Source: a virus
Length of the DNA stretch: 36,234 nucleotides
IMG/VR virus record: IMGVR_UViG_3300007346_000088
Span: 1-36,234 of that record
Reading direction: 5' to 3' (one strand)
This document shows positions 1 through 36,234 of the stretch, in pieces. How positions within the stretch are numbered: position 1 is the first letter of the stretch; each line of letters starts with the position of its first letter. The position numbers were made by a program, and so were the translations under genes. The notes beneath the pieces were generated by a model. It was given only the letters and a program-made list of their open reading frames with translations, made no database searches and had not been told where the DNA came from.

Positions 1-27
1 TACGGCCATAATTTTATTCTACACTAT

Positions 28-618
28 TTAGTGTTGCACATGGTATGTACCCGCAATGTGAAAATTATCTGCAACATCAAGGGTAACCGGCACGTTGAAG
101 GTAAATGGCACATCCCGCCCATTCGAAGCCACGCTAAGAAGCTCTAGGGTCGAAGAGCCTGCGCTGCAGTGGCCTGTAATTGCGTACTGGTCATTGCCTG
201 AAATGTCATGCAGGCAGCCGTCACGAACCAAAAAGTCATGCTCGGAAGGGAAGGGCAAAGTCAGGTAGTACTGGCCAGCTCCAAAGCTAGTGATGTTGTC
301 AAAGTCCACATCAATCTGGAAGTGAACTAAGTCGCCGAAGCGAACGTAGCTCCCAGTTATCAGAGGGTCACTACTAAACGTCGGTTGAGTGCCGTCGGTT
401 CCGCCAAGCGGTTGGTAATCAATGTCGCCGCCCTGCAGATCACCAACTTTGATTTTTTTGGAAGTTTTGCCATCGTGAATGTGGTCACCTGGTGACGCCT
501 GGTTTGGCAGGATGCCCAGAGTGTGATGCTGAGCTAGCGGGTTTTCGTCGACGTCAGAGTCACGGTGCAGCCTTTTGACCTCGTCATACGAGGTTTGGGC
601 TACGGGTTTGAATTCCAT
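28..618 (-). CDS. Tail fibre / minor tail protein
   Basis: 196-residue protein on the strand opposite to the packaging genes. Residues about 28-57 contain HHTLG, NQASPGDHIHDG and TSKKI, a motif set I know from actinophage minor tail and fibre proteins, where a His/Asp-rich turn precedes the receptor-binding part. The rest (about 75-196) is rich in Gly, Ser, Thr and aromatic residues with alternating hydrophobics, as expected for a beta-structured C-terminal domain. It probably sits at the tail tip and contacts the host. The ATG start is only 29 bp from the divergent nuclease gene, and no good Shine-Dalgarno is visible before it, so the exact start is less certain than the reading frame. The stop TAA at 28-30 makes it complete. 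Confidence 0.7.
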   Translation of the reverse strand: MEFKPVAQTSYDEVKRLHRDSDVDENPLAQHHTLGILPNQASPGDHIHDGKTSKKIKVGDLQGGDIDYQPLGGTDGTQPTFSSDPLITGSYVRFGDLVHFQIDVDFDNITSFGAGQYYLTLPFPSEHDFLVRDGCLHDISGNDQYAITGHCSAGSSTLELLSVASNGRDVPFTFNVPVTLDVADNFHIAGTYHVQH

Positions 619-647
619 GTTACTATTCTATCTATAAGGAGACGGCG

Positions 648-1082
648 ATGAGTAAATCTAAGGCTATTGGCACGCGTGCCGAAACTGCTCTACGTAATTA
701 TCTCTTATCTACGGGCTATAGTGAGCTCGAGGCTCACCGCAATGTTCTAACTGGCTCAGACGATGAGGGCGATGTTTGGCTGCGAGACCCCAGCAGGGGG
801 CTTATTGTTTTTGAGGTCAAGGGCGGCAAGGCTGCCAAAGACGCATCCCACGAGCAAATGAAGAAGTGGTATCAAGAAGCAGAAAGAGAGAGACAAAATG
901 CTGGAGCTAATTATGGTTTTCTTGTTACTCAGCGTGCTGGTGTTGGCTACCCGAGGGCGGGAGAATGGTGGGCGTATGCGACTTTCGGCGATTTATCTAG
1001 GCTTGCTCGCAGTAATGTTTTTCCTAGCGACGTTTTTGTACGGATAACCGTTGCTGAACTTGTAGGTATGATTCGTGGCTAA
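648..1082 (+). CDS. PD-(D/E)XK nuclease (Holliday-junction-resolvase-like)
   Basis: 144 residues. The layout GTRAE near residue 8, then NVLTGSDDEGDVW (about 32-44), then VFEVKGG (about 54-60) matches the PD-(D/E)XK fold: an early Glu, the metal-binding Asp of GDV and the E-V-K catalytic pair. Phage relatives are often called Holliday junction resolvase or VRR-NUC-like nuclease, and they occur beside terminase genes where branched DNA must be resolved before packaging. The start is set by a strong AAGGAGA seven bases before ATG. Its last eight bases overlap the terminase gene, implying coupled translation. A restriction-like nuclease of the same fold cannot be excluded. Confidence 0.72.
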   Translation: MSKSKAIGTRAETALRNYLLSTGYSELEAHRNVLTGSDDEGDVWLRDPSRGLIVFEVKGGKAAKDASHEQMKKWYQEAERERQNAGANYGFLVTQRAGVGYPRAGEWWAYATFGDLSRLARSNVFPSDVFVRITVAELVGMIRG

Positions 1083-2610
1083 GGAGTCTTATGATCTTTC
1101 CTCGATTTTTCTCCAAATCGGGGAAGGGCTCGGTGAAGCGGCCCGTATCCCTAATCTCTATGACTACGAGCCTAGTGAAAAGCAACGACTCTTTCACGCA
1201 GACAATCACCATGACCGTCTCTACATTGGCGGGAACAGATCAGGAAAAAGCCTTGGGAGTACTATTGAAGCTATTTGGTGGCTTACCGGTACGCATCCTT
1301 TTAGACGTACCCCTGAGCCTCCAATCCGAGGCAGAGTTGTAGCCGTTGACTTCCTAAACGGTGTCGACAAAATTATCTTGCCGCTGTATAAGCAGTGGCT
1401 ACCAAAGACCTATCTAATTAACGGCAGCTGGTCGGACAGCTATTCCCGCGAGCGCCACGTGCTTACGCTAAACAATGGTTCTTTCGTGGAGTTCATGTCG
1501 CAGGATCAAGACCTGGACAAGTTTGCAGGTTCATCCAGACACTTTGTTCACTTCGATGAGGAATGCCCGCAAACAATTTTCCGTGAGTGCTTGGCTCGAT
1601 TGGTCGACACTAATGGCGTATGGTGGATGTCGCAGACCCCGGTCGAGGGCATGGAATGGATTTACGATGAAATATATATGCCTGCGAAAGAAGGTACAAA
1701 AGACATTGGAATCGTTGAAGCACAGATCACCGACAACCCCTCTCTTACCACAGAAGCCATCAATAGATTCCTTGAGATGCTACCACCCGAGGAAAGAGAA
1801 ATTAGATCCAAGGGGCAATATGTGCATCTCGGTGGGTCGGTTTTCCCGGATTTCTCTCCACTTACACACTGCATCCCGAAAGGCCAGTTCAGGCCCGACC
1901 CTGAGGACAGGATTGTTCGGACGATGGACTCTGGCTTTACCAATCCAACGGTTTGGCTGTGGCTTGCCATTAGCCCCAATGGAACGATTACGGTTTTTAA
2001 AGAACATTACGCGGCTAAGAAAACAGTTGAAGAGCACGCAAGGATTGTCAATCAGATTACGAAAGACATTGAAAGAGAGTTTGGCTGCGAGGTTTGGCTA
2101 ACCACAGGCGACCCTGCAATTAAGCAAACTAAGGAACACACCGGTACATCTATATTGCAGGAGTACCAGAAGCACGGCATTTACATCTCCGTCGACTCCA
2201 TCCCCCGTGACCGCAGGATTGGTCTAAACAAGATTCAGCAGTACCTAAGAATGAATCCAAAGACCAAAAGACCTTGGCTACAGATCACTGACGACTGCCC
2301 ACATTTAATTGCAGAACTTCCGAAATTGAAGTGGAAACGATGGGCATCTGCTAAAGTAGCTGAGCAAAATAATAGACAAGAAGACATCCGTGATAAAGAC
2401 AACCATTGTTACGACGCACTCAAGTACGCCATGACATTTATGGACGATTTATCGCCGGAGCAGTTGTCAGGAAAAGACTCGTCAAGCAAGTTCCATACAA
2501 GCTTCAAAGACCGCTTTTCGCCGACAACACCACTAAGTGAATATGACGATCAGGATTCGTGGGGCTCGGGTTGGAGCACTCCGGGTGCTGTAGGAAATCT
2601 GGAAGGATAA
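1075..2610 (+). CDS. terL: Terminase large subunit
   Basis: 511-residue packaging motor that cuts and pumps DNA into the prohead. The ATPase domain has Walker A GGNRSGKS at residues 52-59 and Walker B VHFDEE around 158-163 (D161, E162). The C-terminal RNase H-like nuclease shows the acidic positions in MDSGFTNP, TTGDPA and DNHCYDALKYA. Length is normal for the family. It starts with GTG, eight bases inside the preceding nuclease gene, and no better downstream start keeps the N-terminal region before Walker A. The usual small-terminase neighbour is absent; a candidate lies far away on the minus strand (22878-23624). Confidence 0.95.
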   Translation: MAKESYDLSSIFLQIGEGLGEAARIPNLYDYEPSEKQRLFHADNHHDRLYIGGNRSGKSLGSTIEAIWWLTGTHPFRRTPEPPIRGRVVAVDFLNGVDKIILPLYKQWLPKTYLINGSWSDSYSRERHVLTLNNGSFVEFMSQDQDLDKFAGSSRHFVHFDEECPQTIFRECLARLVDTNGVWWMSQTPVEGMEWIYDEIYMPAKEGTKDIGIVEAQITDNPSLTTEAINRFLEMLPPEEREIRSKGQYVHLGGSVFPDFSPLTHCIPKGQFRPDPEDRIVRTMDSGFTNPTVWLWLAISPNGTITVFKEHYAAKKTVEEHARIVNQITKDIEREFGCEVWLTTGDPAIKQTKEHTGTSILQEYQKHGIYISVDSIPRDRRIGLNKIQQYLRMNPKTKRPWLQITDDCPHLIAELPKLKWKRWASAKVAEQNNRQEDIRDKDNHCYDALKYAMTFMDDLSPEQLSGKDSSSKFHTSFKDRFSPTTPLSEYDDQDSWGSGWSTPGAVGNLEG

Positions 2611-2611
2611 A

Positions 2612-3091
2612 ATGAGTAAGTTCAAAGCATCATTTAGGTTTTACGAAAAGGCAGCACCGTTCCCAGGTCAGTGTGTTTTCTCTGGCGAGACAAACAATCT
2701 CTGGGAAGTTGGCTCTCTAGTTGTCCAGGGACAAGGAGTGCCAGTTCTTCTCAGCGACCGTGTGCTAGTCGAGCTGGCAACTTCTATTGGTTTTGTAACA
2801 AAGCAAGACCACGAGGCAGCTATTGCCGAACAAGCTGAAACCATTGCCAAGCAAGCTGCCCAGCTTGACGAAGCGCCGAAACTATTGAAGGGACTATCCG
2901 ATGACATCAACCGCACTCTTGGTGATTTCGTTACTAATCTGGCTGGCGTCGCTAGCAACAGTGTATCTAATGGGGACAAAGGTTCTAAAGCCAGCACTGG
3001 AGTCTCTAAAGCAAAGTCTGGAGCTCCAGATAAAGCAGGACAGGGAGAGAAGCAAAGCCCTGAGCCAAGCCTTGAATCTACTGGCGAGTAA
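2612..3091 (+). CDS. Hypothetical protein with overprinted C-terminus
   Basis: 159 residues, not recognised. The N-terminal half (1-65) is globular-looking, with PFPGQCVFSGE and a valine-rich beta stretch. Residues 66-95 form a short Gln/Ala/Glu-rich helix. The last 65 residues are low-complexity Ser/Gly/Lys/Glu. That low-complexity tail is exactly the part that overlaps the next gene in another frame (2901-3091), suggesting the tail composition is dictated by the overlapping gene. It starts one base after the terminase stop. Position between terminase and portal suggests a head-associated or packaging accessory role, but that is inference. Confidence 0.6.
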   Translation: MSKFKASFRFYEKAAPFPGQCVFSGETNNLWEVGSLVVQGQGVPVLLSDRVLVELATSIGFVTKQDHEAAIAEQAETIAKQAAQLDEAPKLLKGLSDDINRTLGDFVTNLAGVASNSVSNGDKGSKASTGVSKAKSGAPDKAGQGEKQSPEPSLESTGE

Positions 3092-3257
3092 AGACCCAAT
3101 AGCTTATCAGATGATTCAGGCCGCGACTCCGGCCACTGAGGAAAATAGTAGGTATAATGGGCCTTACATACCCGGCGAAGAGTATGAGCAGCTTCTGCAA
3201 TACCAAGCTGAGCAGGAAAAGCTCTGGAAAGATATGGATCTAAACGATGGCGACTAA
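2901..3257 (+). CDS. Small membrane-anchored coiled-coil protein (overlapping gene)
   Basis: 118 residues. Residues 4-24 (TALLVISLLIWLASLATVYLM) form one clear transmembrane helix. A charged helix (about 34-65) follows, then a Tyr/Pro/Glu-rich tail. The reading frame differs from the upstream gene, which it overlaps by 191 bases. Support for a real gene: GAAGGGA seven bases before its ATG, the only long frame open across 3092-3246, and an 11-base overlap into the portal gene. Topology would be N-terminal anchor with a cytoplasmic or exterior coil. Function unknown; a lysis-accessory or infection-related membrane protein is possible. The middle part is less certain than the C-terminal half. 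Confidence 0.65.
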   Translation: MTSTALLVISLLIWLASLATVYLMGTKVLKPALESLKQSLELQIKQDRERSKALSQALNLLASKDPIAYQMIQAATPATEENSRYNGPYIPGEEYEQLLQYQAEQEKLWKDMDLNDGD

Positions 3258-5391
3258 TAGTCTCGACGATGCGCTAGCCGCAGAGCTAAAAGACTCATAC
3301 GAAAACATCCCAAAGGGAGAGCGCCCAGGCGAGCTAGTAGACGACGATGTACTTCGTAGATTTAAGAAGCAGGAGCAGGCCAAAAAGCTTGTGGCCTGGG
3401 CCAAGTCTGAATACGAAAAATGCAAAAGCGCTCGTAAGACAGAAGAGAACGATTGGTACCTTCACCTTGCTTTCTACAACGGTTATCAGTACCACGACTG
3501 GAGAACTGTCGCTGGCAAGCAGGGCCTAGCAGAAGAGCCAAATCCATCAAACTTGCCTCGTATTACCGTAAACCGCATCGAGCCTGTAGTTCGAACTGAG
3601 ATTGCAAAGACCACAGCCCAGAAGCCATCGGCTGCAGTAGTTCCAGCATCTAACGATGAGGACGATCTGCTATCGGCTACGGCTGGTGAGCAGGTATGGA
3701 ATGCAATCTACGACCAGAACAAGTTCCAGACCGACGTGCTACAGAAGGCGGAGTTCTGGAGAGCCATCACGGGCAATGGATTTATCAAGACTTTTTGGGA
3801 CTCCAATAAGAAGGTATACGAAACCGTCAAGGTTACCGACGAGCTAACTGGCCAGTCAAGAACCGAACGTCGCCTTGCTTATGTTGGTGACGTAGTGCAG
3901 GAAGCAGTATCGCCATTCCACGTGTACGTCCCAGACCAGTCCGAAGAGGACATCGAGCGTCAGCCATACATACTAAATGTGTACACAAAATCTGAAGAAT
4001 ATGTAAAGCAGACTTTTGGTGCCGTGCTTCCGAAAGATTTCAAGCCAAGCAAGGTTGCTGCCAGCGAGATTCAAGACGCATCCTTGATGGATCTTCGCGG
4101 CATTGACAACGCAAAGCCAGATGCCGTTTTGATTATGGAGATGTGGGTAAAGCCAGGGGCAAACAAGTGGCTGCCAAACGGTGGTCTTGTCACCATCGTT
4201 GACACCGAGATTGTCCAGTACTCAGACACAGGCATTCCCTACCACCACGGAGAGTACCCATTCGCGCACTTGCAGGGTATTTCAAACGGTAAGTTCTACC
4301 GCCGCTCTGTTATCAAGAACCTGATCCCTCTGCAGCGTGAGTACAACCGCACTCGCTCTCAGATTGTGCACGCTAAGAACCTGATGGCTAAGCCTCAGAT
4401 GATGTACGACGAGGGCTCAGTTGACCCACGAAAGATTACAGCTCGTGCGGGTATCTGGATTCCGGTTCGCCCTGGATTCAGCAAGCCGACTCCAGTTCCA
4501 ATCCAGCCACTACCAAGCTACGTGCTTCAGGAAGTGCAGCAGCTACAGGCAGACTTTGAGGACATCTCAGGTCAGCACCAAGTTTCTCGCGGCGAGGCTG
4601 GCGGGCTAACTGCAGCTACTGCGATTGCCTACTTGGGTGAGCGCGATGACGCATACTTGACTACAATTTTCCACAGCATCGAAGCAGGTGTAGAGAAGAT
4701 TGCAAGGCAGTCACTTGCTCTGTTCGTACAGTACGTCGAAGAACAGCGCTTGATAAAGATCACTGGCTCCGACGGATCATTCGACGCAATGATGCTTTCC
4801 GGTGCAGATATCGCATCGGGTACCGACATTCGCATTGAGTCTGGCTCCGCATTGCCAACCAGCAAGTCTGCCCGCCAAGCGCTTGTCACCGAATGGATGA
4901 AGATGGGCTTTATCCCACCAGAGGACGGCCTACGCATCCTCGAAATGGGAATGCTCAAGCAGTACTACAACATCATCAAGATCGACGAAAACTCTGCCCA
5001 GCGAGAGAACCTACTCATGAAGCGCATCACCGAAGAGATGCTTCAGGAGATGGAGGCAAACTGGAACGAAGGCGCTGCCAATGGCGACCAAGACAAGGTC
5101 AACCCAGAAACCGGCGAGCCTCTGCAGGTTCCTCCAATGATTCCAATCAATGCTTGGGACAACCACGCAGTTCACGTCGAGGTTCACAACAGGTTCCGCA
5201 AGAGTCAGGCCTTCCAGCAGCTGCCTGATGTTGTTAGGGCCGAGTTCCAGAAGCACATCTCGATGCACGAACAAGTTTTGCAACAGCAGCAAATGCAGCA
5301 AATGCAGATGCAGGCTATGCAAGAAGGATCTCAGTCAGGTGCCAAAGAGGCTCCTCTCCAGTCTGGGATGACAAAAGAGCAATTAGGATAA
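3247..5391 (+). CDS. Portal protein (P22-like)
   Basis: 714 residues, the length expected for portals of P22-like short-tailed phages. It forms the dodecameric ring through which DNA enters and leaves the capsid. Supporting stretches include the Trp/Tyr-rich N-terminal region (HLAFYNGYQYHDW), the central GISNGKFYRRSVIKNLIPLQ near residue 350, and the SRGEAGGLTAATAI segment near 450, typical of portal stem and clip regions. The C-terminal 30 residues are Gln/Met-rich (repeated QQMQMQ), like the extended barrel or tail helices of this group. It begins 11 bases inside the preceding small membrane gene and lies directly before the scaffold gene. Confidence 0.9.
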   Translation: MATNSLDDALAAELKDSYENIPKGERPGELVDDDVLRRFKKQEQAKKLVAWAKSEYEKCKSARKTEENDWYLHLAFYNGYQYHDWRTVAGKQGLAEEPNPSNLPRITVNRIEPVVRTEIAKTTAQKPSAAVVPASNDEDDLLSATAGEQVWNAIYDQNKFQTDVLQKAEFWRAITGNGFIKTFWDSNKKVYETVKVTDELTGQSRTERRLAYVGDVVQEAVSPFHVYVPDQSEEDIERQPYILNVYTKSEEYVKQTFGAVLPKDFKPSKVAASEIQDASLMDLRGIDNAKPDAVLIMEMWVKPGANKWLPNGGLVTIVDTEIVQYSDTGIPYHHGEYPFAHLQGISNGKFYRRSVIKNLIPLQREYNRTRSQIVHAKNLMAKPQMMYDEGSVDPRKITARAGIWIPVRPGFSKPTPVPIQPLPSYVLQEVQQLQADFEDISGQHQVSRGEAGGLTAATAIAYLGERDDAYLTTIFHSIEAGVEKIARQSLALFVQYVEEQRLIKITGSDGSFDAMMLSGADIASGTDIRIESGSALPTSKSARQALVTEWMKMGFIPPEDGLRILEMGMLKQYYNIIKIDENSAQRENLLMKRITEEMLQEMEANWNEGAANGDQDKVNPETGEPLQVPPMIPINAWDNHAVHVEVHNRFRKSQAFQQLPDVVRAEFQKHISMHEQVLQQQQMQQMQMQAMQEGSQSGAKEAPLQSGMTKEQLG

Positions 5392-5401
5392 AGGAGACGT
5401 A

Positions 5402-6295
5402 ATGTCCGAAGAGACGACAAACGAACTGCCGGTTGAGGAGTCAGTAACCGAGGCCCCAACCAGCGAGGCCCCAGAGGCACCTGAAACACCAGTAGATTCT
5501 GGGCCACCTCGCCCAGAGATGCCAGCAGAGACCGAATCAAAGATTCACCCTGCTTACGAGAAGCTGTTGGCCGAGCTGCCAGAAGCGTGGCACGAAAAAG
5601 TAATCCCGCACCTTCAGGAGCAGGACAAGAACTTTCAGTCGCAGCTTGAGAAGTACAGCCCGCTCAAGGAGTTCATGGAGTATGACCCCAACGTTCTCCG
5701 TGACAGCCTGAAGCTAGCCGACGTTGCTGTAAACGACCCAGTTTCTCTGTACCGTAATCTTGCTAACCACCTACGTAGCCAGGGCATGCTAGAAGAGGCA
5801 GCAGAGGCTGACGAGGTTGCCGATGAGGCAGAAGCCACAGGCGAGTTGCCAGATGACTACGAAATTGACCCTGCAATCAAAAAAGAGTTTGAGCGTCGTG
5901 ACGCTGAGCTCCAGAAGACCCAGGACGCTCTTAGTGAAATTGAGTACCAAAAGCAGGTTGAAATAGAGACCAAGCAGCTTGAATCTGACATCGCTGAAAT
6001 GACTAGCAAGTACGACATTCCAGATCAGACAATGGATCGCATTCTAAAGCTTATGGAAGTCCAAATGGAGCGAGGCGAAGACGCAACCGTCTACACCGCT
6101 GCACGTGAGCTAGCCGACATTACCGGAATCAAGTACAGCTTAAAGACAGACCTGCCTAGAGCCAATGCTCCTACAGTTGTGGGCAGCACCGGCGGAGCGG
6201 GAATGCCTTCTGAGCCCTTGACGATCCCCACGGATCCAAAGGAGAAAAAGGCGATGCTTGCGCAGATGTTTGAAAACCAAATGAAGAACCAGTAA
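5402..6295 (+). CDS. Capsid scaffolding protein
   Basis: 297 acidic residues. It begins with a Pro/Glu/Thr-rich disordered region (1-45), then a mostly helical, highly charged body (50-225) with long Glu/Asp/Lys/Gln stretches. It ends with a basic, helical tail (PKEKKAMLAQMFENQ), as is usual for scaffolds that bind the inner face of the coat protein. There is no protease motif, so this is a plain scaffold. Placement between portal and major capsid protein is the classical order. AAGGAGACGT precedes the ATG, ten bases after the portal stop. A strong terminator follows it. Confidence 0.8.
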   Translation: MSEETTNELPVEESVTEAPTSEAPEAPETPVDSGPPRPEMPAETESKIHPAYEKLLAELPEAWHEKVIPHLQEQDKNFQSQLEKYSPLKEFMEYDPNVLRDSLKLADVAVNDPVSLYRNLANHLRSQGMLEEAAEADEVADEAEATGELPDDYEIDPAIKKEFERRDAELQKTQDALSEIEYQKQVEIETKQLESDIAEMTSKYDIPDQTMDRILKLMEVQMERGEDATVYTAARELADITGIKYSLKTDLPRANAPTVVGSTGGAGMPSEPLTIPTDPKEKKAMLAQMFENQMKNQ

Positions 6296-6320
6296 CATTT
6301 GTAGTAGAAACTACTAACAA

Positions 6321-6358
6321 AATCGAGGCCCTGATCTACAATTGGGGCCTCGATTTTT
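6321..6358 (+). terminator. Rho-independent terminator after scaffold gene
   Basis: A perfect 11-bp stem (6321-6331 with 6345-6355) and 13-base loop runs directly into five Ts. It separates the packaging/portal/scaffold transcript from the capsid gene. The stem begins with AA and ends in TT, so it may work on both strands. Confidence 0.9.
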
Positions 6359-6360
6359 GC

Positions 6361-6452
6361 TCATGGTAAAATTTCTACGTTGAGGTACAGCCATTCTGGT
6401 CAGGGCCGACGACGATTCAAACAATCCACTTAAATCTAGGAGTCATACACTT
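6361..6452 (+). promoter_or_regulatory. Possible late promoter and leader of the capsid gene
   Basis: After the terminator, TGGTAAAAT (6365-6372) reads as an extended -10 element with no clear -35. About 75 bases of leader follow, then AGGAG (6438-6442) ten bases before the capsid ATG. A separate start is expected because the capsid gene is bracketed by terminators. The -10 assignment itself is weak. Confidence 0.3.
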
Positions 6453-7661
6453 ATGGCAGGACAGTCAATTCTGACCTTTGCATCCGAAGCGATTAAGCTG
6501 GTTTACGGTGACCTTCACGAGCAGCTAAGGGACAAGAACCCAGCACTGCAGATGATTGAGTCCTCGTCAGCCAACATCACCCGCAACGGTAAAGAGGTCA
6601 TCTTCGACACTCACATCGGACGTAACCAGGGTATTGGTGCACGTGGCGTTCGTGAGAAGCTACCTACTGCTGGCGCTCAGAAGTACAAGCAGGCCCACCT
6701 ATACCTCACCAACCTTTACGGTTCAATCGAGGTAGATGGCCAGCTATTCGAGCAGGCTGCAGAAGACTACCAGGCTTTCATCAACGTAGTTGACATGGAA
6801 ATCACTGGTCTAAAGCGTGACCTAGCTGTCGACCTAAACCGTCAGGTTTACGGCGACGGATCAGGTACCATCGCTACCGTAGTTTCTGTTTCAGGACAGA
6901 ACATCACCGTTGACTCAACTCACTGGGTACAGGAAGGCATGATCCTTGTCGGTATCGACACTGGAACAGGCGCTGTAGCTGACTCAGGCAATGAGCTTGA
7001 GGTAACCGCTATCAACGAAACCACTAAGGTCATCACCGTTACCGGAACCATTTCGGCTCTGGCAGCTGCTGACGTTTTGGTTCGTGGATCAAACACCACT
7101 AACAGCTACGGCAAGGAGTGGACTGGTCTAGCGGCTATCGTCGACGACACTTCCGAGCTACACGAGATCAACCCAGCTGACTACCCAGTGTGGAAGGCAA
7201 CCAAGACTGACATCTCGTCCGGCGGTACCCCAGGTACCCTAACCGAGCTCGCCCTAATCAACCTCGTACAGAGCGTTGACAAGAAGGGTGGCGACGTTGA
7301 CGTCATGCTAGCAAGCCCAGGTGTGTTCAACGCATACTGGAACCTACTGCAGGGTCTACGCCAGTTCACCAACGGTGCAACCCTGACCGGTGGACAGCGT
7401 GCATTCAGCTTCGACGCATTGGGCAAGCCAATCAAGTTCGTATCTGACTACGCTGCACCAGAGGGCACCCTCTACGCTCTATCGAGCAAGGAGATCGTCC
7501 TCAACCGCAAGCGCGACTGGTCATGGATGGATCGCGATGGCTCAATGTGGTCACGCGTTGCAGACACCGACGCATACGAGGCCCGTTACTTCCAGTACAG
7601 CCAGCTCGGTACTTACCGACGCAACGCTCACGCTGTGATGACAGGTATCGCCGAACTCTAG
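6453..7661 (+). CDS. Major capsid protein
   Basis: 402 residues. The N-terminal helix is followed by NITRNGKEVIFDTHIGRNQGIGARG (about 40-65, quoted in part), then a Tyr-rich E-loop-like segment and VDLNRQVYGDGSGTIATV (about 127-144), a hallmark of HK97-fold coat proteins. A beta-rich inserted domain (about 145-215) lies mid-protein. The C-terminal third ends with the usual Tyr/Arg-rich strand (ARYFQYSQLGTYRRNAHAV). It should form the icosahedral shell together with the portal and scaffold encoded upstream. The gene stands alone between two strong terminators, consistent with high dedicated expression, and leucine is encoded unusually often by CTA. Confidence 0.92.
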   Translation: MAGQSILTFASEAIKLVYGDLHEQLRDKNPALQMIESSSANITRNGKEVIFDTHIGRNQGIGARGVREKLPTAGAQKYKQAHLYLTNLYGSIEVDGQLFEQAAEDYQAFINVVDMEITGLKRDLAVDLNRQVYGDGSGTIATVVSVSGQNITVDSTHWVQEGMILVGIDTGTGAVADSGNELEVTAINETTKVITVTGTISALAAADVLVRGSNTTNSYGKEWTGLAAIVDDTSELHEINPADYPVWKATKTDISSGGTPGTLTELALINLVQSVDKKGGDVDVMLASPGVFNAYWNLLQGLRQFTNGATLTGGQRAFSFDALGKPIKFVSDYAAPEGTLYALSSKEIVLNRKRDWSWMDRDGSMWSRVADTDAYEARYFQYSQLGTYRRNAHAVMTGIAEL

Positions 7662-7673
7662 GCGAAAATAATG

Positions 7674-7715
7674 CCCGCTGGGCTAGGGCCGTCTCACCTA
7701 GCTCAGCGGGTTTTT
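7674..7715 (+). terminator. Rho-independent terminator after capsid gene
   Basis: A 14-bp stem (7674-7687 with 7697-7710, a single G-T wobble) and nine-base loop is followed directly by five Ts. It lies 12 bases after the capsid stop. Confidence 0.92.
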
Positions 7716-7745
7716 CGTTACAATAGAGATAGATGAAGGAGACAA
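7716..7745 (+). promoter_or_regulatory. Start region of the connector/tail genes
   Basis: Between the terminator and the next gene, TACAAT (7719-7724) could be a -10 box; no matching -35 is seen, and the region upstream is the terminator stem. GAAGGAGA lies four bases before the ATG at 7746. Read-through of the terminator is an alternative way to express the tail genes. Confidence 0.25.
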
Positions 7746-8168
7746 ATGGGCTACATAGAATTTGACAAAATAGACGGACTGTACACTGAACAGCAAAGAC
7801 GCGTTGCTGCGGTAATCAAAGACATTTTTCCAACTGTCAGGCTAATTAAGCTAGACAGCCTAAACCCTGCATTCTCGCCAGAAGAGCCATTTGCACTTAT
7901 CGACGAGCCTCACTTGTTGCCGTCATACATCATTAGAACCCTGCGTGAATCTGAAATTGACCACAGGCTTGTGGCTTGGTTGGTGGATAACAACATGCAA
8001 GACTCTGACTCAAAAGTAAATAAACTTGACCTTTTAGAAATGGCGCACAAGGCCGTAGAGGCCAAACGTGAGGTAGAATGGATGGAGGAGCGGCGTGACG
8101 TCATGACATCCATCATGAAGTCAAAGAAATCTACATATACACACGATGGACACGTTCTTAGGAAATAA
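7746..8168 (+). CDS. Hypothetical head/connector-region protein
   Basis: 140 residues, not recognised. The first 60 residues look globular. The C-terminal 60 are strongly helical and charged (KVNKLDLLEMAHKAVEAKRE and following), ending in a basic tail. It has a strong Shine-Dalgarno and its stop overlaps the next start (TAATG), so it is translated together with the adaptor gene. Position right after the capsid gene suggests a head-completion or chaperone role. That is inferred from place only. Confidence 0.6.
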   Translation: MGYIEFDKIDGLYTEQQRRVAAVIKDIFPTVRLIKLDSLNPAFSPEEPFALIDEPHLLPSYIIRTLRESEIDHRLVAWLVDNNMQDSDSKVNKLDLLEMAHKAVEAKREVEWMEERRDVMTSIMKSKKSTYTHDGHVLRK

Positions 8169-8830
8169 TGCCAGCAGAAATTTTCAGCTATACCGCCCTA
8201 GATGTAATCACTAGGGTAAAGACCCAGTTTGGTGACAACTCAGGTGCTCAGCTGACTGATGCAACTATCTTGCGCTGGATCAACGATGGTCAGCAAGAAA
8301 TCGTCAACAACAACCCAATTCTCAAGGCCGTAAAGCTATCCAACATCGTAGCTGGGCAGGCAGAGTACACTTTCCCGGGTGACAAGGTGCAGTACATAGA
8401 AGCTGTCTACGTAGACAACCGCCCAGTCAAGAACCTATCCCCTCAGAGCTTCCGCGACTTTATTCTTTCAGACGACCCAAACACAGATGCAAACTCCAAG
8501 TATCCCGACGTCTGGTACGAGCGAGCAGGTGTGATCACCTTCTACCCAACACCTAACACCTCATTTACCAACGGACTAAAGCTAGAGTACGTCAAGATGC
8601 CTACAGCAGTTACTGCTGCCGACTCTCCTCTCGGGGTGCCCGATAGGTACCTAAACAACTTGGTCAACTACTGCATGATGAATGCGCTAGAGTACGACGA
8701 AAACTACGGGGCAGCACAATACAAGCTTGTTCAGTTTAGAGACGGACTGGATCGCCTGAGCTATAAAGAAAACATATCTCAGACCGACATGTACCCTGGC
8801 GTCTCTCCGGATATAAACGATTATGTCTGA
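8168..8830 (+). CDS. Head-tail adaptor protein
   Basis: 220 residues. The N-terminal part reads like the adaptor of P22/SU10-type podoviruses: a helix, LTDATILRWINDGQQEIV (about 35-52), then AGQAEYTFPGDKVQYIEAVY (about 68-87), where a hydrophobic beta hairpin follows the W-x-N-x-G-Q helix. The C-terminal part has VPDRYLNNLVNYCMMNALEY, a conserved helix in this family. Adaptors form a ring beneath the portal and receive the nozzle protein. The following gene overlaps by eight bases and fits that nozzle role. Confidence 0.75.
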   Translation: MPAEIFSYTALDVITRVKTQFGDNSGAQLTDATILRWINDGQQEIVNNNPILKAVKLSNIVAGQAEYTFPGDKVQYIEAVYVDNRPVKNLSPQSFRDFILSDDPNTDANSKYPDVWYERAGVITFYPTPNTSFTNGLKLEYVKMPTAVTAADSPLGVPDRYLNNLVNYCMMNALEYDENYGAAQYKLVQFRDGLDRLSYKENISQTDMYPGVSPDINDYV

Positions 8831-10448
8831 TGTCGTACGCCAAAGGTCAGCGCCACTAAACGACTTTTCCGGAGGTCTAAACAACTTCTGGGATCAGTCG
8901 GTTATTGCCGATAACGAAGTTCCGTTTCTTGAGAACCTAGAGTTCACCCCCCGTGGTGCCCTAACATCAAGACCGCCAATTTGGCCAGACGCGACGGCTA
9001 CGCTGCCTGAGTCTAATGTCCACTTTGACTTGCTTGGATACTACGTTTCAGAAGCTGGCGCTCGGTACGGCGTTTACACGTCGCCGACAAAGACTTACAT
9101 TTTTGACCTAGTAAACACTTGGACTGAGATCTGGGATCACAACGCTACTGATTTTGTACAGTACCAAGAACACGTCATCATGTGTCGCAACGATGGTGCC
9201 GGTGCAATCTGGAGGTCTGGCGGTGCTCAGATTTGGGATCCAGGGACTTCTAGCTTCGTAACTGGCAACCCAACTGAGACCATTGCAACAATGCCTGCGG
9301 CAGATGGCCTTGAACTCCACCAAGAAAGATTGTTTGCATTTGGCCCTCGGGGTACTGCAACTCAGTCAATTATGTACTGGTCAAACATCACAGGTGAGGT
9401 TGACGGCAGCCCTGAGCAGGATTGGCGTTACTGGGATGTCGCAACATCGTTTTCTTCGGTAAACAGCGGTGACGGTCAATGGATTACTGGCCTAGTTGCT
9501 GGCTACAACGACCTAACAGTTTTCCGCAACGACTCGACCTATCGCTACACCTTTAGCAACCTGCCAGAAGAGGGCATCATGGCTAAGGTGCAAGAAGGCA
9601 TCGGTGCAGAAAATCAAAAGTGCATTGTTCGCTACGAAAACGCAATTATTGTTCTTTCGGCAGATCAAACTTACAGTTACTACAACGGCGTATTCCAAAG
9701 CTTGAATGACCAAAAGGTACGCTTTGAAGGAAGTGAAGCAGCCTCTGGCCTAGATGTACCCTACGCACTTTCAGTACTCGGCGCTCGCTTAATTGTCTTC
9801 TACTCGGGCAACATCTACGTACTGCAGCTAAAGACAGGCACCTGGTCAGAATGGAACACCACAACTGGCTTTGTGTACACAAGAGTTGTCCCCAGCCCGC
9901 CTGATGTTATTGACCAAGCGCTAGAAGGCTGGACTATTTCTAACAATGCCTCTAGCGGCAATAGCGCCGTTTACCGCACTTGCGACCATTACCACGAGGG
10001 CGACGGCGCTGAGCCGATGCAGTGCGCTTTGCGAACAAAAATCTATGACTTCAGCACCCCCAACGAGTTTAAGAGGCTTTACTGGTGGGCAGCTTCGATT
10101 ATGGCGGTCGGTGAAGTTACTGCAAAGGTCTTCCCAGTGTCTCTCGAAACGACAACTCAGTCTACTTGGGACTGGCTTGAAGAGTTTACGTGGCCAGAGC
10201 TTGAGGCCGTTGACATTGGCTGGGAAAACCCAGCGCCATTCCCATTCAACGTCACAACAATTCGCACATTTAGCTGGACTAGACCTGAGCGCATAAACCT
10301 CAAGTTGGAGCACGCTTTGAGGTTCCGTCGGGTATACTTTGAGTTGTACATAAACACGGACGGGTCGGAGTCCACAGCACCTGCTCAGATCTTTAGCATT
10401 ACGCCGATGATCGGAGTCAAGGCAGCTATTTCGCAGGGAGTTAGTTAA
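8823..10448 (+). CDS. Tail nozzle / DNA stabilisation protein
   Basis: 541 residues, rich in Trp, Tyr, Gly and beta strands. The opening DFSGGLNNFWDQSVIADNE and LENLEFTPRGALTSRPP is the N-terminal motif of nozzle and gp10-like stabilisation proteins of short-tailed phages, followed by repeating strand units as in a beta-propeller (about 60-370). It is expected to form the hexameric tube that closes the head and guides DNA out. It lies after the adaptor and before the small structural genes. The exact type (P22 gp10-like or T7 gp12-like) cannot be decided by eye. Confidence 0.75.
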   Translation: MSDVVRQRSAPLNDFSGGLNNFWDQSVIADNEVPFLENLEFTPRGALTSRPPIWPDATATLPESNVHFDLLGYYVSEAGARYGVYTSPTKTYIFDLVNTWTEIWDHNATDFVQYQEHVIMCRNDGAGAIWRSGGAQIWDPGTSSFVTGNPTETIATMPAADGLELHQERLFAFGPRGTATQSIMYWSNITGEVDGSPEQDWRYWDVATSFSSVNSGDGQWITGLVAGYNDLTVFRNDSTYRYTFSNLPEEGIMAKVQEGIGAENQKCIVRYENAIIVLSADQTYSYYNGVFQSLNDQKVRFEGSEAASGLDVPYALSVLGARLIVFYSGNIYVLQLKTGTWSEWNTTTGFVYTRVVPSPPDVIDQALEGWTISNNASSGNSAVYRTCDHYHEGDGAEPMQCALRTKIYDFSTPNEFKRLYWWAASIMAVGEVTAKVFPVSLETTTQSTWDWLEEFTWPELEAVDIGWENPAPFPFNVTTIRTFSWTRPERINLKLEHALRFRRVYFELYINTDGSESTAPAQIFSITPMIGVKAAISQGVS

Positions 10449-10678
10449 TGGCAGGCGCAGAATACGGAGCACTCGGCACTCCGGAGTTCAACCCGTATGC
10501 TGCGGGCGCTCGTATTTATGGCGGTGGTCGTATGAACCCAACCATGGGCCCAGTAGACAAGGGCGGTTATGCAGAGCGTGACCGTATGCGCAAAGCAAAG
10601 CTAAACGCATTGCAGGCAAAGACTAAAGCCATGAAGGGTAAGAATTACGCTAGCCCCGACTACATGAGGTTTATCTAA
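10448..10678 (+). CDS. Small Gly/Tyr-rich then basic virion-region protein
   Basis: 76 residues, not recognised. Residues 1-40 are Gly/Pro/Tyr/Met-rich and probably flexible. Residues 41-70 are a strongly basic helix ([20 protein letters not shown]). Both its ends overlap its neighbours by one base (TAATG), so it belongs to the tail operon. The basic helix suggests contact with DNA or with acidic virion proteins; this is a guess. Confidence 0.65.
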
Positions 10679-11703
10679 TGGCAGTAGATCCCACACAATA
10701 CGGGTCAGCAGATGAAATTACTCAGGCAATGCTGGATCTTGAGGACAAGATTGCCAGAGGCCAAGGCTACATTAGCCGCATTGGCGACCCTACAAAAGAA
10801 GCAGGTGCACAGCGCAAGGTTGACCAGTACAAGGCTGACCGTGAAACGCTTTTCCAGTATCTAGCTGGAGGCAACATGCCTGGCGTTTATGACGCAGAGG
10901 GTGAAATTACCAAGGACAGGCCTTACGCTGGCTACACTCCTCAGACTACTGGCAATACGGCGGTGGATTCGGCAAATATTCTAAGCAGCATTCTCAACAG
11001 CCCGCTTTACACCGAGTCAATCAAGAATGCTTACCTTTCAGACTACCTGCCTGGCCTGACTCAAGCTAACTATGAGATTAACGCTGCTAGGGCTGCTGAA
11101 GTTAAAAACGCTTTCCGTCGCCAGCAAGCGCAGGCGGAGGCGGTGCGTGAAATTGCCGGCAACTACGCTGCACGCGGTATGCGCACCCCCAAGATGGTCA
11201 CAGAGGGCTTTGCCCCAGTCCAGCGTGAAACCGCTGCTGCCAAGGATGAGGCAGAAGCGGCAATAAATGCTTTAATTGCAAACAAGGAAGTTCTTTACGG
11301 CGCAGGCGCTCAGGATGATGAGACCTTTATTACAGACCCAACCATGTTTGGTGCTGTGGGTGCTGGAGCTCGTAGGCAAGCGCTGTCAGAGCTGCAGGGT
11401 TTACCCCAGTACTACGGTCTAACTCAGGTTGAGAACGCAAGCACTTCGCCTCTAGCTACTCAAACAACTGCCACTGGCCAAGAGACCATGGACACCGCAG
11501 CTCCAGTTGACGACAAGACACTGCCGACTGAAGAGCCAGCTCCAACACCAGAACCAGCGGCACAAACTTACAAGATCCAGTCAGGTGACACCCTGGGCAA
11601 GATTGCAAGCAGATACGGAACTTCAGTTTCCAAGCTAGCAGAGCTAAACCAGATCAAGAATCCAAACCTGATTTACGCCGGCAAGACACTGAAGATAGGC
11701 TAA
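10678..11703 (+). CDS. Virion protein with C-terminal LysM domain
   Basis: 341 residues. The N-terminal two thirds are helical and Ala/Gln/Glu-rich (about 15-225), like internal virion or ejection proteins. A Pro/Thr/Glu-rich linker (about 262-296) leads to a typical LysM domain at about 297-341: [41 protein letters not shown]. LysM binds N-acetylglucosamine chains of peptidoglycan. In a virion protein this would anchor the particle or ejected protein to the actinobacterial wall during DNA entry. No hydrolase motif is visible. It is coupled to the preceding gene (TAATG) and followed after three bases by another helical protein. Confidence 0.8.
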
Positions 11704-11706
11704 GCG

Positions 11707-12915
11707 ATGGCAACTTACGAAGATTGGTTTGAAAAAAACGTTAAGGACGCCCCCAGATACGGAAGCACTTACCAGATACCTAGGGAAAACATTTCTGAGC
11801 CTAGCGGAATTTCTAGTACTTATCAGATCCCAAGAACTGGCCCCAAGTACACAGCCCCAATGCCGGGCGTTTCTGCCATCCCTTCCCCAATGGACTTATT
11901 GCCGTCGGCTCCTCCTCGCGACCCCGGCGACACCGGAGAAAGAGCAAGATTTGAAGGTATGCGCCCACCTGAGCTGCCTACTGAAGACCAGCAGCAGCGT
12001 GGCCCAGCCGGCCCTAGTATTTCTAGCGTCTTTGCCCCACTGTTTGATGCACTAGACCAGCAGCGGAGAAATGCCGAAAGCCGCTACAGCGCAAACGCTG
12101 GTCAGATTCAGAACATCTACGGACAGATTATTGGCGCACGTAGCGCTGACATTGATGACATTCAAGAGGCTTACAGTCGCTTGCAGGAAGCAGCGGCCTC
12201 AAGAGGCGAGTCAACCCTTGGCAAGATGGCTCAACGTGAGCAGCAGCGCCAGACTCAGAATGAAGCAGTGCTTCAAAGTATGGGCGTGGGCGATATCGGC
12301 AGCGCAACCGATGATGTGGCAGCCCAGGCAGCTGCAGTAGCTCAAGACGTAGAGATGATGAATCAGTCCAACTGGGCGGGAATGCTCGACGTCATGGGCA
12401 AGACTTCTGAGGAGCTTGCTCGCGCAGACATCACTAGCTACGGCTACAGGCAGGGCGAGGACATTGCTAGGCTGCAGGCTGCTAAGGAAGATTACCTGCA
12501 GAATGTTGCAGATCAAGAGTTCCAGCTCAAGTTTGAAGAACAGCAGGCCAAGCTTGCAGCAGCTCAGGCTGCAGCAGCAGCCCAGGCTCGTGCCGAGCAG
12601 GAAGCGGCAGCAGCGGCGGCGAAGGCTCAAGAGCAGCAGTTTGAAATGAGCCTTGACTACATTCAAACGCTACCTCCAATTGAAAGAGCTATTGGAGAAG
12701 AGGCTTTGTATCGCGATCTGAGCTCAGCGGATCAGTCAAATGTACAGTCTGCATACAGAACTTTCCTTGAAACTGAAGGTGACAGATTAGGCCAGTACGG
12801 CATGAACGCCCAAGAAGCGCTAGCGACAATTAACAATGCCGGATATGCTGCGCAGCTTTCGCCACAAGCCATGTCTGTTCTCAGCAAGGCAATACTGTAT
12901 ACGTTCTCTCAGTAG
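11707..12915 (+). CDS. Ala/Gln-rich coiled-coil internal virion protein
   Basis: 402 residues, not recognised by family. The N-terminal 95 residues are Pro-rich and probably unfolded, and contain a duplicated STYQIPR motif (about residues 19-25 and 37-43). Residues 110-310 are almost wholly helical, with long Ala/Gln/Glu runs that predict coiled coil. Size, composition and position between the LysM protein and the giant protein fit an ejection protein that leaves the capsid with the DNA. The start ATG is six bases after the previous stop, without a strong Shine-Dalgarno. Confidence 0.65.
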   Translation: MATYEDWFEKNVKDAPRYGSTYQIPRENISEPSGISSTYQIPRTGPKYTAPMPGVSAIPSPMDLLPSAPPRDPGDTGERARFEGMRPPELPTEDQQQRGPAGPSISSVFAPLFDALDQQRRNAESRYSANAGQIQNIYGQIIGARSADIDDIQEAYSRLQEAAASRGESTLGKMAQREQQRQTQNEAVLQSMGVGDIGSATDDVAAQAAAVAQDVEMMNQSNWAGMLDVMGKTSEELARADITSYGYRQGEDIARLQAAKEDYLQNVADQEFQLKFEEQQAKLAAAQAAAAAQARAEQEAAAAAAKAQEQQFEMSLDYIQTLPPIERAIGEEALYRDLSSADQSNVQSAYRTFLETEGDRLGQYGMNAQEALATINNAGYAAQLSPQAMSVLSKAILYTFSQ

Positions 12916-12927
12916 TAAGATAGAGGC

Positions 12928-15900
12928 ATGGCCCTAGATCCCAGAGTACTTGCTGCCCTATCATCAGGGGCTAAGGCTAGCGGCACCTTCGACCCTAGCA
13001 AAATAAGTTCAAGCTCTTCTGGCGGCGATGGCGGGTTTAGCCTCGGCCAGTCCGTAATTGACATTCTAAGTACTGGTGGTTACGCCACTGCAGGAATGAC
13101 AAGCAAGCTTGGTCAAAATGTTGCCGCTATCGGCAAGGGTGAGCTGGGTGCAGTTGCGGATCTGCTAAACCCATTCTCACTTGCAGCGGCTGGCGCAAAG
13201 GGTGTAGCAGAGCGTCGCACCTACTCCCAAAACTTACGTGACATGGGCGTTGAAGGCAACTCTGCCGTCTGGCTTGGCTTGGCTCTTGACATTGGACTTG
13301 ATCCAACAACCTACATCACTGGAGGTTTGCTGGCTGGTGTAAAGGGCGCTACACAAGGCGCAAAGATTGCATCACAGGCTACAAAGGCTGGCAAGATTGC
13401 AGTCAAGCCAGTGCAGAGCGTTCTGCCGACCACAAGGCTTGCTGGTGCCGTAAAAAAGACTGAAGCATTTGCACCAATAAATAGACCTCTAACTGAATCG
13501 GAAAAGCTAGGAAACCTGCTATCCGGCATTGGAACCGGCTACGCCAAGGGCAAGGCCAATTATAAAGTAAGTGTTGCAGGAAACAAACTTGAAAGATTAA
13601 GCCGCAAGGCCGACAAAAAAGCTAAAAAAATTGCAGCTGTTACTCCAGACGCAATCGCAATTAGCCCGTCAATTGCAGCCAAGATTAAAAAGACCCAGGA
13701 CAAACTGTCCGACGCTAAGGACGCCGCCGACAAGATTGAGTTCCCAGTTTCAGCTGGGCAGTCAAAGGTTCGCCCCCCAGGAGCTGAAACTGGCTCTTCC
13801 GCCGTAGCTGCAGAAATCAGCGAAGAGCTTGCAACTGGTAGCAAAATAAACGACAGGCTCAATAAGCTTGCTCAAACTCTAGTCAGACCCGGAGCTGTGG
13901 CTGCAGACGTCGCAAAGTTTGATGAAACAAAAGCAGCGTTCCTTGACAAGGCATTTGACTTTAGCAGCCAGGAGCTTGCAACACTAAGAGGCAGCAACGC
14001 TGGCTTCAATGAGGTAAGCCTAGCTAGCGTCCAAAAGTTTCTTGATGCACCAAAGGTTGTCCAAGACGCCAACAAAGCTAAGGCAACTATCGAAGCAATT
14101 CTTGCTGCCCCTGCAAGGATTGGCGACGACGCTATTGAGCTGCAAGAAGAGCTTGCTAAGGCAGGGGCTGACCTACGCACAGCAACCGTAGATGATCTTT
14201 TGTTTGTGGCTTCAGAAGCTACAGACCCTCTAGTCAAGCGACAGGCTGCCGAGGCTTTTGAATTAAGTAAAGTGGGGCTTGACGAAGCAGCCCTAGCTGC
14301 CCCCGCAGCAAACAGGCCTTGGATTGAAGGCATTCACACTGCGCAGGATGCTGGCGACGCAGCCCGCTCAATTGTGGACTGGATTGCTCCGCAGCTGCGT
14401 GAAGGCGCACCAGCGGCATTCAAGACAATCGCCAAGGCTATTGAAGACGCTTTACAGCCAAAGCTGGCTAAAGCTGCTGGTGGAGCAGAAAAGCCTCTTA
14501 CGCCAGAAGCAGTCGAAGAAGTTGTAGGCCGATTCCTGGATGATGGGCTAGCCGCAGCTGTTAGCAAGATCGAGGGCGTAGACCCCGCAATTGCCAATAC
14601 TTACAATGACATCGCCGAACTTTCTGCTGACTTGCAGGCAGGCAAGCTAGAGCTTTCTGCAGCTGACAAGCGCAACCTGTCTGTAATTATGGGTGTGCCA
14701 GAAGACAACGTTGCTTCTGCCCTGCAAAAGATTGTAAATGATTTTGACGGCGTCGAGCAGCTCCTTGACCCAGCTGCTGAGGCAACTGATATTGGCAAGG
14801 GTATTATCACGGGCCCAGATGCCGTCACTGCCACTGGAAATGCTGCGGGTGCAGATGCCGCTAATGCGGCTGAAGATGTAATTGACAGCGCAGGCTTTGC
14901 AGATGATGTAATGACGGAGTCGGTTAGCCCAGAGGCGCAAGCTGCTCTCCTCAGAATGCGTGAGGCTGCTGCAGAGGACTTTGTAAGGGAACTTAGCAGC
15001 ACTGGTGAAATTTTTGACAGCAAAGAGCGCCTACGCATTGTCGAAATTATTCGTGACAGCATTTTGCCCAAGATCACAAAGCAGCTTCAGACTTTTGCAA
15101 AGGCGCAAGATAAGTCGGTTGAGCAAGTTCTTCGTGAAGCACTTGAAGGCGACATCAGAGCAATCACAGAAGATCCCCAGGCCTTTACAATTGGCGGAGC
15201 TCTAAAGCTTGACGAGCTGGGTTCTCACGGGCGCATTGACGTCTTTGACCGCCTAATCAGGGGCCAGGCTAAGTTTTACAAGAGTGCACCTGCAGACAAG
15301 GTGCTAGGCAGAGAGCTAAGGACTGCGTCTGCCGTAGAAAGCCTTATGCGCTCTCTGGGTATTCCAGTTCGCTCTACAGAATCCACAATGCAAGCGCTTC
15401 GCCGTAAGGGCATCAAGCCAAATACAAAAGCAGCTCGCAAGGTTCGCCCAGAATACTCCAGCGTAACTTGGACAGACATTGGTCGGGCAATGGTCAACTC
15501 CGGCAAGCTAGATTTGGCTTATGAGCTGCGCAGGGTTAGGGGCGAGGCCAATGAAGGATATCAGCTTGGCAACTTCCTGCCTACTGCCATTGAAAGCGCA
15601 TGGCTAGCGGTCAAGCGTCTAAACGTTGCGGGTGAAGGCTTTGCAAAGGGTTCCAAGAACCGTGAAGAAATCATAGATGCTTTAGACAACGTGAGCATGA
15701 GGGGCGGAGAGTTTGAAAAAGCTCCGCACGTAGTTGCAGCTGACAAGCTAGGCGGAGCTCAGGCTGCTGCAATTGCAAAGACCAAAGATGATCTAATTGA
15801 CTTCTTAGCTGATAACTACGATGCACTAAAGGCTATCGACGACCAGCGCGAAGCTCTCATCGTTGCAGCACAAGCTGAGCGCGTTCGCCCACTTGCCGTT

Positions 15901-18501
15901 GGTGTGTTTGCACAGATGACTAAATTTGCAAGCGAATTCCAAGGACTAAAGAGTGCTTTCAAAGACGGGGGACTCTCTGAAGAAATAATGACCCTTGCGA
16001 CCGGTAACTTGCTCAAGTCTTACGACGACTTCTTGAGCGAGATTTCGACAGGCGGATTTAGCGACCCTGCAATTGCAGCGAAAATTGCCAGTGTCTACAA
16101 GAGCATTTTCCTAAACGCTTCCATTAAAGGCCCAGATGGGAACACACTAAGTCTTGCTCCGCTTCTAAAAGAACTTGACGAGACCCTGTCTATGACAAGG
16201 GCAATGGATGCTGCTGGCACTCCTGCAGCTGCAAAGAATGCCCGTCGAGCGCAGAAAGTCAAGGCTTACGATCAACAAGCTCAGGTTGCTGCCGAGGCTT
16301 TGTACAAGGGTGACAAGGCCGGCAACTCTATGCCGGTGGCGACGGAAGCGCAGGATTCTGTAATTCAGGAAGCCCTAAGTATTCGAGGAGCATTCTCCGC
16401 TCCACAGGGCAAGCTGGCAAAACTTGCAACTGCTTTCAACGGCAACTATGGCATGGGTGCGACGTTCAAGACGATTGTTGCAAGCTCTGAGCTAACTGCA
16501 GTTAGCTACTCCCACTGGTTCTCGCTAGGACTCAAGCAATTGCAAAGGCTATCAAAGGGCCGTGAGAATGAGCTGCTTGCAGCCTTTAAGGCAGTCCAGG
16601 GGTACAGGAAAGAGCTAACTGCAGCCACAGAGCTAGGTGAAGAGCTTCCGATTGATGAGTTCCTGAGGGCTTGGGCAGATGCGGGTAACGGAACCTTCGA
16701 CATGGACTTCTTCAACCTCATCGACGAGGGCATGGAGACATTGCTTGGAAGTACTAGCACCTTTGGCGCTGCTAAGAGCTATGGAGTTATGGCCGACGAG
16801 CTAAATGTTGCTCTTCGACAGTTTGGCATGGCAGACATTCAAGCTGGCGACATCGATGATCTCTCTACGTTCTGGCACGCACTAAAGCCTGAGAACTTCC
16901 CTGAAAAGAGCCCGCTTGAGTTTATGAACCTAATGAACCTAGCGGTTCAGCGGGCAAACTCTCGAATTGAAATTGCAACTCAGTTTGACTTCTTTATCGG
17001 AAAGACAGCTGCTCAAATAAGAGAAGCTGGCGAAGCAATCAATGATTATGTCCGTATCGACGAGGACACGACAATCGGCAAGCTGCTTGGCGAGACCGAA
17101 AAGCTTGTACACAAAGACGATGTTGAAAAGCTAAAGTTTGTACAAAAGTATCTTGATTATGATTCAACCTTTAGCGAGAGTGCGCTAAAGCGAGTTGTCG
17201 AAGTTTCTGACCGCATTACTTATGTGCTGAAGTCAAGCAACACCCTAATCCGCCCAGGGCACCACGTAGTCTCTATTGTTGGTGAGGCTGCCATGAATGC
17301 TCTTGCGGGCGTTCGAGTTTCTTCTTACAACAACACCGCACGCATTCTGAATAAGTTCCGCCCAGGGCAGTATGACAATGCCGGAGAACCATTCAAGGCC
17401 TACGCTGAGCTTGACGCCAGAAAAGGCAAGCGAATCAAGGCAGATGAATTTAACAACGTCTACTGGCTTCGTGCTGACGGCGCTCGCGAGACTCTGCCCG
17501 ACGAGGCAGTATTCAAGCTTGCTCAAAAGTATGGCGTTCTGGTTCACCCCGGTGGCGGTCTTGAAGACTTTATTGTCTCCGGTGAGCCTACTGCCTTCCT
17601 AAAGGGTGGCTACGGCAAGTTCCACCAGGGCATGAATAAACTTTCGGTAATTGCCAGCCACCGTGACAACTTCTTCCGCCTCAGCCACTTTGTTGACGAG
17701 CTGCAAAGAACCAAAGGTGCAAAGAACATCGAAGAAGCTGCGCTAGCTGCAGCAACTGCAATTCGTGAATGGCACCCAACTTCAGCCAGCCTGTCTGCAG
17801 TCGAGAAAAAGTACATGCGTCGCGCTGTCTACTTCTATACCTGGCAGCGTATTGCGCTAACAAAGATTGTTGCCACGATGATCGAGCGCCCTGGCATCGC
17901 TACAATTCCTAGCAAGATCCAGTATGCATTTGCAGATGCCAATGGCTTCAACCCGGAGTCTTTTGGAGACCCATGGGATCCAGATGGAATTTATGCAAGC
18001 TGGCACACATCCTCAGTGTTTGGCCCACAGTTCCAAGGCCCTCGTGGGGCTGGGGACGCCTATGGTATCCAGCCTGCAATTCAGCCTATCGATATCTTGG
18101 CGCAGGCTTTTGAGCCATTCAACGTAGAGCCCGGAGAAAACCCGCTAATGGCAATCTCTAGGGGAGCTAACGACACGTTTGCTAACAATGCAAACCCAAT
18201 TATTAAGACTTTGATTGAGTCCACATCTCAGAGCAGGCTGGGTGAAGGCGGAGACTTACCTAGCCCACCTGAGTACCTAATTAATCAGGTCGGATTCGTA
18301 AACACAATCTCCAAGATGACTGGGTTCTTGCAAGACGAAAACCCATACGAGACTCCGCAAGACCGTGAAGAGAAGAACAATAGGCTACTATTGAACCTGC
18401 TACTAGGACAGAGAATTACTGACTACAGCACCCCATCCACGCAATATATGTGGACGGTGGATCAACGAGACATAGCGAGACGATTGGCAGAAGGCAGATG
18501 A
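12928..18501 (+). CDS. Giant internal virion / ejection protein
   Basis: 1857 residues, the largest gene in the window. The first 50 residues are Ser/Gly-rich. LGLALDIGLDPTTYITGG (about 117-134) is a motif I associate with giant podoviral virion proteins. A long Ala/Lys/Asp/Glu-rich helical middle follows. Near the C-terminus, HRDNFFRLSHFVDELQR and YMRRAVYFYTWQRIALTKI mark a conserved-looking module. I see no lysozyme, protease or polymerase motif. Such proteins usually sit in the capsid and are ejected to form a conduit across the envelope. Alanine-rich, secretion-prone segments fit that. It starts 12 bases after the upstream stop with a weak ribosome site. Confidence 0.75.
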   Translation: MALDPRVLAALSSGAKASGTFDPSKISSSSSGGDGGFSLGQSVIDILSTGGYATAGMTSKLGQNVAAIGKGELGAVADLLNPFSLAAAGAKGVAERRTYSQNLRDMGVEGNSAVWLGLALDIGLDPTTYITGGLLAGVKGATQGAKIASQATKAGKIAVKPVQSVLPTTRLAGAVKKTEAFAPINRPLTESEKLGNLLSGIGTGYAKGKANYKVSVAGNKLERLSRKADKKAKKIAAVTPDAIAISPSIAAKIKKTQDKLSDAKDAADKIEFPVSAGQSKVRPPGAETGSSAVAAEISEELATGSKINDRLNKLAQTLVRPGAVAADVAKFDETKAAFLDKAFDFSSQELATLRGSNAGFNEVSLASVQKFLDAPKVVQDANKAKATIEAILAAPARIGDDAIELQEELAKAGADLRTATVDDLLFVASEATDPLVKRQAAEAFELSKVGLDEAALAAPAANRPWIEGIHTAQDAGDAARSIVDWIAPQLREGAPAAFKTIAKAIEDALQPKLAKAAGGAEKPLTPEAVEEVVGRFLDDGLAAAVSKIEGVDPAIANTYNDIAELSADLQAGKLELSAADKRNLSVIMGVPEDNVASALQKIVNDFDGVEQLLDPAAEATDIGKGIITGPDAVTATGNAAGADAANAAEDVIDSAGFADDVMTESVSPEAQAALLRMREAAAEDFVRELSSTGEIFDSKERLRIVEIIRDSILPKITKQLQTFAKAQDKSVEQVLREALEGDIRAITEDPQAFTIGGALKLDELGSHGRIDVFDRLIRGQAKFYKSAPADKVLGRELRTASAVESLMRSLGIPVRSTESTMQALRRKGIKPNTKAARKVRPEYSSVTWTDIGRAMVNSGKLDLAYELRRVRGEANEGYQLGNFLPTAIESAWLAVKRLNVAGEGFAKGSKNREEIIDALDNVSMRGGEFEKAPHVVAADKLGGAQAAAIAKTKDDLIDFLADNYDALKAIDDQREALIVAAQAERVRPLAVGVFAQMTKFASEFQGLKSAFKDGGLSEEIMTLATGNLLKSYDDFLSEISTGGFSDPAIAAKIASVYKSIFLNASIKGPDGNTLSLAPLLKELDETLSMTRAMDAAGTPAAAKNARRAQKVKAYDQQAQVAAEALYKGDKAGNSMPVATEAQDSVIQEALSIRGAFSAPQGKLAKLATAFNGNYGMGATFKTIVASSELTAVSYSHWFSLGLKQLQRLSKGRENELLAAFKAVQGYRKELTAATELGEELPIDEFLRAWADAGNGTFDMDFFNLIDEGMETLLGSTSTFGAAKSYGVMADELNVALRQFGMADIQAGDIDDLSTFWHALKPENFPEKSPLEFMNLMNLAVQRANSRIEIATQFDFFIGKTAAQIREAGEAINDYVRIDEDTTIGKLLGETEKLVHKDDVEKLKFVQKYLDYDSTFSESALKRVVEVSDRITYVLKSSNTLIRPGHHVVSIVGEAAMNALAGVRVSSYNNTARILNKFRPGQYDNAGEPFKAYAELDARKGKRIKADEFNNVYWLRADGARETLPDEAVFKLAQKYGVLVHPGGGLEDFIVSGEPTAFLKGGYGKFHQGMNKLSVIASHRDNFFRLSHFVDELQRTKGAKNIEEAALAAATAIREWHPTSASLSAVEKKYMRRAVYFYTWQRIALTKIVATMIERPGIATIPSKIQYAFADANGFNPESFGDPWDPDGIYASWHTSSVFGPQFQGPRGAGDAYGIQPAIQPIDILAQAFEPFNVEPGENPLMAISRGANDTFANNANPIIKTLIESTSQSRLGEGGDLPSPPEYLINQVGFVNTISKMTGFLQDENPYETPQDREEKNNRLLLNLLLGQRITDYSTPSTQYMWTVDQRDIARRLAEGR

Positions 18502-18716
18502 GCAAAAACCCCACATTCGATGACGTACTAGCACGCGTATTTATGACGCTAGATACTGTTTACCAGCTACATGCACCTGAGGACACTGAGAACGACGAAG
18601 CTAGCGATTGCATTAGCTGTGGAGTTGAGTTTCCCTGCGAGACGGAGGGCGCGATCTTAGAGGGGCTTGCAGAAATCAATATGATTATGCAGGCTGCTAA
18701 GACTTCTTCGGAGTAG
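18498..18716 (+). CDS. Small acidic protein with CxxC-type motif
   Basis: 72 residues from ATG 18498, which overlaps the giant gene's stop (ATGA) and has GAAGG at the right distance. A longer frame reaches 18450 but lies inside the giant gene and has no such signal. Residues about 38-47 read CISCGVEFPC, so three cysteines may bind a metal; the rest is acidic and helical. Function unknown. It ends just before the secreted coiled-coil gene. Confidence 0.6.
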   Translation: MSKNPTFDDVLARVFMTLDTVYQLHAPEDTENDEASDCISCGVEFPCETEGAILEGLAEINMIMQAAKTSSE

Positions 18717-18730
18717 AAATGAGTACATGA

Positions 18731-19984
18731 GTGGCAGGTCTTCGTTTAGTTGCAGTACTGCTGCTCGCACTTTTATTTATACCACTACCCGCTAATGCCG
18801 TAGTAGCTTCAAATGTAGACATTACTTGCGCTAAAGATGGTGTTGAGCAAACATTTACAACTGGTTGGAATAGCGACGATATTTATTTTGAGGGTAAAGG
18901 TGACATTGCAAAATACTATTGCGAAGGCGGCCATTCTCCGATGGGCGAAGGAGCAACTTTTGTCTCCGATACGCTGCAAGACGAATCTGCCAGGTTCTAT
19001 ACAGGTGAGCCAACAACACCTGAGCCAGTGGTTGAGCCTAGTCCCGAACCGTCACCAGAACCTAGCTCAGAGCCTACTCAAGAACCAGAGCCAACTGTAA
19101 GCCAAGAGGTTTACGACCAGCTAGTTAAAGAATACGACGATTACAAAGCTTGGGCAGAGCAGGCTATTGCTGACTACAAAGGCACAATCTCAGGACTAAA
19201 TAAAAAGATTGACTCAGTCAACGAAGCCCTGGCCAGCAAAGACAAAACCATAGAGGAACTGCGGTCAGCGCTCGACGCCTACAAGTCTCAAGAAACAGAA
19301 TCAAAAGACAAGATTGCATCTTTGGATAAGCAACTGTCTGAGGCACTAGAGGCCTTAGCCAAGTCAAAGTCTGATCTAGAAATACAGGCAGCAAAGAGTG
19401 TCGACTTAGAGAAGCAGCTCAAGGCCTCACAAGATCGTGTTGCCGAATTAGAAAGCAAGTTGTCCAACCTAGAGAAACGGGTTGATGAATTAGAGTCAAG
19501 CTTGTCTGACAAAGACAAAGCATTACAAAGCGCCCTAGCGGAGATTAATACTTTGATACAGCAGCTGCAGGACGCCAAGGCAACAATTAGCGAACAACAA
19601 AACAAAATAGAACAGCTCAGGGCTATCACTAGCGACGAGGGTGCTGCACAAAATCTAGCCCTAGCTGAAGAAGTCAAAAACATCGGTATTGCAAAGCTAG
19701 CTACGGCTGAAAAAGATAGCGAAGAATACGAAGCTGGCTTGGCACTGCTAGCAGTCGCAGCCGAGGCTGACGACCCTGACTTGCCAGAAGCAGTAGCGGT
19801 CATCCCAGTCGTCGGAGCTGTCGCAGGCCAAGTGCTAGAAGCAATGAATGACTTGGGCAACATCGGGGCAGACATCTCACCAGAAGTGCGTGAGCGTTCT
19901 GAAGAAGTCGTTATTGCCGGTGTCATCGTTGGTGGTCAAGTGGCCTCAGCTTCAGCAGCTCAAGCAGTTAGGAGGAAGATGTGA
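18731..19984 (+). CDS. Secreted coiled-coil protein with Pro/Glu-rich stalk
   Basis: 417 residues. A typical signal peptide (hydrophobic 6-19, A-N-A at 21-23, likely cleaved before V24) is followed by a small domain with two cysteines (C33, C64) that could form a disulfide outside the cell. A Pro-Glu-Pro repeat stalk (about 94-122) and a coiled coil of roughly 180 residues (about 125-305) come next. Two hydrophobic C-terminal stretches (about 355-372 and 393-412) may be membrane-active. It starts with GTG. A three-codon frame ATG-AGT-ACA-TGA just upstream has the better-placed GGAG, so coupling is possible. Next to a holin candidate, a spanin-like or envelope-remodelling role in lysis is the best guess. 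Confidence 0.65.
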   Translation: MAGLRLVAVLLLALLFIPLPANAVVASNVDITCAKDGVEQTFTTGWNSDDIYFEGKGDIAKYYCEGGHSPMGEGATFVSDTLQDESARFYTGEPTTPEPVVEPSPEPSPEPSSEPTQEPEPTVSQEVYDQLVKEYDDYKAWAEQAIADYKGTISGLNKKIDSVNEALASKDKTIEELRSALDAYKSQETESKDKIASLDKQLSEALEALAKSKSDLEIQAAKSVDLEKQLKASQDRVAELESKLSNLEKRVDELESSLSDKDKALQSALAEINTLIQQLQDAKATISEQQNKIEQLRAITSDEGAAQNLALAEEVKNIGIAKLATAEKDSEEYEAGLALLAVAAEADDPDLPEAVAVIPVVGAVAGQVLEAMNDLGNIGADISPEVRERSEEVVIAGVIVGGQVASASAAQAVRRKM

Positions 19985-20145
19985 AAGATTTTCTAAAAGA
20001 CATCATTGACCAAGCTTGGACTTTGCTTGGCATGTTTGTTGCTTGGATAGTTTTAGAAGGCGCAGCCAAAACGATAACTGGCTACCTGATTATTGCTACG
20101 ACAGCGTTCTGGGCGATTACCTATCCGTTGCGCCGAGAAAAGTAA
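19981..20145 (+). CDS. Holin candidate, 54 residues with two membrane helices
   Basis: A short frame with a GTG start that overlaps the previous stop. GGAGG lies five bases before the GTG, one of the best ribosome sites in the window. Two hydrophobic helices, about residues 12-27 (AWTLLGMFVAWIVLEG) and 33-48 (GYLIIATTAFWAITYP), are joined by a short loop, with a charged N-terminus and the basic C-terminus LRREK. This is the size and shape of a small class II-type holin. It is the last plus-strand gene before the convergent lysis/minus-strand module, whose endolysin (21373-21897) is on the other strand. Confidence 0.65.
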   Translation: MKDFLKDIIDQAWTLLGMFVAWIVLEGAAKTITGYLIIATTAFWAITYPLRREK

Positions 20146-20159
20146 GCAAGATATGAGCG

Positions 20160-20465
20160 CTAAGACTTCTTTCGGTTTGCCCGCTGAATCTGAACAGCCT
20201 TTTTCTTGGCGTCCGCCTTTGACGATGCCCCCCACGCCTGCAATGACTTCAGCAGCCTTGTTGGCTCGCCGTTTGGCTTACGCTCTGGGCCAGGCATATT
20301 GCCCATGCGAGCTAGGAATGAACTCCTGCGTGGATTATTGCCGGACTTAACCGGAGCCTTTAGATCAGAACCTGGGTTCTCACGCTCGTAAGACTTACGA
20401 CCCTTTTCATTTAGGCCGCCAGAGGGGTTCTTGCCCTCTTTGCGCTGCCAAGCTGCACTAGCCAT
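20160..20465 (-). CDS. DUF6321-like small basic protein
   Basis: 101 residues, very basic. WQRKEGKNPSGGLNEKGRKSY, split here as WQRKEGKNPSGGLNEKG and the following RKSYE, then NPGSDLKAPV, NPRRSSFLARMGNMPGP and SLQAWGASSKADA are a set of invariant-looking motifs that I recall from aquatic phage proteins grouped as DUF6321. Function is unknown; the charge suggests nucleic-acid binding. It is the last gene of the minus-strand run and ends 14 bases from the convergent holin candidate, with no terminator visible between them. Confidence 0.75.
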   Translation of the reverse strand: MASAAWQRKEGKNPSGGLNEKGRKSYERENPGSDLKAPVKSGNNPRRSSFLARMGNMPGPERKPNGEPTRLLKSLQAWGASSKADAKKKAVQIQRANRKKS

Positions 20466-20619
20466 TTTTGCTAGCCCACATGTTGTCTACAAGGTTGGGA
20501 TACTTGCGACCAGCTTGCTTTGCACGAGCGCGGGCAGCTGCAGCCTGCTTGGGGCTGAGCTTCTTGCGATCAGACTTAGGCTTAGGGTTTTTTGATTCCC
20601 AAACTGGTTTACTTGCCAT
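20458..20619 (-). CDS. Small basic protein (53 residues)
   Basis: A short frame found by reading the gap between neighbours. It begins MASKPVWESKNPKP and contains KKLSPKQAAAARARAKQAG and KYPNLVDNMWA. Proteins with KLSP, an Ala/Arg/Lys helix and YPNLVDN accompany DUF6321-type genes in aquatic phages as I recall. GGAGAAAAAG precedes the ATG. It overlaps both neighbours (8 and 11 bases). Function unknown, probably nucleic-acid binding because of charge. Confidence 0.7.
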   Translation of the reverse strand: MASKPVWESKNPKPKSDRKKLSPKQAAAARARAKQAGRKYPNLVDNMWASKNG

Positions 20620-20725
20620 TCTTTTTCTCCGAAATCAAAATAGCGATAGCTTGCTTCTTGGGGATTGGCTTAGCGTTAGGCTCACCTTTTTTGTAAGCCT
20701 TATCCCCAACGAAGCGGTAGGGCAT
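20609..20725 (-). CDS. Micro-protein (38 residues), basic
   Basis: Begins MPYRFVGDKAYKKGEP and ends with PIPKKQAIAILISEKKNGK. The Lys-Lys-Gln-Ala-Ile-Ala-Ile helix is a motif I have seen in other small phage proteins of unknown role. Its ATG overlaps the preceding stop (TAATG), and it overlaps the next gene by 11 bases, so translation is coupled. Too short for usual gene callers; support comes from spacing and the tight overlap chain. Confidence 0.6.
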   Translation of the reverse strand: MPYRFVGDKAYKKGEPNAKPIPKKQAIAILISEKKNGK

Positions 20726-20979
20726 TAGTTGCCCCGACCTCTTTTACGAAGAGCAGACTCACGCTTAGCAGCGCCTCGACGCTCCCGAGAAATCTTTCTA
20801 GACTCCTCAGTGCTGTCAAAGTCCATGCCAGGAATCAGGTCACGTAGGTTGCGATCCCTTGACTCACCCTGTTTTTCGCGACGCATGCGTTCACGAGCAA
20901 AGACAGCATTGCGAGCAACTGCCTCCATCATTTTCTGACGATCCCTCTTGGCACCGCCAGGTGTCTGCCTCTCAGCCAT
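20725..20979 (-). CDS. Small Arg-rich protein
   Basis: 84 residues, about one third Arg, Lys, Glu or Asp. The helix at about 10-45 (KRDRQKMMEAVARNAVFARERMRR) is followed by LIPGMDFDSTEESRKISR and an Arg/Gly tail. Not recognised. Start and stop both overlap neighbours by one base (TAATG). The charge pattern suggests RNA or DNA binding, inferred only. Confidence 0.65.
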   Translation of the reverse strand: MAERQTPGGAKRDRQKMMEAVARNAVFARERMRREKQGESRDRNLRDLIPGMDFDSTEESRKISRERRGAAKRESALRKRGRGN

Positions 20980-21119
20980 TAGTAGCTCGAGCTGCTTGAG
21001 ATCTGGGACTTTGCGCCAGAATAGTTCTTCTTGCTAGCCATCTTCTTGACAGCTGCCTTCTTAGCGTCCTTCTTACCCTTCTCGGTGTAAGGGAACTTCT
21101 TTCCGCCTACCATTGGCAT
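20979..21119 (-). CDS. Small Lys-rich protein (46 residues)
   Basis: Begins MPMVGGKKFPYTEKGKKDAK, an N-terminus I recall from tiny proteins of many marine and freshwater phages, continues with a Lys/Ala helix and ends in a run of five serines. The ATG overlaps the upstream stop (TAATG) and GGAGAAAAAT lies just before it. Function unknown. Confidence 0.7.
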   Translation of the reverse strand: MPMVGGKKFPYTEKGKKDAKKAAVKKMASKKNYSGAKSQISSSSSY

Positions 21120-21379
21120 TATTTTTCTCCTAGCTCTGGATCTTCGTCAACTCCATCGAAGCCGTTGAAGATTTCATTTATGTCTGCATCCGAAATATCG
21201 CCATCCCGCACATAGGCACGCGATACTTCTTCTGCAACCTCCATCAGCCCCACAAAGGCTGCGACTGCTGCTGCTTGCCAAACCTCGACACCAACAACGA
21301 ATCCACCACCTAGTGTAGCTGAAACCTTTAATACGATGTAAGCGAAAGTACGCTTAGTTATTGATTTGATGTTCAACAT
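21119..21379 (-). CDS. Small membrane protein, possible holin
   Basis: 86 residues. A short basic start (MLNIKSITKRT) is followed by a hydrophobic stretch at about 12-52 (FAYIVLKVSATLGGGFVVGV, then AAAVAAFVGLMEVAEEV) that can form one long or two short membrane helices with a Gly hinge. The tail is strongly acidic (about 58-86). It directly follows the M23 endolysin gene and overlaps it by seven bases, the usual place for a holin. The two-helix 54-residue protein at 19981 competes for this role. Confidence 0.6.
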   Translation of the reverse strand: MLNIKSITKRTFAYIVLKVSATLGGGFVVGVEVWQAAAVAAFVGLMEVAEEVSRAYVRDGDISDADINEIFNGFDGVDEDPELGEK

Positions 21380-21897
21380 AGTTCCTTTTTACAATGTGGG
21401 CATGCGTATACAATTTTTGTCTCGGTTTTTGATTTTTGAGGCGCTGTGCGGCCCGTAGAAGGCTTTTCAACGTTCTCCTGTAGGTATTTGTACAGATCGA
21501 GCACTGTGCCGCTGAAGACCCCTTTAACGGACGGAGAGAGCGTGGCATGCAAATGAGGCCCGCTTGAAAAGCCCTCGGTGTCCACTTTTCCGATAGTTTG
21601 GCCCATTTTGAGCTTATCGCCCACTTTTAGGGTTGGCTTCTCCTTCATGTGGCAATATCCGACGTACTTCGTCTTTCTGTCCTTGCCATAAACCGACTGC
21701 ACCAAGACCCAACCTAGAACTTTTGAGTACTGCACCAACTTGACAGTTCCAGATGAAACAGCTGGGATTGGGGTGCCCTTTGGCATCGCCCAGTCAGTTC
21801 CGCGGTGCGGGTTAGTCTTCTTGCCCCTAATCGTGCGAATCTTGCCAAAATGTCCCGTGATCTTACTGTCCGGGAACGGGAACATAAACTTAGCCAT
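21373..21897 (-). CDS. Endolysin, M23-family peptidase
   Basis: 174 residues. Zinc-peptidase motifs of the LytM/lysostaphin family are complete: H31-R-G-T-D35, H83 in GYCHM, and H115-L-H117 in SSGPHLH. The predicted zinc ligands are H31, D35 and H117, with H83 and H115 catalytic. It should cut peptide cross-bridges of host peptidoglycan at lysis. No signal peptide is present, so a holin is needed. The extreme C-terminus CPHCKKELC (C166, C169, C174) is an unusual zinc-knuckle-like extension that may help wall or metal binding. It could instead be a virion peptidase, but neighbouring membrane genes favour lysis. Confidence 0.85.
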   Translation of the reverse strand: MAKFMFPFPDSKITGHFGKIRTIRGKKTNPHRGTDWAMPKGTPIPAVSSGTVKLVQYSKVLGWVLVQSVYGKDRKTKYVGYCHMKEKPTLKVGDKLKMGQTIGKVDTEGFSSGPHLHATLSPSVKGVFSGTVLDLYKYLQENVEKPSTGRTAPQKSKTETKIVYACPHCKKELC

Positions 21898-22151
21898 TAC
21901 TTCTTCTTCTTTCGAGCTACAGCACCCTTTGCCCGAGAATAAGTCCTAGCCTCTCCGCCGCGAAGCGGGCCAACCAAAAACTCTCCACTATAACCAGCCC
22001 TGGCATTTCCTGGGAATCTGGTCATTGCTCTAAAGCTAGAATCGTTGTTAACTCCAGAATCTAGCAGTGATTTTTGAAATTGAGCATTCCGCCTTCTTGT
22101 CGCTGCCGCCTCAGCTAGCCTTCTCATAATCTCTTTGTTTTTGTCTGCCAT
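21897..22151 (-). CDS. Small basic hypothetical protein
   Basis: 84 residues, not recognised. An Arg/Ala-rich helix (about 6-30) is followed by a Gly/Phe/Arg segment and a tail of five lysines. It is chained by TAATG overlaps to the XhlA-like gene before it and the endolysin after it, so it belongs to the lysis/virion unit. No membrane segment. Confidence 0.6.
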   Translation of the reverse strand: MADKNKEIMRRLAEAAATRRRNAQFQKSLLDSGVNNDSSFRAMTRFPGNARAGYSGEFLVGPLRGGEARTYSRAKGAVARKKKK

Positions 22152-22402
22152 TAGCTAATCACCAATCCAAATAATGCCGTAGCCAGCCCAGCGATGCCAG
22201 CAGTTAGCGATGCTAGGACAACCTTGGGCACCCAAGCGCCCTCTGCCTGCTTGTTTTCGACGACTCTCAGCCTGTCTGGCACATCTGCCAGACCATCAAG
22301 TCTCTCCAGAGTCCGAACTAGCAGCTTCTCGTTATCAAGCTGCTTGTCGTAGATTGTCTGAAGTGTGACTCTCACTGAAGGCTGTGTGTCGTCGCTAGGC
22401 AT
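22151..22402 (-). CDS. XhlA-like small membrane protein
   Basis: 83 residues. The N-terminal 55 form an amphipathic charged helix (LQTIYDKQLDNEKLLVRTLE and following). A single C-terminal membrane helix spans about 60-82 (KVVLASLTAGIAGLATALFG). This coil-then-anchor layout is that of XhlA-type hemolysin/holin-accessory proteins. Gene order with an M23 endolysin two genes downstream fits a lysis role. Several unrelated small phage proteins share this shape, so the call is by topology only. Confidence 0.6.
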   Translation of the reverse strand: MPSDDTQPSVRVTLQTIYDKQLDNEKLLVRTLERLDGLADVPDRLRVVENKQAEGAWVPKVVLASLTAGIAGLATALFGLVIS

Positions 22403-22875
22403 TATGGAGTTCCACCATCAACCGTAAACGCAACGGGCGGGTTACCGGCAGCGATCTCCAAAGTAGCCAAGCGGTTGTTCTGCTGCACCTGCTCGGTCTC
22501 AATAGTGGTGATGTCGCCCTCAGCGGTAGTGAGTCTCGTGTTGAGGTTGTAACCCTCTAGCGTAGTAAGCCTAGAATCCTGCGTGGTATTGGTGGACTCC
22601 GCCGTAGTTAGGCGAGTCGAGATGTTTAGTGCTTCAAGGGTGTCCAGGCGACCATCGTGTGCAATGTCAGTTGCCTCGAGTGCGTCTAGCCTGCTGTCCT
22701 GGCCGACGTTAATTGCGTCAAGACCAGCTTCAACGGTGTCGAGGCGAGTGTCAACTGCGACAGCCTCGGCATCGATCTTGTCCATGTTGTCATTGAAATC
22801 GGACGCTCTGAATGGCTCGGATGTGCCGGGAACCGGCTTAAAAAGTCCGAGCTTAGTGGTCGATGTATAAGACAC
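22402..22875 (-). CDS. Fibre-like repeat coiled-coil protein
   Basis: 157 residues. The N-terminus SYTSTTKLGLFKPVPGTSEP, then FRASDFNDNMDKID, is the common phage tail-fibre/baseplate attachment motif (x-L-x-x-P, then D-x-N-x-N-x-x-x-I-D). Residues 38-140 are a heptad-like repeat: RLDTVEA, RLDALEA, RLDTLEA, RLTTAES, RLTTLEG, RLTTAEG, RLATLEI. That predicts a trimeric coiled coil. The C-terminal 15 residues are Pro/Gly-rich. It is probably a short trimeric tail appendage, even though it lies away from the other tail genes. Two bases separate it from the preceding gene. Confidence 0.65.
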   Translation of the reverse strand: MSYTSTTKLGLFKPVPGTSEPFRASDFNDNMDKIDAEAVAVDTRLDTVEAGLDAINVGQDSRLDALEATDIAHDGRLDTLEALNISTRLTTAESTNTTQDSRLTTLEGYNLNTRLTTAEGDITTIETEQVQQNNRLATLEIAAGNPPVAFTVDGGTP

Positions 22876-22877
22876 GT

Positions 22878-23624
22878 CTATCCTTCGTTAGGAATTACCT
22901 CTATAGTGACCGTCTCGCCCTCTATATTATCATCAGTTGGCTCAGGAATTGCCGAAAGTGGTGAATGTCCCTGCGCTAGTGCAACCAATTCTCTAGCGAT
23001 ATTGCGCTTTACAATCGGATCGCGAACGTTCCTAAGTACGATGTCTTGGATCTGCATCATCAGCGCAGGGACATCCAAGCTTTGTCTCGCATTCGGATCA
23101 AACCTACCAGTAAGTTGATTGATGAAGGTAATCGCCTTCATATCTCCCTGCTGCACAAGCTGTCCCAGCGCTTGATCTGCAATCGGGATGTACTTCTTTA
23201 GGTTCTCTTCGCTCTTCTCGCTAAGCGCTGCAGCAAAGTGCTTCTCGCGCATCCAGCCGTCTAGCTCAGTGGTAGATATCTTTAGCTGCTTCGCAATGAT
23301 CTGCGGAGGCTTTAGATTCAGTGGGTTTAGGTATGCCTGCAGAAATGTCTCCTGCCTCAGGCTTAGATTCGGGTCTTTCGTGGTCTTGATGCCACGATCT
23401 TCTAGCGACTTTTGGAACTTTGTAGAACCCCAGACCAAGTCCAGTTGCTCTCTGTCCAGTGTCTCATCCTGGTCGAGAACAGTCTGGGGCTCCACAAAGA
23501 ACCCTCTTCTGTCTGCCGCGACAGCGGCAGCCAAAACCTTTTCAAATAGCGCTTGCTCTTTAGTCTGCTTGCGCGATGTGACCTTGGTCTCGAATTTGTC
23601 GAGATCTAGCTCATTCTCCATCAT
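22878..23624 (-). CDS. Putative terminase small subunit
   Basis: 248 residues from ATG 23624; a TTG at 23642 would add six. The central part LSLRQETFLQAYLNP, PPQIIAKQLKISTTELDGW followed by a Phe and a helical region IADQALGQLVQQGDMKAITFIN is the layout of phBC6A51-type helix-turn-helix small terminases, which recognise the packaging site and load the large subunit. It lies about 20 kb from the large subunit and on the other strand, which is unusual. An alternative is another phage DNA-binding regulator with the same fold. The gene overlaps a 46-residue frame upstream. Confidence 0.55.
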   Translation of the reverse strand: MMENELDLDKFETKVTSRKQTKEQALFEKVLAAAVAADRRGFFVEPQTVLDQDETLDREQLDLVWGSTKFQKSLEDRGIKTTKDPNLSLRQETFLQAYLNPLNLKPPQIIAKQLKISTTELDGWMREKHFAAALSEKSEENLKKYIPIADQALGQLVQQGDMKAITFINQLTGRFDPNARQSLDVPALMMQIQDIVLRNVRDPIVKRNIARELVALAQGHSPLSAIPEPTDDNIEGETVTIEVIPNEG

Positions 23625-23751
23625 AGTTTTGAAAAACCTCAATAATCGCTTCTAGTAGTCGTTCCTGGTCATCGGTGCAGTCACCGCTAGCAATCACAGC
23701 ATCGACAACGTCTATGCAAATCTGAATGCCTGCCATGACATCCTCGTTCAT
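23611..23751 (-). CDS. Micro-protein (46 residues), acidic
   Basis: Short frame MNEDVMAGIQICIDVVDAV, then ERLLEAIIEVFQNYDGE. Its ATG overlaps the regulator's stop (ATGA), and it ends inside the start of the putative small terminase gene. It predicts two amphipathic helices and no motif. The overlap chain supports a translated gene. Acidic and small, it could be a partner of the regulator encoded just before it. Confidence 0.55.
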   Translation of the reverse strand: MNEDVMAGIQICIDVVDAVIASGDCTDDQERLLEAIIEVFQNYDGE

Positions 23752-24365
23752 GCTGCCGGCAACTTCTCTAGCTCAACCACGTAATCCACGCTCATTCCAT
23801 AAGGCTTGAATGCTTCTAACAGCTTACGTGATAGCACCTCTGGGAAGGCGTTCATCTCGCCAGCCTCATACCTCGAGACCACAGCCGGGTTTACCCGCAG
23901 CATGCTAGCGAGCGCCGTAGGCGTCTTCGCCACATCTGAGCGCCACTGTCTAAACGATTTGTAGTACTGGCCCAAGGTGTAGGGCGGTATCAGCATTAGG
24001 TTCGCTACTGCTGGCGGTGCTTCGATCTCAAGCGGGGCGGATGCAAATTGCTTGCACTGCTCTCGCAGCTCTTCAGCCGTGATGCCCAGACCCGTGACAA
24101 GTGGTGCCAAGATGGCATCGCTAGGTGTCTTAGTCCTGCCATCCTCGATAGCTGTCACAGCTGCGCGGTTCACGCCTGCTCGCTTTGCTAGCTCGACCTG
24201 AGATATGCCCAGCTGCAATCTAGCTAGGCGAATCGGGTGATTATTTATTCGCGCCACAGTCGCTCTCCCTGCAAACAGAAAGTCTTTTGCCACACTCATT
24301 GCAAGGTGGGATCTGCTGGTCATCGATAAATATTGCTCTCCCTGGTGAGGGATGAATCCATACAT
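23748..24365 (-). CDS. Tandem helix-turn-helix (XRE-like) transcriptional regulator
   Basis: 205 residues with two HTH domains. The first, about 46-98, has RLARLQLGISQVELAKRAGV and AVTAIEDGRTKTPSDA, the classic Cro/C1 pattern. The second, about 138-192, has TPTALASMLRVNPAVVSRYE and then GEMNAFPEVL. A Pro-rich linker lies between. The likely role is repressor or switch of early genes. The -10 box of its promoter (24374-24379) is part of a TACTCATG element also found at three other promoters, so self-control is likely. With that promoter the mRNA would begin almost at the ATG (leaderless). Starting at M15 (24323), after GGGAGAG, is the alternative. Confidence 0.8.
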   Translation of the reverse strand: MYGFIPHQGEQYLSMTSRSHLAMSVAKDFLFAGRATVARINNHPIRLARLQLGISQVELAKRAGVNRAAVTAIEDGRTKTPSDAILAPLVTGLGITAEELREQCKQFASAPLEIEAPPAVANLMLIPPYTLGQYYKSFRQWRSDVAKTPTALASMLRVNPAVVSRYEAGEMNAFPEVLSRKLLEAFKPYGMSVDYVVELEKLPAA

Positions 24366-24369
24366 GTGT

Positions 24370-24401
24370 CATGAGTATAAGTATAGTAGACACCCTTTCA
24401 A
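24370..24401 (-). promoter_or_regulatory. Promoter and operator of the regulator gene
   Basis: On the minus strand, TTGAAA (24396-24401), a 16-base spacer and TATACT (24374-24379) form a good sigma-70-type promoter. The -10 runs into CATG, giving TACTCATG (24370-24377), the shared operator-like element. The predicted transcript start is two to four bases from the ATG at 24365. Confidence 0.65.
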
Positions 24402-24466
24402 AATCAATGCTCTCTGGAGGTCTAGCTAGCAACAGATGGAAATGTTTTGGGATTGACAACATGGAT

Positions 24467-24502
24467 TTGACCCTGCCCTGCTCACTTGCTAAGCTACTCA
24501 TG
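24467..24502 (+). promoter_or_regulatory. Early promoter 1 with TACTCATG element
   Basis: TTGACC (24467-24472), 17 bases, TAAGCT (24490-24495). CTACTCATG (24494-24502) overlaps the -10. From 24487 to 24528 the sequence nearly matches the start of the cassette at 25606-25646, including the leader palindrome CCAGCTGG. It drives the 24539 gene. Confidence 0.7.
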
Positions 24503-24538
24503 TCAGCAACCCAGCTGGCACCAACCGAAGGAGTAACA

Positions 24539-24967
24539 ATGTATAACACCGCAGTGGCCCGCAATGAGCGGGGACGCATCACCGGCATCATGGCCAAGCG
24601 CCTTGACCAAGACAAGCTGGCCGATGTCATCGCTGACGAGCTCTCTCGTGAGGGCAACCTGCCCCACGGAGGGGCAGCAAAAATTGAGCCAATGGACGCC
24701 GTCGTGGTGTGGTCTCAAGCTAGCCTTGCCATCGCCGTGGTCAATGAGGAGGGCGTTGGTGCCTTCGAAGAAGAAGACCACGTGAGGGTCTGGTTTACCT
24801 ACGGCAAAGAGGGCATGTTTTACCACGACGTGCTCGTGCCAGTAAACGACATCCTAGAAGCACGCCAAATAACTGAGGAAGTTGACCTGGCTGACTTCAT
24901 CCGCACCTTCGGGGCTCGCCTCGACAGCAACCACGAACTCTGGGCTCGTTGGGCCCTCGGCGAATAA
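24539..24967 (+). CDS. Hypothetical early protein
   Basis: 142 residues from ATG 24539, which has AAGGAG five bases upstream. A longer frame back to 24371 would include the promoter and is rejected. Mixed alpha/beta protein with an acidic C-terminal half (GAFEEEDHVRVWFTYGKEG). Not recognised. It is the first gene after early promoter 1 and next to the divergent regulator, so it may act early in takeover, but nothing in the sequence names a target. Confidence 0.75.
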   Translation: MYNTAVARNERGRITGIMAKRLDQDKLADVIADELSREGNLPHGGAAKIEPMDAVVVWSQASLAIAVVNEEGVGAFEEEDHVRVWFTYGKEGMFYHDVLVPVNDILEARQITEEVDLADFIRTFGARLDSNHELWARWALGE

Positions 24968-24969
24968 GA

Positions 24970-25010
24970 AAGGAGACGGGGGCCCTCCGGGGCCCCCAAC
25001 CAAAACCATG
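24970..25010 (+). promoter_or_regulatory. Hairpin between Shine-Dalgarno and start codon
   Basis: AAGGAG (24970-24975) lies 32 bases before the ATG at 25008. Between them is an 8-bp G/C-only stem (24978-24985 with 24990-24997, loop TCCG). If folded, the effective spacing falls to about 12 bases. It also resembles a terminator but has no T run. Confidence 0.6.
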
Positions 25011-25241
25011 GATTCATACGAACAGATCGAGACAAAACTACGCAACCTTGAGCCATTCCGTGGCAACTCCATGATGGGGCTGCTTGACGAATGGGGCTCG
25101 TACAAGGTTTACAGCTACAGCACCCAGATAGCCCAGGCATACCCAACAGCCTCCGGCATCAGGGCAAAGATGAACAATGAAAAGTTCAGCACTACTACCA
25201 GCAGGCATCAGAACCTAATCCGGAAGGCGTGGGGACTATGA
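25008..25241 (+). CDS. Small protein with YSxxI / FSTTTSRHQ motif
   Basis: 77 residues from ATG 25008. KVYSYSTQIA and then FSTTTSRHQNLIRKAW form a pattern common in very small phage proteins, a beta hairpin followed by a His-containing helix, grouped as DUFs without known function. The start is reached through the hairpin-containing leader described at 24970-25010. The stop overlaps the next ATG. Confidence 0.65.
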   Translation: MDSYEQIETKLRNLEPFRGNSMMGLLDEWGSYKVYSYSTQIAQAYPTASGIRAKMNNEKFSTTTSRHQNLIRKAWGL

Positions 25242-25429
25242 AACAGTTCGAATTCAACGTTTACATCGAGACACTAACCATCTGGGCCAAGGACGAAGAG
25301 GAGGCTGAGAAGCAGTATGCAGCCTACTACGAGGACGGAGTCTGCGTCCTACACGATACCCACTTTAGCGAGTGCCACTGCCTCGAGCACGATGACGAGG
25401 TAGGCCACACAGTTACGGAGCTAGCATGA
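25238..25429 (+). CDS. Small DpnD/PcfM-like protein
   Basis: 63 residues from ATG 25238 (overlaps the preceding stop as ATGA; a GTG nine bases earlier is weaker). The pattern FEFNVYIETLTIWAKDEEEA, then an aromatic helix and VCVLHDTHF, resembles DpnD/PcfM-like proteins: a strand with I-E-T, a second strand, an EEA helix and a third strand. Three residues CHC near the C-terminus may bind metal. Function unknown. Similar strand-EA-helix proteins recur at 25865, 27846 and 28043. Confidence 0.6.
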   Translation: MKQFEFNVYIETLTIWAKDEEEAEKQYAAYYEDGVCVLHDTHFSECHCLEHDDEVGHTVTELA

Positions 25430-25512
25430 TTTTCTACAACGGATTCAATTTGCTGGTTGATGTAATCCTGATTACAATCACAGCGCTAATTGTCCATCGG
25501 TTGGGCAAATAG
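25426..25512 (+). CDS. Membrane micro-protein (28 residues)
   Basis: Its ATG overlaps the preceding stop (ATGA), and GGAG lies six bases upstream. The protein MIFYNGFNLLVDVILITITA, then LIVHRLGK, is one membrane helix with a basic end, so N-out/C-in insertion is likely. A strong terminator starts three bases after its stop. The position at the end of an operon with ordered coupling supports expression. Confidence 0.5.
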   Translation: MIFYNGFNLLVDVILITITALIVHRLGK

Positions 25513-25514
25513 GG

Positions 25515-25545
25515 AGAGGGGCTCTTAGGAGCCCCTCTTTTTTTC
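25515..25545 (+). terminator. Rho-independent terminator closing early cassette 1
   Basis: A perfect 10-bp stem (25515-25524 with 25529-25538) and TTAG loop, followed by seven Ts. Confidence 0.92.
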
Positions 25546-25549
25546 AGCC

Positions 25550-25583
25550 CGACTAGAAGCAACGACTGGAATGCATTGCGGTG
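25550..25583 (+). repeat. 34-bp direct repeat, copy 1
   Basis: Matches 26115-26148 with two mismatches. It begins CGACTAGAAGCAACGA and lies just after a terminator and upstream of early promoter 2. It may be a protein-binding element or a mark of cassette duplication. Confidence 0.8.
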
Positions 25584-25586
25584 ATT

Positions 25587-25621
25587 TTGCCAATGTCGGC
25601 GCACCTGCTAAACTACTCATG
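25587..25621 (+). promoter_or_regulatory. Early promoter 2 with TACTCATG element
   Basis: TTGCCA (25587-25592), 16 bases, TAAACT (25609-25614). CTACTCATG (25613-25621) overlaps the -10. The -10 and leader (25606-25646) nearly equal those of early promoter 1. Confidence 0.65.
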
Positions 25622-25664
25622 TCAGCAACCAGCTGGCACCAACCGATACAAAAGGAGTAACCAA

Positions 25665-25865
25665 ATGAACAGAATCAGAGTCGAATTGACTTTTGACGAG
25701 TACAGGGCGCTAGGCGACAAGGCCGAAGAGCTTGCCAATGCGTATGCACGCATAGTCGCAGACAAGGAAGACCCAGCCGACATAAAGAGGTACAAGAAGT
25801 CATACAAATTGTGGGCCGGCATTCAAACCGCAGTCATTTCGGACTCAGAATGGATTGACGACTAA
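25665..25865 (+). CDS. Small hypothetical early protein
   Basis: 66 residues from ATG 25665, preceded by AAAGGAG. An in-frame extension to 25581 would cover the promoter and is rejected. Begins MNRIRVELTFDEYRALGDKA and is largely helical and charged. Not recognised. Its stop overlaps the next start (TAATG). Confidence 0.7.
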   Translation: MNRIRVELTFDEYRALGDKAEELANAYARIVADKEDPADIKRYKKSYKLWAGIQTAVISDSEWIDD

Positions 25866-26059
25866 TGCCAGAGTTCGAAATTCGATACAGCGAAGTTGAG
25901 ATGTTCACGGCATACTTTCACGCAGAGAACGAGAAGGAGGCCCGTGAGGTAGCAGAGAACCTCCGCACACTTGACTGGGATGACATTGAGGGCTGGTACA
26001 GCAAGCGCAGGGACTTCGACCTAGAAATCGACCTTGACAGCCTGAAACAGCTCGACTAA
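25865..26059 (+). CDS. Small protein of the strand-EA-helix family
   Basis: 64 acidic residues: MPEFEIRYSEVEMFTAYFHA, then ENEKEAREVAENL and a C-terminal beta/acidic part. The plan (MPxF strand, second strand ending in A, E-x-x-E-A helix) matches the genes at 27846 and 28043 and loosely DpnD/PcfM-like proteins. Function unknown. A strong terminator follows nine bases after the stop. Confidence 0.65.
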   Translation: MPEFEIRYSEVEMFTAYFHAENEKEAREVAENLRTLDWDDIEGWYSKRRDFDLEIDLDSLKQLD

Positions 26060-26068
26060 CCCAAGCCA

Positions 26069-26110
26069 ACACCGCCAGCACTCCCCCCTTAGTGCTGGCG
26101 GTGTTTTTTT
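26069..26110 (+). terminator. Rho-independent terminator closing early cassette 2
   Basis: A perfect 14-bp stem (26069-26082 with 26091-26104), an eight-base C-rich loop, then seven Ts. Confidence 0.93.
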
Positions 26111-26114
26111 GCTA

Positions 26115-26148
26115 CGACTAGAAGCAACGAGTGGAATGCAATGCGGTG
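26115..26148 (+). repeat. 34-bp direct repeat, copy 2
   Basis: Second copy of the element at 25550-25583 (two mismatches), again just after a terminator and upstream of a promoter. Confidence 0.8.
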
Positions 26149-26162
26149 TTTGCGGTGCTAAT

Positions 26163-26198
26163 TTGCGCTTGCCCTACTAATCTGCTATGCTACTTATC
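26163..26198 (+). promoter_or_regulatory. Early promoter 3
   Basis: TTGCGC (26163-26168), 17 bases, TATGCT (26186-26191), preceded by TGC as at promoters 1 and 2. The element after it is CTACTTATC (26190-26198), two changes from the CTACTCATG of the other two. Confidence 0.6.
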
Positions 26199-26214
26199 AA
26201 TGCAGTAGACACAA

Positions 26215-26260
26215 CCAATACCGCCGACACAAAAATTCATGCAAGTGATGGCGGGATTGG
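26215..26260 (+). promoter_or_regulatory. Leader hairpin upstream of Cys-rich gene
   Basis: In the roughly 90-base leader after promoter 3, 26215-26225 pairs with 26250-26260 (11 positions, one mismatch) around a 24-base loop. It ends 16 bases before the AGGAG ribosome site. It has no T run, so mRNA stability or translational control is more likely than termination. Confidence 0.45.
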
Positions 26261-26285
26261 CTAACCAACCGAACAGGAGATAACA

Positions 26286-26543
26286 ATGAACACCTTAGAA
26301 ATGCACAAATGCGATTGTGGCAACGATGCCGACAATTACCTACCAACAGAGACACCGCTTGCGGGCTACCCCCCTCAATGTTCTGATTGTGCACACGCCG
26401 ACGAATGCCCATGGCCTGAAGACGGCGCATTTACCTATGGCCACGCAATTGCAAGTTGCAACAGTTGCACCTATAAGTGTGGCCTTTGGGAATGCGGTTG
26501 TGACCTAAACCACTCTTGCAAAGACTACCCACGAAACTACTAA
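26286..26543 (+). CDS. Cys-rich small protein, probable zinc binder
   Basis: 85 residues with eleven cysteines: CDC near residue 9, CSDCAHADEC (about 32-41), then CNSCTYKCGLWECGC (about 58-72) and one more. The first spacings fit two or more zinc knuckles. The pattern is not one I can name. It is the first gene after promoter 3 and has an AGGAGATAACA ribosome site identical in style to its neighbours. It may be an early protein that binds host proteins or nucleic acid. Confidence 0.7.
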   Translation: MNTLEMHKCDCGNDADNYLPTETPLAGYPPQCSDCAHADECPWPEDGAFTYGHAIASCNSCTYKCGLWECGCDLNHSCKDYPRNY

Positions 26544-26562
26544 CCACGAAAAGGAGATAACA

Positions 26563-26868
26563 ATGAGAATGAACTACACCGACATCAAACAGGAACTACA
26601 AGCCAATTGGGAACAGTTTGCAAGCAACCAATACCCCGAAGACTTGCTGAACGAATTCGCCGATTCCGCTTGCCCCGTTTACTACAGCGAAATAGTCAAA
26701 GATTGGCAAGAGATGCCCAACGAATTCACCGATGTATGGTGCGAAGAGGGGCACACGGGCAACACAATCTACAGCCTTATGACTTACGACCTTTACAACT
26801 ATTACCACCACCAATACCACCGCGCTTACAACGAACTATGCGAAGAAATGGAACCCCAAGATGCCTAA
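26563..26868 (+). CDS. Hypothetical protein, Tyr/Glu-rich
   Basis: 101 acidic residues starting MRMNYTDIKQELQANWEQF and containing MTYDLYNYYHHQYHRAYNEL near the C-terminus. Two short helical parts flank a Cys (SACPVYYSEI). Not recognised. Strong AAGGAGATAACA before the ATG. The stop overlaps the next gene by eight bases. Confidence 0.7.
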   Translation: MRMNYTDIKQELQANWEQFASNQYPEDLLNEFADSACPVYYSEIVKDWQEMPNEFTDVWCEEGHTGNTIYSLMTYDLYNYYHHQYHRAYNELCEEMEPQDA

Positions 26869-27004
26869 CTTTTGCCAATACGACAGCGACAATCACAGCC
26901 CCGACAGCGTGACAGTCTGGCACGGGCAACCCACCCCAACTTACCTATGCGGATACCACGCAACTTGGAACCTAAACACAATCCTGAAAGGACTAAAGAA
27001 ATGA
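26861..27004 (+). CDS. Small Cys/His protein (47 residues)
   Basis: Short frame beginning MPNFCQYDSDNHSPD, with VWHGQPTPTYLCGYHATW in the second half: Cys5, His12, Cys30 and His33 could chelate one zinc. It overlaps the genes on both sides (8 and 4 bases), with ATGA at its end. The pattern of coupling and the conserved-looking C/H spacing support a real gene. Function unknown. Confidence 0.6.
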   Translation: MPNFCQYDSDNHSPDSVTVWHGQPTPTYLCGYHATWNLNTILKGLKK

Positions 27005-27156
27005 ACTACACCGACACCTTTACCACCAATGAGAACACGACAGACGGGGAGGTATTGGACAGGCTTTATGACCTGATCTATAGAACCGAACTAACCGACG
27101 AAAGAAAGTTGCACTTTGTGACCCTGACTCTTGAATGGGCAAAGGAGACTAACTAA
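27001..27156 (+). CDS. Small acidic hypothetical protein
   Basis: 51 residues from ATG 27001 (ATGA overlap with the previous stop, and AAAGGAC upstream). A longer frame to 26872 lies inside the preceding gene and is rejected. It starts MNYTDTFTTNENTTDGEVLD and ends in a helix. Not recognised. The start MNYTD also opens the 26563 gene after its second residue. Confidence 0.6.
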   Translation: MNYTDTFTTNENTTDGEVLDRLYDLIYRTELTDERKLHFVTLTLEWAKETN

Positions 27157-27245
27157 TGACCACCGAATGCCCTAACCACGCGGGGAGCTTTGATTGCACC
27201 CCATTTTGCCCACTATGTGAAGGAGAACAGGAGATAACACAATGA
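27156..27245 (+). CDS. Zinc-knuckle micro-protein (29 residues)
   Basis: MTTECPNHAGSFDCTPFCPL, then CEGEQEITQ: four cysteines and a His (C5, H8, C14, C18, C21) in 29 residues are enough for one zinc site. It is coupled on both sides (TAATG and a four-base overlap). Its stop region contains the AGGAG of the next gene. Function unknown. Confidence 0.5.
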   Translation: MTTECPNHAGSFDCTPFCPLCEGEQEITQ

Positions 27246-27397
27246 CCACTTATACAGTTTGGGTAGGGGGCACAGAAGTGACCGATTACTATCTACCGCT
27301 TGACCAAGCAAGAAAACTGAAAGCCCTTTACTTGGAAGACGATTATGACGATGTAGAAATCCGTGAAAACACAGACAAAGAATACGAGGTGGACTAA
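27242..27397 (+). CDS. Small hypothetical protein (51 residues)
   Basis: MTTYTVWVGGTEVTDYYLPL, then a helix and DDVEIRENTDKEYEVD. The strand-strand-helix-strand order resembles the other small proteins of this module. Preceded by AGGAGATAACACA and followed by TAATG. Not recognised. Confidence 0.65.
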   Translation: MTTYTVWVGGTEVTDYYLPLDQARKLKALYLEDDYDDVEIRENTDKEYEVD

Positions 27398-27846
27398 TGA
27401 CCAACCTGAGAAACGACAATGGCAATTACACCCTTGAGGCCGTGAAAAGCGGTGCTATTTGGGAGGGCGAAATGTCCTACGATGACTGGATAGAAAAGTA
27501 CAAGCCAATTGATAACACCATAGGCAAGTATGTCTCCAAAGGTGAAAAGCAATTCGAAACCTATGGGGCAGAGAAAGAGTTTGTCCTTGACCAAGATGCA
27601 GAGTATGTCTGGACTTGGGTGACCGGTGACAATGCCGACCTGCTTTTGCCAGGATTCCACTATGTCAACCGCTTTGCTTTCTTTGTCTGTGAAGAACCGT
27701 GGACTGAAGAAGACCAACAGGTGCTTATGGCAGTCGAAATCGAATGCGAATGCTTTGACCAAGACAAGTGGGACGAGGGTGCCGATTCTGGCAACCCTGA
27801 ATGCAAACAATGCGAAGGCTATGGACTAAGAACGGAGTATCTATAA
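27397..27846 (+). CDS. Hypothetical early protein with C-terminal CxxC
   Basis: 149 acidic residues. The N-terminal part (to about 50) has a YDDWIEKYKPIDN segment, the centre is beta-rich, and the C-terminal end has CECFDQDKWDEGADSG followed by CKQCEGYG, the CxxCxGxG form seen in zinc-binding domains. Not recognised. Start and stop overlap neighbours by one base. Probably a zinc-bound early protein. Confidence 0.7.
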   Translation: MTNLRNDNGNYTLEAVKSGAIWEGEMSYDDWIEKYKPIDNTIGKYVSKGEKQFETYGAEKEFVLDQDAEYVWTWVTGDNADLLLPGFHYVNRFAFFVCEEPWTEEDQQVLMAVEIECECFDQDKWDEGADSGNPECKQCEGYGLRTEYL

Positions 27847-28043
27847 TGCCAACCTTTATGACGTATTACCAAACAGGCGACTATGGCAAGCTTTGGTTTG
27901 AGGCCAAAGACCTAAAAGAAGCACAAGACCTGCTTGAGGAGGTTAGCTATGGGGAAAGAATGTCCCTAGACGACCTGCCCAAGCTACAAACCAAAGTGCA
28001 AGGCGATGAGCTTAGCTTTCAGGGACTGACGGAGGTGAAATAA
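27846..28043 (+). CDS. Small protein of the strand-EA-helix family
   Basis: 65 residues from ATG 27846, which overlaps the previous stop (TAATG). Begins MPTFMTYYQTGDYGKLWFEA, followed by LKEAQDLLEEV. The shared plan with 25865 and 28043 (start MP-x-F, strand, strand ending in A or D, E-A helix) suggests paralogs. The rest is acidic. Function unknown. Confidence 0.65.
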   Translation: MPTFMTYYQTGDYGKLWFEAKDLKEAQDLLEEVSYGERMSLDDLPKLQTKVQGDELSFQGLTEVK

Positions 28044-28228
28044 TGCCCGAATTCAATTTCAGCGTAGTGGTAACCGACATCTATGAATTGATCATTGATG
28101 CCGACAACTACGAGAAAGCGGAAAGAATTTTAGATGCCCGAATTGATGTCGCTGAGTATGGCGAACACCTTGACGGAGAAGTGAACTATAACTTACACAC
28201 CGGCCCCGAAGTGACGCAAGTGGCGTAA
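28043..28228 (+). CDS. Small protein of the strand-EA-helix family
   Basis: 61 residues: MPEFNFSVVVTDIYELIIDA, then DNYEKAERILDARID and a His-containing tail. Closest by plan to 25865 and 27846 in this window. It ends cassette 3, and the long inverted repeat region begins 46 bases after its stop. Function unknown. Confidence 0.65.
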   Translation: MPEFNFSVVVTDIYELIIDADNYEKAERILDARIDVAEYGEHLDGEVNYNLHTGPEVTQVA

Positions 28229-28274
28229 GCCGTAGGTGCACTTTGACACGAATTCCAATGAGGTTGCCTTAAGA

Positions 28275-28328
28275 GACACCTACTCAATGCTAATCGACTC
28301 ATGAGTAGGATAGTAATGAGTAGGTGTC
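28275..28328. repeat. Long inverted repeat with TACTCA/TGAGTA arms
   Basis: GACACCTACTCA (28275-28286) and TGAGTAGGTGTC (28317-28328) are perfect inverted copies around a 30-base loop. Pairing can extend outward through CTTAAGA/TTCTTAAG with one bulge. The loop contains the 10-bp palindrome ACTCATGAGT (28297-28306). No T run follows, so operator or origin-like use is likelier than termination. Confidence 0.8.
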
Positions 28329-28422
28329 TTCTTAAGAGCTCAATAGGAAACGCAAAAAGTAAACGACAACTACTGGGCAAAACCCATTATTGGAACTCAA
28401 TCCCACAAAAAAACAACCCAAT

Positions 28423-28475
28423 TTGACAATCACAATGACGATGAGTAGGATTGCACTGTAAATCTACTCATCGTC
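28423..28475 (+). promoter_or_regulatory. Promoter with inverted-repeat operator
   Basis: TTGACA (28423-28428), 17 bases, TAGGAT (28446-28451). GACGATGAGTAG (28437-28448) and CTACTCATCGTC (28464-28475) are perfect 12-bp inverted copies with a 15-base spacer, one overlapping the -10 and the other just after the start point. That is a textbook repressor layout. AAGGAGA precedes the ATG at 28490. Confidence 0.8.
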
Positions 28476-28489
28476 CGTAAGGAGACAAA

Positions 28490-29095
28490 ATGACCGATTA
28501 TCACCCAATCTACGGCGAGCTTTTGACCTCTCGCCAGACCTCTGACCTGACTGGTTACACTATGAATCAGTTGCGAAATTTCCGTCAGAGAACCGACACA
28601 GCACCCTTCGGATTCGTCCGACAAGGAGGCACATCTTGGTATCGCAAAGACGACATCGAGGCATGGCTTGAAAAGAATGGTGCAGTCGAATACGAGTATG
28701 TTGCACCCCCAAGTGGCATCACCACCCCACTTCGCTCAACTGTTACCGATGCAAAGACTCGTGAGCACTTGGCAGAACTAGCCAAGATCACGACAAAGAA
28801 TGCATGGGGTTCACATGGCACATGGCTAACTGAGCAATCAGGGCTATCAGATGCCCACAACAGGGTGAACGAATGGGCAGAGGAGCTATGGAATCTCCAC
28901 CGCTCTGACAACCCCGATGCAGAAGAGTTCATGGCTTTGAACTTCTCTCGTGTTGACAATCCGGCTCAGTATTGGCCTGCCATTACTTGGGCTGTTCGCA
29001 AAGCCACGGCTTTTGTGCGCGGATGGAATGATGTAACCGATGCAGAGATAATGGAGATACCAGTGGGAGAAGTTCCACCAAGTAAGGTTGTATAA
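28490..29095 (+). CDS. DNA-binding protein with N-terminal MerR/excisionase-type wHTH
   Basis: 201 residues. Residues about 11-65 match a winged helix of the excisionase/MerR type: LLTSRQTSDLTGYTMNQLRN, then the wing GGTSWYRKDDIEAWLEKNG. The remaining 130 residues are helical with several Trp and look like a partner- or DNA-binding domain that I cannot name. It is the first gene of the replication operon and its promoter carries the strongest operator in the window. It may be a replication initiator, origin-binding protein or switch regulator. Confidence 0.7.
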   Translation: MTDYHPIYGELLTSRQTSDLTGYTMNQLRNFRQRTDTAPFGFVRQGGTSWYRKDDIEAWLEKNGAVEYEYVAPPSGITTPLRSTVTDAKTREHLAELAKITTKNAWGSHGTWLTEQSGLSDAHNRVNEWAEELWNLHRSDNPDAEEFMALNFSRVDNPAQYWPAITWAVRKATAFVRGWNDVTDAEIMEIPVGEVPPSKVV

Positions 29096-29096
29096 A

Positions 29097-29129
29097 AGAA
29101 ATCCCCCGAGGATTTCTCAACTCGGGGGA
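29097..29129 (+). promoter_or_regulatory. Mutually exclusive hairpins (attenuator-like)
   Basis: AGAAATCC (29097-29104) can pair with GGATTTCT (29110-29117). TCCCCCGAG (29102-29110) can pair with CTCGGGGGA (29121-29129). The two stems share 29102-29104 and 29110, so only one can form. The second resembles a terminator but is followed by CTTCTCTG, not by Ts; the same CTTCTCTGAAAGGAG-type tail follows the hairpin at 34825-34870 with four extra bases. Confidence 0.5.
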
Positions 29130-29149
29130 CTTCTCTGAAAGGAGTAACT

Positions 29150-29209
29150 ATGACCAAGAACCACCAAGGTCACGACCAGACTATAACACAATCGAAAGAG
29201 TGCAATTGA
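29150..29209 (+). CDS. Leader micro-ORF (19 residues)
   Basis: ATG with AAAGGAG six bases upstream encodes MTKNHQGHDQTITQSKECN and stops at TGA 29207-29209, overlapping the TTG start (29206) of the next gene. The strong ribosome site belongs to this frame, not to the larger gene, so it probably loads ribosomes for it. A frameshift joining the two is the alternative. Confidence 0.45.
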   Translation: MTKNHQGHDQTITQSKECN

Positions 29210-29508
29210 GTAAAACGCAAAAAACTTCACTGAACTATTTACTACAAGAAGCACTTGAGAATGGTCGGTGGGAGCTCGTTTCGGCTGAGGGCAACTCAGA
29301 GAAGTGGGTCAGAGGAGATGAAACTGTCACCATTGCAAAGAACCTACTTCGTAGCACTGAACCGCCAAGCGTAATCTTTGAGGTGTTCGAGCCCGAGATC
29401 AACTTCAGAAGAACTGATTCACTTGTTATGAATCTGTTATGTCTGAGGCTTGCCAAATCCTCAAAGATGTCATCTTGGTATGATAAATTGTCTACTACAA
29501 CTGAATAG
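29206..29508 (+). CDS. Hypothetical protein, start coupled to leader ORF
   Basis: 100 residues if started at TTG 29206 (AAAGAG five bases upstream, TTGA overlap with the leader); GTG 29200 would add two. A basic helical N-terminus (LSKTQKTSLNYLLQEALENG) precedes a beta-rich middle with EKWVRGDETVTIAKNLL. It resembles small phage DNA-contact proteins in shape only. Not recognised. Confidence 0.6.
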   Translation: MSKTQKTSLNYLLQEALENGRWELVSAEGNSEKWVRGDETVTIAKNLLRSTEPPSVIFEVFEPEINFRRTDSLVMNLLCLRLAKSSKMSSWYDKLSTTTE

Positions 29509-29534
29509 CAAACTACAAGAAAGAGAGTAACCAA

Positions 29535-29768
29535 ATGGACACAATGACCAAATCAGCAGGCATCGCACTAAATGTCTGGCAAGAAGAAGACACCTGGCTC
29601 ATGTCGCTTTACCCTGAAAGTGAAGCCGGCATCGATTCCAGTAGCTACATCCGCCTTGACTACAGCAGAAGGCAACTACAGCGATACTTCGACATCACCG
29701 ATGACGATGATTGGTGGACTAGTGACACGGAGGAGCTGGAGTGGATTCTCTTCGGCACACGCCCATGA
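29535..29768 (+). CDS. Small acidic hypothetical protein
   Basis: 77 residues with a Trp/Asp-rich C-terminus (FDITDDDDWWTSDTEELEW). The N-terminal half may form a beta hairpin. Not recognised. AGAGAGTAACCAA precedes the ATG, and the stop overlaps the next gene (ATGA). Confidence 0.65.
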   Translation: MDTMTKSAGIALNVWQEEDTWLMSLYPESEAGIDSSSYIRLDYSRRQLQRYFDITDDDDWWTSDTEELEWILFGTRP

Positions 29769-30112
29769 ACGATGATGAGGAATTCGAAGAAGTCCCTGAG
29801 TTCCTCACGGGCTTGGCAGAGAAGTTAGATGCCAGACCCCACCTGATCGCGACACGACTCGGCAAAAGGTATTCACCACGGCGGTTCAAGCGGGCAGTTA
29901 GACGGCTATGCAGACACTTCGGCATACCGGCAAACCTGACCTCGCTAATCGCTGTCACCTCGATGCACGATTACGAGTTGGCAATCTTTGACCAGTATTT
30001 GTTTCTGTTCAGAGTTGACACAGACTTCGCTGAAGTAGTAGCTTACGAACCAGCGATGCTACACGCAACACTAACCATGGAAGATGACACACGCATCGTC
30101 CAATTTGTATAA
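29765..30112 (+). CDS. Hypothetical protein with basic centre
   Basis: 115 residues from ATG 29765, which overlaps the previous stop; an in-frame ATG at 29741 lies inside that gene and is less likely. An acidic start (MNDDEEFEEVPEF) is followed by a strongly basic stretch (about 34-50: GKRYSPRRFKRAVRRLC) and a beta-rich end. The basic helix suggests nucleic-acid contact. Not recognised. Confidence 0.65.
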   Translation: MNDDEEFEEVPEFLTGLAEKLDARPHLIATRLGKRYSPRRFKRAVRRLCRHFGIPANLTSLIAVTSMHDYELAIFDQYLFLFRVDTDFAEVVAYEPAMLHATLTMEDDTRIVQFV

Positions 30113-30121
30113 GGAGACTAA

Positions 30122-30499
30122 ATGAGTAACGCAACCACCGACCGCCAGCTACTAGATGATGCCAAGGCAAAGCTAGTAACCAAGGCGAAAGAATCCAAGT
30201 CATCGACCAAGTCGGTCGAGGCTACCGATGCCACCCTTGCTAACGAACTGCTAGCCAAGCGTGGCGAGATCTACGATGCCAAGAAGAAGCTCACTGATGA
30301 GCTGGCTGAGATTGATGCCATCATCAAGGACATGATTGGCTCGGCTGACCAACTCACCATTCATGGTGCCAAGGTCGCATCCATTGCACGCTGGCGTGAG
30401 ACAGCCCTGATTACTGACACGGTGAAGACCACCTTCCCTGTTGCTGAGTATCCAGAGCTTTACAAGCGCACCAGCAAGACACGGCTCACGGTGCACTAA
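30122..30499 (+). CDS. Nuclease-associated coiled-coil protein (phage recombination type)
   Basis: 125 residues. A helical region (about 35-75: ELLAKRGEIYDAKKKLTDEL and DAIIKDMIG) precedes a small beta part and the C-terminal motif TFPVAEYPELYKRTSKTRL. That combination (charged coil, G-x-x-V-A strand, then P-x-L-Y near the end) is familiar from small phage proteins encoded with exonucleases and ssDNA-binding proteins. Exact function unknown. AAGGAGACTAA precedes the ATG. The stop and next start overlap. Confidence 0.65.
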   Translation: MSNATTDRQLLDDAKAKLVTKAKESKSSTKSVEATDATLANELLAKRGEIYDAKKKLTDELAEIDAIIKDMIGSADQLTIHGAKVASIARWRETALITDTVKTTFPVAEYPELYKRTSKTRLTVH

Positions 30500-30774
30500 T
30501 GATTAGCTTTGCAAGAGTTCGCGAGCCAGAGAAGGGTAACCCCTTCTGCGAGTGCATCCACAACAGGGAACTCGAGCACGAGGTAAACCCTGAGCTCACC
30601 TACTTCGTCATGAGTGATGATGTCCATGAGAAATGGGGCATTGACTACGAGCTAGGCGAAATGCTTATCTACAGCCCTGACTTCGGTCACCCCGAACACG
30701 GTGATGACCGGTGCCTGTGGGTTGCCCAAACAATTGACTTTGATTTCTTTATGTTAGGTGAGGAGAGACCATGA
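30499..30774 (+). CDS. Hypothetical protein
   Basis: 91 acidic residues. Contains CECIHNRELEHEVNPEL near the N-terminus and several His/Asp/Glu (FGHPEHGDDRC), so metal binding is possible. Not recognised. One base overlaps the preceding gene and four overlap the next (ATGA). Confidence 0.6.
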   Translation: MISFARVREPEKGNPFCECIHNRELEHEVNPELTYFVMSDDVHEKWGIDYELGEMLIYSPDFGHPEHGDDRCLWVAQTIDFDFFMLGEERP

Positions 30775-31001
30775 GACCAAGGATCAGAGATGTTATCGAT
30801 GACATCATCGATGGCCTCTACTCCAAGCGATTGGATGAGGCATTCGAGATGGGTATTCGTGAGGGCTCACGGCGAGCACTCAGTTCAGCAAAGATTCGCA
30901 TTGAGATGCGAGCCAACAGCCTCACTCCGGCTAGAAAAGTAGGTGCAGAGATGGCTGTTGAGACTATCGAGGAGGAGCAGGAGCAATGGAAAAGAAGGTA
31001 G
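30771..31001 (+). CDS. Small helical hypothetical protein
   Basis: 76 residues, almost all predicted helix, alternating Arg and Glu (RRALSSAKIRIEMRANSL). GAGGAGAGACC lies before the ATG, and the gene overlaps both neighbours. Not recognised; charge pattern suggests a dimeric coil. Confidence 0.6.
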   Translation: MRPRIRDVIDDIIDGLYSKRLDEAFEMGIREGSRRALSSAKIRIEMRANSLTPARKVGAEMAVETIEEEQEQWKRR

Positions 31002-31150
31002 AGGTAGACCGCGACCACGCTGTATACCGGTGCCCCTCTTGTGAGCACTTCTTTCTTGTCGATGGCTGGTCAGAAGAAAACGACATTTGCACACTATGCC
31101 TTGAAGGCTTTGAGATGACTCCAGGAGCTGAAGATGGCAATTCTATTTGA
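30986..31150 (+). CDS. Zinc-ribbon micro-protein 1 (54 residues)
   Basis: Short frame starting MEKKVEVDRDHAVYRCPSCE and later CTLC: C16, C19, C35 and C38 form a complete CxxC...CxxC ribbon. Strong GGAGCAGGAG before the ATG. It overlaps the previous gene by 16 bases and the next by 17. Such ribbons bind DNA, RNA or polymerase; target unknown. Confidence 0.65.
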   Translation: MEKKVEVDRDHAVYRCPSCEHFFLVDGWSEENDICTLCLEGFEMTPGAEDGNSI

Positions 31151-31316
31151 AAGAAACGGGGATTGGCCCGACAGCGATGAAGACTACAGGAAGATATATG
31201 AAGAACCGGACGAAGATTATTGCTTTTTTTGCGAGCGCCCTACTGGGTGTATTTGCGACGAAGTATACGACTTTCAGCAAGAACAAGAGATCATGGATGA
31301 CTTTGACAATGAGTGA
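31134..31316 (+). CDS. Zinc-binding micro-protein 2 (60 residues)
   Basis: Acidic, with CFFCERPTGCIC in the middle (four cysteines in 12 residues) and a Gln/Glu/Asp tail. CAGGAG is eight bases before the ATG. It overlaps ribbon 1 by 17 bases and ribbon 3 by eight. A compact zinc knuckle is likely. Function unknown. Confidence 0.65.
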   Translation: MAILFERNGDWPDSDEDYRKIYEEPDEDYCFFCERPTGCICDEVYDFQQEQEIMDDFDNE

Positions 31317-31419
31317 CACACACTTCATGTGCAGGGACTGCAACCGCATTTACGAAACAACTTCGCGTGGCGAAGGTGAAGTAAACATTTGCAAGTACTG
31401 CAGTTATGAAGTCGACTGA
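31309..31419 (+). CDS. Zinc-ribbon micro-protein 3 (36 residues)
   Basis: MSDTHFMCRDCNRIYETTSR, then GEGEVNICKYCSYEVD: C8, C11, C28 and C31 form a minimal zinc ribbon. A longer in-frame extension to 31147 lies inside the previous gene and is rejected. Its stop and the WhiB start overlap by one base (TGATG), so the two are coupled. Confidence 0.6.
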   Translation: MSDTHFMCRDCNRIYETTSRGEGEVNICKYCSYEVD

Positions 31420-31730
31420 TGACCGGCAAGATTGGATTCTTTACCAACCATGAGAAACAACGCGCTTGGCTACAACTAGCCAAGAAAGTAGGAGATGTCG
31501 GCCTTGACCACATACCTTGTGCTCAAGCGCCCGACCTCTTCTTTCCCGAAGTAGACCCGAAGCTAGGCCACCCGCTTAGCTACATGAGAACAGCAAAGAA
31601 GGCTTGCAAGACTTGCCCGATCTTGTTGGACTGCGCTGCATACGCAATCGAGTTCAATGAAGATGAAGGCATCTGGGGAGGCATGAGCCCCGGCGAGCGT
31701 AAACAAATGCGAAGGAGACGAAATGCCTAA
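31419..31730 (+). CDS. WhiB-family Fe-S transcription regulator
   Basis: 103 residues. The four cluster cysteines are present at C34, C63, C66 and C72 (C-x28-C-x2-C-x5-C), followed by the diagnostic G84-I-W-G-G88 turn and a basic tail (GERKQMRRRRN). WhiB proteins bind a 4Fe-4S cluster and contact the host primary sigma factor region 4. Phage copies can block or redirect host WhiB. Three tiny zinc proteins precede it in one overlapping run. The family is restricted to actinobacteria and their phages, so this fixes the likely host group. Confidence 0.92.
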   Translation: MTGKIGFFTNHEKQRAWLQLAKKVGDVGLDHIPCAQAPDLFFPEVDPKLGHPLSYMRTAKKACKTCPILLDCAAYAIEFNEDEGIWGGMSPGERKQMRRRRNA

Positions 31731-32280
31731 CTTAGAAAGGCGTTACACACCCCAAGAGGGTAAGGAAGCACATGCTTGGATTTTTGGACTCATCGATGCA
31801 CTTGAGTTCTTCCAAACAGGATACGACATACACAAAAAAGACCCCGACTGGTTCGGGCTAGTCGCCCCGCAAATGATTGCAGACATCGCAAACTTTGCGG
31901 AAGAAAACTGGAAGGATGAATTTGACCAACTTAAAGGAATCAGTACTGTACCCGTATCAGAGGGAAGCAGTGGAGCAGATAGTAGAGAAGAAGCGCGTAC
32001 TGCTAGCAGACCAACCTGGATTGGGGAAAACGCTGGAGGTGCTGAGTGGGCTGGAGGAACTAGACCTGTTCAACCCGAAGGACAGCCACGCCATTCTCAT
32101 TCTCACCCCTCTTGTAAATGTGAGAAGCGCTTGGATCAGGACGATAGAGCAGTTCGTCTTACCGAGATACCCACAAACGGTTGTGGTGGATCTGGGCACT
32201 GGTTCATCAACAAAGAAGGACACCTTATTGGCGTCTGCTCTTGCCTCGCCAGCTACGGCCCCGATAGTAGTAGTAGCTAA
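31723..32280 (+). CDS. Hypothetical protein with overprinted tail
   Basis: 185 residues as read. The first 70 residues look real: MPNLERRYTPQEGKEAHAWI, then helical ALEFFQTGYDIHKK, with a strong AAGGAGACGAA before the ATG. From about residue 65 the frame runs inside the helicase gene (31916 onward) and becomes Ser/Gly/Pro/His-rich. That looks like a side effect of the other frame. The original stop may have been lost, or the tail may be overprinted. Function unknown. Confidence 0.5.
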   Translation: MPNLERRYTPQEGKEAHAWIFGLIDALEFFQTGYDIHKKDPDWFGLVAPQMIADIANFAEENWKDEFDQLKGISTVPVSEGSSGADSREEARTASRPTWIGENAGGAEWAGGTRPVQPEGQPRHSHSHPSCKCEKRLDQDDRAVRLTEIPTNGCGGSGHWFINKEGHLIGVCSCLASYGPDSSSS

Positions 32281-33418
32281 CCACGATGCTGTTTCGCTAG
32301 TAAAGGGGCGTCCACGCGTCCCCTCACTAGGCGAACCATTCTGGAGTGCAGTCGTCATCGACGAATCGCACAACGTGCTACCTATCACCACGCCAAACAA
32401 GCTGACTAACTTCTGGAAAGGATTGCTGAAGCTACAGATGTATGACCCATCAGACCCCATACGCATAGCTGTATCTGGTACGCCAGATCGTGGCAAGCCT
32501 GAGTATCGCTACGGCACATGGCGTTTTCTCAATCCGGCGCTCGCACCAGAGAACCATTGGAGCTGGCTTGAGAAGCACTTTAATGTCTATGAGCGACAGG
32601 TAACCAAGACTCGCAAGGTCAAGATGATTGGAAGCATGCGCAGTCCATCGAGCTGGCTCGAGACAGACAAGCGTGTAGTCATTCGGCGCACCAAAGAAGA
32701 GGTTCTGCCACAGCTACCACCAAAGACCTACCACTTCATCGAGCTACCCATGACCAAGGAACAGCGTGAGCTGTATCGTGAGGCAGAGCAAGAGGCATTC
32801 ATCGAAGCAGTTCACACGCCCAATGCCCTGATGACCTTTGCTATCAAGGCTAGGCAGATGGCCACCTACACTGAGGCTGGCAGTAACAAGCTTGAGTGGG
32901 TAACTCAGTGGCTGAGTGAGCGCGGTTACCTGGAGGATCTCGGCATCGACGGCAAAGTTGTCATCGCGAGCCAGTTCGTCAAGACTCTGCACTGGCTCAG
33001 AGATGAGCTCGCAATCTTAAATGTCCCCACCCTGATGTTAACTGGTGACATGACTGCTAACGCCAAAGCAAATGCTCAGGCCAGATTCCAAGACCCAGAT
33101 GACCCAGTGCGCATTATCCTGCTCTCCGGTGGCATGGGTGTTGGTATCGACCTCGACATTGCTGATGACCTAATCATGCTCGACTTGCCTTACGACCCCG
33201 ACAAGCTTGAGCAGATTGAAGACCGCATTCACCGTGCATCCAACATGCACAAGGTTACGATTTGGCACCTACTCAGCAAAGACTCCATCGACATGGCTAT
33301 TGCAGAGAAGTCTGCATCTAGGCACAAAACAATCCGCGCCCTACTCGATGGCGCAAGGGGTATAGACTTTAGTCGCAAGGTAGTCGCTTATGCTACCGGC
33401 GAGACGGAGACGGAGTAA
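31916..33418 (+). CDS. SNF2-type superfamily 2 helicase / translocase
   Basis: 500 residues from ATG 31916. Motif order: YPYQREAV (Q-like, 12-19), Walker A QPGLGKT (33-39), DESH (149-152), SGTP (187-190), a second domain with ILLSGGMGVGIDLDIAD, and motif VI QIEDRIHRAS. SNF2-like phage proteins act in replication, recombination or branch migration. It precedes a Cas4-like nuclease and is coupled to it by one base (TAATG). The ribosome site for this start is poor. A TTG at 31877 is possible but falls inside the previous gene. Confidence 0.87.
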   Translation: MNLTNLKESVLYPYQREAVEQIVEKKRVLLADQPGLGKTLEVLSGLEELDLFNPKDSHAILILTPLVNVRSAWIRTIEQFVLPRYPQTVVVDLGTGSSTKKDTLLASALASPATAPIVVVANHDAVSLVKGRPRVPSLGEPFWSAVVIDESHNVLPITTPNKLTNFWKGLLKLQMYDPSDPIRIAVSGTPDRGKPEYRYGTWRFLNPALAPENHWSWLEKHFNVYERQVTKTRKVKMIGSMRSPSSWLETDKRVVIRRTKEEVLPQLPPKTYHFIELPMTKEQRELYREAEQEAFIEAVHTPNALMTFAIKARQMATYTEAGSNKLEWVTQWLSERGYLEDLGIDGKVVIASQFVKTLHWLRDELAILNVPTLMLTGDMTANAKANAQARFQDPDDPVRIILLSGGMGVGIDLDIADDLIMLDLPYDPDKLEQIEDRIHRASNMHKVTIWHLLSKDSIDMAIAEKSASRHKTIRALLDGARGIDFSRKVVAYATGETETE

Positions 33419-34158
33419 TGGCGATAATCAAACTGCTTGATGGCGACCCAACAAAAACAGATGAGGTTGCGCTAGCTGCTGCAAACACTTGGATGACACG
33501 AATCCCTGAGCTGTTTGTAACTGAGCGCTCCAAGCAGGTACAGCTAGGTATCTCCGAAGTCGGAATGGATTGTCGCAAGTGCGTAGCAAGAAAGCTCGCA
33601 CTCAAGCCCAGGATCATCGACGGCTCTTGGTACCCATTTATCGGCACCGCTGTGCACGACCAGCTTGAGCATGGTTTCAATGATCGCTGGCCAGAAGAAT
33701 ACAAACTTGAAGAGCGCTTGCACGTTCACGAATACAAAGACCTCAAGCTCGGTGGCTCTTGCGACATGTTCGCTTGGCAGGACGGCACCGTCAACGATTG
33801 GAAGGTCGTCGGTGCCAACGCCTTGGGCGAAGCTCGCAGAGGCAAAGTCAAGCAGCAGTACCGAGTGCAGGCTATGCTCTACGGCTACGGCTGGGAGCAA
33901 AAAGGATTTGACGTCACGCACGTCTCACTAAGTTTCCTCCCTCGGGAGGGAAAACTAGAGGAAGCTGTTGTCGCTATCATGCGATACGATAAGCAGCTTG
34001 CTCTCGACTCACTAGCCCAGTTGGAATCAATGATTGATGCAGCTGAGATAGTGGGATGGGATGCAATCATAGAGAAGGCACCTAAGGCAAGCTTTTGTTT
34101 TAGTTGTCGTCGCTATGAGCAGACCGAACACAACGACGTAGAGTCGTTGCTTCCATAA
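33418..34158 (+). CDS. Cas4/RecB-like exonuclease with Fe-S cluster cysteines
   Basis: 246 residues. PD-(D/E)XK motifs: GTAVHDQLE (H80), GGSCDMF (D116), VNDWK (D127, K129) and QQYRVQAMLY. Four cysteines flank the core: C52 and C55 in DCRKC near the N-terminus, C227 and C230 in CFSCRR at the C-terminus. This is the arrangement that holds a 4Fe-4S cluster in Cas4 and AddB-type nucleases. It should resect DNA ends during phage recombination or replication. No Cas1, Cas2 or CRISPR repeat is nearby, so a CRISPR role is not supported. Confidence 0.85.
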   Translation: MAIIKLLDGDPTKTDEVALAAANTWMTRIPELFVTERSKQVQLGISEVGMDCRKCVARKLALKPRIIDGSWYPFIGTAVHDQLEHGFNDRWPEEYKLEERLHVHEYKDLKLGGSCDMFAWQDGTVNDWKVVGANALGEARRGKVKQQYRVQAMLYGYGWEQKGFDVTHVSLSFLPREGKLEEAVVAIMRYDKQLALDSLAQLESMIDAAEIVGWDAIIEKAPKASFCFSCRRYEQTEHNDVESLLP

Positions 34159-34185
34159 CAAACTATAAACACTAAGGAAAATAAT

Positions 34186-34818
34186 ATGGTAGACGCATTT
34201 ACAGGAGACCTTCCAGGAGTAGACGACCTACTCACAGGCGGGGGCTCCCCATCACTGTCCTTCAAGGACAGCTCTGTTGGTGACTCTTACGAGGGCACCA
34301 TCGCTGAACTGCGTGCGGTACAGGTACGTAACTATGAAGATCCAACCAAGCTGGAGTACTGGGACGACGGTAAGCCAAAGATGCAAATCGAGGTAACCCT
34401 GTCGACTGAGTACGCCGACCCCTCCGACCCAGATGATGACGGCAAGCGCCGCGTTTTCCTCTTCGGCCAGAAGCTGCGTGCAGCTAAGGAAGAGCTAGCA
34501 AAGAAGGGCTTCAAGACCTTCGAGGTTGGTATGGGCTTCAAGATTACCCTGTCCGGAACCAAGCCATCGCAGAACAAGCGATACAACGATGTGAAGCTGT
34601 ACTCAATTGAGCTCTCAGCTGCCACAACGAACCCAGAAGTTGATGAGGTTATGGCGTCCATGGGTGCCAAGAAAGTCTCTTCTGCTAAGATTGCTACACT
34701 AAGCGCGAAGCAGCTTAAAGTAGCAGAGACCCTGCAGGCCAACGGTTTTACCGCCGAGGAGATTGCAGAGCAAATTGGTGAAAGCGTCGATACAGTCAAC
34801 GCCTCACTAACCTTCTAA
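34186..34818 (+). CDS. Putative ssDNA-binding / recombination accessory protein
   Basis: 210 residues. The N-terminal TGDLPGVDDLLTGG is followed by a beta-rich, OB-like region with KPKMQIEVTLST, RVFLFGQKLRAAKEELAKKG and FKITLSGTKPSQNKRYND, familiar from actinophage proteins encoded with exonucleases. The last 45 residues form a helix-turn-helix-like unit (LKVAETLQANGFTAEEIAEQ). It is probably an ssDNA-binding protein working with the nuclease. AAGGAAAAT before the ATG is weak. A hairpin follows the stop. Confidence 0.6.
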   Translation: MVDAFTGDLPGVDDLLTGGGSPSLSFKDSSVGDSYEGTIAELRAVQVRNYEDPTKLEYWDDGKPKMQIEVTLSTEYADPSDPDDDGKRRVFLFGQKLRAAKEELAKKGFKTFEVGMGFKITLSGTKPSQNKRYNDVKLYSIELSAATTNPEVDEVMASMGAKKVSSAKIATLSAKQLKVAETLQANGFTAEEIAEQIGESVDTVNASLTF

Positions 34819-34824
34819 TTAAAA

Positions 34825-34870
34825 AAGTAGGGGCTAGGGTTCTTTCTCTTTTCTTGCCTAGCCCCTACTT
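34825..34870 (+). terminator. Terminator-like hairpin after the SSB-type gene
   Basis: A perfect 14-bp stem (34825-34838 with 34857-34870) with an 18-base pyrimidine-rich loop. The tail CTTCTCATCTC is not a pure T run, so partial termination or RNA processing is possible. A related CTTCTCTGAAAGGAG tail is at 29130-29144. Confidence 0.6.
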
Positions 34871-34891
34871 CTCATCTCTGAAAGGAGCAAA

Positions 34892-36234
34892 GTGGATTCA
34901 CCATCCCAGTTTCAAGAACTACTTAGCCGCTTAGGTCGCTCTGACGATGACAACGTCACGATCTGTTACCAATCTTCAGTGCAGAAGTTCTCTGCCAAAA
35001 CAATCAAAGTCGAGCTCGTCGCCAGCGTCGTCGATGCGCTCGACTCTCTCTCTAACAACATCTGGTTTGAGATAAACCCATCCAGTGTTCAAGGTCGAGC
35101 TACAGCTAAAGACATCACCAGACTTGCTGCTGTCTTTGCTGACATCGACTACAAGGATGGCGGAGCGGGCTCAGTCCAGCAGGCCAGAGATCTGGTTCAG
35201 CTGCTCACGGATCTCATCGGCGTAGAGCCAGCTGCCACTATCTACTCAGGTCATGGAATCCAGCCATACTGGGTTATCGAAGACGAAGAGCAAGACCCGG
35301 GTTTAATGCACGGCTTGTTGTATCGCTGGGGAGCCTTTGTCAAGTTTGTTGCAGCATCTCAGGGCTTGCAGGTCGACTCAGTCTTCGACCTCCCACGAAT
35401 CTTCAGGGTGCCGGGTTCTCGTAACCACAAGGATGCCCAAACCCCCGTAGATGTAATCTCAATCCTGCCCGACTACTGGCGACCAGTGAGCATCGATGAG
35501 CTAAACGATGTGTTGATTGCACACGGCTTTACTTCTGACATGAAGATGCCAGAAGATTACGAGCTGGTATCGGCTCACGATGATTGGCAGTTTGCCCACT
35601 CTGATTGCCAGTTCACGCCAACGCTATTCTCGCAAGTACGCCCAGGCATCAAGCTTCCAAAGTCTAGGCACGGCTGGCTACTGCAGCAACTGGTGCTTAT
35701 CAACGCAGCTCACCGCAATGGATGCCTGACTGAGAACACGGCGCAAGAGTTAGTAGCCCTGACCGCTGAAAGATTCCAAGAGTTCTTAGCTCAGCCTACA
35801 AAGCGAGAGATGAACCAGAACGAGCTCCGAGGGGCTAACCAGTGGGCCGTCGCAAGAGTCGAAAGCTTTAGCGAAGACAAGCTATCGCAAGAATTGCGCC
35901 GTCACGACCACTCGGATTTTTTCACAGGCGACCCGACCAGCGCCCTTGGGGAGCCTTCCGCTGATGAGGATTTGTCAATCAATGACATGATAAATCTTTA
36001 CATCAAAAGTTTTGGAACTTATGGGCGCACTGATGCAGCAAACGCACACCGGCTTATCCACTTTATGCAGTCAAACTATAAGTATGTTCCAGATCTTGGC
36101 TGGTTCAAGTGGGATAAGACTCGGTTCGTGCTTGACAAGGAAAAGGCTATCTACCAGACAGCTATTGAGGCAGCTCAGCTAGTTGAATACGCTAACCCGT
36201 CCAACGATCAGCTCAAGTGGGCTCAGCAGTCGCA
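34892..36234 (+). CDS. PrimPol-type primase (partial, runs off window)
   Basis: 447 codons are readable to the window edge with no stop. GTG start, preceded by AAAGGAG. Archaeal-eukaryotic primase motifs are in order: DID at residues 84-86 in FADIDYKDGG, SGHGIQPYWVI around 119-129 and RVPGSRNHK at 172-180. A helical region and the start of a D5/helicase-linker type region (HRLIHFMQSNYKYVPDLGWF) follow, so the full gene is probably a primase-helicase fusion. It would prime and unwind phage DNA, downstream of the recombination genes. Confidence 0.82.
   Translation, partial: MDSPSQFQELLSRLGRSDDDNVTICYQSSVQKFSAKTIKVELVASVVDALDSLSNNIWFEINPSSVQGRATAKDITRLAAVFADIDYKDGGAGSVQQARDLVQLLTDLIGVEPAATIYSGHGIQPYWVIEDEEQDPGLMHGLLYRWGAFVKFVAASQGLQVDSVFDLPRIFRVPGSRNHKDAQTPVDVISILPDYWRPVSIDELNDVLIAHGFTSDMKMPEDYELVSAHDDWQFAHSDCQFTPTLFSQVRPGIKLPKSRHGWLLQQLVLINAAHRNGCLTENTAQELVALTAERFQEFLAQPTKREMNQNELRGANQWAVARVESFSEDKLSQELRRHDHSDFFTGDPTSALGEPSADEDLSINDMINLYIKSFGTYGRTDAANAHRLIHFMQSNYKYVPDLGWFKWDKTRFVLDKEKAIYQTAIEAAQLVEYANPSNDQLKWAQQS

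Follow-up and report, generated by a model that had tools for sequence, protein, structure and literature searches.

The window, by which the whole analysed stretch of 36,234 bases is meant, is the virus record IMGVR_UViG_3300007346_000088, and a virtually identical copy of the locus is present in a second record, IMGVR_UViG_3300007344_000693. A search of annotated phages with the DNA of 22900–30800 yielded no match. The terminase of the window is nearest to those of Arthrobacter phages (about 45% identity), and a WhiB-like regulator is encoded within the replication gene block (31419–31730, plus strand). Because of the Arthrobacter-phage-like terminase and the WhiB-like protein, the host is likely to be an actinobacterium. 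A regulator with tandem HTH domains diverges from the early genes, and the gene starting at 28490 (gene 28490) heads a block of helicase/exonuclease (replication) genes. The following features are relevant:

23748–24257, minus strand: tandem-HTH regulator (HTH_31/HTH_3), originally proposed as the binder; start taken from at least 15 relatives
24370–24377, minus strand: TACTCATG at the regulator promoter; the ATG is conserved in L006, L007, and L008, the TACTC is not
24383–24392, minus strand: TGTCTACTAT, the conserved word of the regulator promoter, with exact copies in 14 of 18 relatives
24495–24502, plus strand: TACTCATG after the −10-like TAAGCT; its ATG at 24500 is in frame with the gene at 24539–24967
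25614–25621, plus strand: TACTCATG preceded by TAAACT; second copy of the 24495 promoter (duplication D10)
28274–28329: distal dyad, a 56-bp nested palindrome (inverted repeat I2), at the same place in 20 relatives
28423–28451, plus strand: promoter-like TTGACA-17-TAGGAT of gene 28490 (consensus scan, 10/12)
28437–28475: proximal dyad over the −10 and the presumed start site (inverted repeat I14)
28490–29095, plus strand: protein of 201 aa, the proposed binder of both dyads, with weak matches to HTH_17 and excisionase families

The original prediction regarded TACTCATG as a shared operator, by which the tandem-HTH regulator would control its own promoter, early promoters, and the replication genes in one switch that also included lysis. 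The exact word occurs five times in the window (at 5012 on the plus strand within coding sequence, at 24370 minus, 24495 plus, 25614 plus, and 28300 minus) versus 0.78 expected, and none of 100 shuffles reached this number. When one mismatch was allowed, the 33 occurrences versus 25 expected were unremarkable. In the intergenic DNA of about 1.9 kb, the core CTACTCA is present seven times versus 0.15 expected. The enrichment of CTACTCA is genuine and essentially that of a single locus, because five of the seven intergenic cores fall in 28229–28489, where 0.04 are expected. The four top matches in the window to a half-site model, which was built from the relatives only, are all located inside the 28274–28329 palindrome. 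Down to the weakest of the predicted promoters the model gave 18 matches, of which six are at 28.27–28.48 kb, three are the promoters themselves, and nine are elsewhere, mostly in genes. The copies at 24370, 24495, and 25614 score like chance coding matches. The motif scan of the window thus bore out the over-representation of TACTCATG, but located the excess essentially at 28229–28489 and left the promoter copies at chance level. Likewise, the word is present at 24370–24377, 24495–24502, and 25614–25621, but it is not conserved there in the relatives checked, and the 12-bp inverted copies described around the 28423 promoter are real, but carry TACTCATC instead of TACTCATG. The near-copy at 26190 reads TACTTATC.

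For the regulator, the start at 24365 is probably wrong, as relatives begin at the residue that matches the GTG at 24257 (MARI.DHPVR). The N-terminal extension of 36 aa up to 24365 is broken by stop codons or frameshifts in L006, L007, and L008. Nineteen loci with a relative of the regulator were fetched, and the upstream region was readable in 18 of them. At the regulator promoter, TACTCATG was found in 0 of these 18 relatives and TGTCTACT in 15. The word TGTCTACT/AGTAGACA at 24383–24392 recurs at an early promoter of the window (26204–26211) and also at an early promoter in L007, L010, L017, and L024. To judge from these sequences, TGTCTACT/AGTAGACA would be a better candidate than TACTCATG for the regulator's own operator. 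A Cys-rich frame of 43 aa at 24241–24372 on the minus strand (MTHVWIHPSPGRAIFIDDQQIPPCNECGKRLSVCRESDCGANK) has the ATG of TACTCATG as its start codon and overlaps the start of the regulator. Its sequence and ATG are kept in L006, L007, and L008, and no Pfam match was obtained for it.

The two early copies at 24495 and 25614 are both located in the same 32-nt duplication (family D10, 91% identical) and therefore represent one event. Between the regulator and the palindrome, neither TACTCAT nor ACTCATG was found in L007, L010, and L024, which have the palindrome class of the window; L010 has three CTACTCA in this interval. With 0 of 18 regulator promoters and no TACTCAT in these three early regions, the shared switch on TACTCATG found no confirmation, and its tie to lysis was not supported either. 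The non-conservation of the word and its chance-level scores led to its rejection as a conserved operator of the regulator and early promoters. Each of the three promoter copies closes with an ATG that is plausible or conserved as a start codon, and at 24495 this ATG follows TAAGCT at approximately the distance expected of a leaderless transcript, of which it may be the start. Leaderless transcripts are common in Actinobacteria, and they account for 26% of the M. tuberculosis genes with a mapped primary start (PMC3898074). The copies of TACTCATG at 24370, 24495, and 25614 are probably made up of promoter sequence and an ATG start codon. At 25614, the ATG begins a frame of 13 codons (25619–25660, MSATSWHQPIQKE), which terminates on the ribosome site of the following gene and might encode a leader peptide. 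A box with the sequence GCAACGAnTGGAATG is found at 24429, 25559, and 26124, upstream of the early cassettes. The relatives L006–L024 also have this early-cassette box in several copies per genome, with the sequence GGGAATGAnTGGAATGTGATG or GGGACGAnTGGAA in some of these relatives, and it is a candidate for an early-promoter element.

The dyads in 28229–28489 are a different matter, and they and their conservation can be read directly from the sequences. The distal dyad consists of two 28-nt arms with zero spacer and contains four ACTCA/TGAGT half-sites. The arms of the proximal dyad are GACGATGAGTAG (28437–28448) and CTACTCATCGTC (28464–28475), and in the window this dyad covers the TAGGAT −10 of the predicted promoter of gene 28490. 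In L042, TTGACA-17-TAGAAT is read directly; not every subgroup of relatives showed a clear −35/−10 overlap. A pattern scan with the palindrome core retrieved seven viral contigs, each with the palindrome upstream of a homologue of gene 28490, and protein searches revealed 23 loci with homologues. The dyads recur upstream of the homologues in 20 related viral loci, including homologues of only 28–38% identity. In the window and the 20 relatives with enough upstream sequence, the centre of the distal dyad is 177–212 bp before the start codon, with that of L062 being uncertain. The proximal dyad is located at about −34 to −45 in most relatives, and the distal dyad lies about 140–160 bp upstream of it. 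Among 15 aligned distal dyads, 11 symmetric pairs have changed on both sides, and 83.8% of the cells are paired versus 22–46% when the alignment is slid. In line with the original prediction, the repeats at 28275–28480 look like operators for a DNA-binding protein at the promoter heading the replication genes. As in an autoregulated operator, the sites overlap the core promoter of gene 28490 itself and are conserved together with the gene.

The half-site differs between groups of relatives. It is CTACTCA in the window group, CTACTTA/CTACTAC in L046, L047, L050, L056, and L058, CTACA in L059, and GAAGATAG in L061 and L063. Distal and proximal dyads share about 9.8 six-mers when they are from the same genome or class, versus 4.8 for different classes and 3.4 for a spacer control. 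When one genome per class was used, 3 of 720 distal–proximal pairings were as good as the true one. One exception is L062, the two dyads of which share little (5 six-mers). The half-site thus appears usually to change in both dyads together. Since the dyads of one genome share their half-site and co-diverge in it, a single binder most likely reads both.

The symmetric two-sided changes, and the very stable folds predicted in every class tested, would also fit hairpins of RNA or single-stranded DNA, acting in attenuation, as a single-strand initiation signal, or as a processing site, in place of double-stranded protein sites. This explanation is quite improbable. Nothing in a hairpin requires a common word with a dyad about 140–160 bp away, yet the two dyads usually have their word in common; the class A palindromes keep their symmetry right into the centre (ACTCATGAGT), the place at which an RNA would need a loop; and the distal dyad of the window is not followed by a T-run.

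Pairs of closely related phages are informative on the identity of the binder. L016 and L049 are views of one contig, and L017 and L056 are views of another. The regulators of these two contigs are 97.6% identical, and their dyad classes are different. Their gene 28490 homologues (L049 versus L056) are 78% identical in the DNA-binding part, 21% in the linker, and 96.4% in the C-terminal part. In a second swap, L015/L043 versus L012/L058 and L011/L050, the regulators are 98.2–98.8% identical and the dyad class is switched. In both swaps, the identities of the homologues are 75–78% in the DNA-binding part, 21–25% in the linker, and 86–96% in the C-terminal part. The reverse case is L043/L049, which have the same class and a DNA-binding part of 98.4% identity, with a regulator identity of only 83.5%. 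Because the class switches between regulators that are 97.6–98.8% identical, the sequences indicate that the tandem-HTH regulator does not set the half-site word. Near-identical copies of it meet different words, and the word goes with the DNA-binding half of the gene 28490 homologue, which does not support the regulator as the originally proposed binder. The gene 28490 protein is likely to be the best candidate for the binder of both dyads, with the caveat that its DNA-binding half adjoins the dyads, so that both could have been inherited in a single recombination block even if they were functionally unrelated.

These results also bear on two wider roles of TACTCATG. That the tandem-HTH regulator binds this word at its own, early, and replication promoters is highly improbable: the window does have the word at each of these promoters, but it is unconserved at the regulator and early promoters of the relatives, its promoter copies score like chance matches, and the class of the dyads changes while the regulator stays nearly the same. 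Alternatively, in this phage only, the gene 28490 protein might also act on recent TACTCATG half-sites at 24370, 24495, and 25614 and thereby tie the early genes to the replication gene. The copies at 24495 and 25614 carry CTACTCATG, the full class A half-site, and with the palindrome word given beforehand the copies exceed the 0.04 expected in intergenic DNA. Nevertheless, this is a very doubtful proposition, as the sites are absent from class A relatives, they are single half-sites only, two of the three are a duplication, and the ATG is explained by the start-codon reading.

The gene 28490 protein was predicted by AlphaFold2 (mean pLDDT 74) to contain a winged HTH of the MerR/excisionase type in residues 1–63 and a helical part in residues 84–190. 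Its matches to HTH families are weak (E about 0.0006–0.05). The HTH model resembles the folds of BldC, RdfS, and Xis, and the comparison with BldC gave a TM-score of 0.74–0.76 on the target and a Z of 7.5 over 55 residues. By its modelled fold, the N-terminal domain is assigned to the MerR/BldC/Xis winged-HTH superfamily, for which the support from sequence is weak. A search of 50,697 annotated phage records gave no match to the protein, no homologue was confirmed in cellular genomes, and a sequence search of solved structures with the family gave nothing meaningful. The protein belongs to an undescribed family of phage proteins. A role as excisionase was rejected, as no partner integrase was found: PF00589 and PF00239 were unmatched in 11 records, which may be fragments.

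Taken together, 28229–28489 is best explained as the control region of gene 28490, the protein of which would bind both dyads and autoregulate its own promoter; we assign this reading a probability of roughly two in three. Most likely, the winged-HTH protein binds the CTACTCA half-sites of both dyads. When bound to the proximal dyad, the protein would lie over the −10 and the start site and shut off its own promoter, and the distal 56-bp palindrome would load more copies of the protein and may loop to or cooperate with the proximal dyad. We infer binding, repression, and looping from this arrangement, in which the distal dyad would be an auxiliary site and the autoregulated gene would open the replication block.

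The position of gene 28490 at the head of the helicase/exonuclease block would also be compatible with an origin, at which the gene 28490 family is the initiator or origin binder, the distal palindrome is the loading site, and the proximal dyad provides autoregulation of the kind known from iteron plasmids. The distant relatives L060, L061, and L063 have a tandem pair of perfect DnaA boxes 268–291 bp before the gene, and the window has a weak cumulative GC-skew minimum near 26–28 kb. However, neither the window nor its closer relatives have a DnaA box close to the dyads, an identical pair of boxes also precedes a capsid gene in one of these three distant relatives, no consistent skew change occurs at the dyads across the relatives, and domain and family searches did not find a known initiator domain in the gene 28490 protein. 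The origin is thus possible, though unlikely. The boxes were discarded as proof of an origin because the pair stands before the capsid gene too, and GC skew was discarded as a signal because the 26–28 kb minimum is not repeated across the relatives. The 32-nt tandem DnaA-box pair is found at 1367–1398 of L064 and 1102–1133 of L065, which are from one virus of 41.9 kb, before the dyads and before the apparent capsid gene. The GC skew of L060 is very strong about 2.2 kb upstream (+0.41) and 1.5 kb downstream (+0.46) of the gene, and that of other relatives is near zero.

With autoregulation by the gene 28490 protein as the preferred reading, the proposed genome-wide switch gives way to a specific pair of one protein family and two matched dyads. 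Autoregulation is ordinary in principle; what the relatives provide, for a family of phage proteins that is undescribed, is a clean natural series of specificity classes, including phage pairs with near-identical regulators. Because these pairs differ in their dyads and DNA-binding halves, recognition of the BldC/Xis type is open to a direct domain swap. Speculatively, and with still less probability than the origin, the dyads and the family could form an undescribed type of module for the control of phage replication. In it, a protein with a BldC/Xis fold and a C-terminal domain of its own would bind the origin and also repress its own promoter, and the DNA-binding domain and the dyads would be swapped together as a matched cassette, by which specificity would change between phages that are nearly identical in other respects.

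Several known systems can be compared with this locus. As in switches of the CI/Cro type, the window encodes a tandem-HTH regulator that is divergent from early genes; however, the conserved candidate site of the regulator is TGTCTACT instead of TACTCATG, and changes in the 28.3-kb palindromes do not track the regulator sequence. In SGI1, an example of an iteron-type origin whose rep gene is autoregulated, S004 of the S004-rep/oriV system has an HTH_17 domain, and oriV contains 17-bp direct repeats downstream of rep (PMC7433901). The locus resembles such iteron origins in that repeated sites adjoin the gene of a DNA-binding protein at a replication module, and in the DnaA boxes of some distant relatives of the window. 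In contrast to SGI1, the sites are two inverted dyads upstream of the gene, and neither a Rep domain nor a DnaA box is present in the window. The excisionases Xis and RdfS and other recombination directionality factors often oligomerise on DNA (PMC11963761). They have the same small winged-HTH fold, and the gene 28490 protein weakly matches phage excisionase families, but searches of 11 records found no tyrosine or serine recombinase, and the dyads are at the gene's own promoter and not at an att site. The closest solved fold for the N-terminal domain is BldC of Streptomyces, a MerR-like winged-HTH protein of 68 aa that binds 9-bp AT-rich direct repeats and occupies repeated short promoter sites as cooperative multimers (PMC5859096). 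In contrast to BldC, the gene 28490 protein has an additional helical part and a length of 201 aa, and its putative sites are inverted dyads with a half-site of the CTACTCA type. The presence of several half-sites per dyad would fit oligomerisation on DNA like that of BldC and RdfS, which this analogy suggests for the gene 28490 protein as well.

Follow-up and report, generated by a model that had tools for sequence, protein, structure and literature searches.

Phage early regions hold many tiny genes with no assigned role, and several described systems are close to the one analyzed here, as known from the available passages of the papers cited below. CxxC micro-proteins have been found in viruses such as the HF1-group haloviruses (PMC7230728; also PMC10716476 and PMC6562870), and they form a loose kind rather than a family. 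Orf73 of phage lambda is a small C4 zinc protein encoded in the exo-xis region that binds RNA polymerase, and a role has been described for the conserved aspartates of TraR/DksA proteins (PMC9239242). In cluster EK actinophages, whiB lies near replication genes, a helicase and a Cas4-family exonuclease, and the WhiB protein of phage TM4 is described as inhibiting expression of host whiB2 (PMC8612146). Freshwater actinophages commonly carry whiB (PMC10202952, PMC6802176). Wbl proteins contain a G[I/V]W[G/A]G motif, and F17, F18 and W60 of WhiB1 are required for its binding to region 4 of sigma-A (PMC10245118).

The window, the whole stretch of DNA analyzed here, is one virus record of 36,234 bases. 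Relatives are given as L followed by a number; the most informative is L009 (IMGVR_UViG_3300008113_000270), whose helicase is 77% identical to that of the window. The genes under study are arranged as follows.
30122..30499, plus strand: conserved 125-aa gene that marks the interval on its left; weak match to the C-terminal part of a RecE-like exonuclease (phrog_434, 3e-6)
30499..30774, plus strand: 91-aa gene with no assigned function, conserved in L009 (dN/dS 0.32)
30771..31001, plus strand: 76-aa gene with no assigned function, overlapping P1 by 16 nt; homologue in L009
30986..31150, plus strand: P1, 54-aa acidic micro-protein, CxxC-x15-CxxC, ATG start
31134..31316, plus strand: P2, 60-aa very acidic micro-protein (net -17), CxxC-x5-CxCD, ATG start
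31309..31419, plus strand: P3, 36-aa acidic micro-protein, CxxC-x16-CxxC, ATG start
31419..31730, plus strand: WhiB-like protein, 103 aa, with four cysteines and GIWGG (Pfam Whib, 1.7e-15)
31723..32280, plus strand: 185-aa ORF whose last 365 nt also lie in the helicase gene, read in a different frame
31916..33418, plus strand: SNF2-family helicase (SNF2-rel_dom, 1.7e-23)
33418..34158, plus strand: exonuclease-family protein (phrog_1674, 1.5e-45)

The sequence-only reading had described P1, P2 and P3 as genes of 54, 60 and 36 residues that overlap one another and then the WhiB gene, and both the coordinates and the lengths proved correct, with overlaps of 17 nt for P1/P2, 8 nt for P2/P3 and 1 nt for P3/WhiB. 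The start codon region of P3 overlaps the P2 stop. Each protein had also been credited with one CxxC-type zinc site. The amount of zinc holds, as four cysteines apiece are predicted to be enough for one zinc, but the motif is really four cysteines in two pairs. All three proteins have fewer than 100 residues with CxxC pairs and thus belong to the viral CxxC micro-proteins. Among ORFs of at least 28 aa in the window, the four-cysteine pattern is present in 6 of 172 on the plus strand and 2 of 242 on the minus strand, and P1–P3 account for three of these 8 in 414, a clustering that exceeds chance. Overlapping as such is not special in this region, where nearly all genes from 30499 to 34158 overlap their next gene, and no promoter- or terminator-like sites were found on the plus strand from 29000 to 32506. 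A longer P3 starting from a TTG at 31147 would overlap P2; its extra part has a dN/dS of 0.82 and is most simply taken for a shadow of P2. An 85-aa ORF with 11 cysteines at 26286-26543 in the same early region is another possible zinc protein.

The gene order of the window is found again in L009, where genes of 124, 87 and 71 aa are followed by P1, P2, P3, WhiB, a 187-aa ORF and the helicase. The 125-aa gene product is 84% identical in L009 (57% in L012), the 76-aa gene homologue keeps the identical 16-nt overlap with P1, and P1/P2 and P2/P3 overlap by 17 and 8 nt just as they do in the window. Unlike in the window, P3 and WhiB do not overlap in L009 and are 1 nt apart; P1 of L009 requires a TTG start. 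P1 is 56% identical between the two, and the dN/dS values are 0.30 for P1, 0.27 for P2, 0.31 for P3 and 0.21 for WhiB, with synonymous distances ranging from about 0.9 to 2. Because dN/dS is low, P1–P3 are protein genes under purifying selection. Reading the ORFs as frames that are open by chance or in decay, or as simple stores of zinc, would fit their shortness and the low identity of P3 between relatives (0.24). However, the dN/dS of about 0.3 per gene, the retention of all 12 cysteines of P1–P3 in L009 and the Shine-Dalgarno-like sites upstream of P1 (GGAGGAG) and P2 (AGGAG) make this highly improbable.

P1–P3 are part of a cluster, found throughout the family, of small acidic modules with four cysteines and predicted zinc binding; it sits just upstream of an SNF2 helicase in a run of overlapping genes. 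Alignment searches retrieved the helicase at 26 loci and the 125-aa gene at 17, in partly shared records. The interval from the 125-aa gene to the helicase is complete in 25 records, comprising 18 of the 26 helicase loci, the window, and L040, L043, L044, L045, L047 and L054. The 25 do not include L008, a copy of the window's region, or L010, L011, L031, L032 and L033, which are fragments or have no upstream part; L013 and L014 were left out of the analysis. Because near copies are present among the 25 (L021/L023/L035 and L043/L045), they represent fewer than 25 independent lineages. Four-cysteine ORFs are present in all 25 intervals, 47 on the coding strand versus 3 on the reverse. The P2 motif C-x2-C-x(3-8)-C-x-C-D occurs in 19 intervals, having been lost in L019, L043, L045 and L047, while P3-type ORFs occur in 14 and WhiB in 11. 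The helicase linkage is thus constant among close relatives and may reflect the shared descent of one phage family. Two further helicase loci in which no 125-aa gene was seen speak against constant linkage: no zinc ORF adjoins the helicase in L020 (helicase 50% identical), and none lies upstream of it in L034 (36%).

Linkage to WhiB is optional. Pfam WhiB is found above its cut-off in 19 of 30 records, and predicted zinc ORFs are retained in every one of the 14 intervals without WhiB. In 12 of these 14, the last zinc ORF runs into a possible start codon of the helicase gene, mostly with an overlap of 4 nt; the overlapping ORF in L026, L029 and L036 encodes a different Cys-rich protein of 117-180 aa, and another ORF lies between the last zinc ORF and the helicase in L022 and L054. 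A 31-aa P3-type ORF stands immediately before the helicase in L021, L023, L035 and L037, records without any Pfam WhiB. The modules themselves have split and joined. The P2 domain forms the C-terminal part of a 67-94-aa fusion protein in nine loci, and the N-terminal part of this fusion, a second CxxC domain, is a separate 45-69-aa ORF in ten other loci (profile match, 96.7%). Such fission and fusion of zinc modules would usually mark parts that work together. Many relatives, not the window, also carry a gene for a small Cys protein of the MPSVRE-CxCGAE type after the 125-aa gene:
L017:1288-1521, L018:4189-4422 and others: 77-79-aa gene, MPSVRE-CxCGAE type

A phage carries between 1 and 5 zinc modules, of varying type, and such variation would be expected if P1–P3 were independent host-takeover effectors, each with its own target such as a nuclease, RNA polymerase or a defence protein, and owed their place in the early operon to timing alone. 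Lambda Orf73 (PMC9239242) and the CxxC micro-proteins of HF1-group haloviruses (PMC7230728), as far as the available passages describe them, provide precedents. The net charge is negative in all members of each set (P2, 19 of 19; P3, 8 of 8; P1, 2 of 2), with a pI of 4.05-4.94. This argues against direct binding of the P1–P3 sets to DNA, as judged from composition, and strong acidity would fit DNA mimicry or the masking of a basic partner. The charge is nevertheless weak evidence, because small early proteins of this phage are generally acidic. A fixed site before the helicase with stop/start overlap exceeds what timing needs, and P1–P3 have no match worth naming among known families: none above the curated cut-offs of Pfam and NCBIfam, and nothing in PHROGs better than E 0.012. 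Independent effectors are considered a rather unlikely, although not negligible, explanation.

Structure prediction and profile comparison yield little more. The AlphaFold model of P2 is poor (pLDDT 54), and that of P3 is a weak hairpin (pLDDT 65.5) for which Foldseek gives no match below E 1. Searched against the PDB, the P2 family matches C2H2 fingers alone, none better than E 0.027, and these are taken as chance. Comparison of P1 with the P3 family profile gives a probability of only 20.9, and the FmdB-type zinc ribbon model TIGR02605 scores 13.4 bits for P1 against a cut-off of 31.3. Searching 50,697 phage records by tblastn, with P1–P3 and two family members as queries, gave nothing useful; a peptide match of P1 to L005 lies in a different, GC-rich context and was rejected as chance.

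The WhiB gene at 31419-31730 is what the sequence-only reading took it to be, with a Pfam Whib score of 57.8 bits against a gathering cut-off of 23.6. Its cysteines, the putative [4Fe-4S] ligands, are spaced C-x28-C-x2-C-x5-C, and all four (C34, C63, C66 and C72) are invariant in 8 family members. C63, C66 and C72 align to chain positions 37, 40 and 46 of WhiB1 (match to structure 6ono, 7.6e-13), residues 84-88 (GIWGG) conform to the G[I/V]W[G/A]G turn, and F41, F42 and W86 align with F17, F18 and W60 of WhiB1. Judging from these residues, the phage WhiB very likely binds host sigma-A.

The linkage was also examined from the side of WhiB, in 61 WhiB loci, 21 with the family helicase downstream (at least 45% identity) and 40 without. 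A locus with a weak 24% helicase-like match (L112) was placed in the 40. More than 500 nt of upstream sequence is available in 19 of the 21; L066 and L075, with only 51 and 73 nt, were excluded from the 19, L102 has 197 nt, and L062 is a near-identical copy of the window. Another WhiB locus, L003, has a different context and was set aside. P2- or P3-type ORFs lie upstream of WhiB in 19 of 19 loci with the family helicase versus 0 of 40 without; any four-cysteine ORF within 1,200 nt upstream is found in 9 of the 40. Therefore, the linkage is to the helicase module. Conserved linkage to whiB in other phages, on which the sequence-only reading was staked, does hold within this phage family, at all 19 loci.

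The proposal that P1–P3 and WhiB share a host target, sigma or RNA polymerase, has several points in its favour: the micro-genes adjoin and overlap WhiB in the window, the string stands beside WhiB in other family members, WhiB retains the sigma-A-binding aromatics, and the cysteines of P3 (CxxC-x16-CxxC) are spaced much as they are in the C4 finger of TraR and Orf73. However, the string persists in the 14 intervals without WhiB, these motif types are missing from all 40 WhiB loci without the helicase, and WhiB lies downstream of the helicase, apart from the zinc ORFs, in seven loci (L020, L024, L025, L027, L028, L029 and L054). P3 has only 7 residues before its first Cys, and the TraR/DksA zinc-finger model is absent from the Pfam matches of P1 and P3 at E up to 1. 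None of the results link the micro-proteins to sigma or RNA polymerase. Because the string stays with the helicase and not with WhiB, work for WhiB is not the best idea, and joint action appears unlikely. When relatives are compared, two neighbours that seem to be one system come apart: the zinc genes go with the helicase, and WhiB is variable.

The 185-aa ORF between WhiB and the helicase shares 31916-32280 with the helicase gene in another frame. Counted onward from a fixed motif of the helicase, this alternative frame remains open for 267-294 nt in all 10 loci that have the ORF, and closes within 15-42 nt in 17 loci without it (120 nt in L025) and at 15 nt in seven further loci, 24 in total. 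When the helicase codons are shuffled synonymously, between 0 and 48 of the 1,000 shuffles made for each locus leave the frame open over such a length; yet its amino-acid identity is no higher than that of control frames and windows. The alternative frame is kept stop-free, yet its sequence is little constrained.

Elsewhere in the window, a cI-type HTH regulator (23748-24365, minus strand) and an excisionase-like HTH protein (28490-29095, plus strand) hint at a temperate history of the phage. The terminase (1075-2610) is 45% identical to those of the Arthrobacter phages Brad and Adat (Jasminevirus), and the packaging module is therefore related to cultured phages. A scan of a genome collection with the helicase gave six matches of 23-43% identity with no actinobacterium among them, so neither a host nor a prophage was found.

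The best explanation, to which we give a probability of roughly 45%, is that P1–P3 are protein-binding zinc adaptors of the phage replication and recombination machinery, made in step with the helicase. Each micro-protein would fold round one zinc, its translation would be coupled to that of the gene after it, and together they may serve as adaptors or regulators of the helicase, the exonuclease and the 125-aa protein. WhiB, travelling with this module as a separate passenger, would bind the host primary sigma. More broadly, it is possible, although we hold this only tentatively, that the helicase-tied acidic zinc micro-proteins represent a new class of trans-acting phage replication and recombination factors. 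Such a class would have arisen as tiny modules were repeatedly gained, lost, split and fused, and WhiB, part of the same translational chain, would connect it optionally to host sigma. Phage DNA metabolism is thus the first direction for experiments, in which proteins of 31 to 94 aa would be set against one large partner.

P1–P3 resemble the described viral CxxC micro-proteins in being very small, carrying CxxC motifs, lying outside the virion genes and having mostly unassigned roles. The described ones differ in being archaeal, the available passages report no tie to an SNF2 helicase or WhiB, and the two are likened by description only. Sub-threshold matches of P1 to FmdB-type and of P3 to RPB9-type zinc ribbons are such as two-CxxC ribbons give, but every one is below its curated cut-off. 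The TraR/DksA family, including Orf73, is comparable in that a small C4 zinc protein of a phage is encoded next to recombination genes in an early operon, and in a cysteine spacing like that of P3. TraR/DksA proteins have an N-terminal arm before the finger, whereas P3, with 36 aa, has no room for it, and P1 has 15 residues before its first Cys. The whiB loci of cluster EK actinophages are alike in their gene neighbours, but the available text of PMC8612146 describes no zinc micro-protein string. Arthrobacter phage Ottawa has a WhiB gene that overlaps the helicase gene following it (genes 60-61; the helicase is 22% identical to that of the window), but no coding-strand zinc micro-ORF is present in the 8.3-kb stretch examined. 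No description of a helicase-tied zinc micro-protein string was found in open-access papers; a WhiB gene adjoining a helicase is already known, because the cluster EK phages and Ottawa have such loci.
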